Source: Nesterenkonia massiliensis (lineage in GTDB: Bacteria; Actinomycetota; Actinomycetes; Actinomycetales; Micrococcaceae). From it: a stretch of 64,000 bases of DNA. Positions within the stretch are counted from its first letter, which is position 1, and each line of letters starts with the position of its first letter. Both the position numbers and the translations under genes were made by a program. The DNA is taken from positions 52,636 to 116,635 of the forward strand of contig NZ_HG005166.1 in NCBI RefSeq assembly GCF_000455245.1, in the 5' to 3' direction. Below, one piece after another: positions 1 to 64,000 of the stretch. Below the pieces are notes generated by a model. The model did not search any database, was not told where the DNA came from, and saw only the letters and a list, made by a program, of their open reading frames with translations.

Positions 1-1076
1 CGCAGGGCCGGAAGCAGAAGCTCAGAGATGGCCGCCACGTCTTCCTGGTGCTCGGCGGGTTTTAGCCGCACGCCGTTGAAGCCAAGATTCCGGTAGGTGC
101 TGATGGCCTCCACAGCGCCTGCCGGGTCAGTGACGAGAGCGCCGTCATCGAAGTCGCCTGCGGACTCGGCGAGACTCTCCAGAGTCTCCCAGCGCCCTCG
201 GGCCTGCGGCAGCGAGTCCTCCAGAAGCACGGGCAGATCGGCATAGACCTTCAGCGGGGGAAGCCTTCGGGCGAAGAGTGCCTCAACTGTGCGGACCTCC
301 TCGAGAAGCTGTTCTGCCCGTCCGGGGGAACCGGGCTGGAGGAACAGGATGTCTGCACTGGTGGCCGCTGCTTTGATCACCGGTTCGCTCTGTCCCTGGT
401 AGGCCACGGGAAGCTGTCCCTGAGGCGGGCGCGGTGTGATGGAGGGACCCTTGACCGAGAAACGGCTGCCTTCGTAGTTGATGTAGTGCAGCTTCTCGCG
501 GTCAATGAAGCGGCCGGAGGAGACGTCGCGGATCTCAGCGTCGTCCTCCCAGGAGTCCCACAAGCGGCGGACGACGTCGACCACCTCCTCCGATTCGGCA
601 TAGAGTGCCGCGGCCCGGGAAGCGGAGCCTTCAGGATGGAGCTGCGGATCGGGGTGGCCTCGCCCTACCAGCTGAGCCTCAACATCGGTGATCGAGACCT
701 CGACCTGCCATCCGCCGCGGCCGGTGCTGATGTGATCGAGGGTCGCCAGGTTCTTGGAGACGTGAAACGGCTCGGTATGGGTAGTTGTCAGAGTGGGAAT
801 CAGCCCGATGCGTTCGGTGCGGGCTCCTAGCCAGGAGGCCACTAGCGAGGTATCGAGCTGACCCCTGCGGTGCAGTCCCAAGGAATCCTCAAAGGTGACG
901 AAGTCGGCCTCTCCGCGTTCTGCGACCACGGCGAGCTGGCCCCAGTACTCCGCGGTGAAGATCTCCGCCGTGTCGGCAATCCTGAACCAGGAACCGGGAT
1001 GCCAGCCGGTGTCCCGCAGGCTGATGCCCAGATGAAAGCCGCCGTCGGCGGCGTCTGACAGTGATGTGCTGCTCAT
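1..1076 (-). CDS. Luciferase-like (LLM class) flavin-dependent monooxygenase, 3' end cut by window edge
   Basis: Reading frame open for 358 codons from an ATG at 1076 to the window edge, so the C-terminus is missing. Luciferase-superfamily traits are visible: an early TFEDSLGL strand motif, then the segment KNLATLDHISTGRGGW near residues 110-125, which matches the conserved A-LD-S-GR-GW motif of FMNH2-dependent NtaA/SnaA/DszA-type enzymes, and a long (beta/alpha)8-type body. A GGAGG Shine-Dalgarno lies 5 nt before the ATG. The leader carries a SAM-IV riboswitch, so the enzyme probably helps obtain sulfur, for example from sulfonates or thioethers, when SAM is low (inference). The exact substrate cannot be read from the sequence. 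The family assignment is firm, the substrate class is not. Confidence 0.85.
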   Translation of the reverse strand, partial: MSSTSLSDAADGGFHLGISLRDTGWHPGSWFRIADTAEIFTAEYWGQLAVVAERGEADFVTFEDSLGLHRRGQLDTSLVASWLGARTERIGLIPTLTTTHTEPFHVSKNLATLDHISTGRGGWQVEVSITDVEAQLVGRGHPDPQLHPEGSASRAAALYAESEEVVDVVRRLWDSWEDDAEIRDVSSGRFIDREKLHYINYEGSRFSVKGPSITPRPPQGQLPVAYQGQSEPVIKAAATSADILFLQPGSPGRAEQLLEEVRTVEALFARRLPPLKVYADLPVLLEDSLPQARGRWETLESLAESAGDFDDGALVTDPAGAVEAISTYRNLGFNGVRLKPAEHQEDVAAISELLLPAL

Positions 1077-1102
1077 TGTGGCCTCCGTAGTGTTCACACT
1101 TG

Positions 1103-1201
1103 CTCCTGCGTGCGCAGGAGCCTTGTCATCACCTGGAGCACCCCACAGTGAAAGAGGGTTGCTGTCCGGCCAGCCAGGGCTTTCCACCGGAACTCGTGAC
1201 A
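1103..1201 (-). promoter_or_regulatory. SAM-IV riboswitch in the leader of the flavin monooxygenase
   Basis: On the minus strand the leader folds into the SAM-I/SAM-IV core. P1 is TGTCA (1201-1197) with TGACA (1128-1124). P2 is TCCGG with CCGGA (1169-1165). The P2 loop CCTGG (1178-1174) pairs with CCAGG (1136-1132) as a pseudoknot. P3 is ACCC with GGGGT (1144-1140). The conserved strings CACGAG, CAGCAACCC, GGGGTGC and GGTGATGAC match the actinobacterial SAM-IV consensus as I know it. A perfect hairpin follows at 1120-1103 (CTCCTGCG/CGCAGGAG), in the place of the SAM-IV P5 stem. No U-tract is seen and the SD (1086-1082) is close, so control of translation initiation is likely (inference). Confidence 0.85.
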
Positions 1202-1248
1202 CTGTCACGCTAGCACCGCTGGCGTGAACATAAAATAAATATTTCGGT

Positions 1249-2423
1249 TTATGTACGCGGGGTCTTTGCATCCCATGACTCGGCCAGCAGCTCATAGGAG
1301 CGCAGTCGCGCCGCAGGGTCGTGGGTGATGGTGCTGATGAGCAGTTCATCGGCGCCCGTGGCGCGCTGAAGAACCCGCAGGTGCTCGATGACCTCTCCGG
1401 GCGTGCCCACGAACCTGGTCCGTACGCGGTCCTCCACCAGGCGGCGCTTGTCCCCGGTCAGGGCTGCAGCCTCACCGGGGCGGGGATAGGGGATGGCGCC
1501 TTCGCCGCTGCGGATGCTGTGCACCCATGTGTCGTAGCCGTGAGCCAGGCGCTCGGCCTCGGTGTGAGAATCCGCCACGAGCACCTCTGCTGAGACCATC
1601 ACGGTGGGGCGCTCCAGGTGCTCGTGCGGAACAAAGTGGGAGCGGTAGTGCTCGACGGCGTCGAGGGCGTTCGAGGGGGCCACGTGATAGTTGGCACCGA
1701 AACGCAGACCCCTCCTTCCGGCCGCCTCCGCCGATTCGCCGGCAGAGCTGCCCAGCACCCAGACTTGCGGCGTGCCGTCTGTGTCCTGGGTGGCATCGGG
1801 CAGAGGTGAGCCGCTGACCTGCGCCGTGTGGTCTAAGAAACTGCGGACCTGGTCAATGAACTCAGCGTAGGGAGGGCTATCCGCGGGCGGGGCAAGCAGC
1901 TCGGCCGTTGCGGCGTAGCGCTCGGAAGCAAGCAGGTGACTCAGGTCCGGCGCCGCGGGAAGTAGTAGTCCCTCCGTGCTGATGCGGTCTCGGGCCGCAT
2001 GGGTAAGCGGCTGTGCCGGAGGCCTGCCTCGCGGGGTGTGCGCGGAGGTGGGCCCTGCAGAGGGCATCTTGCCGTGGGGCGGACGTCGCGCCGGACTGCG
2101 CCCCAGGCCCAGATCAATCCGACCAGGCAGGGCAGCCTGAAGCAGGGAGAACTCCTCTGCGATGCTCAGCGCGCTGCGGGCTCCGGCCAGTACGGCTCCG
2201 GAGCCTACGCGCAGCGAGTGGTCACACTTCCGGCCAGGGCCATCATGAGCGCGGGGGAGTAGCCCATTACCCCGGGATTAAGGTGATGCTTGCCGAACCA
2301 CAGGCGGTGGTACCCGTAGTCCTCGGCCCGGCGCGCCAGCTCCAGGCTGGCGGCCATCGCCTCCTCCGGTCTCTGGCCGGCTGATCGCGGGACTAGATCA
2401 AATAAGTTCAGCACAGTGTTCAA
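1249..2423 (-). pseudogene. LLM class flavin-dependent oxidoreductase, frameshifted
   Basis: Two adjacent frames together encode one luciferase-like oxidoreductase of about 390 residues. The first (probable TTG start at 2423, AGGAG 7 nt before it; a longer ATG at 2459 is also open) gives LNTVLNLFDLVPR, RLWFGKHHLNPG and ALAGSVTTR, then runs into a stop at 2207-2205. The expected continuation LRVGSGAVLAGARSAL is encoded one frame over and runs without a stop to 1249. The break lies at about 2207-2220. It is either a genuine single-base frameshift or an assembly error; no slippery heptamer was seen, so programmed frameshifting is unlikely. The two parts match consecutive parts of the family without loss. 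The neighbouring remnant at 2505-2825 supports local decay. Confidence 0.75.
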
Positions 2424-2435
2424 GCGTATGCTCCT

Positions 2436-2451
2436 GGAAACGGTCGTTTCC
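2436..2451. promoter_or_regulatory. Palindromic operator-like site
   Basis: GGAAACGGTCGTTTCC is an inverted repeat with 7-bp arms and a 2-bp centre. It sits just upstream of the Shine-Dalgarno of the frameshifted oxidoreductase, a position typical for a repressor operator. The ROK remnant and the MocR-like gene next door are possible former or current regulators, but nothing proves binding. Confidence 0.5.
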
Positions 2452-2504
2452 ATGAACATATACCAACGGCGTCGGCACGCGTCGGCGTTGCGTCACACGG
2501 CGTA

Positions 2505-2825
2505 TTAACTCAGCCGAGCGTTCACCTGCGGAGCGGCCAGCATCTGATGGGTCACCACCGCGGCGGCGCCCAGCACGCCCGCTCGGCCGCTGGTCTGCGT
2601 ACCCACGATCCGCAGGTGCTGAGTGGCGAGCGGCAGGGAGCGGGAGTAGGCGGTCTCCCGTATGCCCGCAAGCAGGTGCTCCCCGGCCGTGGCCACCACG
2701 CCGCCGATGACGATGACGGAGGGGTTGAGCCGGTTGACGCAGCCGACCAGCACGACTTCTACCAGTCCAAGTGGGGCCGACGAGTCTCTGCGGCCCATGA
2801 CGGACTGGCCGCGGTGATTCTGCAC
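2505..2825 (-). pseudogene. C-terminal remnant of a ROK-family protein
   Basis: The frame ends with NRLNPSVIVIGG, GEHLLAGIRE, SLPLATQHLRI and GRAGVLGAAAVV, which is the C-terminal end of ROK (repressor/ORF/kinase) transcription factors or sugar kinases. Only about 75-105 residues are present, against 300-400 for the family. The ATP-binding N-terminal half, the zinc-binding motif and any HTH domain are absent. Upstream the frame continues as recognisable but degraded ROK-like sequence (AEGDQEELAELRKVEAGHR) to about 2910, where it meets the end of the MocR-like gene. It therefore looks like a deletion scar. A GTG at 2825 opens the frame but no convincing ribosome binding site precedes it. Not expected to be functional. 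Confidence 0.7.
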
Positions 2826-2913
2826 CGTGCCGACGTCGTCACCGCCGCGGTGACCGGCTTCAACTTTGCGGAGTTCCGCCAGCTCTTCCTGGTCGCCCTC
2901 TGCGTCTGAGCAT

Positions 2914-4260
2914 TCAGACGAGGCTGGCCCGCAGAGTGCCCTGCCCCGCCTGGGCGATGAGGGCCGCGAGTTCGGACAGCTTCGCGGGGTCCTCCGGCAG
3001 CTGGGTCACCGTGAGGCGCAGCCTGCCCGCTGAGTCCTGCCGGGACTGGCTCGGCTGAAGGTACGACGACGCCGCCACGTCAACGATCACGCCCTGGCCC
3101 GAGAGTGCCAGGGCGGCTGCCGACTCCTCCGGCACCTCCACCCAGACGCTCCAGCTGCCAGGCCCGCTGGTGGCCTTCAGCCCGGCGTCGCTGAACGCAT
3201 CCAGGGCCAGGCGGCGGCGCGCCGCGTACTGCCGCTGTGCCTGGCGCATCACGCGCTGGGCACGGGGCTCGTTGAGGACGGCGGCCAGCGCCAGCTGAAG
3301 AATGCGGCTGTTGGAGCCCAGGCCTCCGGCCCGCAGGGCCGCCGCACGCTCCAGCAGCCGTCGGGGGCCGGCAAGCACCGCGGTGCGCAGATCCACGCCC
3401 ACGGCCCGGCAGAAGGTCAGCACGCGGACCGTTCGCTCGGGCACAAGCTCGCCCAGGCTGGAGGCCTCCGCGGCCAGCGGCCCCAAAGGTTCATCCTCAA
3501 TGAGCAGCGTCTCGGTACCGGCGAGGACCTCCGCCAGCTGCTGTGCGCGCTCGGCGGTCAGCAGATGCCGATCGGAGAAGCCTCCGGCGGGGGAGTGGAT
3601 GAATGCCGTCGCGCCCGCCCCCAGGGCTTCGGCGAGCGATGAGGGAATGGGGCCGTCGTCGTCGGTCTCCACTGCGACAGTAGCCACACCGAGCTGGCGG
3701 ATAGTGTCCAGCACGCCGGGGGAGGCGGGGGTCTCGACGGCCAGCATCGCGTGCTGCTCGGCGGTCGCGGCCTGCAGTGTCAGCCACAGGGCTTCGCCGC
3801 CCCCGCCCGCGCTCATCCACGCCTCAGGGGTGAACGGCACTAGCGGCGCCACCGCCCGGCGCAGCTCCTCGACCATGTGCTCGCGCCCCCACGAGTTGAC
3901 CGAAGGGTGCTTGAGGGCAGAGGCGAAGGCCTCCTCAAGCGGAGGCAGCAGCGCCGGATCCGGGCTGCCGAAGCGCAGGTCGATGGTGTGGAAGCCCTCG
4001 AAGCCCGCCGCGGCGTCGACCACGCGGGTGCCCCCGCGGCGTCGCGTTTCCACCACCTGCTCGTCACGCAGGATGCCCCAGGCTTGGGCGATAGTGCCCA
4101 CGCTGACACCGATCTCCTGGGCGATATCGCGCACAGTCGGCAGTCGGGTCCCCGGAGGCAGGTCCCCGGCGTCGATAAGATCCCTGATCTGTTCAGCAAT
4201 ACCGCTGGGGGTTCGAGTGCTCAATCGGCGCGAAAGGGCGACGGCATCTAGTTCGGACAT
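2914..4260 (-). CDS. MocR-like GntR-family regulator with degenerate aminotransferase domain
   Basis: Protein of 448 residues. An N-terminal GntR winged helix (about 5-80: LPTVRDIAQEIGVSVGTIAQAW) is joined to a fold-type I aminotransferase-like domain. The start is placed at the ATG at 4260 because GGAG precedes it closely; an in-frame ATG at 4296 would add 12 unlikely residues. Known MocR proteins bind PLP through a lysine in an S-K-x-L-x-P-G-L-R-x-G motif. Here that motif reads FCRAVGVDLRTAV with Arg285 in place of lysine, and the usual EDDY motif reads EDEPLG, losing the PLP-contacting tyrosine. The regulator may thus sense something other than PLP or act without it (inference). Targets are unknown; the adjacent oxidoreductase operator is one possibility. 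Confidence 0.85.
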   Translation of the reverse strand: MSELDAVALSRRLSTRTPSGIAEQIRDLIDAGDLPPGTRLPTVRDIAQEIGVSVGTIAQAWGILRDEQVVETRRRGGTRVVDAAAGFEGFHTIDLRFGSPDPALLPPLEEAFASALKHPSVNSWGREHMVEELRRAVAPLVPFTPEAWMSAGGGGEALWLTLQAATAEQHAMLAVETPASPGVLDTIRQLGVATVAVETDDDGPIPSSLAEALGAGATAFIHSPAGGFSDRHLLTAERAQQLAEVLAGTETLLIEDEPLGPLAAEASSLGELVPERTVRVLTFCRAVGVDLRTAVLAGPRRLLERAAALRAGGLGSNSRILQLALAAVLNEPRAQRVMRQAQRQYAARRRLALDAFSDAGLKATSGPGSWSVWVEVPEESAAALALSGQGVIVDVAASSYLQPSQSRQDSAGRLRLTVTQLPEDPAKLSELAALIAQAGQGTLRASLV

Positions 4261-4410
4261 GCGGGCTCCACAACTGGGCAAGTATCTGGGCGGCACCGGA
4301 CTGTGAGGACCGGTTCATCAAGACGACACCTTACTCCTTGTGCGGATTCGAAATATCACCGTGTCTTGAGCTAAAGTAGTTCGGTGCCTTGCACTGCAGG
4401 GCGCTGACTC

Positions 4411-4492
4411 GGCGGATTACCCGAGCGGCCAAAGGGGGCTGACTGTAAATCAGCTGGCACTGCCTACGGGGGTTCGAATCCCTCATCCGCCA
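4411..4492 (+). tRNA. tRNA-Tyr (GTA)
   Basis: Acceptor GGCGGAT pairs with ATCCGCC, followed by discriminator A and an encoded CCA (4493-4495). The anticodon stem-loop CTGACT-GTA-AATCAG has the anticodon at 4445-4447. The long variable arm is as expected for bacterial tRNA-Tyr, and the T-arm GGTTCGAATCC is intact. A TAAAGT hexamer at 4372-4377 is a plausible -10 element. Confidence 0.97.
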
Positions 4493-4500
4493 CCACATGA

Positions 4501-4539
4501 AGTGTCAGGACATTGTTTCACCGATGTCCTGACACTTTT
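4501..4539 (+). terminator. Rho-independent terminator of tRNA-Tyr
   Basis: Perfect 13-bp stem AGTGTCAGGACAT / ATGTCCTGACACT (4501-4513 with 4524-4536), ending in TTTT, a few bases after the tRNA. Confidence 0.9.
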
Positions 4540-4684
4540 CGTGTATCTGGCGCAGGGCGCGATGGGGCGGAGGGTCCCTGCCTTGAGATAGCTTCCCTGT
4601 CACCTGCGCGACCATAGAATTCGCCGGGCGCGTAAGTTGCCGCAGGGGTCCACATCGGCGGTTATCTGCCGTATCGTGGCGCCC

Positions 4685-5071
4685 ATGGCTACTACAGAGC
4701 TGACCGCAAACGACTTCCAGAAGACTCTGGATGAGACTGACATCCTCCTGATCGACTTCTGGGCTGACTGGTGCGGGCCCTGCAAGCAGTTCGCTCCTGT
4801 GTATGAGCAGGTCTCCGAACAGCACCCCGATGTCACCTTCGCCAAGGTGGATACCGAGGCTGAGCAGGAGCTTGCCGCCGCCGCGAACATCACCTCCATC
4901 CCCACGTTGATGGCTTTCCGCGAGAAGGTGCTCGTCTTCGCCCAGCCCGGCGCGCTGAACGCCGAGCAGCTGGGTGGCGTAGTCCAGGCCGTGAAGGACC
5001 TGGACATGGAGGAGATCCACAAGCAGATCGCCGAAGACGAACAGAACAAGGAATCAGCCCCGGAGGCCTGA
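4685..5071 (+). CDS. trxA: Thioredoxin
   Basis: Thioredoxin of 128 residues; a cytosolic protein-disulfide reductase. The active site WCGPC is at residues 29-33 (Cys30, Cys33), preceded by the buried Asp24, and the cis-proline loop TSIPT has Pro73. The C-terminus is about 20 residues longer than minimal thioredoxins and is acidic (EDEQNKESAPEA). The start is the ATG at 4685, because the family begins near MATTELT; the frame stays open upstream to 4637 but is not conserved-looking. No strong Shine-Dalgarno precedes the ATG, so translation may be leaderless or weakly initiated. The gene is monocistronic: a terminator follows, then a convergent glycosylase gene. No signal peptide is present. Confidence 0.93.
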   Translation: MATTELTANDFQKTLDETDILLIDFWADWCGPCKQFAPVYEQVSEQHPDVTFAKVDTEAEQELAAAANITSIPTLMAFREKVLVFAQPGALNAEQLGGVVQAVKDLDMEEIHKQIAEDEQNKESAPEA

Positions 5072-5132
5072 GACCGGCGAAGACTTCGAGAATCCCTCGC
5101 GCAGAAGTGGTAAGCAGCCCCTACTAGGCTCA

Positions 5133-5156
5133 CCCCGCTTCCGCGCGGGGGATTTT
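5133..5156 (+). terminator. Terminator after thioredoxin
   Basis: CCCCGC (5133-5138) pairs with GCGGGG (5145-5150), followed by GATTTTC. It lies between the convergent thioredoxin and glycosylase genes. Confidence 0.6.
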
Positions 5157-5221
5157 CTCGTTCATAGGAACAAGCATGTGTAGGCCCGAGCGCGATGAGT
5201 GGCGTGCCGTTGCAGGACTGT

Positions 5222-6271
5222 TCAGCGGTCCCGATAATCGGCAGGCGCCAGCTTGGCTCCGAAGCGCTGGTGCCGGAACCCGGAGAGCCCAAGCAGCCGG
5301 ATGACTCGATGCCGGTGGGGACGGAACGGCTCCAGCAGTCGGAGCATCCCCGCATCATCGGTGCGCCGACTAGTCAGGGCCTCGCCCACAAGGGCGCTGA
5401 GATGAAAATCACCCACTGAGGGTAAGTCCGCTGCACCGTGCGAGCGCTGGAGCGCCTCAGCCACAGTCCAAGGACCGATTCCGGGAATGCTCACCAGCTG
5501 CTCCTGCAGATCCTCCAGGGCAAAGGCCTCCGCAAGTGTCGCAGCGCCTAACCGATGAATGCTCCGCGCCCGGGCTGCTACCTGCAGCACCGTCCGCGAC
5601 AGTGGCGGCTGCACCCATAGCCGGTGCCACTCCCAGGAGGGCACCGCGCGCAATTGCCCACCGGTCAGCGGGAGCCGCAGCCACTGAGGCGCCGGCAGGC
5701 CGCTGTACGACGGCGCGGGCTCCGCGTAGCTGCGGATGAGGTTCCGCCAGCTGAAGCGGGCCTGGTCATGGGTGACCTTCTGCTCCAAAGTCGCAGTGAC
5801 CAGCTGATCAAAGAGCGCGCCGGTGGCAGGCAGCCGCACTCCCGGGTGCTCGCGGCGAATACGGGCCAGGGTGGTGGAGATCCGGTCGCCCATGGCGTCG
5901 AGCAGAAACTCCAGCTCCTGCCAGTCATCAGCTGCGCCTAGGATCAGCGCAGCCCGCTGCAGAGCAAGCTGGGCCGTCTCCTGGCTGCTTGCCGCGGTGC
6001 GCACACGTACGGTACTGGTCCCCAGCTGGTCGAAACGGTAGGTGGCCTGCCCGAGTTCCGCGCCGTCGTCGGCATAGATCCGCTGGGCCAGCCAGGCGCC
6101 GGCACCGGGAGTACCGCGGCCGCCTCCGGGAAAACTGCCGGGGTCAACCCGGATGGTGGGGTCAGCATGACCGCGCTGCAGAACGCCCAGGCTGCGCGGC
6201 AGATCATAGGGGCCGTGCAGATCCACCACGCTCTCTGCGTGTGCCACCGCTGATGACGCTGCTGATTCCAC
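5222..6271 (-). CDS. AlkA-like DNA-3-methyladenine glycosylase (HhH-GPD family)
   Basis: Protein of 349 residues. It should remove alkylated bases such as 3-methyladenine from DNA in base excision repair. The C-terminal half carries the helix-hairpin-helix LVSIPGIGPWTVAEAL (about 259-274), then the glycine/proline-rich stretch and the catalytic aspartate of the GPD motif (VGDFHL, Asp288). The first 150 residues resemble the AlkA-type N-terminal domain and include a segment SFPGGGRGTPGAGAW of unclear role. The start is GTG at 6271, with a weak purine-rich stretch upstream; the true start could be slightly internal. It is divergent from cbs and convergent with thioredoxin, so probably transcribed alone. 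Confidence 0.85.
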   Translation of the reverse strand: MESAASSAVAHAESVVDLHGPYDLPRSLGVLQRGHADPTIRVDPGSFPGGGRGTPGAGAWLAQRIYADDGAELGQATYRFDQLGTSTVRVRTAASSQETAQLALQRAALILGAADDWQELEFLLDAMGDRISTTLARIRREHPGVRLPATGALFDQLVTATLEQKVTHDQARFSWRNLIRSYAEPAPSYSGLPAPQWLRLPLTGGQLRAVPSWEWHRLWVQPPLSRTVLQVAARARSIHRLGAATLAEAFALEDLQEQLVSIPGIGPWTVAEALQRSHGAADLPSVGDFHLSALVGEALTSRRTDDAGMLRLLEPFRPHRHRVIRLLGLSGFRHQRFGAKLAPADYRDR

Positions 6272-6499
6272 GCCACCACCATCCCATAAGCGCCTGACAC
6301 CATCGGTAGCGAGAACTCACCAAGGCCCGGCAATTTCCGTTCAAAGCAGGAATCTGCAGCTGCTAGCCAGTGTTGCGCCACAAGTCGCCGCACCCTGGGG
6401 CTGGGCAATCAGCGCCGGTACCCTGGAGCAATGAGCGTGAGCCGGGAGGTCCCCTCCGGCGGCTCGGCACCAAGCAATGCAACCGGAAGCGAAGCAAAG

Positions 6500-8029
6500 A
6501 TGAAGTATGCCCAGTCCGTCGTCGAGCTGATCGGCGGTACCCCTTTGGTGAAACTCAATCACGTCACCGAAGGGATCTCTGCCACCGTTCTGGTGAAGCT
6601 GGAGTACCTGAATCCCGGTGGGTCCATCAAAGACCGCATCGCGCTGAAGATGATTGAGGACGCCGAACGCGAAGGCAAGCTCAAACCGGGCGGCGTAGTG
6701 GTCGAACCCACCTCCGGAAACACCGGTGTGGGCTTGGCCCTGGTGGCCCAGCAGAAGGGGTACCGCAGCGTCTTCGTCACTGTGCCCAAGGTCGCCCAGG
6801 AGAAGCGAGATGTGCTGCGCGCCTACGGAGCTGACGTGGTGGTGGGCCCGGCAGGAGTCGACGCCGAATCCCCGTTGAGCTACTACGGCATCTCCGATCA
6901 GCTGGCGCAGGAGATCGAGGGCGGATACAAGCCTGACCAGTTCTCGAATCCGGCTGCTCCGAACTCTCATTATGAAACCACCGGCCCGGAGATCTGGGCT
7001 GATACCGAGGGCAAGATCACTCACCTGGTGGTGGGCGCAGGCACCGGCGGCACAGTCACCGGCACCGGCCGCTACCTCAAAGAGGTCTCTGCTGATCGAG
7101 AGACCGGCCCGGTACGTGTGGTGGTGGCCGACCCTGATGGTTCCATCTACTCCGGTGGCGAAGGCCGCCCCTATTTCGTTGAAGGCGTGGGGGAGGACGT
7201 CTGGGTCACGAACTATGACACCACCGTGCCCGATGAGCACTACGCCATCAACGATGCCGAGTCCTTCGCGATGGCCCGTAGGCTAGCCACTGAGGAAGGC
7301 TTGTTGGTGGGCGGCTCCTCCGGCACAGCCGTGGCAGCAGCACTGAAGGTGGCCAAGGAGCTGGGAGAAGAGGACGTCGTCGTCGCTGTCCTTCCGGACT
7401 CCGGTCGCGGCTACTTGGGCAAGATCTTCAATGATCGGTGGATGATCGACCATGGCTTCGGCGAGGTGATTTCTACTTCCACCGGCACTGAGATCAGCGT
7501 GAAGACGTCAGAGGAGCTCAGCGCAGCAGTGCGTCATGGTGTCATCGGCGCCGGCAGCACATCCGCAGCACCGGGCACCGGAGCCAAGAATCCCCGCACG
7601 CCGACGGCGGCTGACCTGCTCACTGCCAAACGCCACCTGCTCTCCGACGCACTTCCGGAGGTCATCTCCATCCGCCGCAGCACCACCCTGCGCGAAGCCG
7701 TCTCTGTGATGAACCGCTACGGCGTCGATATCGTTCCGGTGATTGATCAGCCCGGTCCCATTGCACGCATCGGTGAGGTCTACGGCATCGTCGATGTGGA
7801 GCAGCTCTCCGAGGATGTCCTCGTAGGCCAGGCCGACCCCCACGAACCGGTCTCCGAGCATCTGCGCACAGAGCTTCCGCTGGTGGGCATCACCGAAACC
7901 GTCCCGCAGATCCTGGTCAAACTGCGGCAGAATCCCACCCTTTTGGTGACCAAAGAGGGCGACATTGTTGGCGTCCTGACCCGCAACGACCTGCTGGCGC
8001 ACCTTTCCGGCGCCCAGGAGAAGGAGTGA
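6500..8029 (+). CDS. cbs: Cystathionine beta-synthase
   Basis: Protein of 509 residues. A fold-type II PLP enzyme domain (1 to about 330) is followed by a pair of CBS domains (about 370-509). The PLP lysine is Lys44 in PGGSIKDR; the phosphate loop is TSGNTGVG and the second glycine-rich loop is GAGTGGTVTG. It condenses serine (or O-acetylserine) with homocysteine to cystathionine in reverse transsulfuration; the CBS pair often senses adenosyl ligands. The start at 6500 gives MKYAQSVVELIGGTPLVKLN, the usual beginning of actinobacterial homologues; the frame is open further upstream to 6431. The end is 2 nt before the ATG of the gamma-synthase/lyase gene, so the two form one operon. A hairpin (about 6439-6465) lies in the leader. 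Confidence 0.93.
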   Translation: MKYAQSVVELIGGTPLVKLNHVTEGISATVLVKLEYLNPGGSIKDRIALKMIEDAEREGKLKPGGVVVEPTSGNTGVGLALVAQQKGYRSVFVTVPKVAQEKRDVLRAYGADVVVGPAGVDAESPLSYYGISDQLAQEIEGGYKPDQFSNPAAPNSHYETTGPEIWADTEGKITHLVVGAGTGGTVTGTGRYLKEVSADRETGPVRVVVADPDGSIYSGGEGRPYFVEGVGEDVWVTNYDTTVPDEHYAINDAESFAMARRLATEEGLLVGGSSGTAVAAALKVAKELGEEDVVVAVLPDSGRGYLGKIFNDRWMIDHGFGEVISTSTGTEISVKTSEELSAAVRHGVIGAGSTSAAPGTGAKNPRTPTAADLLTAKRHLLSDALPEVISIRRSTTLREAVSVMNRYGVDIVPVIDQPGPIARIGEVYGIVDVEQLSEDVLVGQADPHEPVSEHLRTELPLVGITETVPQILVKLRQNPTLLVTKEGDIVGVLTRNDLLAHLSGAQEKE

Positions 8030-8031
8030 AC

Positions 8032-9198
8032 ATGGCCGCACACCACGGCAAAGAACCCGGATTCTCCACCCACGCAATCCACACCGGTCAGGACATCGAC
8101 CAGGTCTACGGTGCAGTGGTCCCGCCGCTGCACTTCTCCACCACCTACGCTCCTGACGGCATCGGTAATCTACGCAACGGCTATGACTATGGCCGCGCTG
8201 GCAACCCGACCCGCACTGCCCTGCAGCAGCAGTTAGCCGCTGTCGAGGGCGGTGCCCACGCTTTCAGCTTCAGCTCCGGGCTTGCCGCAGAAGATGCGGT
8301 GATCCGAGGGCTGATGCGACCTGGACAGCGCATTGTGATGGGCAATGATGCCTATGGCGGCTCCTACCGGCTGATCAGCCGGATCCACGGGGGCTGGGGT
8401 ATTGCCAACACCCCGCTGGATCTCAACGACCATGAGCGTGTTGCCGCTGAGCTCGAGGCAGAGGACGCCACGCTGCTCTGGGTGGAGACCCCCTCCAACC
8501 CGCTGATGACTGTGGTGGATATCGCCGCTCTGGCAGAGATCGCCCATGCCAACGGAGCGCTGCTGCTGGTGGACAACACTTTCGCCACCCCGTACCTGCA
8601 GCAGCCGCTGGCGCTGGGGGCCGATGTGGTGGTCCACTCCACCACCAAGTACATCGGCGGTCATTCTGATGTGGTGGGCGGCGCCGTCGTCCTCTCTGAT
8701 GATGACCTGGCGCAGAAGGTGGCCTTCCAGCAGTTCGCGGTGGGGGCGGTATCCGGTCCGCTGGATGCCTACCTGACTACTCGCGGACTGAAGACTCTCG
8801 GTGTGCGTATGGACCGGCATGCCACCAATGCTGCCGCCGTCGCGGAGTTCCTTGCCGGGCACTCGGCGGTGGAGCGGGTGCTGTATCCGGGGCTGCCTGA
8901 CCACCCCGGCCATGAGCTGGCCAAGAAGCAGATGCGCAATTTCGGCGGCATGGTCTCCATGCAGCTCAAGGGCGGGGAACCAGCGGCCCGTAAGGTAGCT
9001 GAGGCTACTCAGTGGTTCATCCTGGCGGAGTCTCTGGGTGGTGTGGAGTCGCTGATGAACTACCCGCATGAGATGACTCACGCCTCGGTGCGCGGTACCG
9101 AGCTGGCTGTCCCGGAGAACTTGCTGCGTCTGTCGGTGGGCATTGAAGATGTTGAGGATCTCATCGAGGACCTGGACCAGGCACTGGCCGGCCTGTAG
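8032..9198 (+). CDS. metB: Cystathionine gamma-synthase / gamma-lyase
   Basis: PLP enzyme of the Cys/Met metabolism family, 388 residues. Visible motifs: YDYGRAGNPTR (about 51-61), SSGLAAEDAV, the aspartate in LLLVDNTFATPYLQQP (Asp181) and the PLP lysine Lys206 in HSTTKYIGGHSD. The start is the ATG at 8032 with AAGGAG ending 5 nt before; a GTG at 8026 is the alternative. Directly downstream of cbs, it completes cystathionine turnover: gamma-synthase (O-acyl-homoserine plus cysteine) or gamma-lyase (cystathionine to cysteine). Sequence alone does not separate the two activities; pairing with cbs favours use in reverse transsulfuration as gamma-lyase, although the overall sequence looks MetB-like. 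Confidence 0.9.
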   Translation: MAAHHGKEPGFSTHAIHTGQDIDQVYGAVVPPLHFSTTYAPDGIGNLRNGYDYGRAGNPTRTALQQQLAAVEGGAHAFSFSSGLAAEDAVIRGLMRPGQRIVMGNDAYGGSYRLISRIHGGWGIANTPLDLNDHERVAAELEAEDATLLWVETPSNPLMTVVDIAALAEIAHANGALLLVDNTFATPYLQQPLALGADVVVHSTTKYIGGHSDVVGGAVVLSDDDLAQKVAFQQFAVGAVSGPLDAYLTTRGLKTLGVRMDRHATNAAAVAEFLAGHSAVERVLYPGLPDHPGHELAKKQMRNFGGMVSMQLKGGEPAARKVAEATQWFILAESLGGVESLMNYPHEMTHASVRGTELAVPENLLRLSVGIEDVEDLIEDLDQALAGL

Positions 9199-9210
9199 TT
9201 CCTTGCAGAA

Positions 9211-9259
9211 AAAGGTCGGGGCCCGCACTTGCCAATTTTGAGTGCGGCCCCCGACCTTT
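9211..9259. terminator. Strong hairpin between convergent metB and the DUF4282 gene
   Basis: Arms of 19 nt (9211-9229 and 9241-9259) pair with a single C-C mismatch. The stem begins AAAGG and ends CCTTT, with an AT-rich loop. It can serve as a bidirectional terminator for the two genes that converge here. Confidence 0.8.
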
Positions 9260-9273
9260 GTGACGTCAGGCGG

Positions 9274-9915
9274 TTACTTCTTCTGGGAGATGTCCCAGCG
9301 GAGGCTTTCAACCTCGGTCTGCAGCGCTGAGGTGTTCTGCGCGGTGCGGACTGCCGCGATGTAGAACTCCAGCATCATGCGGATGAACACCAGGTATAGG
9401 CCGAACAGCAGGGTTCCGAAGATCAGGAACATCACGCCGGCCAGGGCGCTGTCGGAGAACGAGACGATCAGCAGGACCAGCCATCCGATACCTAGGCCCA
9501 ACAGTGCCAGGGTATAGATGAATGCGGCGAACTTGATGGTGACGTAGCTCTTGAAGCTGAAGTCGAACAGCGCCGCGAAGAAACCCTTAGAGTCCACGCG
9601 GTTTCGCGGCGCGGGGTCCTGGGGGTAGGGATTCTGCTGGGAGTAGGAGGGGTTGCCGCCTCCGGGGCCGCTTGGTCCGCCTGGCCCACCTGGCCCGCCC
9701 GGGCCTGAGGGTCCGCCGAAACCGCCAAACCCGCCCGCTGGTGCCCCCTGCTGGGAAGAGCTCTGCTGAGGATAGCCCTGCGGGGGATAAGGTTGCTGGG
9801 AATTGTCCTGGCCGGGAGCCCCGGTATTTCCGCCACCGTGAGTGGCACCGCTGTCTGGAGTGCCGTAAGGGTCGTTGCCGTAAGGGTCATTGGGGTTGTT
9901 CGGGGGCTGAGTCAT
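9274..9915 (-). CDS. DUF4282-type membrane protein
   Basis: Protein of 213 residues. The first 105 are a disordered, Pro/Gly/Gln/Tyr-rich cytosolic tail with short repeats (DPYGNDPYGT, GGPGGPGGPSGPGG). Then comes FFAALFDFSFKSYVTIKFAAFIY, typical of the DUF4282 family, with two to three transmembrane segments to about residue 185 and a charged C-terminal helix. The biochemical role of DUF4282 is unknown. A Shine-Dalgarno (AGGAG) precedes the ATG at 9915. It is transcribed after the larger membrane protein gene (23-bp gap), which also has a Pro-rich cytosolic N-terminus, so the two may act together at the membrane (inference). Confidence 0.85.
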   Translation of the reverse strand: MTQPPNNPNDPYGNDPYGTPDSGATHGGGNTGAPGQDNSQQPYPPQGYPQQSSSQQGAPAGGFGGFGGPSGPGGPGGPGGPSGPGGGNPSYSQQNPYPQDPAPRNRVDSKGFFAALFDFSFKSYVTIKFAAFIYTLALLGLGIGWLVLLIVSFSDSALAGVMFLIFGTLLFGLYLVFIRMMLEFYIAAVRTAQNTSALQTEVESLRWDISQKK

Positions 9916-9938
9916 GTCACTCTCCTGAATCGTTGATT

Positions 9939-11480
9939 CTATTTCCGGAAGAAACCCACCAGCGAGGCTGGAAGCTTGGCAGTCATAACAGGGGCTACGT
10001 ACCGAGCCAGCGTTTCAATCACCAGTCCGATGATCAGCAGGATGGCGAAGGTCCACCAGGCGGGCCCGAAAGTGGCGGTACTGAAACCGAACCACCCCGC
10101 ACTGAAGCCAACATGTATCTGTCCGAAGAACGTGAGCACTACACCTACTGCAGCGTAGATCAGCGGCAGAGTCACCCAGGACAGCGGATTCGCTAGCACC
10201 TCCGGCCGAGAATCTCTGCGTAGGCTCCACAGCAAAGCAGCTGCAACCAGGCCAAGGATCCCCAGCAGCACGGCCAAGAGCACCTGCCACCACTGAAGAT
10301 CAGTCGTCCACAGATAGAGGGTGTTCTGGCCGGGGCCGTTGCTGACTAAGTGCACCAGCCCGCCTTCGGCACGCAGCGCCCCAGAAGTCAGCAGCACAAA
10401 GATGATGACCACTGCTGTGGAAGCCCAGAACGGAAAGCTCAGCACAGCGGTGAAGGATCCCTCCACCGCCAACCAGATGAGGATGAAGATCAGCACCGGG
10501 ATCACCAGGATGATTCCGTGCAGCGCCATGACCCGCGGAACACGGTAGGCAGAAGGCAGCACGCTCTGAATGCGGCCTCGCCCCTTGGAGTAGAACTTCC
10601 GCGAGGCAGACAGCAGCAGCCCGATCAGCAGGTAGAAGAAGAACGCTCCGAAGAACAACGAGGCCCCGGCAGCTGACCCCAGCATCCGCACTTCGCCGGT
10701 GAAGGGTATTTCTGTGGTTTGCCGATAAGCCAGAGCAAGGGTCACCAGCAGCGTCAGCAGTGCCATGACCAGGGATACTGCTGCGCTGAGCATCAGTTTG
10801 GCGGCAAGAGGCAGCGTCACCAGCCGTGTCCGGGGATCTCGCTGGGACCAAAACCGCCCGACGACGACGGCGATCAGCCCGGCCAGCAGCAGCGCCAGCA
10901 GATTCGGCGCCCAGAGGCTGAACAGGAGCATCGATTCGCTCTGCGCGGTCATGGTGAAGCCGAAACGCCCGAAGAGCCAGACTCCGGCAATCTGGAATGG
11001 CAGCGTGATGAAGGCGGCAATGCCAGAGAGTTCCAACTGCTGGGCCAGGTCTACAGCCGGGTCCGAGGCCGCAGTGTTGCTATCGAGCCCCACGCCGATC
11101 AGCAATCCGATCACCGTCAGTACAGCCAGCGAGATCAGCGCTACATACCCGGCCAGCTGAGCCAACGCCAGTGAGAGCACATGCTGAAGCCTGATGCTCT
11201 TCATGAAACCCGGTACCTGAACCTCAGGCATAGATATCTGTGGTCCGGTCGCTGGCTGCGCTGCGGCGGAGTCCTGTTCGGGCCCAGTTGAGGAGGCAGG
11301 CTCAGGGCCCCGATGCTGAGTCTCACCCTGTTCTCCCAACGGGTCACCGGTGGGGGCAGCGGAGTCAGGGCGCGGAGGCCGAGGGGGCCGATATCCGGGG
11401 GGTGGTCCGGCGGGCTTGCCGGGCTCCGGGCCCTCGGCGGGATTCTCGCTGTATGGGTCAGCCACTGAAGTAGTCCTCAT
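9939..11480 (-). CDS. Polytopic membrane protein with Pro-rich N-terminus, function unknown
   Basis: Protein of 513 residues from the ATG at 11480. The frame stays open upstream to 12161, but that would run into the helicase gene on the other strand and has no typical coding character. Residues 1 to about 105 are Pro/Gly/Glu-rich and disordered. They are followed by about ten hydrophobic segments (for example LAQLAGYVALISLAVLTVIG, LLALLLAGLIAVVVG, GIILVIPVLIFILIWLAVE) to the C-terminus. I recognise no catalytic or transport motif. A streptococcal ABC-like or YfhO fold is not evident. It is co-transcribed with the DUF4282 gene. Two copies of GACTTGTTCAGC (11616-11627, 11674-11685) lie in its upstream region. 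Confidence 0.75.
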   Translation of the reverse strand: MRTTSVADPYSENPAEGPEPGKPAGPPPGYRPPRPPRPDSAAPTGDPLGEQGETQHRGPEPASSTGPEQDSAAAQPATGPQISMPEVQVPGFMKSIRLQHVLSLALAQLAGYVALISLAVLTVIGLLIGVGLDSNTAASDPAVDLAQQLELSGIAAFITLPFQIAGVWLFGRFGFTMTAQSESMLLFSLWAPNLLALLLAGLIAVVVGRFWSQRDPRTRLVTLPLAAKLMLSAAVSLVMALLTLLVTLALAYRQTTEIPFTGEVRMLGSAAGASLFFGAFFFYLLIGLLLSASRKFYSKGRGRIQSVLPSAYRVPRVMALHGIILVIPVLIFILIWLAVEGSFTAVLSFPFWASTAVVIIFVLLTSGALRAEGGLVHLVSNGPGQNTLYLWTTDLQWWQVLLAVLLGILGLVAAALLWSLRRDSRPEVLANPLSWVTLPLIYAAVGVVLTFFGQIHVGFSAGWFGFSTATFGPAWWTFAILLIIGLVIETLARYVAPVMTAKLPASLVGFFRK

Positions 11481-11914
11481 TCCGTTGCGCTCGCGGTGTT
11501 CTGACCAGCGCCGTAGTGGCCTCTGGAAGACAGTCCCCACCTTACGCAAAGCCGATGACCTGGGGAATGACCGCGCCGGGCAAGCCGGAATAGTCAAATC
11601 AAGCCAGATGACGTAGACTTGTTCAGCATTCTCCGGATATTCCCGTTTATCTGTACTGACTCCCGGCGCAGCTGACTTGTTCAGCCTGGTAGGACCGGTC
11701 GAGATTATGTGTGTTTCTGCGGGTCGAGTCCGGAGCCGTATAAGCGGCCCGTCCCCGTGACCTAACACGTCCAGCGATATCACCTGACGCACCCTGCCGT
11801 GCCCATGCACTGCACAGCCTAGAGCTGTGCGGTTCGAGCACGAGTGGTTGACGCGCCATGCGCTGTGCCGTGGGCACACGGGGACCCCAGGTCGCCATAA
11901 GTCAAGGAGACACC
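11481..11914. other. 434-bp divergent intergenic region with the structured helicase leader
   Basis: The half next to the membrane-protein gene holds two direct copies of GACTTGTTCAGC, 58 bp apart. The half next to the helicase holds several hairpins: GCACAGC/GCTGTGC (11812-11830), then TGTGCC/GGGCACA and GGG/CCCC close to the helicase start. Long folded leaders are common before DEAD-box helicase genes of the cold-shock type; that this one acts so is inference. No convincing gene is seen here. Confidence 0.5.
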
Positions 11915-13804
11915 ATGACCCAGACCGCAGAAGCAACCACAGAGACCACCCAGGAGACCGAGTCCGGTCCTCGTTTCGCAGACCTCGGCCTGGACGACCG
12001 CGTTCTCGCGGCCATCCAGGAGATGGGCTACGAGACCCCTTCGCCCATCCAGGCCCAGACCATCCCGCTGCTGACTTCCGGCCGCGACGTCGTCGGCCTG
12101 GCTCAGACCGGTACCGGTAAGACCGCAGCCTTCGCACTGCCCGCGCTGACTCATATGGCACAGGCCCACGACGCCGGGGAGCTGGGCTCGGTGCCCAACA
12201 CTCTGGTGCTGGCGCCTACTCGTGAGCTGGCTATCCAGGTGGCCGAAGCATTCACCACCTATGCCGCGAAGGTTCCTGGCATCTCCGTGCTGCCCATCTA
12301 CGGCGGTGCCCCCTACGGCCCGCAGCTGCATGGGCTGCGCCGTGGGGCCAACGTCGTCGTCGGTACCCCCGGCCGTGTCATTGACCACATGTCCAAGGGC
12401 TCCTTGGATCTGTCCGAGATCAAGCACCTGATCCTGGATGAGGCCGATGAGATGCTGCGCATGGGCTTCGCCGAAGAGGTGGACAAGATCCTGGCGCAGA
12501 CCCCGGATGACAAGCAGGTAGCCCTGTTCTCGGCCACTATGCCCAAAGCTATCCGCCGGATCAGCGAGGACTACCTCAACAACCCCGTTGAGGTCTCGGT
12601 CAAGAACAAGACCACTACCAGCGCCAATATCCGTCAGCGCTACGTGGCGATTAAGCACCATGCCAAGCCAGAGGCACTGGCTCGCATCATGGAGACCGAG
12701 CCGCATGACGCGGTGATCGTCTTCGTGCGGACCCGCTCGGCCACCGAAGAGGTTGCCTCTAAGCTCAATGCCCGTGGCTTCACCGCCGCGGCCATTAACG
12801 GTGACATCCCGCAGAACCTGCGTGAGAAGACTGTGGAGCAGCTCAAGGACGGCCGGATTGATGTGCTGGTGGCCACCGATGTGGCTGCCCGTGGTCTGGA
12901 CGTGGAGCGCATCAGTCACGTGTTCAACTACGACATCCCGCTGGACACCGAGTCCTACGTGCACCGCATCGGCCGTACCGGTCGTGCAGGTCGCTCCGGT
13001 GAAGCCGTGCTGTTCGTGACTCCGCGTGAGCAGCGGATGCTGCGCTCCATCGAGAAGGCCACCCGTCAGCAGGTGGAGCAGATGAGTCTGCCCACCATCT
13101 CTGATGTCAACGCCTCCCGCCTGGAGCGCTTCTCCGAGCGCATCACTGAGACCCTGGCCAGCCAGGAGCTCGAGGAGTACCGCGGCTTGGTGTCCTCCTA
13201 CGTCACCGAGCACGACACTCCGGCTGAGGACATCGCTGCGGCCCTGGTGGCGATGGTCCACGACGGTCGCCCGCTTCTGCTGGACGAGAAGGCTGAGGAC
13301 GAGCTGCTGCGCGAAGCCAAGCGTGGCTTCTCTGAGCGCGGTCGTGATGACCGTGGTGAGCGCGGTGACCGCGGGCCCCGCGGCGATCGCCCCAGCCGTG
13401 ACCGTGGTCCTGCCACTGCCGGACCGGGCAACGCGATGTACCGCATCTCGTTGGGCCGCCGTGACGGCGTGGCCCCGGGTCACATTGTGGGTGCCATTGC
13501 CAATGAGGCGGGGCTGAATGCCCGCGAGATCGGCAGCATCGACATCCGTCCAACCCACTCCTTGGTGGAGCTGCCGGAGAAGCTCTCCGGTGAGCAGTGG
13601 GCAGCACTTGCCAAGACCCGCATCGGCGGGGAACTGATCAAGCTCGAGAAGGACTCCGGCGCCCCGGCTGGCGGTGGATTCCGCAAGCGCGAGGACGACG
13701 GCGAGCGCGGCGGTTTCCGCGGCAAGGGTGGCCCGCGCAAGGGCGGCTTCGGCAAGTCCGAGGGCGCCTTCAAGAAGAAGGACAAGAAGGCTCGCTGGCA
13801 CTGA
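11915..13804 (+). CDS. deaD: DEAD-box ATP-dependent RNA helicase (DeaD/CsdA type)
   Basis: Protein of 629 residues. Conserved helicase motifs in order: Q motif (about 21-46), motif I AQTGTGKT (63-70), Ia PTRELAIQV, Ib TPGR, II DEAD (175-178), III SAT, then VATDVAARGLD and motif VI HRIGRTGRAGR. Residues from about 525 match the DbpA/CsdA RNA-binding domain (MYRISLGRRDGV, IVGAIANEAGL, IGSIDI). The linker is RGD/RGE-rich and the tail is Gly/Lys/Arg-rich (GGFRGKGGPRKGGFGK), features that add RNA affinity. The ATG at 11915 has AAGGAG 6 nt before it. Likely role: unwinding of structured RNA in ribosome assembly and mRNA turnover, often cold-induced. tRNA genes follow. Confidence 0.95.
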   Translation: MTQTAEATTETTQETESGPRFADLGLDDRVLAAIQEMGYETPSPIQAQTIPLLTSGRDVVGLAQTGTGKTAAFALPALTHMAQAHDAGELGSVPNTLVLAPTRELAIQVAEAFTTYAAKVPGISVLPIYGGAPYGPQLHGLRRGANVVVGTPGRVIDHMSKGSLDLSEIKHLILDEADEMLRMGFAEEVDKILAQTPDDKQVALFSATMPKAIRRISEDYLNNPVEVSVKNKTTTSANIRQRYVAIKHHAKPEALARIMETEPHDAVIVFVRTRSATEEVASKLNARGFTAAAINGDIPQNLREKTVEQLKDGRIDVLVATDVAARGLDVERISHVFNYDIPLDTESYVHRIGRTGRAGRSGEAVLFVTPREQRMLRSIEKATRQQVEQMSLPTISDVNASRLERFSERITETLASQELEEYRGLVSSYVTEHDTPAEDIAAALVAMVHDGRPLLLDEKAEDELLREAKRGFSERGRDDRGERGDRGPRGDRPSRDRGPATAGPGNAMYRISLGRRDGVAPGHIVGAIANEAGLNAREIGSIDIRPTHSLVELPEKLSGEQWAALAKTRIGGELIKLEKDSGAPAGGGFRKREDDGERGGFRGKGGPRKGGFGKSEGAFKKKDKKARWH

Positions 13805-13849
13805 TCTTCAGGCCAGTTGACCTTTGAAATGACAGGGCACTGGGCCGAT

Positions 13850-13879
13850 TTGGGCAACAGCTGAAACCGGTGATAAAGT
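13850..13879 (+). promoter_or_regulatory. Promoter of the tRNA-Thr/tRNA-Met unit
   Basis: TTGGGC (13850-13855) and TAAAGT (13874-13879) are separated by 18 bp; the tRNA-Thr begins 11 bp downstream. The same -10 hexamer TAAAGT stands before tRNA-Tyr. Confidence 0.6.
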
Positions 13880-13890
13880 GTTCTGTCGTT

Positions 13891-13962
13891 GCCCCAATAG
13901 CTCAGTGGTAGAGCGCAGTCTTGGTAAGACTGAGGTCCCGGGATCGATTCCCGGTTGGGGCT
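13891..13962 (+). tRNA. tRNA-Thr (GGT)
   Basis: Acceptor GCCCCAA pairs with TTGGGGC, discriminator T. The anticodon stem CAGTC/GACTG encloses TTGGTAA with anticodon GGT at 13923-13925. The D-arm and T-arm are intact; no CCA is encoded. Confidence 0.96.
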
Positions 13963-13972
13963 CTGAATGAGA

Positions 13973-14039
13973 GCCCGCGCAGCGCAGCTTCTCTCACTTG
14001 AGAAATTCAGTGAAGAATCCCTGCGCAACGCGGGCCTTT
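13973..14039 (+). terminator. Long hairpin between tRNA-Thr and tRNA-Met
   Basis: GCCCGCG (13973-13979) and GCGCAG (13982-13987) pair with CTGCGC (14021-14026) and CGCGGGC (14029-14035), followed by CTTT. It could terminate transcription or act as a processing site between the two tRNAs. Confidence 0.6.
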
Positions 14040-14048
14040 CTCATTCGT

Positions 14049-14122
14049 GGCGGTGTAGCTCAGCTGGTTAGAGCGCACGACTCATAATCGTGAGGTCGCG
14101 GGATCGAGTCCCGCCACCGCTA
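14049..14122 (+). tRNA. tRNA-Met (CAT), elongator
   Basis: Acceptor GGCGGTG pairs with CACCGCT (terminal G-U), discriminator A. The anticodon stem CACGACT...AATCGTG has the anticodon CAT. D-loop AGCTCAGCTGGTTAGAGC is elongator-like, and the position after tRNA-Thr matches the conserved actinobacterial order tRNA-Thr - tRNA-Met. A tRNA-Ile2 with modified CAT cannot be strictly excluded. Confidence 0.93.
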
Positions 14123-14130
14123 CCGAACTT

Positions 14131-14166
14131 AGAAGCCCCGGATCGCTCAGCGGTCCGGGGCTTCTT
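14131..14166 (+). terminator. Terminator after tRNA-Met
   Basis: AGAAGCCCCGGA (14131-14142) pairs perfectly with TCCGGGGCTTCT (14154-14165), followed by TC. Confidence 0.8.
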
Positions 14167-14374
14167 CGTCGTCGAGCGGGGGGAGCCCGCGCTCGACGGG
14201 CCGGCACAGCACCTGCTCCCGTATTTACCCAAGTTATGTTTCACTCAAGCCGCCCACAGCCGCCGTCGTGCAACAAAGTATGTGCACCAAGCGTGCCAGG
14301 CACCGATGCACAGATCAGGTGAGCGAGGTTCGTTAGAGTGGTCCTGGCGTAACCGACCCGCCAGATAGGGCGAA

Positions 14375-15250
14375 ATGACCACACCACCGCAGGACGGACA
14401 GCACTACCCCACGCAGGGTTCAGGCCCGGCAGGCGCACAGCCGCCAGCTGGATACCAGCCTCCGGGCTACTCGGATCCTGCCTCCGGGGCAGAGCCCACC
14501 TCTGAGCCCAGGCGTACCGGTCTCATTGTGGGGGTCGCCCTCGGCGTCATTCTGCTGGTCGGTGTCCTGGTCGCGGTTCTCTTCGCCACCGGTGCCTTCG
14601 ACGACGACGCCGAACCCGGACAGACTGCCCCAGCGGCTACTGAGCCCGCTGAGGAAGAGGACACTGCTCCCCAACAGCCTCACGGCGCCTACCCGGCGGC
14701 AGGTACCGACGAGGGCGGTTTCATCCTCACCGCACCTGATGAGCTGGCAGCAGGCGCAGCACCCGAAGGGCCGGTGCACGTAGTGATCTACACCGATGCC
14801 GGGTGCCCCGCCTGCGGCAACTTCGAATCGGCTTTCCACGATCAACTCGAAGGTTGGCTGGCCGCCGGAGACCTTGCACTGGAATACCGCTCGATGAATT
14901 GGATTCGCCCTCCCTACTCCGGTGACGCCGCCAACGCATTCGCCTGTATGGCTGAAGAAGCTCCTGAGCACTACCTGGACTTCCTCGGCAGCATCACTGC
15001 CGAGCAGGACGGAGGCTTCCAGCTCCAGAAGCAGGGACTGGCCGAGCGAGCCGAGCAGGACTACGGCGTGAATATCACCGACTGCGTCGACGAAGACCGC
15101 TATGCCGACTTTGTAGCCGGTGCCGGGGAGCACGGTCTGGCCCAGGGCATTGCTGGGACCCCCACCGTCATCATCAACGGTGAAGAAGTCCCCGCCGCAG
15201 AGCTTGGCGCAACGGACCGCCATATCGAAGAAGCCATCGCCGCGCAGTAG
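14375..15250 (+). CDS. Membrane-anchored DsbA-like thioredoxin-fold protein
   Basis: Protein of 291 residues. A disordered, Pro/Gln-rich cytosolic tail (1-45) is followed by one transmembrane helix (about 48-72), an acidic extracellular linker and a thioredoxin-like domain of the DsbA/DSBA-oxidoreductase type. The redox motif is CPAC (Cys144, Cys147) in YTDAGCPACGNF, and the cis-proline loop is GTPTVIING. It is probably an exported thiol-disulfide oxidoreductase anchored outside the membrane. A second pair of cysteines (CMAEEAPEHY, ITDCVDED) may form a structural disulfide. No partner VKOR or DsbB gene is adjacent. The ATG at 14375 has a weak upstream GGGCGAA. Confidence 0.88.
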   Translation: MTTPPQDGQHYPTQGSGPAGAQPPAGYQPPGYSDPASGAEPTSEPRRTGLIVGVALGVILLVGVLVAVLFATGAFDDDAEPGQTAPAATEPAEEEDTAPQQPHGAYPAAGTDEGGFILTAPDELAAGAAPEGPVHVVIYTDAGCPACGNFESAFHDQLEGWLAAGDLALEYRSMNWIRPPYSGDAANAFACMAEEAPEHYLDFLGSITAEQDGGFQLQKQGLAERAEQDYGVNITDCVDEDRYADFVAGAGEHGLAQGIAGTPTVIINGEEVPAAELGATDRHIEEAIAAQ

Positions 15251-15343
15251 TAGCCCTGGCCCGTACCCCCAGCGAGCTGCTTTTCCATGTAAGCAAGACT
15301 TCACAACGGCCACCAGATGCGGTGAGGTCAGCTTTTCCCAGAC

Positions 15344-15370
15344 GTAATGAGCGCCGAACGCGCCTGAAAC
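15344..15370 (+). promoter_or_regulatory. Candidate GlnR box upstream of nirC
   Basis: GTAAT (15344), CGAAC (15355) and GAAAC (15366) start exactly 11 bp apart. This fits the actinobacterial GlnR pattern GTnAC-n6-GaAAC repeated along one face of the helix. It stands 76 bp before the nitrite-channel gene. GlnR itself is encoded at 51758-52453. The first half-sites deviate from consensus, so this is a candidate only. Confidence 0.45.
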
Positions 15371-15446
15371 GCGAGACCCACAGACTGGACCTACCCGAAA
15401 TTGACGCAGCCAACTGCGGCAGTGTCTTAACTCGCGAAGGGGAGCC

Positions 15447-16298
15447 ATGTCTTATGTAAAGCCTGCAGATCTCGCTGTGCGCATGATTGAAGCCGGTGCG
15501 CAGAAGTCCTTCATGTCCACCCGGGATACACTCATCCGCGCATTCATGGGCGGAGCCACCCTGGCTCTTGCTGCCGCATTCGCCATCACCGTCACCGCCC
15601 AAACCGGTAACGCACTCATCGGTGCCATGCTCTTCCCTGTTGGCTTCGTGCTGCTGTACCTGATGGGCTTCGATCTGCTGACCGGGGTCTTCACCCTTGT
15701 CCCACTGGCGCTGCTGGATAAGCGCCGCGGCGTCACCGTGAAATCGATGTTCCGCAACTGGGGCCTGGTGTTCTTGGGGAACTTCCTCGGGGCCTTCATG
15801 GTGGCGATCATGATGGCCATCTACTTCACCACTGGCTTCGCCACCCCGCCGAATGAAGTGGGCCAGGCGCTGATGGAGATCGGACACGGCCGCACTGTTG
15901 GCTATGCCGAATATGGGGCAGCCGGCATGCTCACCCTCTTCGTCCGCGCGGTGCTGTGCAACTGGATGGTCTCCACCGGCGTGGTGGCCGCCCTGATGTC
16001 AGACAGTGTCCCTGGCAAGGTGATTGGTATGTGGCTGCCCATCATGCTGTTCTTCTACATGGGCTTTGAACACTCCATCGTGAATATGTTCCTCTTCCCT
16101 GCAGGTCTGCTGCTCGGCGGCGACTTCACTGTGATGGACTACCTGATCTGGAACGAGATCCCCACCGTGGTGGGCAACTTGGTTGGTGGTCTGACCTTCG
16201 TGGGACTGACCATCTACATGACCCACCGCCGCACCGCACCCTCCCGGGAGCTGCTGGTGACCGTACCGCAGCGTGAGCGTGTCACCACCGGGGCATAA
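15447..16298 (+). CDS. nirC: Formate/nitrite transporter family channel (NirC-like)
   Basis: Protein of 283 residues with six hydrophobic segments in the FNT pattern. Family motifs: GGATLALAAAF near the first helix, GMLTLFVRAVLCNWMV, the fifth-helix GFEHSIVNMF and VGNLVGGLTFVG near the end. FNT pentamers conduct formate, nitrite or hydrosulfide across the cytoplasmic membrane. The position next to nirB/nirD/nnaR and a candidate GlnR box upstream favour nitrite uptake for assimilation; HS- is an alternative given the sulfur genes nearby. GAAGGGGAG lies close before the ATG at 15447. Convergent with nnaR. Confidence 0.9.
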   Translation: MSYVKPADLAVRMIEAGAQKSFMSTRDTLIRAFMGGATLALAAAFAITVTAQTGNALIGAMLFPVGFVLLYLMGFDLLTGVFTLVPLALLDKRRGVTVKSMFRNWGLVFLGNFLGAFMVAIMMAIYFTTGFATPPNEVGQALMEIGHGRTVGYAEYGAAGMLTLFVRAVLCNWMVSTGVVAALMSDSVPGKVIGMWLPIMLFFYMGFEHSIVNMFLFPAGLLLGGDFTVMDYLIWNEIPTVVGNLVGGLTFVGLTIYMTHRRTAPSRELLVTVPQRERVTTGA

Positions 16299-16347
16299 AC
16301 AATAGACAACGACGGCGCGGGCGCCGGCTGGCAGGAGGCAGCTCGCC

Positions 16348-17541
16348 TCAGACTGCCAGCCGGTACCCGCGTTTGACGACTGTTTGGACCACATCACCGA
16401 CAGGCAGAGACTTCCGCAACCGCGAAACCCACATCTCCAAGGCGTGCTCTGAGTCGCACTGGCCCAGGACGCTGAGCAGGTGCTCACGCGAGAGCACCGC
16501 ACCATCGGCATCAGCCAGCTCGCGCAGCAGGGACAGCGGCCCCGGCGGAAGCTGCACATGCTGATCTTCGACATCACAGAAGCGCACCTGCCGACCACGG
16601 ATCTCCATGACCCCATGCCGGGTCTTCCGGCGAAGCGTATGGTGGGTTTCCAAGTGGTCGCAGACTAATTTGATCATCGCCCCCAGCCGCCACCGGGAGG
16701 GGATGATCGGTTCCACCCCCGCGTCGTACAGAGGTGCAGCGGTGACACCGCCAACTGCGGCTGTCACCACATCAGTGCGCAGCGCATCCACCAGCTCAGT
16801 ACCCCGGCCGTACTGCCGGGCCACACTGAGAAAAGCCTCCACCGCAGGGGCTGCGGTGAACGTCACCAGGTCAAGCTGCCGCTCGATCACCGAGTCGATC
16901 AGCCGCAGCAGCTCCGAGTCCTTCTCCGGTTTGCTCCAGGCATAGGGCAACACGGTCAGCACCGTGGCCCCGGCGGCCTCAAGACGACGAATCTGGCTGT
17001 CGTCAGAGGCCCCGTGCAGCTGGATCAGCACAGTCTTGCCTGCCACACCGCGCTCCAGGAGCATCTGAACCACAGTGTTGGTCCGCTCGTCCTCAGCTAC
17101 GCCGTCGTCGTCGAGCCCCTGAGCGCGGACCGCACCGCGGGCCTTAGGGCCACGGACTAAGATGCTGGCCCGCTCCAAGGTCTCGTAGAAGGCGGCGTCC
17201 ATGCCGTAGGCCTGAGCAGCCTCGGCCCAGCGCCGCATCCCATAGGCGGTGGTGATGACCACAAAGTCAGGCTGCGCGGCGATGGCCCGCCTGGTGTCCT
17301 CCTGCAGGGTCAGCGACTCCGTCAGCGGCGCAATACGTAGTGCTGGGGCATGCAGCACCTCGGCACCACGACGCTCAAACGCTGAGATCAGATCCTCGCT
17401 GCGGCGGTCCGAGGTCACGCCGATCCGGAAGCCGTCCAGGGTCTGCGGCAGACCAGGTCCAGGAACCAACAGGGGAGAGGCAGCACTGGGCGCAGCGGGC
17501 GCGGGCTGGAGGTCCGTGGTGGTTCCGGTCTCTGAGGTCAT
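16348..17541 (-). CDS. nnaR: NnaR-like regulator: HemD-type domain fused to winged helix
   Basis: Protein of 397 residues. Residues 30 to about 285 resemble uroporphyrinogen-III synthase (IGVTSDRRSEDLISAFERRGAEVLHAPALRI; FVVITTAYGMRRW; VTFTAAPAVEAFL). Residues about 300-397 form an OmpR/PhoB-type DNA-binding winged helix (LPPGPLSLLRELADADGAVLSREHLL; WVSRLRKSL; VVKRGYRL). The same domain order defines NnaR, the GlnR co-activator of nitrate/nitrite assimilation in Streptomyces and mycobacteria. It lies in one unit with nirB and cobA (4-bp ATGA overlap with cobA). Whether the HemD-like part keeps synthase activity or only senses a tetrapyrrole is open; another hemD was not seen in the window. 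Assignment by architecture and neighbours. Confidence 0.88.
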   Translation of the reverse strand: MTSETGTTTDLQPAPAAPSAASPLLVPGPGLPQTLDGFRIGVTSDRRSEDLISAFERRGAEVLHAPALRIAPLTESLTLQEDTRRAIAAQPDFVVITTAYGMRRWAEAAQAYGMDAAFYETLERASILVRGPKARGAVRAQGLDDDGVAEDERTNTVVQMLLERGVAGKTVLIQLHGASDDSQIRRLEAAGATVLTVLPYAWSKPEKDSELLRLIDSVIERQLDLVTFTAAPAVEAFLSVARQYGRGTELVDALRTDVVTAAVGGVTAAPLYDAGVEPIIPSRWRLGAMIKLVCDHLETHHTLRRKTRHGVMEIRGRQVRFCDVEDQHVQLPPGPLSLLRELADADGAVLSREHLLSVLGQCDSEHALEMWVSRLRKSLPVGDVVQTVVKRGYRLAV

Positions 17542-18356
17542 GCTAGGGCGCCCACCATACTTCGGATCAGCTGGATCTCCTCGGCACGCTGGAGTGCGGG
17601 CATGGTGGAGGTATCCAGGACGGAGCGTCCGACGTCGTCAGCATCAGCTGCCAGATGCACCACATCTCCGATCACCATCACCGCAGGGGAGCGAACTTTG
17701 GCTTGTGCTGCGACCTCAAGGATGCGCTGGGCCGGGGCGATGAGGATTCGCTGCTGCGGGCTGTAGCCCTTCTCCACCAGGCACACCGGGGTCTGAGTCG
17801 GCAGGCCTAATCGCTGCAGCGACTCGATGGTGTGCCCCATTGTTCCTACCCCCATGAGAATCACTACTGTACCGCCCAGGCTGACCAGCCCACGCAGCTC
17901 ATCCTCCGAGAGTGGATCATGCCCGGAGATGACGGTGAACGCTTTGGAGACCCCGCGCGCGGTGACCGGCACCCCGGCTGCGGCGGGAACTGATATTGCT
18001 GAGGTGATTCCTGGGACCACGGTGACAGGGATGCCGGCCTCCCGGCAGGCGGCTACCTCCTCACAGCCTCGGCCAAGCACAAAGGGATCCCCGCCCTTGA
18101 GCCGCACCACGTGGTTGCCCTCCCTGGCGGCACTGAGCATCATCTGGTGGATGCTCTCCTGGGTCACCCGGTGGTGACCTGGTCGTTTGCCGACGTCGAA
18201 GAACTGCGCCTGTGGAGCCCACTGGCTCAGCTGCTCGGTGGGCGCCAGCCGGTCATGCAGGATCACATCGGCACTGGCCAGGGCGCGCACCGCACGCACG
18301 GTCAGCAGGTCGATGGCGCCGGGGCCGCCGCCTACCAGAGTCACTCGTCCGGTCAC
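17538..18356 (-). CDS. cobA: Uroporphyrinogen-III C-methyltransferase
   Basis: Protein of 272 residues of the tetrapyrrole methylase family. Motifs: VTLVGGGPGAIDLLTVRAVRAL at the N-terminus, DVILHDRL, VVRLKGGDPFVLGRG (about 80-95) and VVPGITSAISVPAAAGVPVT. It methylates uroporphyrinogen III at C2 and C7 with SAM to give precorrin-2, the first step to siroheme, the cofactor of NirB. No fused CysG dehydrogenase domain is present. The oxidation to sirohydrochlorin must be done elsewhere; the chelatase lies at 21701. The stop codon abuts nnaR with an ATGA overlap and the start directly follows the nirB stop. Confidence 0.93.
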   Translation of the reverse strand: MTGRVTLVGGGPGAIDLLTVRAVRALASADVILHDRLAPTEQLSQWAPQAQFFDVGKRPGHHRVTQESIHQMMLSAAREGNHVVRLKGGDPFVLGRGCEEVAACREAGIPVTVVPGITSAISVPAAAGVPVTARGVSKAFTVISGHDPLSEDELRGLVSLGGTVVILMGVGTMGHTIESLQRLGLPTQTPVCLVEKGYSPQQRILIAPAQRILEVAAQAKVRSPAVMVIGDVVHLAADADDVGRSVLDTSTMPALQRAEEIQLIRSMVGALA

Positions 18357-21029
18357 CTAGATCACCTCCACCTTCTCTTGGGCTAAGCTGCCTTCAGCTC
18401 CGGGTCGCAGCGGAATCCGCGGTCCGGCCAGCAGTACCGGCCCATGTCCTGCCTCAGCGGCGGTACGCTCCTGCGCGGTGGCCGGACGGGGCTGACCGCG
18501 CTCAAGCACATAGGACAGCCCGGTGTCCGGGCTATCGGGGGCGTTGACGAAGCTGCGGAAGCGCCGCAGCTTCTCCGGATCCTTCAGCGTAGCGGCCCAT
18601 TCATCCTCATACCGCTCCACATGCGTGGCAATGGCCCGCTCCAAGTCCTCAGCAATGCCTAAGGAGTCATTGACCACGACGTCGTAGACATGGTCCACCC
18701 CACCCGGCAGCTCCTCAATCCACCGGGCGGTACGCTGCAGCCGGTCCGCAGTGCGGATGTAATACATGATGTAGCGATCAATGTACTTGACCAGGGTCTC
18801 ATCATCGAGGTCCTTGGCCAGTAGTTGCCCGTGCACCGGGGTAGCCCCGCCGTTGCCGCCGACGTACATATTCCAGCCCTCGGAGGTAGCGATGATGCCG
18901 ACGTCCTTGCCGCGGGCCTCTGCGCACTCCCGGGCGCACCCGGAGACCCCGAACTTCATCTTGTGCGGGGAGCGCAGGCCCTTGTACCGGTTCTCCAAGA
19001 AAATGCCCATGCCCACCGAGTCCTGCACTCCGTAACGGCACCAGGTGGAGCCCACACAGGACTTCACGTTGCGCAGCGACTTGCCATAGGCCTGCCCGGA
19101 TTCGAATCCGGCCTCCACCAGGCGTGTCCAGATGGCGGGAAGGTCCTGCAGCTGAGCGCCGAAGAGGTCGATCCGCTGGGCGGCGGAGATCTTGGTGTAG
19201 AGCCCGAAGTCCTGGGCCACTTCGGCGATGACCGCCAGCTTCTGCGGGGTGATCTCCCCGGCCGGGATCCGCGGCATGACCGAATAGGTGCCGTTCTTCT
19301 GCATGTTCGCCAGCGCCCGGTCATTGGTGTCCTGCAGGCTTCCGCGGCCATCGGCCAGGATGTACTCATCATGCATGGCCGCCAGCATGGAGGCCGCCAC
19401 GGGCTTGCAGATATCGCAGCCGAGGTTCAGCTGCGCATCAGCGGGCGTGCCGAAGGCCTCCACAATCTCGGTGAAGCTGCGCAGTCCGGCAGCACGAACT
19501 GCGTCAAACAACTCGGCGCGGGAGTGGCGGAAGTGCTCACACATCGCGGTGGAGACCTCGACGCCGCGGGCTACCATCTCCTTCTCCATGACCTTCTTCG
19601 CCAACGGGATGCAGGAGCCACATTGTGTGCCTACCCCGGTGCAGGCCTTCAGTCCGCCGATATCCGTGCAGCCGGGTGCATCACCGTCGCCCGCTACCGC
19701 TGTGCGGATATCGCCTGCGCAGATGTCCTTGCAGGAGCAGACCTGGGCGTCGTCGGGTAAGTCCATATCCACTCCACCGCCGGAGGTGGAGAGGAAGGCT
19801 GCCGGTTCCGCGGGAAGGTCCCGGCCCAGCAGCGGACGCAGGGAGGTATAGGGCCCGGCGTCGCCTACAAAGACCCCACCGAGTAAGGTCTTGGCATCAT
19901 CGGTGACCACCAGCTTCTGGTAGACCCCGCCGATGGCGTCTGCATAGACCACTTCAAGGGCGCCTGGAGTCTCCCCGAGGGTGTCCCCGAAGCTGGCGAC
20001 ATCCAAACCTGCCAGCTTGAGCTTCGCGGCTGTGTCGAAGCCTTCGAATTCAGCAGCCCCGCCGCAGAGCCTGTCGGCCACCACTTCGGCCATCGCATTG
20101 GCCGGGGCCACCAGCCCCATGCAGGTACCTTCATAGTTCGCCACTTCGCCAATGGCCCAAATATTCGACGACGAGGTTGCGCAGGTCCCGTCGATGACGA
20201 CACCTCCGCCGGGGCTCAGTGTCAGCCCGGCATCCCGGGCCAGCTCATCCCGGGCGCTGATGCCGATGGCTGCGACCACCAGATCCGCTGCGATGTCCGA
20301 AGATTTCGGGAAGCTAAGCATGTAGCGGTATTGGCCTGCGGCATTGACCGTCAATGCGCTGGGACGCTGGCCCAAGCGTAGGTGGTAGCCCTGCGCGCTG
20401 AGCAGCCGATTCAGTGTGCGACCGCCGCCCTCATCTAACTGTGCGCTCATCACATAGTCTCGGGAGTGGACAATGCTGACGTCGGCGCCGTGGCCTTTGA
20501 GTCCGCCGGCGGCCTCCAGGCCCAGCAGTCCGCCGCCGATGACCACACAGTGGGGTGTGCGCCCAAGTTCAGCCGTAAGCTGCTTCACCCGCTGGGTGAG
20601 CCAGTCGACGTCGTCGAGGGTTCGATACACCGCAATATGCTCAGCACCGGTGATGGGCGGCCGCGGTGCCGAAGAGCCGGTGGCCAGCACCGCGTCATCG
20701 AAGCCGATGGTCTGCCCGTCTGCGGTGCTCAAGGTGCCGGCGGCCGGGTCAACGGCGGTGACTTCGGTTCCGGTGTGCAGGCTCACGCGCGGGTGCTCCC
20801 AGAGCTGCGGTTGACCCAGAAGCAGGTCGTTGGAGGAGTCCTCGAAGCGTTTGGACAGGCACACCCGGTCATAGGGCGGCAGCGCCTCCTCGGTGAAGAG
20901 GCTGACCCGCATATCCTGCAGGCCCCGGGAGGCCAGGGCCTCCATCAGGCGGTGGGCAGCGGGGCCGCCGCCGATCACCGCCACATGACGCAGACCGGCA
21001 CCGGCTGCAGCAGCTGAGGGTTCAGGCAT
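18357..21029 (-). CDS. nirB: Assimilatory nitrite reductase [NAD(P)H], large subunit
   Basis: Protein of 890 residues. It reduces nitrite to ammonium with six electrons. Domains in order: a FAD/NAD(P)H pyridine nucleotide-disulfide oxidoreductase module (GGGPAAHRL at about 20, VIGGGLLGLEAA at about 155), a BFD-like [2Fe-2S] domain with CSCKDIC and CTGVGTQCGSC (about 430-475), a nitrite/sulfite reductase ferredoxin-like half domain, and the siroheme/[4Fe-4S] site with cysteines in SCVGSTWC (about 659, 665) and GVSGCAREC (about 697, 701). GGAAGGTG precedes the ATG at 21029. First gene of the nirB-cobA-nnaR unit; nirD is divergent, which is less common than nirBD in tandem. Confidence 0.96.
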   Translation of the reverse strand: MPEPSAAAAGAGLRHVAVIGGGPAAHRLMEALASRGLQDMRVSLFTEEALPPYDRVCLSKRFEDSSNDLLLGQPQLWEHPRVSLHTGTEVTAVDPAAGTLSTADGQTIGFDDAVLATGSSAPRPPITGAEHIAVYRTLDDVDWLTQRVKQLTAELGRTPHCVVIGGGLLGLEAAGGLKGHGADVSIVHSRDYVMSAQLDEGGGRTLNRLLSAQGYHLRLGQRPSALTVNAAGQYRYMLSFPKSSDIAADLVVAAIGISARDELARDAGLTLSPGGGVVIDGTCATSSSNIWAIGEVANYEGTCMGLVAPANAMAEVVADRLCGGAAEFEGFDTAAKLKLAGLDVASFGDTLGETPGALEVVYADAIGGVYQKLVVTDDAKTLLGGVFVGDAGPYTSLRPLLGRDLPAEPAAFLSTSGGGVDMDLPDDAQVCSCKDICAGDIRTAVAGDGDAPGCTDIGGLKACTGVGTQCGSCIPLAKKVMEKEMVARGVEVSTAMCEHFRHSRAELFDAVRAAGLRSFTEIVEAFGTPADAQLNLGCDICKPVAASMLAAMHDEYILADGRGSLQDTNDRALANMQKNGTYSVMPRIPAGEITPQKLAVIAEVAQDFGLYTKISAAQRIDLFGAQLQDLPAIWTRLVEAGFESGQAYGKSLRNVKSCVGSTWCRYGVQDSVGMGIFLENRYKGLRSPHKMKFGVSGCARECAEARGKDVGIIATSEGWNMYVGGNGGATPVHGQLLAKDLDDETLVKYIDRYIMYYIRTADRLQRTARWIEELPGGVDHVYDVVVNDSLGIAEDLERAIATHVERYEDEWAATLKDPEKLRRFRSFVNAPDSPDTGLSYVLERGQPRPATAQERTAAEAGHGPVLLAGPRIPLRPGAEGSLAQEKVEVI

Positions 21030-21206
21030 GGCGCTTCACCTTCCATACGTTGTGCGCCGCCTTGAAGGACTTCAGATGCAGCGGCGTCGACGGTATTGGG
21101 CCACGCTACTGCCGCGGCATTTCCCTGCGGTGTCTGGTGTGTGAGGCGAAGATGACAGTGACCTCACCACCACTTGCCGATGGTGTGAGGGCCGTTTTAT
21201 CCAGGT

Positions 21207-21233
21207 GTTACACACCGGTTCCGCAGCGGAAAC
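21207..21233 (+). promoter_or_regulatory. Candidate GlnR box between nirB and nirD
   Basis: GTTAC (21207), GTTCC (21218) and GAAAC (21229) begin exactly 11 bp apart, as GlnR half sites do (GTnAC-n6-GaAAC). The central element is weak. The site lies in the shared 269-bp region between the divergent nirB and nirD genes, where it could serve both. Confidence 0.5.
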
Positions 21234-21298
21234 GCGGTGCCCATAGCGTGGTGGGTTATCAGCACACCGCCGTCTCTCTCGCATTGGAGGAACAGCTG

Positions 21299-21697
21299 AT
21301 GAGCCTGACAGCTGTGATTGAACGTCACGAGACCACCGTCGTCGAGCCCGCCTGGGTCCACGGCCACCGGCAGCCGGCACAGTGGCACCAGATCTGCAGG
21401 CTGGAGGACCTGGAGCCGTTCTGGGGTGAAGCTGCCTTACTCGGTGGCGTCCAGGTCGCACTGGTGCGGCTGCCCGATGACCGGCTCTTCGCGGTGGACC
21501 ACTATGACCCTCTGGCGCAGGCCCATGTCATGGCCCGCGGCATTGTGGGCTCCAAACAGGGTCGCCCTACCCTGGCTTCACCTATTAACAAGCAGGTCTA
21601 TGACCTGGCCACCGGCAAGTGCCTCAGCGATGACTCCCTGGCGCTGCGCTGCTATCCGGTACGGGTGCTCCAGGGCGTAATCGAGGTTCTGGCCTGA
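21299..21697 (+). CDS. nirD: Nitrite reductase small subunit
   Basis: Protein of 132 residues with the NirD Rieske-like fold: WHQICRLEDLEPFWGEAALLGGVQVALVR, FAVDHYDPLAQAHVMARGIVGSK and ASPINKQVYDLATGKCL. As in other NirD proteins the Rieske cluster ligands are absent (the usual Cys-His pairs are replaced), so it is a structural or electron-path subunit of NirB. GGAGG lies 8 nt before the ATG at 21299; upstream in-frame starts to 21050 would run through the promoter region. It is followed by the chelatase gene after 3 bp, forming a second nitrite/siroheme unit, divergent from nirB. Confidence 0.92.
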   Translation: MSLTAVIERHETTVVEPAWVHGHRQPAQWHQICRLEDLEPFWGEAALLGGVQVALVRLPDDRLFAVDHYDPLAQAHVMARGIVGSKQGRPTLASPINKQVYDLATGKCLSDDSLALRCYPVRVLQGVIEVLA

Positions 21698-21700
21698 CCT

Positions 21701-22465
21701 ATGACCGCCACGTTGACAGCTGCCAGCTCGCTGGCCGCCATTTCCCACGGGACGTCCTCTCCGCAGGGCCAGGCCGCCGTGCGGGCCCTGGTGGAGGAGG
21801 TGAAGCGCATCGGCGGCGATGACCCGCGGATCAGCGCGGTGGCGCTGGGGCACGTGGATGTTCAGCAGCCGGATATCGGCGCCACCTTAGCGCAGCTGCC
21901 CCTTCACGACGACGCGGTGCTGGTCCCGCTGCTGCTCTCCGCCGGCTACCACGTGAATGTGGATATGCGCCAAGGCGCTGCCGCCTCCGGTCGTCCGGCG
22001 CGCATTGCTGCAGCCATGGGGCCCAGCAGCGCTCTGACCTCAGCTCTCATCAGCCGGCTCGCAGCAGGTGGAGCTCGTCAGGACACCCATGCGATCGTCC
22101 TTGGAGCCGCCGGCTCATCCGATCCCAGTGCGGTCGCCGATGTGGAGGCCGCCGCCGGGCTGCTGGCCGAACAGTGGGGTGCCCAAGTTACTCCGGCCTA
22201 TCTGGCATTCGCGCAGCCGACGGTGGCACAGGCTGTTGATCAGCTGAAGCAGCAGAATCCGGATCGACCGGTGGCAGTGGCAAGCTACTTATTGGCCCCC
22301 GGGTACTTCCAAAACCTGATGGTTTCCCAGGGCAGCGACGCCGGGGCGGATCTGGTGACCGATCCGATCCTCGCGGTCAGCGCAGACAATCAGCCGGATG
22401 TCCCGCAGGGGATCGCGCAGCTCGTCGTCGACCGCTTCACCCAAGCCCTGGCCGAACCCGCCTGA
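21701..22465 (+). CDS. Sirohydrochlorin chelatase (CbiX/SirB-like)
   Basis: Protein of 254 residues with two CbiX-type halves. The first begins LAAISHGTSSPQGQAAV with the metal-binding His and later VPLLLSAGYHVNVDM, the second catalytic His. The second half (IVLGAAGSSDPSA; VASYLLAPGYFQNLM) has lost the histidines, as expected when only one site is active. The enzyme inserts Fe2+ (siroheme) or Co2+ into sirohydrochlorin. Gene position directly after nirD and across from cobA and nirB says ferrochelation for NirB siroheme. Start at the ATG at 21701, 3 bp after the nirD stop, with GAGG-like purines inside the nirD end. Confidence 0.9.
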   Translation: MTATLTAASSLAAISHGTSSPQGQAAVRALVEEVKRIGGDDPRISAVALGHVDVQQPDIGATLAQLPLHDDAVLVPLLLSAGYHVNVDMRQGAAASGRPARIAAAMGPSSALTSALISRLAAGGARQDTHAIVLGAAGSSDPSAVADVEAAAGLLAEQWGAQVTPAYLAFAQPTVAQAVDQLKQQNPDRPVAVASYLLAPGYFQNLMVSQGSDAGADLVTDPILAVSADNQPDVPQGIAQLVVDRFTQALAEPA

Positions 22466-22499
22466 TCCTTGCCGAGGCCGCGGGCTAAGTCCCGCCCGG

Positions 22500-22505
22500 T
22501 AGACT
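22500..22505 (+). promoter_or_regulatory. -10 element of a leaderless transcript
   Basis: TAGACT ends 8 bp before the ATG at 22514, the spacing typical of leaderless actinobacterial genes. No Shine-Dalgarno is present. Confidence 0.5.
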
Positions 22506-22513
22506 TAGCCGCG

Positions 22514-22795
22514 ATGTCCTCCAAATCCCCTGCCCCCGGACAGCCGACACCCCCTGCGGCATTCGACCCGTGGTCCAGCGGCACCCCCGCCTACCGCGCC
22601 TGCCTGCTCGGCGGCATGATCTTCACCTTCTTCGGTGTGGTGACTCTGCTGATCGCAGTCTTCACCGACTCCGCAGGCGTACGCACCACCGGGTTCATCC
22701 TCACCGGAGTCGGTCTGCTGGCCCATCTGGTGGGCATCGGACTGCGTCGGGCCCAGGCAGCCCGGATTCTTCGTGAGAGAAAGAACCAATCGTGA
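22514..22795 (+). CDS. Small membrane protein, unknown function
   Basis: Protein of 93 residues with two transmembrane segments (CLLGGMIFTFFGVVTLLIAVF; TTGFILTGVGLLAHLVGIGL) after a short Pro-rich cytosolic tail, ending in a basic stretch (RRAQAARILRERKNQS). I recognise no functional motif. The ATG at 22514 is preferred because a TAGACT -10 element lies just upstream; an earlier in-frame ATG at 22469 lacks support. The stop overlaps the GTG of the next gene (GTGA), so it is translationally coupled to the HadA-like gene. Confidence 0.75.
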   Translation: MSSKSPAPGQPTPPAAFDPWSSGTPAYRACLLGGMIFTFFGVVTLLIAVFTDSAGVRTTGFILTGVGLLAHLVGIGLRRAQAARILRERKNQS

Positions 22796-23247
22796 CTATC
22801 AACACCGATCGGCAGGGCCACCGCTACCCGCCCGCCCAGCCCTACCAGGTCAGCCGCGAGGCCATCCGAGAGTTCGCCCGGGCGGTCAAAGCAGACCACC
22901 CGGCACACACTGACCCCGCCGCAGCAGAAGCACTGGGCTACGCCGACCTGATCGCACCGCCGAGCTTCGCCGTCGTCGTCGCCCAGCGCGCTGAGGCTGC
23001 GGTGATCAATGATGAGGAAGCCGGCATTGACTTCTCCCGCGTGGTCCACGCCGATGAGCGCTTCATCCACCATGGACCCATCACCGCCGGGGATACCCTG
23101 CACGCCCAGACCACCCTGGAACGTATCCGGGTCATGGGGGCAGGTGCCATGGTCACCACTCGCACCGAGATCACCAACGACGACGGCGACGCCCGTGCCA
23201 CTGTGACCTCGTCCCTGCTGGTGCGCGCCGAAGGAGAAGAAGCATGA
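22792..23247 (+). CDS. MaoC-type (3R)-hydroxyacyl dehydratase, N-terminal type (HadA-like)
   Basis: Protein of 151 residues with the FAS1-like dehydratase / UPF0336 fold: YQVSREAIREFARAVKADHPAHTDPAAAEALGYADLIAPPSFAVV, then VVHADERFIHHGPITAGDTL. This matches the HadA/HadC subunits of the type II 3-hydroxyacyl-ACP dehydratase of actinobacteria. This subunit lacks the full hotdog hydratase dyad and works with the HadB-like partner encoded next (ATGA overlap 23244-23247). GTG start at 22792 overlaps the preceding stop. In related genomes this pair is usually followed at once by murB; here a 6-kb transporter block is inserted. Confidence 0.88.
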   Translation: MTINTDRQGHRYPPAQPYQVSREAIREFARAVKADHPAHTDPAAAEALGYADLIAPPSFAVVVAQRAEAAVINDEEAGIDFSRVVHADERFIHHGPITAGDTLHAQTTLERIRVMGAGAMVTTRTEITNDDGDARATVTSSLLVRAEGEEA

Positions 23248-23717
23248 GCCGTCCCGATATTGCACAGCTGGAAAAAGGCAGCATCATCGGCAGCCGCCAG
23301 CTGCAGTTCTCCCGCGCAGATCTGATCCGCTACGCCGCCGCCTCCGGGGACCACAATCCCATCCATTGGAACGAACGTTTCGCTCAGGAAGTCGGCCTGG
23401 ACGGTGTGATCGCTCACGGCATGCTCACCATGGGAGCAGCAGTAGGACTTGTCAGTGACTGGGCAGGTGACCCCGGTGCCGTCGTTGACTACCAGACCCG
23501 CTTCACCAAGCCGGTTCCGGTGCCCGATGCTGCATCCGGCAGCCCGGAAACACCCACAGCCACCCTGGAGATCACCGGCAAGATCGGTGCAGTCGACACC
23601 GAGGCCTCCACCGCACGGGTGGATCTGACCGTTGAGCTATTGGGCGCACCAGAGGATAACGGGGAGCCCACGCGCACAAAAGTGCTGACCAAAGCCCAGG
23701 CTGTGGTGAAGCTCTGA
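23244..23717 (+). CDS. MaoC-type (3R)-hydroxyacyl dehydratase, catalytic type (HadB-like)
   Basis: Protein of 157 residues with the R-specific enoyl hydratase signature YAAASGDHNPIHWNERFAQEVGLDGVIAHGMLTMG, in which Asp and His of the GDHNPIH motif form the catalytic dyad. Together with the preceding HadA-like subunit it should dehydrate 3-hydroxyacyl thioesters in fatty acid synthesis. C-terminal half shows the second hotdog strand region (VVDYQTRFTKPVPVPDA). The gene is coupled to its partner by a 4-bp overlap. A GC-rich hairpin after the stop may end the operon. Confidence 0.9.
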   Translation: MSRPDIAQLEKGSIIGSRQLQFSRADLIRYAAASGDHNPIHWNERFAQEVGLDGVIAHGMLTMGAAVGLVSDWAGDPGAVVDYQTRFTKPVPVPDAASGSPETPTATLEITGKIGAVDTEASTARVDLTVELLGAPEDNGEPTRTKVLTKAQAVVKL

Positions 23718-23718
23718 G

Positions 23719-23753
23719 CGTGCCCGGTGAGGCGAGCATCGCCTGCCGGACAC
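23719..23753 (+). terminator. Hairpin after the dehydratase pair
   Basis: GTGCCCGGTGAGGCG pairs with CGCCTGCCGGACAC around a short loop, with small mismatches. No T-tract follows, so termination is uncertain. Confidence 0.45.
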
Positions 23754-23776
23754 GTCCCTGAAACACTAACGACCCC

Positions 23777-23782
23777 TATAAT
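23777..23782 (+). promoter_or_regulatory. -10 element (TATAAT) of the amino-acid ABC operon
   Basis: A perfect TATAAT, 58 bp before the binding-protein start. No clear -35 element is seen. A short inverted repeat TTTCG/CGAAA lies between it and the start and could be an operator. Confidence 0.55.
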
Positions 23783-23840
23783 GTGCTGATACTTTTCGCC
23801 CGTTGGACGAAACCGCACCATACGAATGAGGAATCCACAT

Positions 23841-24692
23841 ATGCGCAGCCTCACTGAGACTGAAATGCCCTGGCTGAAAGGCCTCTCCCTGGCGGGCGTC
23901 GCAGCCCTGGCGCTGACCGCCTGCGGCGGTGGCGAAGAAGAAGACGCTTCCGGATTGGGCCTAGCTCAGGCTGGCACACTGCAAGTTTGTGCAGATGTGC
24001 CCTACCCGCCGTTTGAGTACTACGACACTAGCGGGGAGGTCGTCGGATTCGATATTGATATCGCCCAGGCTATTGCTGATGACCTGGATCTTGAGCTGGA
24101 AATCGTGCAGACCGGCTTTGAGGGTATCCAGTCCGGTGTGGCTCTCAACGCCAACCAGTGCGATATGGCCATCTCCGGCATGACGATCACCGAAGAGCGT
24201 GCCGGAAACATGCTGTTCTCCGAGCCTTACCTGGATGACAACCTGGGTCTGCTGGCACGGTCCGATGCTGGCATCGAGACTCTCGATGACCTGGACGGTT
24301 TTGAAGGCACCGTGGGCGTGCAGTCCGAGACCACCGGAGCAGATGAGGCCGCCGAGCGTGGCCTGGACCTCCGGGAGTACACCGATTCCGGCCTGCTGAT
24401 CCAGGGCCTGGAATCCGGACAGGTGGAGGCCGCCATCGGCAATATTTCCATCCTGGGCTACCAGGCCGGCGAATCCGAGGACCTGGTGTTCATCGATGAG
24501 ATCGATACCGGTGAGCAGCTGGGCATCGCCGTACAGCTGGAGAACCAGGAGCTGATCGACGCCATCAACCAGGTCCTGGCAGACCTGAAGGAGAGCGGCG
24601 AGCTCGAGGAGCTTGAGCAGCGCTGGTTCCACTCGGACACCCCTGAAGAGGGTGGCGAGGACGCCGAGACTGATGATGAGGGTGACGACTAA
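23841..24692 (+). CDS. Polar amino acid ABC transporter, substrate-binding lipoprotein
   Basis: Protein of 283 residues. A type II signal peptide ends in the lipobox LTAC, followed by an acidic linker. The mature part is a family 3 solute-binding protein (GTLQVCADVPYPPFEYYDTSGEVVGFDIDIAQAIADDL; CDMAISGMTITEERA; FSEPYLDDNLGLLA). It ends in an unusually acidic tail (EEGGEDAETDDEGDD). The start is at 23841 because GAGGA lies about 8 nt before it; ATG 23826 overlaps that site. First gene of a three-gene operon with permease and ATPase. The ligand is probably a polar amino acid such as glutamine, glutamate, arginine or cystine; the sequence does not decide. Confidence 0.9.
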   Translation: MRSLTETEMPWLKGLSLAGVAALALTACGGGEEEDASGLGLAQAGTLQVCADVPYPPFEYYDTSGEVVGFDIDIAQAIADDLDLELEIVQTGFEGIQSGVALNANQCDMAISGMTITEERAGNMLFSEPYLDDNLGLLARSDAGIETLDDLDGFEGTVGVQSETTGADEAAERGLDLREYTDSGLLIQGLESGQVEAAIGNISILGYQAGESEDLVFIDEIDTGEQLGIAVQLENQELIDAINQVLADLKESGELEELEQRWFHSDTPEEGGEDAETDDEGDD

Positions 24693-24697
24693 GCCTT

Positions 24698-25507
24698 ATG
24701 GCTCTGACAACGCGACAGCGGAGACGGCTCAGCCTGGGTGTCCAGGCGGCCGTCTTCGTGCTTGCCCTGGTGCTGCTCTGGTTCATGGTGGACTGGACGG
24801 CGATCCAGCGCAGCTTCTTCAACTTCGAGAACATCGGCCCGATGTTCCCCGGCATCATCACCGTGGGGCTGTGGAACACCGTGCAGTACACCGCGGTGGG
24901 ATTCATCTTCGGTCTTCTGGGTGGCACGGTCCTGGCGCTGATGCGCCTGGCCAGCTTCCCGATCTACCGTTGGATCGCTACCGCTTATGTGGAGTTCTTC
25001 CGCGGCATCCCGGCGATCCTGGTGTTCATCGCACTGGGGTTCGGCGCCTCACTGGCCTTTGGGTGGAACCTCTCCACACTCCAGATTGCAGGCACTGCAC
25101 TGGCGATCGTCTCCAGCGCCTACATCGCGGAGACCCTGCGAGCCGGGCTGCAGGCGGTGCCCAAGGGGCAGGTGGAGGCCGCCCGGGCCCTGGGCATGCC
25201 GGCTTGGCGGGCGATGGTCAGCATTCAGATCCCGCAGGCTTTCCGCATTGTGATGCCGCCGTTGACCAACGAGGCGATCCTGCTGACCAAGGACTCCTCG
25301 CTAATCTTTGTAGTGGGCATGGCCGGATCCGCCGCTGAGCTGACCAAGATGGGCCGGGACGGCATCAACATGTATCAGGCAGGCCTGACACCGCTGGTGG
25401 TGGCAGGCGTGTGCTACCTGCTCATCACGGTGCCGCTGTCGCTGCTGGCCCGCCGGCTGGAAGACCGCAGCTCCAGCCGAGTGAGCAGGAAGAAGGCCAA
25501 AGCATGA
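24698..25507 (+). CDS. Amino acid ABC transporter permease (HisM/GlnP family)
   Basis: Protein of 269 residues. One N-terminal helix ([19 protein letters not shown]) is followed by a periplasmic stretch and the conserved BPD_transp_1 core with about five helices. The EAA loop reads [29 protein letters not shown], the contact to the ATPase. The motif [16 protein letters not shown] is typical of polar amino acid permeases. A single permease gene suggests a homodimer. Starts 5 bp after the binding-protein stop and overlaps the ATPase start by ATGA. Confidence 0.9.
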
Positions 25508-26289
25508 CCCAGAACACCCCCAACTCAGCGGTAGAAACTGCGGCGGCCGCCGCAGTGAGCATCACAGACCTGCATAAGTCCTACGGGGAGAATGAGGTGC
25601 TCAAAGGTATCAGCATCGACATCGCCCCCGGTGAGGTGGTGTGCCTGATCGGTGCCTCAGGCTCCGGTAAATCCACACTGCTGCGCTGCGTGAACCGCCT
25701 GGAGGACCCGAATGCGGGAACCATCACGGTGGGCGACTACGAAGCCACGGACCCGGATGTGAACCTGGATGCGATGCGCCGAGAAATCGGCATGGTCTTC
25801 CAGCAGTTCAATCTCTTCCCGCACCTGTCGGTGCTGGAGAACTGCACCATCACCCCGCGTCGGGTGCTGAAGCAGTCCCAGGCTGATGCTGAGGCCGAGG
25901 CGCTCAAGCAGCTGGACAAGGTGGGTCTGAAGCATCTGGCCGACCGGCGTCCCGAGCAGCTCTCCGGAGGCCAGCAGCAGCGTGTGGCCATCGCGCGTGC
26001 GCTGACCATGAAGCCGAAACTCATGCTCTTCGATGAGCCCACCTCGGCGCTGGATCCTGAGACCGTCGGTGATGTGCTGGCCATTATGCGCCAGCTCGCC
26101 CAGGCCGGCATGACGATGCTGGTGGTCACCCATGAGATGGGCTTCGCCCGGGAAGTCGCAGACCGCGTGGTCTTCATGGACCAGGGCGTCGTCGTCGAAG
26201 AAGGTCCCGCTGCTGAAGTAATCGGCAACCCCAGTCAGCCGCGAACCCAGGACTTCCTGCGCCGCGTGCTGAACCCGCTCTCTGACTAG
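25504..26289 (+). CDS. Amino acid ABC transporter ATP-binding protein
   Basis: Protein of 261 residues of the GlnQ/HisP type. Walker [10 protein letters not shown] (about 54-62), Q-loop [19 protein letters not shown], signature [15 protein letters not shown], Walker [15 protein letters not shown] and the switch histidine in [15 protein letters not shown]. An Ala-rich N-terminal stretch ([11 protein letters not shown]) precedes the domain. It energises uptake by the preceding permease. The ATG overlaps the permease stop (ATGA), so the three genes form one operon. A strong hairpin lies downstream, between this gene and convergent metI. Confidence 0.93.
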
Positions 26290-26353
26290 CTAGCTTCTGA
26301 TTCCGGCGAAGAGCTTCGCAAGTCACAAGTCGTTTCTTTCACGGAAACGCCAA

Positions 26354-26389
26354 GGGGCCCCGGCAGCTGCACCTAGCTGCCGGGGCCCC
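26354..26389. terminator. Hairpin between convergent ABC operons
   Basis: GGGGCCCCGGCAGCT (26354-26368) and AGCTGCCGGGGCCCC (26375-26389) form a perfect 15-bp stem. A second stem (TGCCCTCC/GGAGGGCA, about 26397-26432) follows. Neither has a T-tract. Confidence 0.6.
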
Positions 26390-26443
26390 ACCCATCTGCC
26401 CTCCGGAGATGCCCAGTCGTCTGGAGGGCAGGCTTATGTGCGC

Positions 26444-27121
26444 CTAGCGGCGCATGACTTTGCGGGCTGCGCGGTTGCCCACAAGCTGCAGTCCCTGGAC
26501 CATCACAACGATGACGATCACCGCCAACCAGGTGACCTCCGGACGGAATCGCTGGTAGCCCTCCACAATGGCGAAGTTTCCAAGACCGCCGCCGCCAATG
26601 ACACCGGCCAGAGCTGACATATCGATCAGAGCGATGATCACGAACGTGTAGCCCAGAACCAGCGGCCCGAGTCCTTCAGGCAGGATCACGGTAAAGATGA
26701 TGCGCGTGCGGGAGGCCCCCATGGCGCGTGCGGCCTCGATAACGCCCGGGTCGATGGACACGAGGTTCTGTTCCACCACACGGGCGATGGCGAATGTCGA
26801 GGCCCACACCATGACATGGATGACCGCAGTATTGCCGATTCCGGTGCCCACCACCTGCAGGGTGAGCGGTTGAATGGCTGCGAGCAGAATGATGAAGGGA
26901 ATGGGCCGGATGGTGTTCACCACGAAGTTCACCGTGGCGAATACCGGCTTATTCGCCAGGATATTGCCCTCACGGGTGGTGTAGAGCAGCAGGCCAAGCG
27001 CCAGCCCGATGCCCCCGCTGATAGCAAAGGCCATGACCACCATGTAGATGGTCTCTTGGGTGGCTTCCCACAGTTCTGGCAGGTAATACGACCAGTCAAG
27101 ATTCTGGAAACGCTCGATCAC
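26444..27121 (-). CDS. metI: Methionine ABC transporter permease
   Basis: Protein of 225 residues with five transmembrane helices. The BPD_transp_1 core includes the EAA loop EAARAMGASRTRIIFTVILPEGLGPLVLG and the MetI-specific segments NTIRPIPFIILLAAIQPLT and MSALAGVIGGGGLGNFAIVEGYQRF. It forms the membrane channel of MetNIQ, importing D/L-methionine. GTG start at 27121 overlaps the metN stop (GTGA), so it is translationally coupled. Third gene of the metQ-metN-metI unit. Confidence 0.94.
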   Translation of the reverse strand: MIERFQNLDWSYYLPELWEATQETIYMVVMAFAISGGIGLALGLLLYTTREGNILANKPVFATVNFVVNTIRPIPFIILLAAIQPLTLQVVGTGIGNTAVIHVMVWASTFAIARVVEQNLVSIDPGVIEAARAMGASRTRIIFTVILPEGLGPLVLGYTFVIIALIDMSALAGVIGGGGLGNFAIVEGYQRFRPEVTWLAVIVIVVMVQGLQLVGNRAARKVMRR

Positions 27122-28215
27122 CGTGCTGCCTCCTCTCCGGTCGCGCCAGTGCTGATCTCCTGGACATCACCAGCGCTGCGAAGTTCGGCAAGGAAACCGG
27201 CGACGGCGGCGTCGTCGCCTTCAACAGAGATGGTCAGCAGACCGAAGGCAGCGTTCTTCGTGGTGTTCATGCCGCCGTGCACGATCTCAAAGCTGACACC
27301 TAATGCTGCCGCACGGCCCAGAACTGCTCCCACTGCGGCAGAATTGCGCAGCGAGACGGTGATGAGCCTTCCGGAAGTGCTCTTGCGGATGCGGGCCAGG
27401 TCGGCGTCGGTGGGCCTGTCCTTCAGGGCCGAACCGACAAAGCTGGCTTCTGCGCCGCTGCGCGGGTTGGAGAACACATCGTAAACAGGGCCCTCTTCCA
27501 CGATCCGGCCCTTGTCCATGACCGCCACACGGTCAGCGATGGCTCGGATGACCTCCATCTCATGGGTGATGGCCACGATAGTGATCCCGAGTTCCTCGTT
27601 GGCCCGGCGCAGCAGCCGCAGTACCTCCTCGGTGGTGGAGGGGTCCAAGGCCGAGGTGGACTCATCAGCCAGCAGGATGTCTGGCTTAGCAGCCAGCGCG
27701 CGGGCGATTCCCACCCGCTGTTTCTGTCCGCCCGAGAGCTGCTCAGGGTAGGCCTTGGCTTTATCCGCCAGGCCTACGAACTCCAGCAGCTCTGCAACGC
27801 GGGCCTCGCGTTCGTCTTTCTTCCAACCGGCGACCTTCAGCGGATAGGCCACATTGCCGGCCACGGTGCGGGAGGTGAACAGGTTGAACTGCTGGAAGAC
27901 CATGCCGATGCGCGAGCGTACGTGCCGCAGCTTGGACTCCGGCATGCCGGAGATCTGCTGACCCAGCACGGTGATGGTCCCGGAGGTGGGTTTCTCCAAA
28001 CCATTGACGAGCCGGATCAGAGTGGACTTGCCCGCTCCTGAGAAGCCGATGACGCCATAGACCTCCCCGCGGTTCACGGTGAAGGAGACGTCGTCGACGG
28101 CGGTGACTGAAGATGACTTGCCGGTGGTGAAGGTCCTCGTCACATTGCTGAAACGGATCAGCGGACCTCCACCAGCAGCGAGCGCAGCGGTGCTTTCTGT
28201 GCTCGGAGTGCTCAC
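27118..28215 (-). CDS. metN: Methionine ABC transporter ATP-binding protein
   Basis: Protein of 365 residues. ATPase domain: Walker A GFSGAGKST (about 56-64), Q-loop [18 protein letters not shown], signature LSGGQKQRVGIARAL, Walker B ILLADESTSALDPS and switch THEMEV. Residues about 275-355 form the NIL domain (LITVSLRNSAAVGAVLGRAAALGVSFEIVHGG; FGLLTISVEGDDAAVAGFLAELRSAG), which in MetN binds methionine and inhibits transport when the cell is replete. GTG start at 28215, 45 bp after metQ. The Shine-Dalgarno is weak. Confidence 0.95.
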   Translation of the reverse strand: MSTPSTESTAALAAGGGPLIRFSNVTRTFTTGKSSSVTAVDDVSFTVNRGEVYGVIGFSGAGKSTLIRLVNGLEKPTSGTITVLGQQISGMPESKLRHVRSRIGMVFQQFNLFTSRTVAGNVAYPLKVAGWKKDEREARVAELLEFVGLADKAKAYPEQLSGGQKQRVGIARALAAKPDILLADESTSALDPSTTEEVLRLLRRANEELGITIVAITHEMEVIRAIADRVAVMDKGRIVEEGPVYDVFSNPRSGAEASFVGSALKDRPTDADLARIRKSTSGRLITVSLRNSAAVGAVLGRAAALGVSFEIVHGGMNTTKNAAFGLLTISVEGDDAAVAGFLAELRSAGDVQEISTGATGEEAAR

Positions 28216-28260
28216 AAATACTGGGCTTTCTGTGGTGGGGGATGGTGCAGGCTTAAGTGA

Positions 28261-29154
28261 TTACTCGGCCTGACGCAGGGCTTCCTGGTAATCGGCCAGG
28301 GCCTCCTGCAGTTCCTCCGCGGTCACATCGCTGGCGGGAACCGAGGTGCCTGCAGAGCGCTCCTCAATGATGTCCAGCACCCGCTGGTCGTGATAGAGCG
28401 CAGCGATCTCGCGCAGAGCCTCATTGTCTACATCGGCTTCGCGGGCAACGAAGGCGTTGACGTAGGGGAAGGCGCTCGGGTCGTTCGGATCGTCGGCGAA
28501 GAGGCCATCCTCCTTCGGATCAAGATCTGCGTCCTGGGCGAAGTTGTTGTTGATCACAGCGCCTTGTACTGACTGCAGCGCGTTGACGGTCTGGGCGGCG
28601 TCGAGGGCCTGGACGCTGACAGTCGACGCTGCTTCATCAATGTGGCGTGGCTCGGGCTGTGCAGTCTCCTCAGCCAGTTCAAGCAGTCCTGCCGCCACCA
28701 ACACGTTGATGGCGCGGCCCTGGTTCACCGGATCGTTGGGGATGGCTACGGTGTCGCCGTCCTGGAAATCGCTGACATCGGAGTACTCGTTGGAGTACAG
28801 GGTCAGCGGCACAATCTCGGTGGCGCCGATGGGCTGCAGGTTATCCCCGGAGCTGTTGTTGTGCTCAGCGAGGAAGGCGATGTGCTGGAACCAGTTGACA
28901 TCGATGTCGCCGTTGGACAGAGCGGGATTCGGCTGGTTGTAGTCGGTGAAGTTGACCAGCTCGATCTCGTAGCCCAACTCCTCCTCAGCAATCTCCTCCA
29001 GCTGCCGGTGGCCTTCGTGCAGGTTGGCCACACCAATCCGGAAAGAGGTCTGATCCTCCGGAATGGCTTCAGCGTCTCCGTTGCCGCCGCAGGCGGTCAG
29101 GCCGAGCAGGGCGGTGGCGGCCAGGGCCGCGGTCAGGCGCTTTGGTGCAAACAT
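28261..29154 (-). CDS. metQ: Methionine-binding lipoprotein
   Basis: Protein of 297 residues of the NlpA/MetQ family. A lipoprotein signal peptide ends in LTAC (Cys22), then an acidic linker. Family motifs: FRIGVANLHEGHRQLEEIAEEELGYEIELVNFTDYNQPNPALSNGDIDVNWFQHIAFL, IPNDPVNQGRAINVLVAAGLL and FPYVNAFVAREADVDN. It captures methionine for MetNI. TGAGGAGA precedes the ATG. The gene has a 350-nt leader with a SAM-riboswitch-like fold. Gene order metQ-metN-metI has metQ first, the reverse of E. coli. Confidence 0.94.
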   Translation of the reverse strand: MFAPKRLTAALAATALLGLTACGGNGDAEAIPEDQTSFRIGVANLHEGHRQLEEIAEEELGYEIELVNFTDYNQPNPALSNGDIDVNWFQHIAFLAEHNNSSGDNLQPIGATEIVPLTLYSNEYSDVSDFQDGDTVAIPNDPVNQGRAINVLVAAGLLELAEETAQPEPRHIDEAASTVSVQALDAAQTVNALQSVQGAVINNNFAQDADLDPKEDGLFADDPNDPSAFPYVNAFVAREADVDNEALREIAALYHDQRVLDIIEERSAGTSVPASDVTAEELQEALADYQEALRQAE

Positions 29155-29423
29155 GGGTGTCTCCTCAATGATTTCTGCGGGGATAGGTGTGCCGCAGTGG
29201 ACTGTAGGTGAGATGAGAATGACGACGACGGGCCCGCGTCACAGGCAACGGCGTGCCCGATTGTGGGCACAACGCTTCAGGCCCTGTTGGGGGCCAGCCG
29301 ATGGAGGGTGGCGCTGATTAGCGCACGGACATTCGACACATCTTTTGAGAGTGTCCCTTCTTGAGTCTGCTCTTGCCCGTTCCGGGCATGGTGACGGTTG
29401 GTGAAGCCGTCTGAAACGGGCCG
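29155..29423 (-). other. Rest of the long metQ 5' leader
   Basis: 269 nt without a gene, between the riboswitch-like fold and the metQ start. It holds a possible anti-P1 stem (GAAG...CCGT/ACGG...CTTC, 29428-29404) and hairpins TGCCC/GGGCA, GCGCT/AGCGC, GGCCC/GGGCC and GTGCCC/GGGCAC. No clear rho-independent terminator is seen, so the expression platform is not obvious. Confidence 0.45.
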
Positions 29424-29505
29424 CTTCTTAATCCGGTGCCACCCAGGAACATGGGGTTGGCGAGCGGCCCGATTCCGGATCGTGAGGGCCGCCTCTCGCG
29501 AAGCA
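29424..29505 (-). promoter_or_regulatory. SAM-I/SAM-IV-like riboswitch variant in the metQ leader (candidate)
   Basis: The minus strand has the complete SAM-I/IV topology. P1: GCTTC (29505-29501) with GAAGC (29428-29424). P2: GCGGCCC (29493-29487) with GGGCCGC (29471-29465). P2-loop ATCCGG (29481-29476) with downstream CCGGAT (29437-29432), a perfect 6-bp pseudoknot. P3: AACCC with GGGTG (29445-29441). The joints GCGAGAG, CGCCAACCC and TAAGAAGC sit where the family has CGAGAG, GGCAACC and the 3' P1 strand. The core differs from consensus (GCCAACC for GCAACC, GGTGGCA for GGTGCTA). TACAGT at 29520-29515 is a plausible -10 element. P1's 3' strand can also pair with GCTTC about 17 nt later, a possible anti-P1 stem. 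Methionine-transport context supports SAM sensing (inference). Confidence 0.6.
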
Positions 29506-29625
29506 CTCCCCATACTGTAGCGGTTCCGCGGAGCAAAAGCAGATGTCAGGTGTCACAAAGTGTCACAGTATGTTCAAAATAGGTAGTGATACTTCCGCAG
29601 GCCTTCCCGTGCTGACCGCTGCGCT

Positions 29626-29697
29626 CGTTTTACCATCCGGTTTTCGCAATGCCTGCCCGTATCCGGGATGGTAAAGCGAAAAGCGGATGGTAAAGCG
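29626..29697. repeat. Dispersed hairpin repeat, copy A
   Basis: 72 bp in the gap before murB. Outer arms of 22 nt (29626-29647 and 29676-29697) pair at 20 positions, with one G-T and one mismatch. The centre holds a further GGATGGTAAAGCG unit and CCCGTATCCG. A second element of nearly the same size and core words (GTTTTACCATCC, GTATCCG, GATGGTAA, GCGAAAA, CGGATGGTAAA) lies at 55864-55936. REP-like; not part of a gene. Confidence 0.75.
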
Positions 29698-29726
29698 CGG
29701 AAGACAAGGCCCCAACCGCGCCCCGG

Positions 29727-29732
29727 TAGGCT
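29727..29732 (+). promoter_or_regulatory. -10 element of leaderless murB
   Basis: TAGGCT ends 6 bp before the GTG start at 29739, the usual spacing for leaderless transcripts. No Shine-Dalgarno is present. Confidence 0.5.
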
Positions 29733-29738
29733 AAGCGG

Positions 29739-30857
29739 GTGACTTCCTCCCGTACTTTCAGCGAGCACACCACCGCGCGCGTGGGCGGCCCCGCCGGGCA
29801 GTGGGTTGTGGGCGATTCCGAGGCGCAGATCCTCTCGGTGCTGCAGGATCATCCGCTCCCGGCTGACGCGGAGCGTGAAGCTGGCCGCGATTCGCTGCTG
29901 GTGCTCGGCGGCGGATCGAACCTACTGGTCTCTGATCAGGGGTTTGCCGGCACCGTGCTGCAAGTGGCGGTCACCGGAGTGACCGCCGAGCCAGTGGGGG
30001 AGGACGGCGTGCTGGTGACAGTAGCGGCGGGACACCCCTGGGACGACGTCGTGGCCTGGACGGTAGAGCGCGGATTAGTGGGATTAGAAGCACTCTCCGG
30101 TATCCCCGGTTCAACAGGCGCTACACCGGTGCAGAATGTGGGGGCTTACGGAGCTGAAGTATCACAAACATTGGTGGATATCCGCGCATGGGACCGGTCC
30201 AGCCGTGAGCTGGTCGTGCTGAACAACGAGCAGCTGGGCTTCGGCTACCGCGATTCGCTGCTCAAGCGCAGCACCATCGAAGGCTCCCCTCGTTATGTGG
30301 TGCTCTCGGTGCGCTTCCGGCTCACCCACGCTGTGGGCGAGCCCATGTCCTCACCGGTGCGCTACGGGGAACTGGCCCGCAGCCTCGGGCTGACCGCGGA
30401 GATGCCGGAGGATGAACGGCGAGCGCCTCTGGCCCAGGTCAGACAGACCGTGCTGGGACTGCGAGCGGGCAAAGGCATGGTGCTCGATCCTGAAGATCCA
30501 GATACCTGGTCCACCGGATCCTTCTTCACCAACCCGATTGTGGCGGCGTCGAAGGCTGCCTCACTTCCGGAGAGCGCACCGAGGTTCCCTGCAGGCGTAG
30601 ACCACGACGGCACGCCCCTGGTGAAGCTCTCCGCTGCGTGGCTGATCGACCAGGCAGGCTGCGCCAAGGGGTTCGGGGCAGCGCTGACTGATGGCCGGGC
30701 CTCCTTGTCCACCAAGCACACCTTGGCGGTGACCAACCGCGGTGGGGCCTCCACCGAGGATCTGTTGACCGTTGCACGCGCGGCCCGCGACAAGGTGGAG
30801 GCGGCTTTTGGCATTCGGCTGCATCCGGAGCCGGTGCTGCTGGGCTGCAGTCTCTGA
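29739..30857 (+). CDS. murB: UDP-N-acetylenolpyruvoylglucosamine reductase
   Basis: Protein of 372 residues. MurB reduces the enolpyruvyl group with NADPH and FAD to give UDP-MurNAc in peptidoglycan synthesis. Motifs: HTTARVGGPA near the start, LVLGGGSNLLVSDQGFAGTVLQ (FAD binding), GLEALSGIPGSTGATPVQNVGAYGAEV, FGYRDSLLK and TGSFFTNPIV carrying the catalytic serine (type I/II S-F-F-x-N-P), and AWLIDQAGCAKG near the end. GTG start at 29739 is supported by an adjacent TAGGCT element and by the N-terminal motif. murB normally follows the hadAB pair in related actinobacteria. Confidence 0.95.
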   Translation: MTSSRTFSEHTTARVGGPAGQWVVGDSEAQILSVLQDHPLPADAEREAGRDSLLVLGGGSNLLVSDQGFAGTVLQVAVTGVTAEPVGEDGVLVTVAAGHPWDDVVAWTVERGLVGLEALSGIPGSTGATPVQNVGAYGAEVSQTLVDIRAWDRSSRELVVLNNEQLGFGYRDSLLKRSTIEGSPRYVVLSVRFRLTHAVGEPMSSPVRYGELARSLGLTAEMPEDERRAPLAQVRQTVLGLRAGKGMVLDPEDPDTWSTGSFFTNPIVAASKAASLPESAPRFPAGVDHDGTPLVKLSAAWLIDQAGCAKGFGAALTDGRASLSTKHTLAVTNRGGASTEDLLTVARAARDKVEAAFGIRLHPEPVLLGCSL

Positions 30858-30901
30858 CACGCTGCCGCGTAAGCTGCAGCACCAGCTGAGCCCTTGGCAA
30901 G

Positions 30902-31930
30902 ATGGAGGGCATGACTCTGCCTGATGTGACCCTGGGACGCGAGCCCTATGAACTGACGACGACGGCGCTGGGCTATGGCGCGATGTCATTGGCCGGCGCC
31001 TACGGTCCCATCAGCGATGAGGCTGCCCTCGCGCTGCTGCATGATGTCTACGACCGTGGGGTCATCTTCTTAGACACGGCCAATATTTACGGGCTCGGGG
31101 TCAGTGAAACGATCCTGGGCACGTTCCTGCGGGGTCGCCGGCACGAGTTCATGGTGGCGACCAAGGCCGGTATTGATCCCAGCGGGGAGGCCGGCAAGCG
31201 ACGGCAGAACGGCAAGCCGGAGCATCTGCGGGAGCAGATAGAGCTGAGCCTGCGGCGGTTGGGAACAGATTATGTAGACCTGTACTACCTGCACCGACCG
31301 GATCCGGAAGTCCCCATTGAGGAGTCAGTGGGCACTCTGGGCGAGTTGGTGGAGGCAGGGAAGGTGCGCAGCATCGGGCTCTCTGAGGTCACTGCAGAGG
31401 AGATCCGCCGAGCTCACCAGGTGCATCCGGTGACTGCGGTGCAGAGCGAATGGAGCGTCTTCGCCCGCGATGTGGAGCGATATGTGCTGCCCACGGTGGC
31501 TGAGCTGGGCATCGGATTCGTGGCGTTCTCGCCTGTGGGCCGGGGCATCCTGACAGATCATTTCGACGCCGCCGGGCTGGCTGAGAGTGACACCCGCCGG
31601 AAGTTCCCCTGGTTCAGTCCGGAAAACCTAACGCATAACGACGCCGTGGCCGCTCAGTTGCGGCAGGCTGCGGCCGGGCTCGGGATCCCCGCCGCGGGCT
31701 TGGCGCTTGCGTGGCTGTATAGGAAGGCTGCGCGCATCGGGGCGGATCTGGCGACCATTCCCGGGACCAGGTACACATCTCATATGGATGAACTGCTCCG
31801 CGGAGTGGACTTTGAACTCGACGCCGACGCCGAGGCTCAGCTGGACAGCCTGGCAGATCAGGTACACGGGGACCGCAGCTTTGACCCGATGTGGGTCAGC
31901 GGGGGACGTGAGGGCCTGCTCCCGCGTTAG
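30902..31930 (+). CDS. Aldo/keto reductase
   Basis: Protein of 342 residues with the NADPH-dependent aldo/keto reductase TIM barrel. Active-site residues can be placed: Asp in FLDTANIYG, Tyr in the same segment, Lys in VATKAGIDPSG and His in YVDLYYLHRPDPEVPIEE. Then GLSEVTAEEIRRA, VQSEWSVFARD and the cofactor loop IPGTRYTSHMDELL. The type resembles YakC/IolS-like family members that act on aldehydes or ketones; the substrate is unknown. Two starts are possible, ATG 30902 and ATG 30911; GGAGGG lies directly before the second. It ends before an AT-rich regulatory region and shares direction with murB. Confidence 0.88.
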   Translation: MEGMTLPDVTLGREPYELTTTALGYGAMSLAGAYGPISDEAALALLHDVYDRGVIFLDTANIYGLGVSETILGTFLRGRRHEFMVATKAGIDPSGEAGKRRQNGKPEHLREQIELSLRRLGTDYVDLYYLHRPDPEVPIEESVGTLGELVEAGKVRSIGLSEVTAEEIRRAHQVHPVTAVQSEWSVFARDVERYVLPTVAELGIGFVAFSPVGRGILTDHFDAAGLAESDTRRKFPWFSPENLTHNDAVAAQLRQAAAGLGIPAAGLALAWLYRKAARIGADLATIPGTRYTSHMDELLRGVDFELDADAEAQLDSLADQVHGDRSFDPMWVSGGREGLLPR

Positions 31931-32096
31931 TGCCGGCAGCACAGCCGGAGTGAACATTTTTTGAGGTAGTCGGCCACCCGGCAGGTTCGAGTGCGCGCAT
32001 TATGCGCCTAGCGGCCGAGTAAAGTCCAGGATTTAGCCCCGGTTAACCAACACCCATGTCACATGAAGAAAAAATCAGACATTTAACGTAGCTCGA

Positions 32097-32123
32097 TGTT
32101 CATGAACACTAAATATGTGTTCA
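32097..32123. promoter_or_regulatory. Overlapping inverted repeats, operator-like, before the monooxygenase-ABC operon
   Basis: TGTTCATGAACA (32097-32108) is a perfect palindrome. Its right half TGAACAC (32103-32109) also pairs with GTGTTCA (32117-32123) across TAAATAT. Three half sites thus lie in an unusually AT-rich stretch (about 32040-32130), 63 bp before the first gene. This is the layout of a repressor or activator operator; the protein is unknown. Confidence 0.6.
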
Positions 32124-32185
32124 GAATAGACCCCACGGGCCCCAAAAGGGATCCCTTCAGTATCCGTGAGGTTGAGGAGAGCTGC

Positions 32186-33610
32186 ATGGCTGAGCGTGAA
32201 CGTCCACTGATTCTGAGCCTGTTCGAGATGGGCTCAGTGGTGCATCTTGCGCCGGGCACTTGGACTCATCCCGAAGATCAGCGGCACAGGATCGCTGATC
32301 TCAGCTTCTGGCGAGAACTCGGTGGCATCCTGGAGGAAGGACGCTTTGATCAATTGTTTCTCGCAGATGTGGTGGGTGCCTATGACAATACTGAGGACGG
32401 TCTGACAACCCCGGTTCGCGAGGGTTTCCAGATTCCAGCCCTGGATCCGCTGATCGTCCTTGGGGCGCTGGCAGAGTCCACCGATCACTTAGGGCTTGCC
32501 GCTACTTTCTCCACCACCTATGAGCCGCCCTTCTCCTTTGCCCGTCGGCTGGCCACCCTGGATGCTCTCTCAGGGGGACGGATCGCCTGGAACGTGGTCA
32601 CCTCTTATCTGAAGAACGCCGCGCAGAACTTCGGACTTCAAGACCAGATCGAGCATGACCAGCGGTATCACATCGCGGATGAGTTCCTGGACGTGATCTA
32701 CAAGTTGCTGATCGGGTCCTGGGACGAGGGTGCCGTCGTAGGTGATGTTCACCGACGGGTGTGGGCAGAGCCGGAATCAGTGCGCTATATCGACCATGCC
32801 GGTGAGTACTTCTCAGTCCGGGGGCCGCATCTGGTAGCTCCCACGCCGCAGCGCCTCCCGGTGTTGTTCCAAGCGGGAAGCTCGCTGACAGGAATGGCTT
32901 TCGCAGGTCAGCATGCGGAGGTGGTGTTCCTGGGTGGCGGGTCCACCGAAAGCATCAGGGAGAACATTCAGATCATTCGACGTCATGCCGAAGAGGCTGG
33001 CCGGGACCCCGAGCAGCTGCGATTCGTGGCCTCTGCGCATGTGATCGTCGGCCGTACCGAAGAAGAAGCTCACGCTAAGGCAGAAGAGATTGACCAATAC
33101 CGGACTTCTTGGGACGTGCTCCAGAAGAACGGGCGCATTCCGAGTCTGGATCGTTACCGGGATGAGGAACTGGTCGCTGACATCATCAAGCGCCGCGACC
33201 ACGGCCATGAAGTGCTGATCCGAGGCTGGCGTGAGGGCCAGACGGTGAAGGACGTTCGCACCAGCGCAGCCGGCGGGGGCCGGGCCAAGAACGGCCTGCG
33301 CGTGGTGGGCACCGGCGCACAGGCCGCAGATGCGCTCACCCGATGGGCGGATGAGTCCGGTCTGGACGGGTTCAACATCGGCAACCAAATCAGCTTCGGC
33401 ACCGTCCGGGACTTCGTCGAGCTGGTGGTGCCGGTGCTGCAGCGCCGCGGACTAGCCCGCACCGAATACACACCCGGAGAGACCCTGCGGGAAAGGCTCC
33501 TCGGCGCAGGGCCCCACCCCCACACCACACATCCGGCTGCCCGATACCGGGACCCGGCGGCGCTGCTGATACCAGCTGAGCCGTTCGACAAGCGGCTCAC
33601 CCCCGCCTGA
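32186..33610 (+). CDS. NtaA/SnaA/DszA-type flavin-dependent monooxygenase
   Basis: Protein of 474 residues of the LLM class (FMNH2-dependent monooxygenases related to nitrilotriacetate monooxygenase, DszA and SfnG). Motifs: FDQLFLADVVGAYDN, LAATFSTTYEPPFSFARRLATLDALSGGRIAWNVVTSY (about 115-150), the insert with HVARRYHIADEFLDV-like sequence, and PVLFQAGSSLTGMAFAGQHAEVVFLG. The start is the ATG at 32186 with GAGGAG 6-7 nt before it; ATG 32096 upstream falls inside the operator-like repeats. First gene of an operon with a peptide-type ABC transporter and a DszC-like oxidase, which suggests oxidative opening of an imported organosulfur or N-containing compound (inference). It needs a flavin reductase; none is nearby. 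Confidence 0.9.
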   Translation: MAERERPLILSLFEMGSVVHLAPGTWTHPEDQRHRIADLSFWRELGGILEEGRFDQLFLADVVGAYDNTEDGLTTPVREGFQIPALDPLIVLGALAESTDHLGLAATFSTTYEPPFSFARRLATLDALSGGRIAWNVVTSYLKNAAQNFGLQDQIEHDQRYHIADEFLDVIYKLLIGSWDEGAVVGDVHRRVWAEPESVRYIDHAGEYFSVRGPHLVAPTPQRLPVLFQAGSSLTGMAFAGQHAEVVFLGGGSTESIRENIQIIRRHAEEAGRDPEQLRFVASAHVIVGRTEEEAHAKAEEIDQYRTSWDVLQKNGRIPSLDRYRDEELVADIIKRRDHGHEVLIRGWREGQTVKDVRTSAAGGGRAKNGLRVVGTGAQAADALTRWADESGLDGFNIGNQISFGTVRDFVELVVPVLQRRGLARTEYTPGETLRERLLGAGPHPHTTHPAARYRDPAALLIPAEPFDKRLTPA

Positions 33611-33654
33611 GAGACCACCCGCCCCCTGACCTTCGCACGCTGTGAGGAAGACCA

Positions 33655-35337
33655 ATGACAGAACGCATCGTTGACCCGGCGCTCAAGCGCAGATCCAGAA
33701 CCTATGCCGCCGTCGGCGCAGCACTGGCTGTGGTGCTGGCGGTGACAGCTTTCCTCCTTCTTCGCCCCGGGACGGAGCAGGGGCCCGCCGCGGCGTCCGC
33801 TCCAGGGACTGGGGCGGAAGGGTCCGGAGGAACACTGGTGTACCTGGATGCGGAGATCATCGCGGCAGGCGACATCCGCAACGGCACCTGGCAGTCCACC
33901 ACTTTGACGCACAACATCACCGACAGGCTCATCCACGCCGACCCCGAGACCGGTGAGCTAGAGCCCTGGATCGCTGAAGACTGGGAGATCAGCGAAGGGG
34001 GACTCCAGTACACGTTCTGGATCAGGGACGGCGTCTCCTTCAGCAATGGGCAGCCGCTGGACGCTGGTGCCGTGCAGCGAAACCTCCAGTGGCAGGCGTG
34101 GGGTGATCCGGAGAACGGCATCGATCCCAACAACACCTTCCCTCAGGTGGAGTCGGTGGAGGCCGATGAGGAGGACCAGACTGTGACGGTGGTCCTGGAG
34201 GAGCCCTACAGCCCGTTCATCAAGATCCTCTCCAACTGGGCGAGCTCCCTGGTGGCCGATGAGACCCTGGAGCTCTCCGCCGAGGATCAGCAGCGCCCGG
34301 AGAACGTGATCGGCAGCGGTCCGTTCGTGGTGGAGTCCGAGACCTACGGGGAGGAGATCATCCTCACCCGCCGGAAGGGCTATTCCTGGGCGCCGGCCAG
34401 CTGGGAGAACCAGGGGGAGGCGCACCTGGAGGAGATCCACTGGATCCCTGTCCTGGAGGACAGTGCGCGCCTGGGCAGCCTGCGTGCTGGCGAGGGCGAC
34501 CTGATCCGCTATCTGCAGCCCAGCGAGGAGGACCCGCTGGCCGCAGAGGGCTTCGAGGTCATCGGAGTGCAGGGCTCCGGTCAGACCAACACCTGGGTGC
34601 TGCGGCAGTCGGTGGAGGAGCTGCAGGATGAGCGTGTGAGGCACGCGATCCTCTCCGGCATCGACCGGGAGGCCATTGTGGAGGACCTCTACACGGACCG
34701 CTGGAGCACCGCCTCCAGCATCGTCACGCCGGACACGCTGGGCTACCGGGACCAGTCAGAGAAGCTCACCTATGACCCTGAGCGTGCCCAGCGGCTGCTG
34801 GATGAGGCCGGCTGGAGCGAGCACGACGACGACGGCATCCGGGTGAACGAGGACGGCGACAGGCTCACCATCCGTGCGCTGATCGACGTGTTCGACGCCA
34901 CTGCGGCCCCGCTCTTCCAGCTGATCCAGTGGCAGCTGGCGGAGATTGGTGTGGAGCTTGAGCTGGTGGAGGTGGACTACTCCAACGTCTCCACCGGCTA
35001 CAGCGACGAGAGCATCGGCATTGTGCGCACCGGATGGCCGCAGGCGGACTCCTGGGTGCGCATCCGCAACGACTGGCACTTCGAGGGTTCCAACGCTCTT
35101 TTCCTCCAGGAGCCTGATGAGCAGCTCAATGAGCTGCTGGAGCAGCATTCGCTCGTGCAGGGGTCGGAGCGGGAGGAGGTGGTGGGTGACCTCCAGGATC
35201 ATCTGCTGGACAACGCCTACGTATTCCCGGTGCTCACTGATTCTCAGATCTTCGCGCTGCAGCCACACGTCAGGGGACTCTCCTGGACTCCTGAGGCGCG
35301 GCCGGTCTTCCACAGCACCTGGATCGCCGAGGACTAA
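33655..35337 (+). CDS. Peptide/nickel-type ABC transporter substrate-binding protein, membrane-anchored
   Basis: Protein of 560 residues of solute-binding family 5 (DppA/OppA type): TLTHNITDRLIHADPETGELEPWIAEDWEISEGGLQYTFWIRDGVSFSNGQPL, VIGSGPFVVESETYG, RVRHAILSGIDREAIVEDLY and YDPERAQRLLDEAGW. The N-terminus has a hydrophobic helix (about 17-38, VGAALAVVLAVTAFLLL) but no lipobox cysteine, so it is either anchored by an uncleaved helix or cut by signal peptidase I; most actinobacterial homologues are lipoproteins. The mature protein is acidic. GAGGAAG precedes the ATG. Member of the five-gene transporter/monooxygenase operon. Confidence 0.9.
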   Translation: MTERIVDPALKRRSRTYAAVGAALAVVLAVTAFLLLRPGTEQGPAAASAPGTGAEGSGGTLVYLDAEIIAAGDIRNGTWQSTTLTHNITDRLIHADPETGELEPWIAEDWEISEGGLQYTFWIRDGVSFSNGQPLDAGAVQRNLQWQAWGDPENGIDPNNTFPQVESVEADEEDQTVTVVLEEPYSPFIKILSNWASSLVADETLELSAEDQQRPENVIGSGPFVVESETYGEEIILTRRKGYSWAPASWENQGEAHLEEIHWIPVLEDSARLGSLRAGEGDLIRYLQPSEEDPLAAEGFEVIGVQGSGQTNTWVLRQSVEELQDERVRHAILSGIDREAIVEDLYTDRWSTASSIVTPDTLGYRDQSEKLTYDPERAQRLLDEAGWSEHDDDGIRVNEDGDRLTIRALIDVFDATAAPLFQLIQWQLAEIGVELELVEVDYSNVSTGYSDESIGIVRTGWPQADSWVRIRNDWHFEGSNALFLQEPDEQLNELLEQHSLVQGSEREEVVGDLQDHLLDNAYVFPVLTDSQIFALQPHVRGLSWTPEARPVFHSTWIAED

Positions 35338-35341
35338 AGCC

Positions 35342-36331
35342 ATGAGCCGCAGCCACTACATCCTCAAGCGCATAGGACATGCGCTTCTGGTGATGGGACT
35401 GACGTACCTGTTGGTATGGACCATCATCTTTCTGATGCCGGGGGACCCGGTGCGCAACCGTCTGGATAACCCCCAGAACCCGGTGCCGCCTGAGGTGGCC
35501 GAGCACATCATCCGCTACTACGAGCTGGACCGCAGCGGCCTGGAGCAGCTGCTGCTCTCGGTGACCAGGCTCTTCCAGGGGGATCTGGGCTATTCGCTGG
35601 CGAACGGGATCCCGGTGACTGAGCTGCTGGCGCAGGGTATACAGTCCACCTTTCTGCTGGCGGCGCTGGGTCTGGCGGCCACACTGGTGATCTCTGCAGC
35701 GGTGGCTCTGACCGCGGTGTTCGCTCCCTGGGGGCCGGTGCGGAGCGCGGCGGCGGTGATTCCGCTGCTGTCCCTCTCCGCCCCCACCTTCCTGGTGGGT
35801 CTGCTGCTCCTGCAGGTGTTCGCCTATCAGCTGGGCTGGTTCTCCTCCATCCGGGATGAGGGGCTGAAGTCGCTGCTGCTGCCGGCGGTGAATCTGGGCA
35901 TCGCCGCCAGCCCGCCGATCACCAGGGTCCTCATTCAGGGACTCTCAGATGCGCAGAGGAAGCCGTTCGTCAATGTGCTCAGGGCCAAGGGACTGTCTGA
36001 GGCTGCGGTGGCGGCGCATGTGGTGAAGAACGGCTCCATCCCCACGGTGACGCTGTTGGGGCTGACTGCCGGCGGGTTGCTGACGGGTTCGGTGATCACT
36101 GAGGTGGTCTTCTCCCGCACGGGGCTGGGCTATATCACCGACCAGGCGGTCCGGGCCCAGGACGGTCCGGTGGTGCTGGGGGTGGTGATGCTGGTGGCCG
36201 GGATCGTGACTGTCTTCAATCTGCTCACTGATCTGCTCTACCCGGCGATCGATCCTCGCATCGAGATCTATGACAAGTCCTCCGGCCGTGGGGCCGCGCA
36301 GGAGAAGACCAGGGAGAAGGTGGACTCATGA
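35342..36331 (+). CDS. Peptide/nickel-type ABC transporter permease (DppB-like)
   Basis: Protein of 329 residues. N-terminal YILKRIGHALLVMGLTYLLVWTIIFLMPGDPVRNRLDNP is the typical beginning of DppB permeases, followed by five further helices. The EAA loop is VNVLRAKGLSEAAVAAHVVKNGSIPTVTLLG and the end SVITEVVFSRTGLGYITDQAVRAQD is characteristic. The start is the ATG at 35342, 4 bp after the binding-protein stop. The stop overlaps the second permease (ATGA). Confidence 0.92.
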   Translation: MSRSHYILKRIGHALLVMGLTYLLVWTIIFLMPGDPVRNRLDNPQNPVPPEVAEHIIRYYELDRSGLEQLLLSVTRLFQGDLGYSLANGIPVTELLAQGIQSTFLLAALGLAATLVISAAVALTAVFAPWGPVRSAAAVIPLLSLSAPTFLVGLLLLQVFAYQLGWFSSIRDEGLKSLLLPAVNLGIAASPPITRVLIQGLSDAQRKPFVNVLRAKGLSEAAVAAHVVKNGSIPTVTLLGLTAGGLLTGSVITEVVFSRTGLGYITDQAVRAQDGPVVLGVVMLVAGIVTVFNLLTDLLYPAIDPRIEIYDKSSGRGAAQEKTREKVDS

Positions 36332-37200
36332 CGGTCTCTGCGACGCTGAATGCGGGGTCGGCCCGGGGTGCGCTGCGGCTGAAGCAGGCAGGCGCCCTGC
36401 GCGGGTGGTCCAGGCCCCTGGACATCGCGGCCGTGCTCTTGCTGGGGCTGCTGCTGGTGGCGGTGATCGCTCCGGGAATCCTGTCACCCTATGGTCCGGT
36501 GCAGGCCCACGCGGGGCCGGCCTTGGAGGGCCCCAGCCTGTCCCATCCCTTCGGCACCGACTATCTGGGTCGGGACCTCTACACCCGGGTGGTGCACGGC
36601 ACTGCACTGACCCTGTCCACGGCGGGGCTGGCGGTGCTGATCGGTCTGCTGGTGGGGCTGCTGCTGGGTTCGCTGGCCGGATACTTCGGTGGCTGGGCGG
36701 ATGCTGTCATCAGCCGGCTGGTGGATGTTCTGCTGGCGGTGCCGGGGCTTCTGCTGGCCATGGTGATCGTCGTATCGCTGGGCTTCGGCGCGGTCAATGC
36801 TGCTGTGGCGGTGGGCCTCTCCTCGGTGGCGGGCTTCACCCGGCTTGTCCGCTCTGAGGTGCTGACGGTGAAGAATCTGCTGTTCGTGGAGGCGAGCGGC
36901 CATGTGGGCTCCAGCAGCAGGCGCACGCTCTTCCGGCATGTGCTGCCCAATTCCTATAAGTCTGTGCTGGCGTTGGTGCCGCTGGAGTTCGGCGGCGCGA
37001 TCCTGGCGATCTCCACGCTGAGCTTCCTGGGGTTCGGGGCGGTGCCCCCGCAGCCGGAGTGGGGGCTGTTAGTGGCAGAGGGGCGGCAGTACATCACCTC
37101 CTCGCCGTGGCTGTCGCTGGTGCCCGGGTTTGTGATCACTGCTGTGGTGCTCAGTGTGGCGAGGCTGAGCACCATCGCTGAGAGAGTCAGGGGAGTCTGA
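36328..37200 (+). CDS. Peptide/nickel-type ABC transporter permease (DppC-like)
   Basis: Protein of 290 residues. DppC-type features: the N-terminal helix LDIAAVLLLGLLLVAVIAP, then HPFGTDYLGRDLYTRVVHGT, GLLLGSLAGYFGGWADAVISRLVDVLLAVPGLLLAMV, the EAA loop VEASGHVGSSSRRTLFRHVLPNSYKSVLAL and FLGFGAVPPQPEWGLLVAEG. It pairs with the preceding DppB-like protein. Coupled on both sides: ATGA overlap upstream, and a 1-bp overlap with the ATPase gene (TGATG). Confidence 0.92.
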   Translation: MTVSATLNAGSARGALRLKQAGALRGWSRPLDIAAVLLLGLLLVAVIAPGILSPYGPVQAHAGPALEGPSLSHPFGTDYLGRDLYTRVVHGTALTLSTAGLAVLIGLLVGLLLGSLAGYFGGWADAVISRLVDVLLAVPGLLLAMVIVVSLGFGAVNAAVAVGLSSVAGFTRLVRSEVLTVKNLLFVEASGHVGSSSRRTLFRHVLPNSYKSVLALVPLEFGGAILAISTLSFLGFGAVPPQPEWGLLVAEGRQYITSSPWLSLVPGFVITAVVLSVARLSTIAERVRGV

Positions 37201-38924
37201 TGTCATCGGAGAACCACGACGACGCCTTGGTGGTGTCGGATCTGCACGTCTCGTATGAGAGCGGGATCTGGAAGACGCCTGTGGTCAAAGGGGTGAGCTT
37301 GACGGTGCCTAAGGGCCAGACGCTGGCGCTGGTGGGGGAGTCCGGCTCGGGCAAGAGCACCCTCGCCGCGGCCGCCGCGGGCCTGCTCGCGGAGAACGGG
37401 CGCATCGACTCCGGCTCAGTGGAGGTGGCCGGTCACCAGACCGTCGGATTCACCCAGAAGCAGTGGCGGCGGCTGCGAGGGCGGAACGTCGGGTTCGTTC
37501 CGCAGGATCCGCTGGGCTCGCTGGATCCTCTGCAGCGCATCGGTGATCAGGTGGCCGACGCCGTCGCCCTTCATCGGGGGCTGGGGCGGGATGAGGCCCG
37601 GCGGGAGGCGGTGTGGCTGCTGGACTCAGTGGGCATCCGGGATGCTGCCGGACGCGCCCGCGCCTACCCGCACCAGCTCTCCGGCGGTCAGCTTCAGCGG
37701 GTCCTCATCGCCACCGCGGTGGCGGGGCGACCCCAGCTGCTGATCGCAGATGAGCCCACCTCGGCGCTGGATGTCACGGTGCAGAGGACGATCCTGGACC
37801 TGCTGGACTCCCTGAAGGCTCAGCTGGGCCTCTCGATCCTGCTCATCACCCATGACCTGTCTGTGGCCCAGGAACGCAGCGAGCACACCGTGGTCCTCCA
37901 GCACGGGGAGATCCGCGACGCCGGTCCCACCCAGGAGGTGGTGGCAGCCCCCACGCACGAGTACACCCGTCAGCTCTTCGCGGACGCCCCGGCGCTGAAC
38001 CCCGGGAAGTACCGGACGGCGTCAGAGCCCCAGGGCGCGGAGGATGAGGCGGCCGTGAACGAGGCTGAGCGCACAGACGCGCCGGTGATCAGCGTGGCAG
38101 ATCTGACTAAGCACTACGGCGGCTCCGCAGCTCCTGCGCTGGACCGAATCGGTGTCGAGGTGCAGCAGGGAAGCATCCACGCCCTGGTGGGGGAGTCCGG
38201 ATCAGGCAAAACCACTGCCGCACGGATCATCGCCGGACTGCTCGGCTATGACTCGGGCCAGGTGCACGTCAGCGGCCGGCAGCGACCCCGGGATCCCGGG
38301 GTGCGGAACCACCGGCCTGAGGAGCTTCAGCTGGTCTACCAGAACCCCCTGGCGGCCTTCGATCCGCGGCAGAGCATCCGGGCGGCGCTGGAGGAGCCCC
38401 TGATCATCCGAGGAGATGCTGACCGGCGCCAGCGACGACGGCGGGTGGAGGAGCTGCTGGAGCAGGTCGGGCTGGACCCGGCCTTGGGCGCCCGGACAGC
38501 AGGACAGCTCTCCGGGGGTCAGCGGCAGCGAGCCGCGATTGCCCGCGCCCTCATCCTGCAGCCGCGCATCCTCATCCTGGATGAGCCCACCTCGGCGCTG
38601 GACGTCACCGTGCAGGCACAGCTGATCGACCTGCTGATGCGGCTGCGCACAGAGCAGGGACTGACCTACCTCTTCATCTCCCACGATCTGAGCCTGGTGC
38701 GTCAGATCGCTGACGAGGTCACCGTCCTGGAGAGAGGGCAGCTGGTGGAGTCCGCGCCTGCTGACCGCCTCTTCGCCGACCCTCAGCACCCCTACACGCG
38801 CCGCCTCTTGGAGTCGATCCCCGGCCCCGGGCGCATCACCGGGCCCAGTGTCGGCGCCGGTGTCCCGGGGCGCGAGTCGCCGAGTTCCGCGGAGCGCACC
38901 GCAGCCGCGCTGTCCGCCGCCTGA
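37200..38924 (+). CDS. Fused dual ATP-binding protein of a peptide/nickel-type ABC transporter
   Basis: Protein of 574 residues with two complete ABC domains, equivalent to DppD and DppF in one chain. Domain 1 (about 10-265): Walker A GESGSGKST, signature LSGGQLQRVLIATAV, Walker [14 protein letters not shown]. Domain 2 (about 295-545): Walker A GESGSGKTT, signature LSGGQRQRAAIARAL, Walker [14 protein letters not shown]. Each has a switch His (LLITHDLS; FISHDLS) and a C-terminal HPYTRRLLESIP-like oligopeptide motif, seen as THEYTRQLFADAP and QHPYTRRLLESIP. It powers the preceding permeases. Starts by 1-bp overlap with the DppC-like gene. Confidence 0.94.
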   Translation: MSSENHDDALVVSDLHVSYESGIWKTPVVKGVSLTVPKGQTLALVGESGSGKSTLAAAAAGLLAENGRIDSGSVEVAGHQTVGFTQKQWRRLRGRNVGFVPQDPLGSLDPLQRIGDQVADAVALHRGLGRDEARREAVWLLDSVGIRDAAGRARAYPHQLSGGQLQRVLIATAVAGRPQLLIADEPTSALDVTVQRTILDLLDSLKAQLGLSILLITHDLSVAQERSEHTVVLQHGEIRDAGPTQEVVAAPTHEYTRQLFADAPALNPGKYRTASEPQGAEDEAAVNEAERTDAPVISVADLTKHYGGSAAPALDRIGVEVQQGSIHALVGESGSGKTTAARIIAGLLGYDSGQVHVSGRQRPRDPGVRNHRPEELQLVYQNPLAAFDPRQSIRAALEEPLIIRGDADRRQRRRRVEELLEQVGLDPALGARTAGQLSGGQRQRAAIARALILQPRILILDEPTSALDVTVQAQLIDLLMRLRTEQGLTYLFISHDLSLVRQIADEVTVLERGQLVESAPADRLFADPQHPYTRRLLESIPGPGRITGPSVGAGVPGRESPSSAERTAAALSAA

Positions 38925-38955
38925 ACCGCACATTCCAATCTCAGAAGGAGACACC

Positions 38956-40260
38956 ATGACGCAGACCTTGAGCACACCAGAGGCGGCCCTCGGCGCCCCC
39001 ACCTATCAGCAGCTGAGGCAGAGGTTCGCTCCGCTGTTTCAGAGGATCAGCGACGGCGTCGTCGAGCGTGAGCGGGAGAGGATCCTCCCCTTCGAACAGG
39101 TGGAGTGGCTGCGGAACGCCGGGTTCGGGTCGCTGCGCGTGCCCCAGGAGCTGGGCGGCGACGGCGTGGACGCCCCCACCCTGTTCCGGCTCTTCATCGA
39201 CTTAGCCGCTGCGGATCCGCACGTGGCGCACCTGTGGCGCGGGCACTTCGCCTTCCTGGAGGCCCGGCTGACTGCTGAGGATCAGCAGGACCGCGAGTTC
39301 TGGGCCGAGCAGGCGGTGGAGGTCGGAGCCATCGTGGGCAACGCTCAGAGCGAGCAGGGCATAGAGAGTTGGGACAAGCAGACCACCACCCTCGCTAGGG
39401 GAGATGACGGCTCCCTTCGGCTGGACGGCACGAAGTATTACAGCACCGGCACACTCTTCGCCAACTGGGTGAACGTCACCGCCCGATTCGGCGACCAGTT
39501 CGCCAGCTTCCCGGTCCGCACCGACGCACCGGGGGTGGTGCGCCTGGATGACTGGGACGGCTTCGGCCAGAAGCTCACCGGCACAGGCACCACCACCTTC
39601 GACGCCGTCCCCGTGGATGAGCGCCATGTCATCTCTCACGCGCCGGGAGAGCGTCCCGTCTCCCACATGGTGGGGCTCTACCAGTTGCACCTGCTCTCCG
39701 TGCTGGCGGGGATCGGTCGCCGCGCAGTGGACGACATCGTGGCTCATGTGCGGGCCAGCCGCCGTCGTCCCCTGGGTGCGCCCGAGGGCACCACCGCCGC
39801 TGAGGATCCGCTGACCCAGGCCGTGATCGGCCGGGCGTCCTCAGCGGTCAAAGCCGTCAGGGCATCAGTGCTGGACGCCGCACAGGACATCGAGGACGCC
39901 TGGCAGGCCCGCAGACGCGGAGAGGACGTTGAGGACGCTGCACACCGTGCCAACCTGGCGGTCTATCAATCGCAGGTGGTGGTGATCCCGCTTGTCCTGG
40001 AGGCCACCACCGCAATATTCGACGCCGCCGGCGCCTCCAGCACCTCAGTCAGCAAACTGCTGGATCGCCACTGGCGCAACGCCCGCACCATCTCCTCCCA
40101 CAACCCACTTCCCCGCAAAGAACAGTGGGTGGGCAGCTACGAGCTCCTGGGTGAGGTGCCGTACCCATGGGGCTCAGGACGGACTACTCGCGCGGATAAC
40201 GACGAGGCAGCTAAGGATCAGTCGGCGGACTCTCAACTGAAGCCCGATGAACAGGTCTAG
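38956..40260 (+). CDS. Acyl-CoA dehydrogenase-like flavin monooxygenase (DszC/SfnB type)
   Basis: Protein of 434 residues with the acyl-CoA dehydrogenase fold: YQQLRQRFAPLFQRISDGVVERERERILPFEQVEWLRNAGF, LGGDGVDAPTLFRLFIDLAAADPHVAHLWRGHFAF and LDGTKYYSTGTLFANWVNV. The catalytic glutamate of true dehydrogenases is not evident; the C-terminal RHWRNARTISSHNP is typical of the DszC/SfnB branch, which uses reduced flavin and O2 to oxidise sulfur (or nitrogen) compounds. AGAAGGAGACACC precedes the ATG. Last gene of the operon starting at 32186. The stop codon shares CTAG with the stop of sseA on the other strand. The C-terminal 25 residues are charged and poorly conserved-looking. Confidence 0.88.
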   Translation: MTQTLSTPEAALGAPTYQQLRQRFAPLFQRISDGVVERERERILPFEQVEWLRNAGFGSLRVPQELGGDGVDAPTLFRLFIDLAAADPHVAHLWRGHFAFLEARLTAEDQQDREFWAEQAVEVGAIVGNAQSEQGIESWDKQTTTLARGDDGSLRLDGTKYYSTGTLFANWVNVTARFGDQFASFPVRTDAPGVVRLDDWDGFGQKLTGTGTTTFDAVPVDERHVISHAPGERPVSHMVGLYQLHLLSVLAGIGRRAVDDIVAHVRASRRRPLGAPEGTTAAEDPLTQAVIGRASSAVKAVRASVLDAAQDIEDAWQARRRGEDVEDAAHRANLAVYQSQVVVIPLVLEATTAIFDAAGASSTSVSKLLDRHWRNARTISSHNPLPRKEQWVGSYELLGEVPYPWGSGRTTRADNDEAAKDQSADSQLKPDEQV

Positions 40261-41108
40261 TGAGGGGCAGGTGACTCCCCAGTGACCACTTCGCGCTCAG
40301 GGTGATTGGCCCACTGGCTGAACGAACCCGGATACAGTGCTGCATCGAACCCGGCCAGCTGCAGGGCGAGGGTCGCGTGGGCACCGTTGATCCCGGAACC
40401 GCAGTAGCTGACTACTGGAGACTCCGGGTCCACCCCTAGGTCCAGGAAACGCTGCCGGAGGACCTCTGCGGGAAGAAAGCGGCCCTCAGCATCCACGTTC
40501 TGCACCGTGGGAGCATTCACGGCACCCGGGATATGCCCCGCACGTGGATCGATGGGCTCATGCTCGCCAGTGAAACGCTCCGCTGCCCGCACATCAAGAA
40601 GCGTTCCGTAGGCGGGGACATCGTTGATGTCGTCGATCCCCACGACCTTCTGCTTCCCGTAGTCCAGCGTCACCGCACCGGGCTCGGGGGCCACCTCTCC
40701 GGCCTCCAGAGGAAAGCCCGCATCGGTCCAGCCTTGCAACGCGCCGTCGAGCACCCGGACATCCTCCATCCCGGCGTGACGCAACAGCCACCAGGCCCGT
40801 GCGGAGGACATGTTCTTCATATCGTCATAGACCACCACGGTGTCGCCGTCGTTGAGTCCCCAGCGTCGCGCGGCCGCCTGGAGCCGCGGCAGACTGGGCA
40901 GCGGGTGCCGGCCCTCAGTCACCGGCAGCCCGTGTTCGGCCAGTTCATGGTCCATGTCCACATACACCGCGCCTGGCAGGTGTCCCCGAAGGTACTCCGG
41001 GCGACCATCAGGGCGATCCAGCCGCCATCTCACGTCCAGAATGCGTAGCCGGGGGCTCCCGCCGGACACGAGTTCATGCAGTTCCTCGGCGCTGATCAGC
41101 TGGCTCAT
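40257..41108 (-). CDS. sseA: 3-Mercaptopyruvate / thiosulfate sulfurtransferase
   Basis: Protein of 283 residues with two rhodanese domains. The inactive N-terminal one has RILDVRWRLDRPDGRPEYLRGHLPGAVYVDMD. The active C-terminal one has LLDVRAAERFTGEHEPIDPRAGHIPGAVNAP and the loop YCGSGINGA with catalytic Cys236. The CGSG-type loop fits 3-mercaptopyruvate sulfurtransferases rather than thiosulfate rhodaneses (CRKGVTA). It moves sulfane sulfur from mercaptopyruvate to a thiol or cyanide acceptor, in cysteine catabolism. ATG at 41108. Convergent with the oxidase gene (overlapping stops) and divergent from the GlcD-like gene by 19 bp. Confidence 0.92.
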   Translation of the reverse strand: MSQLISAEELHELVSGGSPRLRILDVRWRLDRPDGRPEYLRGHLPGAVYVDMDHELAEHGLPVTEGRHPLPSLPRLQAAARRWGLNDGDTVVVYDDMKNMSSARAWWLLRHAGMEDVRVLDGALQGWTDAGFPLEAGEVAPEPGAVTLDYGKQKVVGIDDINDVPAYGTLLDVRAAERFTGEHEPIDPRAGHIPGAVNAPTVQNVDAEGRFLPAEVLRQRFLDLGVDPESPVVSYCGSGINGAHATLALQLAGFDAALYPGSFSQWANHPEREVVTGESPAPH

Positions 41109-41114
41109 GACCGA

Positions 41115-41120
41115 TAGCAT
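41115..41120 (+). promoter_or_regulatory. -10 element of the leaderless GlcD-like gene
   Basis: TAGCAT ends 7 bp before the ATG at 41128. It overlaps the start region of the divergent sseA gene; there is no room for a Shine-Dalgarno. Confidence 0.5.
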
Positions 41121-41127
41121 TCCAGAT

Positions 41128-42516
41128 ATGACAGCAGAGCGGCAGCACTCCGATCCCGAGCATCGGGCCTGGCCCAAAGAACTCTCCGATGCGCTGGGCG
41201 AGGCGCTGATCACCGGGGAACAAACCGCTGTTGCGACCACCGACCGGTCCGGCTGGACCGAACCGGGTCTGCCCGATGCCGTGGTCCGCGCTCGCACGGT
41301 CGCCGACATCCAGGCAACTCTGCGCATCGCCAATGCACACCGCGTGCCCGTGGTCACCAGGGGAGCAGCTACCGGACTGGCAGGAGGCGTCTCCGCCGGA
41401 GCCGGGAGCATCGTGCTCGATGTCAGTGGATTGAACCGGATCCTGGAGATCGACCCCGCCGAGGCCACCGCCCGAGTCGAGACCGGGGTCATCACCGCAG
41501 ATCTCGACGCCGCAGCTGGAGCCCATGGGCTGTTCTACGCCCCCGATCCCGGCAGCGTGGGCATCTCCACTATCGGGGGCAATATCGCCACCAATGCCGG
41601 AGGTCTGCGCGGTGCCAAATACGGGGTGACCCGGGACGCCGTTCTGGGGCTTGAAGTGGTCCTGGCTGATGGGCGGCTCATCCGCACCGGACGCAGCACC
41701 CTTAAAGGGGTTTCCGGCTATGACCTCACCGCGCTGTTCACCGGTTCCGAGGGAACCCTGGGCGTCATCGTCTCAGCCACTGTGCGGCTGTTGCCCATCC
41801 CGGCGGAGTCCGCCACAGCGGCGGCCTATTTTCCCGACGTCGAAGAAGCTGCGGCGGCAGCAAGCGCCATAGTGGCTGCCGGGGTCCGCCCCACCACCCT
41901 AGAGATGGTCGACGGCGCGAGCCTGGCTGCCATTGATGAGCTCAGCGGTACCGATTTCGCCCAGCGAGGCGGCGCTTTCTTGCTGATCCAAACCGATGGC
42001 TACGGTGCCGCCAGAGAGCTTGAACACGCTGTGGATGCTCTCCGTACGAGAGCCACACGAGTCGATATTGCTGCCGATCCCGCTGAGGCTGAACAGCTCA
42101 TCGCCGCCCGACGCCTGGCGCTGCCAGCTATTGAAGCCCGCGGCAGAATGCTTATTGAGGACATCGCGGTGCCCCGGAAGCACCTCGCCGAAGTCTGCCG
42201 GCAGATCCGCGCGATTGGAGAGAAACACGACACTGAAGTTTACGTAGTAGCCCACGCTGGTGACGGGAACCTGCATCCGGTGTTCGTCTACCAGGGAGAG
42301 CAAAACCCCATTCCGGACAACGTCAATCGCGCCGCCGATGAGGTCTTCCAGCTGGCCATTCGCTTCGGCGGCACCCTCACTGGTGAGCACGGCGTCGGAC
42401 TGCTCAAACAGCGTTGGCTGGCTGATGAACTGGGCGAGGATGTCCTCGGGCTCTCCCACCAGGTCAAAGCGGTCTTTGATCCCCACGGGATCCTCAACCC
42501 CGGCAAAGGTATTTGA
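41128..42516 (+). CDS. FAD-linked oxidase (GlcD / D-lactate dehydrogenase family)
   Basis: Protein of 462 residues with the VAO-type FAD-binding domain: VVTRGAATGLAGGVSAGAGSIVLDVSGLNRILEIDPAEATARVETGV and APDPGSVGISTIGGNIATNAGGLRGAKYGVTRD. The C-terminal FAD-oxidase cap follows, with VAHAGDGNLHPVFVY, GGTLTGEHGVGLLKQRWL and DPHGILNPGKGI. The family oxidises glycolate, D-lactate or other 2-hydroxy acids. Without GlcE/GlcF neighbours it is more likely a single-subunit D-lactate or 2-hydroxy-acid dehydrogenase. It appears leaderless: TAGCAT lies 7 bp before the ATG, and longer in-frame starts would run through sseA. Confidence 0.88.
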   Translation: MTAERQHSDPEHRAWPKELSDALGEALITGEQTAVATTDRSGWTEPGLPDAVVRARTVADIQATLRIANAHRVPVVTRGAATGLAGGVSAGAGSIVLDVSGLNRILEIDPAEATARVETGVITADLDAAAGAHGLFYAPDPGSVGISTIGGNIATNAGGLRGAKYGVTRDAVLGLEVVLADGRLIRTGRSTLKGVSGYDLTALFTGSEGTLGVIVSATVRLLPIPAESATAAAYFPDVEEAAAAASAIVAAGVRPTTLEMVDGASLAAIDELSGTDFAQRGGAFLLIQTDGYGAARELEHAVDALRTRATRVDIAADPAEAEQLIAARRLALPAIEARGRMLIEDIAVPRKHLAEVCRQIRAIGEKHDTEVYVVAHAGDGNLHPVFVYQGEQNPIPDNVNRAADEVFQLAIRFGGTLTGEHGVGLLKQRWLADELGEDVLGLSHQVKAVFDPHGILNPGKGI

Positions 42517-42655
42517 GCCCGGGTCCCAGGCTCCACCGCCGCAGGTTTCCACCCAGGTTCGCCGGCACAACGGATAGGGCGCCGGATGACATGCAGGCAG
42601 GCTGTGATCAGCGACCGGCACCACAATGGAGACTCCAGCCTGAGTAAGGAGCGCC

Positions 42656-43522
42656 ATGTCCGGCATTAGTTTCCCCGTTGCAGACCGCCCGGTGGTGTAC
42701 ATCATCCACGACAACCCGGAGTGGATCCCGCCATTTAGAGACGCCTTTACGGCCGAAGGTGTGGAGTTCGTCGAATGGCTGCTGCCGGACCAGGTTCTGG
42801 ATCTCAGCGCATTGCCCCCGCAGGGGATCTTCTGGTCCCGGCTTTCCGCTTCCTCCCATACCCGCACTGATCCCCACGTCAAAGAGTACGGTCGTGCGGT
42901 GCTGGCTTGGCTGGAAGCCTCCGGCCGCACCGTCGTCAACGGCGCCGGGGTCTATGAGCTTGAGGTCAGCAAGGTCCGCCAGCACCGCCTACTGAGCCAA
43001 CAGGGATTCCGGGTCCCGCGGACCACCGCGGTCTTCGGTCCCACCGGGCTGGTCAAGGCCGCCGAGACCTTCTCCCCGCCCTTCAGCACCAAGCACAATT
43101 AGGGCGGTAAGGGTCTTGGGGTGCGGCGTTTCGACTCTCATGCCGAGCTGGCAGAGGCCGCTGAAGACTTCGTTCCCGGAGGCGATAACGAACCCATCGA
43201 TGGGATCACCCTCATTCAGGAGTACGTCGCTGGTGCCCAGCCGTTCATCACTCGCGCCGAGTTCATCGGCGGGGCGTTCCACTACGCCGTGAAGGTGGAT
43301 ATTTCCGGCGGATCATTCGAGCTCTGGCCGGCTGATGCCTGCCAGGTCACCCCTGGTCAGACTGGTATTACCGCCTCGGGTGAGCAGGTGGTCTACGACG
43401 TGAACACCAATACCAACTACAACCCTGCCGTGGAAAGCTCCGAGCTGGAGGCCGGGCGGTTGCCGGCCACCCGGCGGATCGCCCAGTATCTCGGCACTGT
43501 GCTCTCTTCGGATGGTGCCTGA
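42656..43522 (+). pseudogene. ATP-grasp domain protein interrupted by an in-frame amber codon
   Basis: One frame of 289 codons, broken by TAG at 43100-43102. It begins MSGISFPVADRPVVYIIHDNPEW after AAGGAG. Before the stop it reads FSTKHN, after it GGKGLGVRRFDSHAEL. Together this is the ATP-binding loop TKHNQGGKGLGVRRF of RimK-like ATP-grasp ligases, so the stop replaces a glutamine (CAG to TAG is one transition). The frame resumes in phase with GITLIQEYV, FITRAEFIGGAFHYAVKVDISGG and a C-terminal part with NTNTNYNP. Either a point-mutated gene, an assembly error or, less likely, read-through. Family reaction: ATP-driven amide or peptide ligation; substrate unknown. Next to asparaginase and an imidase-like hydrolase. 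Confidence 0.75.
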
Positions 43523-43602
43523 AGCCGTCTGAGCTGCGACGGTCTCTTAAGCGAGCTCCTAGGTTCTGTTCAGGACATAGTGGTGTCTGCGTGATCCACT
43601 CC

Positions 43603-43618
43603 TAAGGGCTAGCCCTTA
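43603..43618. promoter_or_regulatory. Perfect 16-bp palindrome before asparaginase
   Basis: TAAGGGCTAGCCCTTA, 20 bp upstream of the asparaginase GTG. Position and symmetry suggest an operator; a hairpin overlapping the ribosome binding region is the alternative. Confidence 0.5.
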
Positions 43619-43637
43619 TGAGGACGATCACACGGAT

Positions 43638-44666
43638 GTGGTGACTGTGGCACAAAGAGACCGACGACGCGTGGTGGTGATCGCCACCGGTGGGACGATT
43701 GCGTCCCGGAGCAGTGACTCGGGGGCACGAGCCCAGGACACCGGTGAGCAGTTGCTGGAGCAGTCAGGTCTAGAGGACAGCGAACTGGATCTGGAGTCCC
43801 AAGACATCGCGGTCACCAACTCCTTCAATTTTGACCTCGGCGACCTAGTTGCCATCTGCTCGGCGGTGGCACACGCCACGAGCAGAGAGGATGTCCACGG
43901 GGTCGTGGTCACCCACGGCACCGACACCATGGAAGAGACTCTGGCCATTCTGGCGCTCACCCATCGAGGTGAGACCCCGGTGGTCCTTACCGGCGCCCAA
44001 CGCAGTCCTGACCAGGCCGATTCGGACGGTCCGCGAAACCTGAGGGACGCGGTGCGCACGGCGGCCTCCGACTCGGCACGCGGCCGTGGTGTGATGCTGG
44101 TTTTCGGGGGAGCGATTCACGCCGCCTGGGGGACGAGCAAACAACAGACCCTGGCGATGCAGCCCTTTGAACATCGCAGCGGAGGTGTCATCGGGCGGAT
44201 GTACGGCCATGCACCGTACTTCTTCTCCACCCCCGAAGCTCCTGGCCAACGTCAGCTTCAGCTGCCTAGCGAGGGGTTCGCCCGGCTGCGAGTCGACTGC
44301 ATCCTCAGCTATCCCGGGGCAGACGGAGCACTGTTGAAGGCGTCCTTGGCCGCTGGTGCCCAAGGTGCCGTCATCGCAGCTCACGGTGCCGCCAACCCGG
44401 GAAAACACCTTGTGCATGCCATCGAGCACGCTGTGGAGGCAGGCATGCTGATCGCCGTGGGCTCCAGAGCATCAGCGGGCGCGGTAGCTCCCATCTACGG
44501 CGGCGGTGGTGCAGTAGACGCAGTCGCGGCTGGTGCCCACTTGCTCGGAGACATCCCTGTGACCCAGGCGCGCATTCTGTTGGCCCTCCTTGTGGACCAG
44601 GGCACTGTGGAACAAGCTCGAGCGGCGCTTGACGAATGGACCACACCTTTTAGAGACCTCACGTAA
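43638..44666 (+). CDS. L-asparaginase (type I/II family)
   Basis: Protein of 342 residues. Two active-site threonine motifs are intact: ATGGTIAS (nucleophile Thr20) and HGTDTMEE (93-100, with Thr-Asp of the triad); then PVVLTGAQRSPDQADSDGPRNLRDAV and the C-terminal domain IVSRA-like AVGSRASAGAVAPIYGGGG. It hydrolyses L-asparagine to aspartate and ammonia. No signal peptide, so cytosolic. GTG start at 43638; GAGGA lies some 15 nt upstream, so the GTG at 43641 or 43647 are alternatives. Between an ATP-grasp gene and an imidase-like hydrolase; this combination may process a cyclic or amide nitrogen compound rather than free asparagine only (inference). Confidence 0.9.
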   Translation: MVTVAQRDRRRVVVIATGGTIASRSSDSGARAQDTGEQLLEQSGLEDSELDLESQDIAVTNSFNFDLGDLVAICSAVAHATSREDVHGVVVTHGTDTMEETLAILALTHRGETPVVLTGAQRSPDQADSDGPRNLRDAVRTAASDSARGRGVMLVFGGAIHAAWGTSKQQTLAMQPFEHRSGGVIGRMYGHAPYFFSTPEAPGQRQLQLPSEGFARLRVDCILSYPGADGALLKASLAAGAQGAVIAAHGAANPGKHLVHAIEHAVEAGMLIAVGSRASAGAVAPIYGGGGAVDAVAAGAHLLGDIPVTQARILLALLVDQGTVEQARAALDEWTTPFRDLT

Positions 44667-44729
44667 AACAGGACCCCGGGGAACCGTCACCGGCAACTGA
44701 AGGTCGACTATGGAGAAAAGAGGATCACT

Positions 44730-45617
44730 ATGGCTAAAGAAATATTCGTCGCTTTCGGAATCGACGTCGACGCGGTTGGCGGGTGGCTGGGATCATACGG
44801 AGGTGAGGACTCTCCCAATGACATCTCGCGAGGTATCTTCGCCGGGGAGGTGGGTGTTCCCCGCCTGAACCGGCTGATGGACAAATATGACCTGCCCAGC
44901 ACCTGGTTCTGGCCAGGACACTCCATTGAGACATTCCCTGATCAGTTCGATGAGGTAGTCGCCGCCGGGCACGAGATCGGAGTGCACGGCTACAGCCACG
45001 AGAATCCCATCGCGATGACGCGCGAACAGGAGACTGAGATCCTGGACTACTGCGTGGATCTCATCGAGCGTCGCGCCGGGCGCCGTCCCACCGGCTATGT
45101 GGCGCCCTGGTGGGAGTTCTCCACGGTGACCAATGAGCTGCTGCTGGAGAAGGGCATCAAGTATGACCACTCTCTGATGCATCGTGACTTTGAGCCCTAT
45201 TACGTCCGCGTGGGCGACAGCTGGGAAGAGTCCAAGATCGACTATGACAAGCCGGCCAGCAGCTGGATGAAGCCGCTGATCCGCGGCACGGAGACTGATC
45301 TGGTGGAGATTCCGGCCTCGTGGTACCTGGATGATCTGCCGCCGATGCTATTCATCAAGTCCAGCCCCAACAGCCATGGCTTCGTCAATCCCCGCCATAT
45401 AGAAGAGCTGTGGCGGGACCAGTTCGACTGGGTCTACCGGGAGTCTGACTACGCGGTCTTCACCATCACCATCCACCCGGACGTCTCAGGGCGCCCACAG
45501 GTGATGCTCATGCTGGAACGGCTCATCGAGCACATCAACAAACATGAGGGCATCAAGTGGACGACCTTCGACCAGATCGCAGACGACTTCCTGCAGCGCT
45601 CACCGCGCCGCAAATGA
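44730..45617 (+). CDS. NodB-fold hydrolase: polysaccharide deacetylase / cyclic imide hydrolase type
   Basis: Protein of 295 residues with the NodB/carbohydrate esterase 4 fold. Metal and catalytic residues: GIDVDAV (Asp12, Asp14) and HGYSHENP (His85, His89). It resembles the PuuE/HpPgdA branch, soluble proteins that act on small cyclic amides (allantoin, imides) or peptidoglycan, rather than secreted chitin deacetylases: there is no signal peptide, and the sequence [43 protein letters not shown] is of that branch. Beside asparaginase it could open a cyclic imide whose product is then deamidated (inference). AGAGGA precedes the ATG at 44730. Convergent with asd. Confidence 0.85.
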
Positions 45618-45636
45618 ACCGGCCCGCGGGGGCTCG

Positions 45637-46839
45637 TCAGAGCTTGCCGATGGCGATCATCAGCATGCGGCGCAGCGGCTCCGCCGCGCCCCAGAGCAGC
45701 TGATCGCCCACGGTAAACGCGGAGATGTACTCCGGTCCCATCTCCAGCTTCCGGATACGGCCCACCGGGATCTCCAGGCCGCCGGTCGCGGCCACCGGAG
45801 TCAGCTGGTCCATGGTCGGCTGCTTCTCATTGGGCACAACCTTGGCCCATTCAGTGCCGGCGGCCACAATCTGTTCGATCTCGGCCACCGGGATGTCCTC
45901 GCGCAGCTTCAGAGTCAGCGCCTGGGAGTGGGAGCGCAGGGCCCCGATGCGCACACACAGTGAGTCAAAGGGGATCTTCTCGCCGGCGGACTGCACTCCG
46001 GGGGCCAGGTCCTGCCCGCGTCCGAGGATCTTATTGGTCTCCACCCCGGCCTTCCATTCCTCCTTGGCCACGCCGTTGCCCAGATCGGCGTCGATCCACG
46101 GGATCAGCGACCCAGCCAGTGGCACTCCGAACTGCGAGGCGTCCAAGCCCTCGCGCTGGGCGGCGAGGACTTTACGGTCGATGTCCAGGATCGCCGCGGC
46201 GGGATCATTGAGCTCCTCGGCGACGACGTCGCGAAGACCACCGAACTGGGTCAGCAGCTCGCGCATATGCTTGGCACCGCCGCCGGAGGCCGCCTGGTAG
46301 GTCATCGCCGTGCCCCACTCCACCAGGTCCTGCTTGAACAGGCCGCCGAGGCCCATCAGCATGCAGGAGACGGTGCAGTTGCCACCGATGAACTCCTTGA
46401 CCCCAGCGGCCAGGCCGGCGTCGATGACATCGCGGTTGATGGGATCCAGCACAATGATCGAGCTGTCTGCCATACGCAGGGTGGAGGCGGCATCGATCCA
46501 CAGTCCGTCCCAGCCGGCTTCGCGCAGCTTCGGATAGACGGCCTTGGTGTAATCCCCGCCTTGGGCGGTGACGATGATCGGCAGTTTAGTCAGCGTATCG
46601 ACGTCGTAGGCATCCTGCAGAGTCTTCTGTTCAGGGTCCACTCCGGGGTATTCAGGGGCGGGGCCGCCGGCATTGGAGGTGGAGAAGAACACCGGGTTGA
46701 TATGGGCGAAGTCGCCCTCATCAAGCATGCGCTGGATCAGCACGGAGCCGACCATGCCGCGCCATCCGATGAGTCCCACCGCCGGGGCTTGGCCGGCACC
46801 GGTGAGCTGAGCAGAGGTATCAGGAAGCACAGAAGTCAT
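45637..46839 (-). CDS. asd: Aspartate-semialdehyde dehydrogenase, enterobacterial (long) type
   Basis: Protein of 400 residues. NADP motif [18 protein letters not shown], catalytic Cys155 in [17 protein letters not shown], then [21 protein letters not shown] and the [14 protein letters not shown] segment with the second catalytic region. It reduces aspartyl phosphate to the semialdehyde for lysine/DAP, methionine, threonine and isoleucine. The sequence is of the E. coli-like long type (GNCTVSxML, ASGGGxxHMRELL), not the roughly 345-residue type common in actinobacteria such as Mycobacterium. There is no lysC neighbour. The last gene of a minus-strand series GNAT-thyA-folA-membrane protein-asd. 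Confidence 0.94.
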
Positions 46840-46968
46840 AGTGGACAGCGTAACGAACCCAGCCCGCCAGTATTCCCTTAACGTCGCTGGGAAGCTGCTG
46901 GAGAAGCCGCTGCGCTCAGATACGACGGGGCTGCGGGACCGCCGCCAAGAGCATGGAGTCGGGGAAAG

Positions 46969-47238
46969 CTAGGAGTCGTTGTCCATCTCCTGAGCAGACT
47001 GCCGGAGGAGTTTTTTGCGGTGGAAATGGCCCCAAATGCCAGCGCCCACCCAGACCTGGCTGACAATGATCAAGGCGATACCGGCGCCCGGCAGGTCATC
47101 TGAGATCAGCATGAGGGCGAAGATCACGGTCATCAGCGCCATCAGCGGAAAGAGCAGATACGCCATAAAGCCCATCAGGGCGGCATTGGTAAAACCTGAC
47201 TGGGCGGGCTGGGGTGTGAGCTCGGGCTTCTCCGTCAT
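46969..47238 (-). CDS. Small two-helix membrane protein, unknown
   Basis: Protein of 89 residues with two hydrophobic helices (MGFMAYLLFPLMALMTVIFALMLI; GIALIIVSQVWVGAGIWGHF) and a basic HFHRKKLLRQ end. No recognised motif. It lies 48 bp after folA in the same direction and may share its transcript. Real on grounds of codon pattern and position; function unknown. Confidence 0.7.
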   Translation of the reverse strand: MTEKPELTPQPAQSGFTNAALMGFMAYLLFPLMALMTVIFALMLISDDLPGAGIALIIVSQVWVGAGIWGHFHRKKLLRQSAQEMDNDS

Positions 47239-47286
47239 GCCGACAGTCTAAATGTTCAACCGCGCCGTCCCGGAAGGGGAGGGGAG

Positions 47287-47829
47287 TTAGCGACGTCGAG
47301 CGTAGGTTTCGAAGCGGTAGCGCACCCCGGATTCCGAGGTGTCCCACTTGCCCAACCCCTGCGCGGAGCCGGCCAGCTCCCAAGCGGCGGGATCCAGCTC
47401 CGGGGCGAATGTATCGCCCTCGATGTCTAAGTCCAGCACAGTGACCGAGGCCAGCTGGGCGATGCCTTTCTCCACTGCTTCGGCGTAGATGGCGCCACCG
47501 CCCATGATCCACACCGCGCTGGACTCTCCGGCCTGTTCCTGCCCGAGCGCCACAGCATCCTCCAGGCTGGAGGTGGTCAGCGCACCCTGCTGAGCCAGTT
47601 CGGCGGCGCGGGAGGTGTTTCTGGTGACCACAATGTTGCTGCGCCCCGGCAGCGGGCGGAACCGCTCAGGCAACGATTCCCAGGTCTTGCGGCCCATAAT
47701 GACCGGGCAGCCGGCGGTCACCGTCTTGAAGTACGCCATGTCTTCAGGGACGTGCCACGGCATAGTTCCGTGACGTCCGATGACGCGGTCTGGGGTTTGT
47801 GCCCAGATCACACCTACCGCTGCGCTCAT
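47287..47829 (-). CDS. folA: Dihydrofolate reductase
   Basis: Protein of 180 residues. N-terminal [50 protein letters not shown] carries the active-site acidic residue (PWHVPEDM), the NADPH-binding and folate-binding strands; later NIVVTRN and [14 protein letters not shown]. It regenerates tetrahydrofolate from the dihydrofolate produced by ThyA. Its start overlaps the thyA stop by 4 bp (ATGA), the standard thyA-folA pair. Confidence 0.96.
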
Positions 47830-48635
47830 ACTGCGACGACAGCTTTGATAGTGGGATGCGGGTCATAGTTGAGCACTTCGAAGTCTTCGTACTGGTAGTC
47901 CAGCAGGGACTGTGGCTGCCGGGTGATGCGCAGCTGCGGGTAGGGGCGGGCTTCCCGAGAGAGTTGCTCGCGAACCTGCTCGATGTGGTTGTCATAGATG
48001 TGGCAATCGCCGCCGGTCCAGATGAACTCTCCGGGTTCCAGCCCGGTCTGCTGTGCCACCATGAGCGTCAGCAGCGAGTAGCTGGCGATGTTGAAGGGCA
48101 CGCCTAAGAACATATCGGCGCTGCGCTGATAGAGCTGACAGGAGAGTTTGCCATCAGCCACGTAGAACTGGAAGAGGATGTGGCAGGGCGGCAGCGCCAT
48201 CTCTTCAATCTGGGACGGGTTCCACGCGGTGACCAGGTGGCGTCGTGAGTCGGGATTAGCTTTCAGCTGTTCCACTAGTGTGCTGATCTGGTCGATGCTC
48301 TCCCCAGTGGGGGTGGGCCAGGAGCGCCACTGCACGCCGTAGACCGGGCCAAGATCACCGTTCTCGTCGGCCCATTCGTTCCAGATGCGGACTCCGCGCT
48401 CCTGCAGCCAACGGACATTTGAGTCCCCGCGGAGGAACCACAGCAGCTCCAGGGCCACGGATTTGAAGTGCACGCGCTTGGTGGTGATCAGCGGGAAGGA
48501 ATCCGCGAGATCGAACCGGATCTGGCGTCCGAAGACGCTGGTGGTTCCGGTGCCGGTGCGGTCTGACTTCTTGGTTCCATGGGCCAGCACATCGGCCAGC
48601 AGGTCTTCATAGGGGGTGGGGATCGCTGAGCTCAC
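47826..48635 (-). CDS. thyA: Thymidylate synthase
   Basis: Protein of 269 residues. Conserved ThyA segments: [17 protein letters not shown] (phosphate binding), [30 protein letters not shown], the nucleophile Cys151 in [30 protein letters not shown] and [16 protein letters not shown]. It methylates dUMP to dTMP using methylene-tetrahydrofolate, giving dihydrofolate. Upstream partner of folA; 5 bp after the GNAT gene in the same direction. Confidence 0.97.
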
Positions 48636-48640
48636 GCGGC

Positions 48641-49018
48641 TCAGCTTACCGCTTGGTTCTTGCGATATTCGGGGTAGCGCTTCAAGTAGTGGTCAATGTA
48701 ACTGCATTCTGAGGTGAACCGCCGGTCCTCAGCGATGAGTCTGTCCAGCAGCAGGGTCACCAGGCAGCGGGCGTAGCCCTGACGGCCGAAGCGCTCATTG
48801 ATGATGGTGTGCATCAGCCGGGTCACCGGGATGCCGCCGCGGTCCTCGAGGGCGTAACCGATGAAGCCGATGAACGTGCGTTCACCGTCGATAGTGTCCC
48901 ACAGCTCGGCCCGGCAGCGGTCCTCGTCAATGACGAGTTCGGCCGCTGGGTGCACATTCTTCTGCTCGGGGCCGGAGGCGGTGGTGGTGCGGCGTTTGGT
49001 CAGTGGATGTCTCACCAT
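48641..49018 (-). CDS. Small GNAT-like acetyltransferase (YjdJ/COG2388 type)
   Basis: Protein of 125 residues. The core [76 protein letters not shown] is the short one-domain GNAT type, with RQGYARCLV in the place of the acetyl-CoA loop and the final [13 protein letters not shown] that ends this family. The substrate is unknown. It begins a minus-strand series with thyA and folA; the large repeat array lies upstream. Confidence 0.85.
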
Positions 49019-49139
49019 TTCCCCAGAGTAGCCAGTGCCGTGACGGATGTCACTAGCCCCCTCGTCACGAGATGGGGCTCCCGACTGGGGTGGAATGCCG
49101 AGAAAGGGCCACAGCCCCCGACTTGCCCAGCATCCTGGC
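49019..49139. other. Start of the noncoding interval before the repeat array
   Basis: Noncoding sequence next to the GNAT gene start. It contains a stem AGCCCC/GGGGCT (about 49056-49080). The full interval 49019-49613 carries no convincing gene; short frames through the repeats encode only repeat-derived peptides. Confidence 0.5.
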
Positions 49140-49219
49140 TTCGGTCACGCGTTTTGACCGCATCTGGGGCCCAGAATGCCCACAATTGACCGGAACTGAC
49201 GTCAAACTGCGTGACCGAA
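49140..49219. repeat. Long inverted repeat beside the repeat array
   Basis: TTCGGTCACGC (49140-49150) and GCGTGACCGAA (49209-49219) are perfect 11-bp arms, extended inward by TTTGAC (49153-49158) with GTCAAA (49201-49206). They enclose about 42 bp. No transposase frame fits inside, so it is not an IS. Confidence 0.7.
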
Positions 49220-49226
49220 CGCAAAG

Positions 49227-49613
49227 CGTCCGCTGCGCGGGGGTGCGGGCCACGTCATGGCCGTGGCGGGGTTTCCCCGCCCGCGGAACTCTTTAGGTGT
49301 GATGGCGAGCGTGAGCTCGCCGAGAGCGTGGCGGGGTTTCCCCGCCCGCGGAACTCTTTAGGTGTGATGGCGAGCGTGAGCCCGCCGAGTGGAGCCGTGA
49401 CGTCAGGGACCCGTGCCGTCCGCTGAGCGGGGGTGCGGGCCACGTCATGGCCGTGGCGGGGTTTCCCCGCCCGCGGAACTCTTTAGGTGTGATGGCGAGC
49501 GTGAGCTCGCCGAGAGCGTGGCGGGGTTTCCCCGCCCGCGGAACCCTTTAGGTGTGATGGCGAGCGTGAGCTCGCCGAGAGCGTGGCGGGGTTTCCCCGC
49601 CCGCGGAACTAAC
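49227..49613. repeat. Tandem array of 65-bp double-hairpin units
   Basis: Five copies of a 65-bp unit start at 49263, 49328, 49453, 49518 and 49583 (the last truncated to about 30 bp, the second diverging in its last part). They come as a pair and a triplet, each preceded by a shared 36-bp lead (from 49227 and 49417, 190 bp apart). Each unit has two stem-loops: GCGGGG/CCCCGC with a TTT loop, and GGCGAGC/GCTCGCC with a GTGA loop, joined by a spacer with CTTTAGGTGTGAT. Copies are nearly identical, so the array is young or homogenised. It ends at the stop of mutT1. Confidence 0.9.
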
Positions 49614-50588
49614 TCAGTCCTCGAACGGTTCGTAAATCTCCAGGGACACGACTTCCCCACCGCGATCTACCGCCTGTTGTCCGACGACGATAGCCCCTGG
49701 TGCCAGGTAGGGATCCTCGTGCGGCAGCGCCACGCTGACCTCATCCTGTTTGATCCAGCGGGAGAGCTCGTTGAGCACGATCGGCAGTACCGGCCGGTGG
49801 GTGCAGATCAGCGAGGGCTGGATCAGTTCCAGCGACTTCTTCACTCGCCCGGTGGTTTTCGCCGGCTGCTGGCGCGCCCGTTTCTCGGTGAGGGAGCGAC
49901 GGTAGCGGATCTTATGCCTGTGCAGTTTTACGTAGGGGGCTATGGTCTCGGCGCAGCGCTTCCACGGGCTGCAATGCAGCAGGCGGGGCCGCCAGGCGGT
50001 CAGTAGCTTTTCCACTGATTTGGCCTGGCGCTTGCCGGTGGCCGCTAGTGGGCGCTCAGATTCTGAGCGTGACCAGGTGGAGCGCGGTTTAGCTTTTGCG
50101 TGGCGGAGCACGATGAACGGCACGGTGCGCAGGCTATTGCTCTCATGGAGCCGCTGGAGCTCTTCCAGAGGGATGATGTCGCCTTCGCTGCTGAGCATTT
50201 CCCGGGCCTCCGCGGGGCTGACCCAGCGCACTTCATCGGTTTCGTCCCCGTCTGGCTGTGGCTTGCCCTGGGCGATTTCTGCCGCCCAGTACCACACCTC
50301 TTTGGGTTTGCCCTTGACGGTGTAGTGAGTCACTGGCAGCGGCATGCCGAGCCGTACTTTGGCGCCGACTTCTTCGCTGACTTCACGGACGGCGCATTCG
50401 GGGAGAGTTTCGCCCTCGTCGAGCTTCCCTTTAGGGAAGGACCAGTCGTCATAGCGGGGGCGGTGGATGACCAGTACCTGCAGTTGGCCTTTGTGGAGCC
50501 GCCAGCAGAGGGCGCCTGCGGCGAGGATGTCGGCGGTGGTGCCTTCATCAGCCACAGTGGAGGTACGTCGGCGCGGCACAGCGGTCAT
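49614..50588 (-). CDS. mutT1: MutT1-like Nudix hydrolase fused to a histidine phosphatase domain
   Basis: Protein of 324 residues. The Nudix domain (about 15-140) has the box GKLDEGETLPECAVREVSEEVG (54-75), complete G-x5-E-x7-REVxEExG. The second half begins FIVLRHAKA (Arg162, His163), the RHG-type phosphatase motif, and has CTHRPVLPIVL near the end. This fusion is that of mycobacterial MutT1, which hydrolyses 8-oxo-dGTP and diadenosine polyphosphates to sanitise the nucleotide pool. The ATG at 50588 (MTAVPRRR) is preferred; a GTG at 50645 is also open. The gene follows mshD. The stop codon falls at the end of the repeat array. Confidence 0.9.
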   Translation of the reverse strand: MTAVPRRRTSTVADEGTTADILAAGALCWRLHKGQLQVLVIHRPRYDDWSFPKGKLDEGETLPECAVREVSEEVGAKVRLGMPLPVTHYTVKGKPKEVWYWAAEIAQGKPQPDGDETDEVRWVSPAEAREMLSSEGDIIPLEELQRLHESNSLRTVPFIVLRHAKAKPRSTWSRSESERPLAATGKRQAKSVEKLLTAWRPRLLHCSPWKRCAETIAPYVKLHRHKIRYRRSLTEKRARQQPAKTTGRVKKSLELIQPSLICTHRPVLPIVLNELSRWIKQDEVSVALPHEDPYLAPGAIVVGQQAVDRGGEVVSLEIYEPFED

Positions 50589-50677
50589 GCTCTGCAGGGA
50601 GGTCACGTGTGAAAGATACCAGCCGTAGCCCGCATCGCTGACCACAACCCGCTCGTGAAGCAGGACGACGACGTCGC

Positions 50678-51715
50678 TCAGCTGATCTCTGCGGATGCCT
50701 CCGCCCCGGGGGCGTACTGGGTGTCCACGTCCCAGACGGTGAACCCGAGTTTCTTGTAGAGCTGGGTAGCAGCAGTGTTGGAGGCATCTACGTAGAGGAT
50801 GATGGCGTCCACGTTCTGTCCGCGCAGATAGTTGATCCCTGCGGCCGTCAGTGAGGCGCCAAGCCCGCGGCCCTGAGCCTGCGGTGCCACGCCCACTACA
50901 TAGACTTCACCGAGCACCTCACCGGGCTGGTTCGGGGCGATTTTGGTCCAGTGAAAGCCCAGCAGTTCCCCGTCTTCTTCAGCCAGCAGGAACCCTTCCG
51001 GGTTGAACCAGTCGGAGTCGATGCGCGCTTGCAGGTCCTGCTGGGTCAGCTGACCCTGTTCCGGGTGGTCAGCAAAAGCTGCGGCGTTGACGGCCAGCCA
51101 GGCGGCGTCGTCTTCTCCTGGGACGAAGCTGCGGAGCCTGACCCCGTCCGGGAGGGTTAGCTGCGGTGCGTCTACGCTGTTCTCCAGGCGCATCCGCCAC
51201 AGCTCACGCACCGGGGACCAGCCGAAGCGCTGTGCCAGTCGGGGAGCCGCTGGATGCTCACCGTGGGCCCAGGCTCGAGCACCGGCAGGGCGATCCGTGG
51301 AGCTGCTCAGGGAGCTTTCCAGCAGCTGAGCCAGCTGGATGGCGATCTGCTGGCCGCGGTGATCGGGGTGCACCGCCAATTCCAGTACATCGGGGGTTTC
51401 TTCGCCCGGGGTGTTGTCACCGAGGACGACGACGCCGGCCCCGATCAGCTGTTCGGCTCCGCCGCCCGGGGTTTTAGTGCCTTCTGCGGTGGAAGATTCG
51501 GTCGCTGTCCCGGGGGGCTGCCAGGCAGCAGCGAGGGCCACAGAGCCTGGCCGGCGCAGTGCTACCAGGGTCTGCTCGGAGAAGGGCGGGGCGCCGTCGG
51601 CCTGCTGGGCAGCGGTGGCCAGGGCGGTGACGGCGTCCAGCTGCTCGGTGCTGAGTGGTTCGGCGCTGAGGGGTCCGGCGATGAGCTCCAGACGGAGAGT
51701 TGCGTGCTGACTCAT
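50678..51715 (-). CDS. mshD: Mycothiol synthase
   Basis: Protein of 345 residues with two GNAT domains. The N-terminal one has LELAVHPDHRGQQIAIQLAQLLE. The C-terminal, catalytic one has LRSFVPGEDDAAWLAVNAAAFADHPEQGQLTQQDLQARIDSDWFNPEGFLLAEEDGELLGFHWTK and VYVVGVAPQAQGRGLGASLTAAGINYLRGQNVDAIILYVDASNTAATQLYKKLGF. MshD acetylates the cysteinyl amine of Cys-GlcN-Ins, the last step to mycothiol, which confirms an actinobacterium. Placed after glnR in the same direction, as in Mycobacterium. Confidence 0.95.
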   Translation of the reverse strand: MSQHATLRLELIAGPLSAEPLSTEQLDAVTALATAAQQADGAPPFSEQTLVALRRPGSVALAAAWQPPGTATESSTAEGTKTPGGGAEQLIGAGVVVLGDNTPGEETPDVLELAVHPDHRGQQIAIQLAQLLESSLSSSTDRPAGARAWAHGEHPAAPRLAQRFGWSPVRELWRMRLENSVDAPQLTLPDGVRLRSFVPGEDDAAWLAVNAAAFADHPEQGQLTQQDLQARIDSDWFNPEGFLLAEEDGELLGFHWTKIAPNQPGEVLGEVYVVGVAPQAQGRGLGASLTAAGINYLRGQNVDAIILYVDASNTAATQLYKKLGFTVWDVDTQYAPGAEASAEIS

Positions 51716-51757
51716 AGCCCCACTGTAGACCCGGCTGCTGAGCGCTTGCAGGGCAGT

Positions 51758-52453
51758 TCAGGCTGCGTCGATGTCGTCGCGGTCGTTGCCTTCGTGGCCG
51801 CTGCCTTCGATGAGCAGCCGGTAGCCGACATTGCGTACGGTGCCGATGAGCGACTCGTGCTCGGGCCCCAGCTTTGCGCGCAGTCGACGGATATGCACGT
51901 CCACGGTGCGAGTGCCGCCGAAGTAGTCATAGCCCCAGACATCATGGAGCAGCCGGTCGCGGGTGAAGACCTGCCCTGGGTGCAGTGCAAGATGCTTGAG
52001 CAGCTCGAATTCCTTATAGGTGAGGTTCAGCAGCTTGCCATGGATGGTGGCCATATAGGTGGTCTCATCAATGACGATGGCACCTGCGCGGATCTCACCA
52101 TTTGGTACCTCGTCCTCGGCCTCCACCGCTGCCATGCGCAGCCGGGCGTCGACTTCGCCGGGGCTTGCGCCGGTGAGGATGAAGTCGTCGGCCTGCCAGG
52201 TTTCATTGAGGGTCGCCAGTCCGGACTCACTGACCACCACTATGACGGGCGAGAGCATGGAGGACTTCACCAGCTGGCACAGTGAGCGCGCATGGGCCAG
52301 ATTGGTGCGCGCGTCGATCAGGGTGATGTCCACATTGGGTGCCCGCACAATGCTGGAGGCCTCAGCGGGAAACGAGCGAACACGATGGTTGAGCAGCTCA
52401 AGCGAGGGCAGCGCGGCTTCCGGGGCGTCAGAGAGCAGAAGCACCTGAGCCAT
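51758..52453 (-). CDS. glnR: GlnR-type orphan response regulator of nitrogen metabolism
   Basis: Protein of 231 residues. The receiver-like domain begins MAQVLLLSDAPEAALPSLELLNHRVRSFPAEASSIVRAPNVDITLIDARTNLAHARSLCQLVK, matching GlnR (Asp47 is the position of the phospho-acceptor but GlnR acts as an unphosphorylated dimer). The winged helix (about 120-216) has LTYKEFELLKHLALHPGQVFTRDRLLHDVWGYDYFGGTRTVDVHIRRLRAKLG. GGAGG lies 7 nt before the ATG at 52453. No kinase gene is adjacent, and mshD follows, as in Mycobacterium. Candidate targets in the window are nirC and nirB/nirD. Confidence 0.88.
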   Translation of the reverse strand: MAQVLLLSDAPEAALPSLELLNHRVRSFPAEASSIVRAPNVDITLIDARTNLAHARSLCQLVKSSMLSPVIVVVSESGLATLNETWQADDFILTGASPGEVDARLRMAAVEAEDEVPNGEIRAGAIVIDETTYMATIHGKLLNLTYKEFELLKHLALHPGQVFTRDRLLHDVWGYDYFGGTRTVDVHIRRLRAKLGPEHESLIGTVRNVGYRLLIEGSGHEGNDRDDIDAA

Positions 52454-52627
52454 CGGTAGTCCTCCCTCTGCGGTGTGCGCGTTCAGTGGCTCACTCTGCC
52501 GCAACCCTTTCCGGGTGCACCAGTCCAGGTGAGCGGCTCACCCGGTACCAATATTCCGCAATGCGAAATGATGCTTGAGTGATCCGGTGATGAGTATAGC
52601 CGTGACCAGATCTCCGGCTCTGGCAGG

Positions 52628-53476
52628 ATGGGTTGCGTGAAGTATCTGCCCGTGGCCGCTGCTGCCCTGCTCGCCTCTGCCGCGCTCGCGGTGTCCTCCT
52701 GGTTGGGGGTGTGGCCGCTGACTGCCGTGGTGGGGATGATCTGCCTGATGGTTGCTCTGGGCTGGCCCCAGCTGATGGGGGTGACAGCCCGCCGTTCGCT
52801 CTCTGCCGTCATCCTCTGCGCAGGTGTGGTTGCCGCAGTCGGGGCGGCCATCGTCGAGCGCGTGGAGAGCCTCTTCTTCTGGTCCTCCGTGGCCCTGGCC
52901 TTCGGGGTGATGGTGGTCTTCATCATCCAAGTGCTGCGCGGCACCGGGCGTCCGCACCGGCTGGAGTCCACCCTGGGGGCCTGTGCTGGGGTTCTGGTGA
53001 CCACGACGGCTGCAGGATGGGTGGCAGGCCTACGCTATCCGGCCGGTATGGCCGGTGCAGGCGACGGCGGTCTGGGGCTGCTGCGTGTACGCGGACTGCT
53101 TCCCTACGAAAGCGGCAGCCTACTGGGCGTGACCGGTCCCGGCGGTGAGCTCTCAGTGGTGGCATTGGCCGCCTTCGCACTGCTGGCCGGCGCCTTAGCG
53201 GCGTGCCTGCCGGTGCGTGATGCGGTGGTGCTTCCGCTGACCGTACTGAGTGCCTTCGCTACAGCGCTGGGCACCGCCCTCTTCTGGGGGGAGCTGACTC
53301 TGCTCTTCGCCGGTGTGCTCGGTTTGGCCGCCGGGGCACTACTGGCCTGCTTCCGGCGTTTCCTGGTGTTACAGGGCCCACCTGCCGGGCGACTCTCGGC
53401 CATGGCGGTGGGGGCGGCACCCATTGCGGCTATGGGAGTCTTCGTCTACTTCACTGAACGCCTGCTCTTCGCGTGA
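52628..53476 (+). CDS. Polytopic membrane protein, unknown function
   Basis: Protein of 282 residues with about seven to eight hydrophobic segments (VAAAALLASAALAVSSWLGVWP; GMICLMVALGWP; LSAVILCAGVVAAVGAAIV; FFWSSVALAFGVMVVFIIQV; VVALAAFALLAGALAACLP; LLFAGVLGLAAGALLACF). I recognise no family motif. Divergent from glnR. Two starts are possible, ATG 52628 and GTG 52637; CAGGAT ends 7 bp before the GTG, which would suit a leaderless transcript. Followed by two short-spaced genes in the same direction. Confidence 0.75.
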   Translation: MGCVKYLPVAAAALLASAALAVSSWLGVWPLTAVVGMICLMVALGWPQLMGVTARRSLSAVILCAGVVAAVGAAIVERVESLFFWSSVALAFGVMVVFIIQVLRGTGRPHRLESTLGACAGVLVTTTAAGWVAGLRYPAGMAGAGDGGLGLLRVRGLLPYESGSLLGVTGPGGELSVVALAAFALLAGALAACLPVRDAVVLPLTVLSAFATALGTALFWGELTLLFAGVLGLAAGALLACFRRFLVLQGPPAGRLSAMAVGAAPIAAMGVFVYFTERLLFA

Positions 53477-53481
53477 ACGGT

Positions 53482-53487
53482 TAGGAT
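53482..53487 (+). promoter_or_regulatory. -10 element of a leaderless small gene
   Basis: TAGGAT ends 6 bp before the ATG at 53494. Confidence 0.5.
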
Positions 53488-53493
53488 GGTCCC

Positions 53494-53616
53494 ATGACTG
53501 AAGCACAGATTCTCGCGCTGGAGATTTTCTTCATTGGCCTGCTGGTGCTGGTGACCATCCTCATCGCCTACATCTCCTATGTGGTGCTCTCCCGCCTCTA
53601 CAAGGGTCAGCGCTGA
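53494..53616 (+). CDS. 40-residue single-helix membrane protein
   Basis: ATG at 53494 opens a 40-codon frame, MTEAQILALEIFFIGLLVLV followed by TILIAYISYVVLSRLYKGQR, ending in TGA at 53614-53616. It has one transmembrane helix of about 24 residues and a basic C-terminus (positive-inside). A TAGGAT -10 element stands just before it, with no Shine-Dalgarno. It ends 7 bp before the GTG of the ygfZ-like gene. Function unknown. The promoter position and the clean amphipathic-to-hydrophobic pattern support a real gene. Confidence 0.7.
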   Translation: MTEAQILALEIFFIGLLVLVTILIAYISYVVLSRLYKGQR

Positions 53617-53623
53617 TCCTTCC

Positions 53624-54859
53624 GTGACATACACGTCACCACTGCTGAAGCGCCCAGGCGCTGTGGAGGGCGGCGCGCCCGATACTGGTGTTGCCGCACA
53701 TTACGGCAACCCGGTGAAGGAACAGCGCGCACTGGAAGCCGGCAAGGGCGCCGTCGACCTCTCCCACTATTCGGTAGTCACCATCACCGGTGAGGACCGT
53801 CTCTCCTGGCTGACTACGCTTTCATCTCAGCAGCTCACCGGCCTTCAACCTGGTGAATCCAGCGAACTGCTGCTGCTTGATATCTCAGGACGTATTGAGC
53901 AGGCCCCTGCCGTCACCGACGACGGCGAGACCACCTGGCTCATCACCGAATCCTCACACGGGCCGCTTCTGGCCTCGTGGTTGGACTCCATGAAGTTCAT
54001 GCTGCGCGTGGAGATCACTGACCGCAGCGCTGAATATGCGGTGATCGGTTCCACCCGCCCGCTGCCTGAGGGTGTCTCGGTTATGGTCTCCCACTGGGAG
54101 GATCCCTGGCCCCGACTTGCACCCGGTGCCGCCTCCTATGCACAAGTGGACGACGACGCCCACCCGGGGCTTGACTGGCACTGGCACCTGAACGTCATCC
54201 CGCGTGAGAATCTTGAAGCCGCTGTGGCCACACTGGAGGAGCAGGGATGGCAGCTGGCCGGCTCGCAGGCGGCCGAGGCACTCCGCATTGCCGCGTGGCG
54301 CCCCCGGCTGGCTCGCGAAGTAGATGACAAGGCCATCCCCCATGAACTGGACCTGATCCGCACCGCTGTGCATCTGAGCAAGGGGTGTTATAAGGGCCAG
54401 GAGACTGTTGCACGGGTGCATAACCTGGGGCACCCGCCCCGCCGGTTGGTCTTCCTGCACCTGGATGGCACCGAGCACACACTGCCCACTCCCGGTGCGC
54501 AGGTGCTGGCGCCAACTGACGCGACAGACACCGCAGCGCTCGCCGGCGAGCGCCCGGTGGGTGTGGTGACCTCAGCGGCACGTCACCATGAAGCCGGCCC
54601 CATCGCTCTGGCCCTGGTCAAACGTAAGGTGGATCCCGCACAGCAGCTGGTGGTCCGCGATGTTCTCACTTCAGCTGGTGATGCAGAGCCGGCTGATGGT
54701 CCTGAGCCGGTTGCTGACGCAGAGCCGGTTGCTGATACCGGGGCCGAAACGCAGCAGCAGACCGTGTTCTACGCGGCTGCCCAGGAAGTCATCGTGCGCC
54801 CTGACGCAGGCCAGGCGGTTGGCCGCCCGCAGGGCAACTTCGTCCGCCGTCCGCGCTAA
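53624..54859 (+). CDS. ygfZ: YgfZ/GcvT-like folate-binding protein
   Basis: Protein of 411 residues. The GcvT-like three-domain body ends in the YgfZ signature KGCYKGQE (253-260, Cys255), preceded by GKGAVDLSHYSVVTITGEDRLSWLTTLSSQQ and IPHELDLIRTAVHLSKG. YgfZ proteins use tetrahydrofolate to help repair or assemble iron-sulfur clusters. GTG start at 53624. Near the C-terminus (about 355-380) is a low-complexity stretch of repeated EPVAD-like words. Possible client enzymes in the window include NirB. Confidence 0.9.
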   Translation: MTYTSPLLKRPGAVEGGAPDTGVAAHYGNPVKEQRALEAGKGAVDLSHYSVVTITGEDRLSWLTTLSSQQLTGLQPGESSELLLLDISGRIEQAPAVTDDGETTWLITESSHGPLLASWLDSMKFMLRVEITDRSAEYAVIGSTRPLPEGVSVMVSHWEDPWPRLAPGAASYAQVDDDAHPGLDWHWHLNVIPRENLEAAVATLEEQGWQLAGSQAAEALRIAAWRPRLAREVDDKAIPHELDLIRTAVHLSKGCYKGQETVARVHNLGHPPRRLVFLHLDGTEHTLPTPGAQVLAPTDATDTAALAGERPVGVVTSAARHHEAGPIALALVKRKVDPAQQLVVRDVLTSAGDAEPADGPEPVADAEPVADTGAETQQQTVFYAAAQEVIVRPDAGQAVGRPQGNFVRRPR

Positions 54860-54906
54860 CCGCTCCTGAACTGAGGGTACGCGCCGACGCCGGGGTATCG
54901 GGGCTG

Positions 54907-55725
54907 CTACTGCTCCGGAGACAACACCACGGTGGTCTGGGAGCCGGCCGGAACAAAGCTCAGCGATCGCGCCAGCCTGGCTGATCCCGGGGAGCTCAGT
55001 GCAGCCCGCCACTGCGGGATCAACCCCGCATCCAGAGCTTCCTGCACTGCAACCGACGCAATGCTGGCGGCGTATCCGCGCATGCGGTGCTGCGGATGCG
55101 TGAGGACGCCTATATGCCCGAGCATGTGATGCCACACCTCCCAGCCAGCCCCAGCCAGTGGAAGATGCCCCGAGAAGCCAGCGGCCGCGGCGTCGTTCCC
55201 GCTCTGTCCCTCCGCCTCGGCAGACGTGCCCCGGTGTACGCCAGGCTGCCCGTGCTGCTCAGTGACGAGGGTGGCTGCCCATTCAGCTTCACGAAGCCCA
55301 GAGAGGGCCACATCATCGGCGGGGGAGTGGGTCAGGAGAGCATCGAGGTGCTCGGACTCATGCGAGACCACCGTGCCCTCCGGATGCAGCGGCGCGAGGA
55401 CGGTATAGGAGGCTTGATCTCCGTAGAGCAGCTCCGCCTGGCCCAACGAGCGGGCCGAGACATCATGTTGGCGGGCCACATCCAATAGTGTGCTCTCCTG
55501 CACCAGCTGCGCATCCGGGAGGCCGCGTGCGCGCGCCAGCAGCTCCGGCGGCCCGTAAAGGACGGTTCGGTCAAAGAGTCGCACCAGCATGAGGGCACCG
55601 GCGCCATCTTTACCGGCCTCGATGCGTGAACCGGCAGGGGCGGACTCGATCCGGTCATCCGCTAGCTTCAGCATCCGGGACCAGACCAGCTGGATGATGC
55701 TCTGGGTCTGCTCGGTAAGGTGCAT
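54907..55725 (-). CDS. GNAT-type N-acetyltransferase (C-terminal GNAT domain)
   Basis: Protein of 272 residues. The C-terminal third carries a GNAT core: GWEVWHHMLGHIGVLTHPQHRMRGYAASIASVAVQEALDAGLIPQWRA, where HRMRGYAAS is the acetyl-CoA loop. The N-terminal 150 residues resemble FR47-like acetyltransferases and vary. The substrate is unknown. The gene is downstream of pfkA in the same direction, separated by a 309-bp gap that holds the dispersed hairpin repeat. Convergent with ygfZ. Confidence 0.8.
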   Translation of the reverse strand: MHLTEQTQSIIQLVWSRMLKLADDRIESAPAGSRIEAGKDGAGALMLVRLFDRTVLYGPPELLARARGLPDAQLVQESTLLDVARQHDVSARSLGQAELLYGDQASYTVLAPLHPEGTVVSHESEHLDALLTHSPADDVALSGLREAEWAATLVTEQHGQPGVHRGTSAEAEGQSGNDAAAAGFSGHLPLAGAGWEVWHHMLGHIGVLTHPQHRMRGYAASIASVAVQEALDAGLIPQWRAALSSPGSARLARSLSFVPAGSQTTVVLSPEQ

Positions 55726-55863
55726 CGTTATACGCTACCGCTTTGCGCGGCGTGGGCCCTGTGCCTTGCCGCTAGGCCTTACCCCTGAGCGGTACCGTTG
55801 TGCCCCAACTGCTGTGTCCTACCGCTGGGCCCCACCCTTTGTGACCCAGCACGGTGTGGTTCC
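55726..55863. other. Noncoding gap upstream of the GNAT gene
   Basis: Part of the 309-bp interval between the GNAT gene and pfkA. It has repeated short words (CTACCGCTGGGCC, CTTGCCGCTAGGCC) but no gene or clear promoter. The rest of the interval is the hairpin repeat and a small stem AGCCG/CGGCT at about 55994-56011. Confidence 0.45.
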
Positions 55864-55936
55864 CGTTTTACCATCCCAAATTCGCATTACCATGCCGTAT
55901 CCGCCGATGGTAATGCGAAAAACGGATGGTAAAACG
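55864..55936. repeat. Dispersed hairpin repeat, copy B
   Basis: A 73-bp element with nested perfect arms: CGTTTTACCATCC (55864-55876) with GGATGGTAAAACG (55924-55936), and TTCGCATTACCAT (55881-55893) with ATGGTAATGCGAA (55907-55919). The centre is GCCGTATCCGCCG. It shares length, arm words and centre with copy A (29626-29697). Both lie in intergenic sequence, like REP/BIME elements. Confidence 0.85.
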
Positions 55937-56034
55937 AAACTGGTGCCCCGCGCCGAGGCAGGACACCAGTTGTAGTTGATTGACGTTGCTTGAAGCCGCT
56001 TATAACGGCTGCACCCGTGACCGCCGGAGGCGAA

Positions 56035-57066
56035 TCAGCGGCCGAAGAGAATCTTGGCCTCTTCATAGCGTTCAGCAGGAACAGTCTTGAGACCGTCCAG
56101 TGCCTCAGCAAGGTCCACCTTGATGATCTCAGTGCCACGCAGCGCGGCCATATGGCCCCAAGCGCCCTCGTGGACCAGATCCAGGGCCTTAATGCCAAAG
56201 CGGGTGGCCAGCACACGGTCATAACCGGTGGGGTTGCCGCCGCGCTGGATATGCCCCAGCGTGGTGTTCCGTGTCTCGATCCCGGTGCGCTCTTCGATCT
56301 GCGCGGTGATCCACTCACCGATCCCGCCCAGGCGGGGGCGGCCGTCGGCTTCCTGCCCCTTACCTGCCAGGGCCTCTTCAGCGCCTTCGGGGATGAAGCC
56401 CTCGGCGATGACGACCAGTGGGGACCGCCCACGCGAATGCACCTGCTCCACCCACTCGCAGACCTGGTCGATATCGACGCGCTGCTCCGGAATGAGAATC
56501 GCATGCGCACCGGCAGCCATGCCCGAGTGCAGCGCGATCCAGCCCACGTGACGCCCCATGACTTCGGCGACCATCGCTCGGTGGTGGGATTCACCGGTGG
56601 TGCGCAGCCGGTCCATGGCGTCGGTGGCGATAGAAATCGCGGTATCGAAGCCGAAGGTGTAGTCGGTGGCTTTGAGGTCGTTGTCGATGGTCTTGGGAAC
56701 ACCCACCACCGGGATGCCGTCATCGGCCAGCCGTTTGGCTCCGGCCAGAGTGCCTTCGCCGCCGATGGCGATCACGGCGTCGACGTCGTGACGTTTCAGC
56801 TGCTTGGCAATGTTCTCCGGCCCGCCCTTGGGGTGGTTATACGGGTGGGTGCGGGAGGTGCCCAGAATAGTGCCGCCTTCGCGTGCGATACCTCGCACAT
56901 CGTGGCGGGTCAGCTCGGTGTAGTCGGCTTCGATGATGCCGCGCCAACCGGCTTTGAATCCTACGAATTCATCGCCGAAGCTCTTCACCCCGTGCAGCAC
57001 GGCCGAGCGGATCACCGCGTTCAGGCCAGGGCAGTCACCGCCGGAAGTCAGCAGTCCGATGCGCAT
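56035..57066 (-). CDS. pfkA: 6-phosphofructokinase
   Basis: Protein of 343 residues. Motifs: MRIGLLTSGGDCPGLNAVIR, IGGEGTLAGA (102-110), VVGVPKTIDNDL with the catalytic Asp128, TTGESHHRAMVAEVMGRHVGWIAL and HIQRGGNPTGYDR. The E. coli positions 104 and 124 that separate ATP from pyrophosphate enzymes read Gly and Lys (GGEGT; PKTIDND). This is the mixed group III pattern of actinobacteria, so donor use (ATP, polyphosphate or PPi) is not fixed by sequence. It phosphorylates fructose-6-phosphate in glycolysis. The ATG is at 57066; a plausible -10 (TAGACT) lies upstream on the minus strand. Confidence 0.93.
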   Translation of the reverse strand: MRIGLLTSGGDCPGLNAVIRSAVLHGVKSFGDEFVGFKAGWRGIIEADYTELTRHDVRGIAREGGTILGTSRTHPYNHPKGGPENIAKQLKRHDVDAVIAIGGEGTLAGAKRLADDGIPVVGVPKTIDNDLKATDYTFGFDTAISIATDAMDRLRTTGESHHRAMVAEVMGRHVGWIALHSGMAAGAHAILIPEQRVDIDQVCEWVEQVHSRGRSPLVVIAEGFIPEGAEEALAGKGQEADGRPRLGGIGEWITAQIEERTGIETRNTTLGHIQRGGNPTGYDRVLATRFGIKALDLVHEGAWGHMAALRGTEIIKVDLAEALDGLKTVPAERYEEAKILFGR

Positions 57067-57203
57067 ATACAGCTCATTCCCTTCAATCTCGCATTCACGA
57101 GCCTGACGTCATCGGCAGGGCATGTTCAATCTCTTAGTCTATGCACCTGCCGTTGATGTGGCGACCGCTAGGAGCGAACTCACACCGCAGCAGGGATAAC
57201 TGC

Positions 57204-58409
57204 TTATTTGCTGCCCAGCAGTGCCCGGATGCGCTCGATGCCAGCCACCAGGTCCTCATCCCCCAGTGCGTAGGACAGTCGCAGGTATCCGCTGGGACCG
57301 AAGGCCTCACCAGGTACGACGGCGACCTTCGCCTTCTCCAGGATCAGCTCAGCCAGCTCCGCCGAGGTTGTGGGGGTTACCCCGTCATAGTCCTTATCCA
57401 GCGCCTGGCGCACATCCACATACGCGTAGAAGGCCCCTTCGGGAACCGGGCATTCGAAGCCGGCCACGCTGTTGAGTGCCTCGACCATGAGCTTGCGTCG
57501 GCGGTCGAAGGCCTCACGCATCTGCTCCACCGGCTCGATGGGTCCCGTGACGGCGGCCAGGGCGGCCAGCTGGGACACATTGGCCACATTGGAGGTGAGG
57601 TGGGTCTGCAAGGTGGTGGCCGCTTTGATGATGTCCGCCGGCCCTACCATCCATCCCACGCGCCAGCCGGTCATCGCGTAAGTCTTGGCAACACCGGAGA
57701 GGATCACCACCTGGTCCGCCAGCTCCGGAAGGGAAGCGATCGACGTGAAGGGCACGCCGTCGTAGGTCAGCTTTTCGTAGATCTCATCGGTGATGACCCA
57801 GAGGCCGTTCTGTGCCGCCCAACGACCGATCGCGTAAGTCTCCTCCGGGGAGTAGACCGCACCGGTGGGGTTCGACGGCGAGACGAACATCAGCACTTTG
57901 CTGCGCTCAGTCCGGGCCGCTTCCAGCTGCTCCACGGTGACCTTGAAGCCCTGTTCAGGACCGGCGAAAACCTCCACCGGAGTGCCTCCGGCGAGTTTGA
58001 TGGCCTCCGGGTAGGTGGTCCAGTAGGGCGCGGGAAGGATGACCTCATCGCCGGGATCCACCAACGTCGCCAAGGACGCGTAGACAGCCTGTTTCCCGCC
58101 GTTGGTGACCAGTACTTGAGAGGCCTCGGCCTGGAAGCCGGAGTCCCGAGTGGTTTTCTCTGCCAGAGCCTGCCGAAGTGCCGGCAGCCCAGCGGCGGGG
58201 GTGTACTTGTGGTTCTTCGGATCCTTGGCTGCCTCGACGGCAGCCCCCACCACATGCTGCGGACTGGGGAAGTCCGGCTCCCCGGCGCCAAAACCGATGA
58301 CGTCCTCGCCTGCCGCTTTCAGCGCCTTGGCCTTGGCATCCACCTTCATAGTGGCGGACTCGGCGATCGAGCCGATGCGGGCGGAAACTCGGGAGGCGGG
58401 GGAGGTCAT
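57204..58409 (-). CDS. aspC: Aspartate/aromatic aminotransferase-like PLP enzyme
   Basis: Protein of 401 residues of the class I/II aminotransferases: [75 protein letters not shown] and the PLP lysine in [22 protein letters not shown]-terminal arginine in GYLRLSYA. This subgroup (class Ib aspartate aminotransferase) is often next to tRNA-Trp/secE in actinobacteria. The start is the ATG at 58409 with AAAGGACC just before it. The likely reaction is aspartate plus 2-oxoglutarate to oxaloacetate plus glutamate. Confidence 0.92.
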
Positions 58410-58561
58410 GGAGGTCCTTTCTGGCCCTAAAACACTATGCCTTGCAATGATCTTGTCGCAGTGATCTGCTGCCCCCAACCCTACCGGTCACGCGGAGAGT
58501 GCCCCAGGGTACCTCCGGGCGTCTTACACACCGGACGCGCTCAAGGGTGAAGCGGCACCGG

Positions 58562-59060
58562 TTACTGGGATAGGTCGTCCTCGCGCTCAAGGATGACCTC
58601 CTCGGTAATCGGGAAGACCATCGGGTAGAGCACACCGGCAAGGGCCGCACCTGCTAATGGTGCCAGCAGGAACACCCACACCTGCCCCAGCGCCTCGGGG
58701 GAGAACCACGCCACTGCCAGAGACCGGGCGGGGTTGACTGAGGTATTGGAGATGGGGATGGACACTAGGTGAACAAGTGTCAGGGCCAGGCCGATGGCAA
58801 TAGGTGCGAACCCCACCGGTGCCCTGCTGTCAGTAGATCCCAGAATGACCAGTAGGAACAGCAATGTCAGGACAAACTCGGCCAGTAGGACAGCGCCCAT
58901 CGAGTATCCGAAGGGCGAGAGCTCGCCATAGCCGTTGAGCGCGAATCCGGATTCGCTGTTGCTGTAGCCCCCCGGCCTGCTGGGTGACCAGGGCGTAAAT
59001 GACGAGGGCGGCCAGCGAGCCGCCGAGTGCAACTTCATGGGGGTCATAACCACGCCTGAG
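58562..59060 (-). pseudogene. Aquaporin Z-like gene, 5' truncated and frameshifted
   Basis: The C-terminal half of an AqpZ-type water channel is clear: [55 protein letters not shown] (second NPA motif, NPAR) and [21 protein letters not shown]. Upstream the homology continues only in another frame ([20 protein letters not shown]). The switch occurs at a run of six G (about 58967-58972 on the plus strand as C); five would restore the frame. The first half, with helices 1-2 and the first NPA motif, is missing. Thus truncation plus a homopolymer shift; the latter alone could be an assembly error, the former not. Confidence 0.75.
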
Positions 59061-59225
59061 TCCGCATCTCTGCCCCTGCGGGCCAGCAATCGCCCCAGTG
59101 TCCATGGACCATCAGAAGGCCTACCCCATGAGGGCAGGTTTGGCATGACTCCACACTGGCGCGTAGACTGGAACACCGGTGTCTCCGGACACCTCTACTG
59201 AGCGTGCCCCACAAGGTGCGCTCGT

Positions 59226-59298
59226 AGGGCAGTGGCGCAATTGGTAGCGCAACGGTCTCCAAAACCGTAGGTTGCAGGTTCGAGTCCTGTCTGCCCTG
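59226..59298 (+). tRNA. tRNA-Trp (CCA)
   Basis: Acceptor AGGGCAG pairs with CTGCCCT, discriminator G. The anticodon stem ACGGT/ACCGT carries CTCCAAA, anticodon CCA. T-arm GCAGGTTCGAGTCCTGT is intact; no CCA end is encoded. Placed directly before secE, as in most actinobacteria. Confidence 0.97.
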
Positions 59299-59367
59299 CG
59301 TCTCTCCAGCCGAGAGGATCCGGCGAGACACACCAACTCATCGTCCCTACCAGAAGATGGAGTCCTC

Positions 59368-59625
59368 GTGTCACAGACGCCCGTGACTGATGTCCAGGGC
59401 CCTGCCGGCAGCGGCGACGGCCGCCGGGGACCGTTTGGCAAGGTGTGGCTGTTCCTCAAGCAGGTCATAGACGAGCTGCGCAAGGTCATCGTCCCGACCC
59501 GCTCCGAGCTGGTGAACTACACCCTAGTGGTCCTGGTCTTCGTGATCATCGTGATCCTGATCGTCACCGGTCTGGACTGGGTCTTCAGCCGTGCCGCAGA
59601 CATCGTCTTCGGTGGCGGAATCTGA
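59368..59625 (+). CDS. secE: Preprotein translocase subunit SecE
   Basis: Protein of 85 residues. An N-terminal hydrophilic part (GPFGKVWLFLKQVIDELRKVIVPTRSELVNYT) holds the conserved amphipathic helix with the KVxWPTR-like motif (KVIVPTR). It is followed by one transmembrane helix (LVVLVFVIIVILIVTGLDWVFS). SecE clamps SecY in the translocon. GTG start at 59368 with GGAG 6 nt before it. Upstream of nusG. Confidence 0.93.
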   Translation: MSQTPVTDVQGPAGSGDGRRGPFGKVWLFLKQVIDELRKVIVPTRSELVNYTLVVLVFVIIVILIVTGLDWVFSRAADIVFGGGI

Positions 59626-59676
59626 GCCGGACGACGACGCCGGCCACGTACCAACGCATACATACCAAGGAGAAAC

Positions 59677-60381
59677 GTGTCTGATCAGGAACTGACGCAG
59701 GACGAGACAGTCGAGGCTGTCGAGACCCCTGCTGAGGAGGAGAAGACCTACGAGGAGCGCGTAGCTGAGCTGAAGTCCAAGCTGCGCCGCGACCTCGGCG
59801 ACTGGTATGTGGTGCACACCTACGCGGGCTATGAAAAGCGCGTGAAGTCCAACCTGGAGACCCGTATCCAGACCCAGGACATGGAGGACTACATCTACGA
59901 GATCGACGTCCCCATGGAAGAGGTCGTCGAAATCAAGAACGCCCAGCGCAAGGTCGTGACTCGGGTGCGCATCCCCGGCTACGTGCTGGTGCGCATGGAG
60001 CTGACCGATGAGTCCTGGGGCGTTGTCCGCCACACCCCCGGTGTCACCGGCTTCGTGGGCAACGCTCACGACCCGCAGCCGCTGAGTACCGACGAGGTCT
60101 TCGAGATGCTGGCCGAGCACCGCCTGGGCAAGCCTGATGCTCAGAAGAAGGTGGACGTGGCCGACGGCGACGAGGCTTCTGCCCCGGCTCCGGCCCAGGA
60201 GGTCAAGGTGGACTTCGAGATTGGTGAGTCCGTGACCGTCACCGACGGGCCCTTCGCCACCCTGCCGGCGTCGATCTCTGAGATCCACGCCGACTCCCGC
60301 CAGCTGGTGGTGCTCGTCTCGATCTTCGAGCGCGAGACCCCAGTGACGCTGAACTTCAACCAGGTCGAAAAGATCTACTGA
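59677..60381 (+). CDS. nusG: Transcription termination/antitermination factor NusG
   Basis: Protein of 234 residues. An acidic N-terminal extension (about 1-45, typical of actinobacteria) precedes the NGN domain ([72 protein letters not shown]). The KOW domain ([49 protein letters not shown]) ends it. NusG binds RNA polymerase and modulates elongation, Rho and coupling. GTG start at 59677 with AAGGAG 4 nt before it. Confidence 0.96.
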
Positions 60382-60528
60382 GGTCTTAACGCCATAACTT
60401 AAGCTTTCGCCGTCGGACTCTTGCTTTGGAGTCTGGCGACGATTCGATCATCTGCGCCACAGATGGTCACCCCTGATGCCCTCGCTCCTGAGGCCTCAGG
60501 AAATCGTGAAGAAAAGGACGCAAGAAAC

Positions 60529-60960
60529 ATGGCCCCGAAGAAGAAAGTCGCCGGCCTGATCAAGTTGCAGATCCAGGCTGGTGCCGCTAACCCGGCACCG
60601 CCTATCGGCCCTGCCCTCGGTCAGCACGGCGTGAACATCATGGAGTTCTGCAAGGCCTACAACGCCGCGACTGAGTCCCAGCGCGGCAATGTGGTGCCTG
60701 TGGAGATCACGGTCTACGAAGACCGCTCCTTCACCTTCGTCACCAAGACCCCGCCGGCTGCTGAGCTGATCAAAAAGGCCGCTGGTGTGCCCAAGGGCTC
60801 CGGTGTGCCGCACACCGACAAGGTCGGCAAGCTCACCCAGGCTCAGGTCGAGGAGATCGCTCAGACCAAGATGGAGGACCTCAACGCGAATGACATCGCA
60901 GCGGCCTCCCAGATCATCGCCGGTACCGCCCGTTCCATGGGCATCACCGTCGAAGGCTGA
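60529..60960 (+). CDS. rplK: 50S ribosomal protein L11
   Basis: Protein of 143 residues: [64 protein letters not shown] and [14 protein letters not shown], all diagnostic of L11. It binds 23S rRNA in the GTPase-associated centre. The ATG at 60529 is chosen by the family N-terminus; the frame is open upstream. In the 147-bp gap after nusG a hairpin is seen at about 60405-60441. Confidence 0.97.
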
Positions 60961-61141
60961 TTTGAGCCTGCAGAAGAGGCGAGCTAGCTCGTGATCTTCA
61001 GGCGATGAAGCCCAGTAAGCGCCGAAGGCGTGGTGGGTGACATCAGCCGCATATGACAAATAACGTTTGATCCCTGCCAAGGGGTCAGTGGGAAGGGCCG
61101 AGCGCGGTCCGCGTACCACAACTGCTAAGGAGAAAACGCAG

Positions 61142-61849
61142 ATGGCAAAGCGCAGCAAAGCATATAGGGCAGCCGCCGAGAAGATCGGTCAGGACAGCCT
61201 GTACACCCCGGTCGAGGCAGTTGCCCTGGCCAAGGAGACCAACCCGTCGAAGTCCGACGCCACTGTAGAGGTGGCATTGCGCCTCTCCGTGGATCCTCGC
61301 AAGGCAGACCAGATGGTGCGCGGCACCGTCAACCTGCCCCACGGCACCGGTAAGACTGCCCGCGTGGTGGTCTTCACCCAGGGTGACAACGTGGCCAAGG
61401 CTGAGGCCGCCGGCGCTGACTTTGTCGGCGGCGATGAGCTGATCGCCAAGGTCGCAGAGGGCTGGACTGACTTCGACGCGGCCGTGGCTTCCCCGGACAT
61501 GATGGGCAAGGTTGGTCGCCTCGGTAAGATCCTGGGTCCCCGTAACCTGATGCCGAACCCCAAGACCGGCACCGTGACCCCCGATGTGGCTAAGGCCGTC
61601 ACTGACATCAAGGGCGGCAAGATCGACTTCCGCGTCGACAAGCACTCCAACCTTCACTTCATCATCGGCAAGACCAGCTTCGAGGAGAAGCAGCTGGCCG
61701 AGAACTACGCCGCTGCTCTGGAAGAGATCCTGCGCCTGAAGCCCTCGGCTTCCAAGGGTCGCTACATCCAGAAGGCCACCGTATCCACCACCTTCGGCCC
61801 CGGTATTCCGGTTGACCCGAATGTGACCAAGGTGGTCGTCGGCGAATAA
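61142..61849 (+). CDS. rplA: 50S ribosomal protein L1
   Basis: Protein of 235 residues: [75 protein letters not shown] and [15 protein letters not shown], typical of L1. It forms the L1 stalk and usually represses its own operon by binding the mRNA. AAGGAG precedes the ATG at 61142. The 181-bp gap after rplK contains a perfect palindrome CGAGCTAGCTCG (60980-60991) and other stems, where an autoregulatory site might be. Confidence 0.97.
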
Positions 61850-61881
61850 GGCCGCAAGAGTCTCACGACGACTCTGATTTC

Positions 61882-61925
61882 AGGAAGAGCCTCGTTCCCC
61901 TCAGGGGGAGCGGGGCTCTTCCTGT
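61882..61925 (+). terminator. Terminator after rplA
   Basis: AGGAAGAGCC (61882-61891) pairs with GGGCTCTTCCT (61913-61923) around an inner CCCCT/AGGGG stem, followed by GTTC. It separates rplKA from rplJL. Confidence 0.75.
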
Positions 61926-61949
61926 TCGCAACGGTGCCGGAGCTCAGGA

Positions 61950-61979
61950 TTGGTCTTGGGTGCCTCAGGTGTGTATAGT
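61950..61979 (+). promoter_or_regulatory. Promoter of rplJL
   Basis: TTGGTC (61950-61955) and TATAGT (61974-61979) with an 18-bp spacer, about 290 bp before rplJ and upstream of the L10 leader. Confidence 0.65.
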
Positions 61980-61999
61980 TATTCACTGACCAAAGACCG

Positions 62000-62206
62000 C
62001 CGGTCGTTGTTGTCGTGTGGAAATCAGTTGGCTCTGAGTTTCACGGTCACCAGGACGAGTTCCTGGGGTGCGACACAACTGTAAAGACCCTCTGGGGCGA
62101 CCTGCGCAGGTGCAACGAAAGCCGCTGAAGATCCTTCGAACAGATGATCTCTGGAAGAAGGAACTGTCTGTGAGCCCCGTGCGTCTGCGCATCGGGGCTT
62201 TTTTCT
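62000..62206 (+). promoter_or_regulatory. L10 leader with transcription attenuator
   Basis: The 290-nt untranslated leader of rplJ matches in position and form the ribosomal protein L10 leader (L10(L12)4 binding site). A structured part (about 62000-62165) includes CCAGGACGAGTTCCTGG and GACCTGCGCAGGTGC-type stems. It is followed by a rho-independent attenuator, AGCCCCG (62173-62179) with CGGGGCT (62193-62199) and TTTTTT. Excess L10-L12 complex would be expected to favour termination. The fold is inferred from position and visible stems, not modelled. Confidence 0.7.
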
Positions 62207-62271
62207 TGCCTGAAGGCAGAAGAAACTCCGCGCACCGAGACTGACCGGCCTGTGAATTCGGAAGGAGTGCC

Positions 62272-62793
62272 ATGGCGAATCCTGAGAAGGCTGCCGCCGT
62301 CGAGGAGCTGAAGGAACTGTTCAGCAACTCGACTGCTGCCGTGCTCACGGAATACCGCGGCCTCTCCGTGGCCCAGCTGCAGAACCTGCGCCGGTCCGTG
62401 CGAGAGAACGCGAACTACGCCGTGGTGAAGAACACGCTGACCGAGATCGCAGCCAAGGAGCTCGGCATCGATGCCTTCGATGGCAAGATGTCTGGCCCCT
62501 CTGCGATTGCGTTCGTCCACGGCGATGCTGTGGATGTGGCTAAGGCCCTGCGTGACTTTGCCAAGGACAACCCCCAGCTCATCGTCAAGGGCGGCTACAT
62601 GGATGGCCAGGCTCTGGACGAGGCTGGTGTGAAGAAGCTCGCGGATCTTGAATCCCGTGAGGTTCTGCTCGGCAAGCTGGCTGGTGCCTTCATCGGCGCG
62701 CAGTCCAAGGCTGCTGCTACTTTCCAGGCTCCGATCTCCAAGATCGTGCGCACTGCGGAAGCCCTGCGCGTCAAGCAGGAAGAAGCTGCCTGA
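62272..62793 (+). CDS. rplJ: 50S ribosomal protein L10
   Basis: Protein of 173 residues: EKAAAVEELKELFSNSTAAVLTEYRGLSVAQLQNLRRSVRENANYAVVKNTL, then SGPSAIAFVHGDAVDVAKALRDFAKDNPQLIVKGGYMDGQALD and a C-terminal helix that binds L7/L12 dimers. GGAAGGAG stands before the ATG at 62272. It is the base of the ribosomal stalk and the repressor of its own leader. Confidence 0.97.
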   Translation: MANPEKAAAVEELKELFSNSTAAVLTEYRGLSVAQLQNLRRSVRENANYAVVKNTLTEIAAKELGIDAFDGKMSGPSAIAFVHGDAVDVAKALRDFAKDNPQLIVKGGYMDGQALDEAGVKKLADLESREVLLGKLAGAFIGAQSKAAATFQAPISKIVRTAEALRVKQEEAA

Positions 62794-62945
62794 GTCTCTG
62801 CCGAGACCCGACGGATCAACTCACCGGCGTAGTGGTGGGTCCCGTCACCTTCGACTGTACGCAGTCCGAGACAAACCAAGATCCGCGTGTGCCACACAGG
62901 GTCCAGACTGGCCCGGCACAACAGATATAAGAAGGAGCGCCACCC

Positions 62946-63332
62946 ATGGCGAAGATGAGCAACGAAGAACTGATCGAGCAGTTCAAGGAGATGTCGCTGA
63001 TCGAGCTCTCTGAGTTCGTGAAGCTGTTCGAGGAGACCTTCGACGTGACCGCAGCCGCTCCGGTTGCTGTTGCAGGTGCAGCCCCGGCTGCTGGCGGCGA
63101 GGCCGCTGCTGCTGAAGAGCAGACCGAGTTCGACGTCATCCTCGAGGCCGCTGGTGACAAGAAGATCGGCGTCATCAAGGAGGTGCGCGGCCTGACCTCC
63201 CTCGGTCTGAAGGAGGCCAAGGAGCTGGTCGACGGCGCACCGAAGGCCGTGCTCGAGGGCGTGGACAAGGATGCCGCTGAGAAGGCCAAGGAGGCCCTGG
63301 AGGGCGCCGGCGCCACCGTCACCCTGAAGTGA
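62946..63332 (+). CDS. rplL: 50S ribosomal protein L7/L12
   Basis: Protein of 128 residues. An N-terminal dimerisation domain ([29 protein letters not shown]), an Ala/Gly/Pro-rich hinge and the C-terminal domain [68 protein letters not shown]. It recruits translational GTPases. AAGGAG precedes the ATG. The 152-bp gap after rplJ is noncoding. A strong terminator follows. Confidence 0.97.
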
Positions 63333-63348
63333 CACTCATCGCATAGAT

Positions 63349-63386
63349 AAAAGGACCCCCGGAGATTTTCTCCGGGGGTCCTTTTA
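63349..63386. terminator. Bidirectional terminator after rplL
   Basis: A 17-bp perfect stem, AAAAGGACCCCCGGAGA (63349-63365) with TCTCCGGGGGTCCTTTT (63369-63385), with A-run and T-run on the two sides. It serves rplL and the convergent small membrane protein gene. Confidence 0.92.
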
Positions 63387-63399
63387 TGTGCTGTGCGTT

Positions 63400-63870
63400 C
63401 TAGATGCGCTGCCCAGGCTTGGGTTTCAGACCTGCTATCACAAGCGTCAGGCCTGCCAAGGTGCAGATCACCAATGCCACGGTGATGGGGTCAACACTGA
63501 CTGAAAAGACCACCGAGGCGATGACCCACATCGCCAGCAACAGGCAGATGACCCCGAATACCATCGTCCCGGTGCGGATGCCGGGCTTCTCCCTGTCGGT
63601 AGTACGCGGATATACCGACGACGGTCCAACCGGGGTCGTTGGCCCGCTGGAGTACACGCTGCTGTGCTGCTGCATTTCTGCACGCTGCCACCAGCGGGGC
63701 TTCCGCTCTGGTTCCTTCCAGGTGAAGTCCATCTCTGACTGAGCCTTCAGGGACTCGGCAAGCAGCGCATCGACGTCCTTGGGTTCGCTCGGGCTGGGCA
63801 TAGACGCGGTGGGCTGATGCCTGGTGCCCAGCGGGCATGTGGCGTCGTCGTTCGTTCTGTTATTCATCAT
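63400..63870 (-). CDS. Two-helix membrane protein, unknown function
   Basis: Protein of 156 residues. A hydrophilic N-terminal half (with TWKEPERKPRWWQRAEM) is followed by two hydrophobic helices (TGTMVFGVICLLLAMWVIASVVFSV; PITVALVICTLAGLTLVIAGL) at the C-terminus. No family recognised. Two adjacent ATGs (63870 and 63867) are possible starts. It overlaps the end of the gene upstream by about 8-11 bp, so the two are coupled. Convergent with rplL. Confidence 0.75.
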   Translation of the reverse strand: MMNNRTNDDATCPLGTRHQPTASMPSPSEPKDVDALLAESLKAQSEMDFTWKEPERKPRWWQRAEMQQHSSVYSSGPTTPVGPSSVYPRTTDREKPGIRTGTMVFGVICLLLAMWVIASVVFSVSVDPITVALVICTLAGLTLVIAGLKPKPGQRI

Positions 63871-64000
63871 CGGTCACCTCTTCCTGCCACTGCAGGTAGT
63901 TCTCATAATTGTCGTCCAACTCCAGTTCGCGCAGCCAGGACCGGTACTCAGGGTCCATGAATCCGGTGTCGTGGTACTCCTCGAGCTGCGGGTCCTGTTC
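63860..64000 (-). CDS. C-terminal end of an unidentified protein, cut by window edge
   Basis: The last 46 codons of a frame entering from beyond 64000, ending in TAA at 63862-63860. The sequence is acidic (DPEYRSWLRELELDDNYENY; WQEEVTDDE) and no family can be named. It overlaps the start of the following two-helix protein gene, indicating one operon. Confidence 0.65.
   Translation of the reverse strand, partial: EQDPQLEEYHDTGFMDPEYRSWLRELELDDNYENYLQWQEEVTDDE

Follow-up and report, generated by a model that had tools for sequence, protein, structure and literature searches.

Genes and features of the metQ locus

The window (here, the whole 64,000-nucleotide stretch of Nesterenkonia massiliensis DNA that was analysed) carries the genes of a methionine importer on its minus strand, preceded by a leader RNA. 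The features are given below in the direction of transcription, each with its coordinates, strand and basis.

29514–29519, minus: -10-like hexamer TACAGT of a predicted promoter, 9 nt before P1 (conserved TANNNT)
29364–29504, minus: complete SAM-IV-type aptamer, micrococcaceal subtype (RF00634 match and subtype model R1)
29500–29504, minus: P1 5′ strand GCUUC, with U6, U7 and C8 (sequence and pair counts)
29495–29499, minus: J1/2 GCGAG, G11 and A12 kept (sequence and conservation)
29488–29493, minus: P2a 5′ strand (sequence and covariation)
29475–29481, minus: PK1 5′ strand GAUCCGG in the P2 loop (motif check of homologues)
29462–29468, minus: P2a 3′ strand (sequence and covariation)
29454–29461, minus: P3 5′ strand GCCAACCC, with C43, C44, A45 and A46 (sequence, covariation and conservation)
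29447–29451, minus: PK2 5′ strand UGUUC in the P3 loop (motif check of homologues)
29438–29444, minus: P3 3′ strand GGGUGGC, with U57, G58 and G59 (sequence, covariation and conservation)
29430–29436, minus: PK1 3′ strand CCGGAUU (motif check of homologues)
29423–29427, minus: P1 3′ strand GAAGC, with A87 and A88 (sequence and pair counts)
29375–29421, minus: P5 hairpin (RF00634 match and covariation)
29413–29421 with 29375–29383, minus: P5 arms, 9 bp (sequence)
29393–29411, minus: additional hairpin inside the enlarged P5 loop (sequence)
29368–29372, minus: PK2 3′ strand GAGCA (RF00634 match and motif check of homologues)
29354–29360, minus: Shine-Dalgarno-like purine run GAAGGGA after PK2 (sequence and homologues)
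28261–29154, minus: metQ, methionine-binding lipoprotein, the regulated gene (Pfam Lipoprotein_9, E 9.9e-65; hits to the NCBIfam MetQ models fall short of the curated cut-offs)
27118–28215, minus: metN, ATPase with NIL domain (family profile matches)
26444–27121, minus: metI, permease (NCBIfam MetI, E 1.3e-41, below its cut-off)

A gene read as an amino-acid-type ABC ATPase (25411–26289, plus strand) ends near metI. At related loci (L052–L054, L056 and L038) a similar ATPase gene instead has its end immediately upstream of the metQ leader.

Assignment of the aptamer to SAM-IV

A cmscan search (Rfam 15) of the whole 64-kb window returned RF00634 (SAM-IV) at 29503–29364 on the minus strand, scoring 53.7 bits (cut-off 38) at an E-value of 1.1e-6 and covering the full model length (1–116). 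The preliminary description had proposed a SAM-riboswitch-like element, possibly a drifted SAM-IV, with P1, P2, P3 and a P2-loop pseudoknot upstream of a methionine importer, and had suggested the Rfam search. The search retained RF00634, and the helices, the pseudoknot and the position ahead of metQ, metN and metI are all borne out on the minus strand. P1 is formed by GCUUC and GAAGC (29504–29500 paired with 29427–29423), and PK1 has 6 Watson-Crick pairs (AUCCGG/CCGGAU), or 7 counting one G-U. That reading stopped at 29424 and for this reason overlooked P5 (29421–29375, 9 bp), which it had stated to be lacking, together with the PK2 tail; the 3′ end of the aptamer is at 29364. The P5 loop is enlarged to 27 nt, versus 4 in the RF00634 model, and PK2 pairs UGUUC (29451–29447) with GAGCA (29372–29368).

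In comparison to the other SAM riboswitches, the P1/P3 core around the ligand resembles that of SAM-I; according to PMC6890682, however, SAM-I has P4 and is without P5 and PK2, both of which are found in the metQ leader. The related core of SAM-I/IV (SAM-I-IV-variant) is described in the same source as having P4 and no PK1. The presence of PK1 in the metQ leader argues against a SAM-I-IV-variant assignment, which the preliminary description had entertained, as does the retention of RF00634 by cmscan, which keeps only the best match of a clan and hides the scores of its other members here. With SAM-IV (RF00634) the element shares P1, P2, P3, P5, PK1, PK2, the contact residues and an association with methionine and sulfur genes. 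It differs in having C43-G59 for G43-C59, U6-A88 in most members, a near-constant P1 (GCUUC/GAAGC), a short P3 and a near-constant PK2 (UGUUC/GAGCA). P5, and often P2, is enlarged in Nesterenkonia and Micrococcus, where many members score below the Rfam cut-off or are missed.

Three other RF00634 matches in the same genome score 112.8, 93.1 and 84.1, so that the metQ-leader copy is the lowest of four; the match of 93.1 bits is a canonical SAM-IV aptamer in the same window (1201–1091). A covariance model built from subtype leaders (hereafter, R1) gives 130.3 bits at the metQ leader, which is itself part of R1. In view of its E-value, its full model length and the covariation in homologues described below, the aptamer is more than a chance match.

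Paired exchanges beside the ligand pocket

Core positions are given in SAM-I numbering, and A45, A46 and U57 are residues that we take to contact the ligand. For the roles of G11, C44, G58, U7 and U88, as for the list of conserved positions, we rely on SAM-I work (PMC3764141, PMC6914780). The base of P3 reads G42 G43 C44 AA ... U57 G58 C59 C60 in canonical RNAs and G42 C43 C44 AA ... U57 G58 G59 C60 in the metQ leader. The two deviant core words noted earlier, CGCCAACC and GGTGGCA, are both present. Since the P3 pair 43-59 is C-G where the canonical pair is G-C, they represent opposite strands of a single compensated swap; the deviation thus stands, but not the altered ligand core that had been read from it, as the contact residues are unchanged. 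A second swap had escaped that reading: the P1 pair 6-88 is U-A, where canonical RNAs have mostly G-C and sometimes A-U. G11, A12, C44-G58, A45, A46, U57 and U7-A87 are intact. The metQ leader therefore departs from SAM-IV at G43-C59 (here C43-G59) and at the pyrimidine in position 88 (here A88), both of which are consensus features with no proven requirement.

G43-C59 and a pyrimidine at 88 are found in all 57 canonical RNAs that could be parsed (30 of 32 best matches in Nesterenkonia and 27 of 29 class-wide loci). A further 18 RF00634 places were examined, with low scorers deliberately included and exceptions read by eye. Outside the subtype, C43-G59 occurs together with a P1 of GGUC/GACC at L313, and U6-A88 together with G43-C59 at L311, so that each swap exists without the other; A43 faces C59 at L308, and L305 has C6-G88. 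L313 (G395:C1:516374-516268) is a SAM-IV-like RNA from another family of the order, with a canonical P1.

The subtype was examined in 118 rows, which include repeated sequences and comprise 34 covariance-model matches (A2) and 84 loci found by a P3 pattern among the matches listed (A3). The ligand-contact residues are kept in every row. Pair 43-59 is likewise C-G in 118/118, by construction in the 84 A3 rows, which were selected by the P3 pattern; the A2 rows and 15 reread genomes (see below) were picked without that pattern, with the caveat that subtype RNAs made up the training set of R1. P1 is GCUUC/GAAGC in 104 rows, GCAUC/GAUGC in 7 and of other sequence, always with U6-A88, in 7. Both swaps occur together in 111 of the 118 rows, and A6-U88 in the remaining seven. 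Given the spread of R1 matches described below, the deviation in the metQ leader is a trait of the subtype and not local drift. At L321 and L322 (G152, G191), U-U replaces A45-A46, which makes these RNAs candidates for lost or altered binding.

Covariation and distribution of the subtype

A metQ search matched 239 of 295 genomes of the family, paralogues counted in. The same leader motif recurs at 21 of the 22 top-ranking metQ loci (L051–L072; L055 is the exception), and the next eight (L073–L080), which belong to other genera, have a canonical SAM-IV of 84–95 bits before metQ. When 18 of these loci (L052–L069, including L055) were scanned with Rfam at E-values up to 1, seven matched and three reached the cut-off.

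Over 16 aligned leaders, the proposed structure has 93.1% of its cells paired, versus 36–45% in slid controls. Two-sided changes number 36, against 14.2 ± 3.0 after shuffling, with none of 500 shuffles as high. Two further counts are not clearly above the shuffled level, namely pairs changed on both sides (10; 39/500 shuffles as high) and further pair types (27; 112/500 shuffles as high). PK1 appeared only 65.6% paired in this alignment because MAFFT had shifted its columns, and it was therefore re-examined by motif: at least 5 pairs are formed in 115 of 116 distinct subtype RNAs. By the same check, 113 of the 116 form PK2 with 4 pairs or more, and its pairs are of several types (UGUUC/GAGCA, UGUUC/GAACA, UGCUC/GAGCA and CGCUC/GAGCA). 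The covariation test proposed in the preliminary description thus comes out in favour of the element, with helices and pseudoknots covarying in homologous leaders.

Of 395 Micrococcaceae genomes, 243 have an R1 match, spread over 19 of 32 genera. Across a sample of the whole order, R1 matches 21 of 396 genomes, every one of them Micrococcaceae. In a collection scan with the P3 motif, 78 of 80 loci among the matches listed also match R1; no R1 match was found at L167 and L169, two Bacteroidetes MAG loci, despite the P3 motif. Because canonical RNAs reach up to 45.7 bits with R1 (31 other loci), the 15 weakest family genomes were reread. All have a CUUC/GAAG P1 and C43-G59, and the idea that the R1 matches are canonical RNAs was rejected on this basis; in two of the 15, U-U takes the place of A45-A46, and L327 is a partial match. 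All 14 subtype RNAs taken from other genera pass the Rfam SAM-IV cut-off (51.8–85.6 bits), which indicates that Rfam misses mainly the leaders of Nesterenkonia and Micrococcus. A search by title and start of abstract returned no paper describing the subtype among the matches listed, many subscription papers being outside reach.

Genes downstream of canonical and subtype RNAs

The canonical RNAs of the same genome lie before an O-acetylhomoserine sulfhydrylase above the TIGR01326 cut-off (L001), a luciferase-like monooxygenase (L002, 1201–1091) and another Cys_Met_Meta_PP enzyme (L003). Elsewhere in Nesterenkonia, canonical RNAs precede an SBP_bac_5 protein (L043) and a luciferase-like monooxygenase (L045); that of L034 precedes a methylenetetrahydrofolate-reductase-like protein. 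Subtype RNAs are found before metQ, metN, Cys_Met_Meta_PP enzymes (L116 and L130; MetY), SBP_bac_5 (L191), a luciferase-like monooxygenase (L152) and, at L128, a methionine-synthase-like protein with a weak NCBIfam match. Four Pfam families (Lipoprotein_9, Cys_Met_Meta_PP, SBP_bac_5 and Bac_luciferase) therefore stand behind both kinds of RNA, with 46%, 30% and 44% identity in example protein pairs.

Among the matches listed, 84 subtype RNAs are in named genomes, and 56 of these precede either a small protein (33) or a PIN module (23). By gene class, as assigned through clustering with most members not family-scanned, these matches divide into small protein 33, PIN 22, short partner only 1, metQ 10, SBP5 6, metY 4, metN 2, luciferase-like monooxygenase 1 and unassigned 5. 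Downstream genes were picked by their G+C content at codon positions, a filter that does not work in the G+C-poorer Rothia loci; such loci account for three of the five unassigned cases.

The PIN protein is homologous to FitB (2h1c_A, E 7.8e-16), and the Pfam PIN family was matched in 7 of 13. In Rothia and others the subtype RNA is followed by a short ORF together with a PIN-domain gene of FitB-like type (L188:3630-3779(-), L160:469-624(+)); the PIN-module loci lie within the set L131–L210. Back-to-back subtype RNAs, with a PIN module on one side and a protein of about 100 amino acids on the other, occur at the divergent loci L115, L127, L129, L134, L148, L157, L161, L165 and L166; at L166 alone, the retrieved sequence breaks off shortly behind the short partner ORF. 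The protein of about 100 amino acids also lies close behind the subtype RNA at L112, L120, L124, L181 and others, and has a VLPAVDL..GTV.. / W / F signature. A Pfam match was found in 0 of 17. The structural model (pLDDT 81.5) predicts a beta-rich domain, for which a fold search returned nothing below E 0.001 and no convincing PDB match.

Ligand of the subtype

SAM is most likely the ligand of the subtype, since the same protein families lie downstream of both forms of the RNA and since the contact residues are intact and the swaps occur singly. Moreover, the positions that vary in spermidine-sensing SAM-I variants are unchanged: these variants are described as changed in J1/2 and the P3 internal loop (PMC10853860). 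They resemble the subtype in their narrow spread and unusual gene partners, and differ from it at these very positions.

It is conceivable, although improbable, that C43-G59 and U6-A88 retune the pocket to SAH, methionine or a non-sulfur metabolite, with the odd gene partners reflecting another signal. On this account, for which the odds appear equally low, the subtype would be a riboswitch class of its own, its ligand changed or loosened, that has been recruited to the PIN module, the small protein and methionine import. The swaps do flank the pocket, and they co-occur in most subtype rows versus the uniform G43-C59 and pyrimidine 88 of the parsed canonical RNAs. In SAM-I, U88 directs its O4 toward the sulfonium (PMC6914780), and the prevalence of A at position 88 in the subtype counts against SAM, as do the 56 of 84 named RNAs, among the matches listed, that precede genes outside known methionine and cysteine metabolism. 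The spermidine-sensing SAM-I variants (PMC10853860) are a precedent for a changed ligand. Set against this, all direct contact residues are kept, either swap is found alone in RNAs outside the subtype, seven subtype rows have A6-U88, and the same protein families lie behind canonical and subtype RNAs. The suggestion in the preliminary description of a new specificity, for methionine or SAH, thus finds no support and is improbable.

That the metQ-leader copy is a decayed, non-functional SAM-IV relic seems very unlikely. Its RF00634 score is the lowest in the genome, and the constraint-free MFE fold of the single sequence differs from the aptamer (-56.3 versus -49.7 kcal/mol for the aptamer fold without pseudoknots; z -1.69, with 10 of 200 shuffles folding equally well), single-sequence folding being weak evidence. 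However, all helices and both pseudoknots can form, the core is conserved across the subtype and the -10 element is kept. Low Rfam scores are also common to close relatives of the metQ leader, which score equally low against the canonical profile.

Predicted promoter and possible expression platform

Of 121 distinct upstream regions, 116 have a TANNNT hexamer 5–14 nt before P1, 75 of them at 7 nt; in either of two control windows the count is 8 of 121. As this -10 hexamer is conserved at a fixed distance, the transcript very probably begins at P1, with a start predicted at about 29506–29508 by the usual spacing from a -10 element; this speaks against the start downstream of 29424 that the preliminary description had named as a refutation. 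A stricter scan found no sigma-70 consensus site. No terminator-like site was found by a consensus scan of 29100–29620.

The start codon of metQ lies 210 nt beyond the aptamer, and metQ leaders have about 200 nt between the two. Among 117 subtype RNAs (three of the 120 surveyed had no recognisable tail), a Shine-Dalgarno-like run lies at most 24 nt after PK2 in 111, and in 55 a start codon follows the run by 2–13 nt and opens an ORF of at least 40 codons. Where the run and a start codon adjoin PK2, as is often so in other genera, control of ribosome binding is likely, to judge by this arrangement. The run is retained in metQ leaders, though most of those printed have no start codon in reach: one lies 2–13 nt past it in 1 of 15. 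The window has its next AUG at 29341, 12 nt past the run, and this opens 7 codons only. A leader ORF from this AUG was rejected as a general platform, as the printed Micrococcus leaders have no start codon there; an AUG in similar context (GAUG-YGN-CGAAUG) occurs in the close relatives L053 and L056, and such an ORF may exist in the sublineage of the window.

A 9-bp helix between the P2a 3′ strand and the P1 3′/P5 5′ region, which is part of the MFE structure in the window, was considered and rejected (38 of 116, swapped control 40.5 ± 2.8). Hardly credible is the anti-P1 switch of the preliminary description, a GAAG...CTTC stem between P1 and the P5 loop acting as expression platform: the GAAGC/GCUUC complementarity is present here (29427–29423 with 29407–29403), yet GCUUC occurs in only 9 of 118 subtype P5 loops and 2 of 16 aligned metQ leaders (A1), and the competing P2a helix likewise does not exceed its swapped control.

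Proposed mechanism and significance

The favoured interpretation is that the metQ leader contains a riboswitch of the SAM-IV family, belonging to a subtype known to date from Micrococcaceae only, which lowers metQNI expression when SAM is plentiful; we put its probability at about 83%. The transcript would start at P1, as the conserved -10 element suggests, and SAM would be bound between P1 and P3, held by the unchanged contact residues as in the structures of SAM-I and SAM-IV. Binding is expected to stabilise P1 together with PK1 (P2 loop/J3-1) and PK2 (P3 loop/3′ tail). The two exchanges, C43-G59 in P3, which is fixed in the subtype, and U-A at 6-88, seen in the window and most members, are compensated pairs beside the pocket. 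From the precedent of SAM riboswitches and the nature of the gene, the bound state would lower metQNI, so that methionine import would stop at plentiful SAM. In other genera, with a Shine-Dalgarno sequence and start codon often directly after PK2, a block of ribosome binding is the most likely output.

Several implications follow. Many of the Nesterenkonia and Micrococcus metQ leaders escape the Rfam SAM-IV profile, and a SAM-type riboswitch is linked to a PIN-domain module and an uncharacterised small protein. Should the subtype prove to be a class of its own, the sulfonium charge, for example, would perhaps no longer be required. The subtype amounts to a natural double mutant of the SAM-IV pocket that can be put to the test, with its swaps also found singly and the same target families behind it. 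Whether SAH is still rejected by the subtype would gauge the share of the 6-88 pair in sulfonium recognition.
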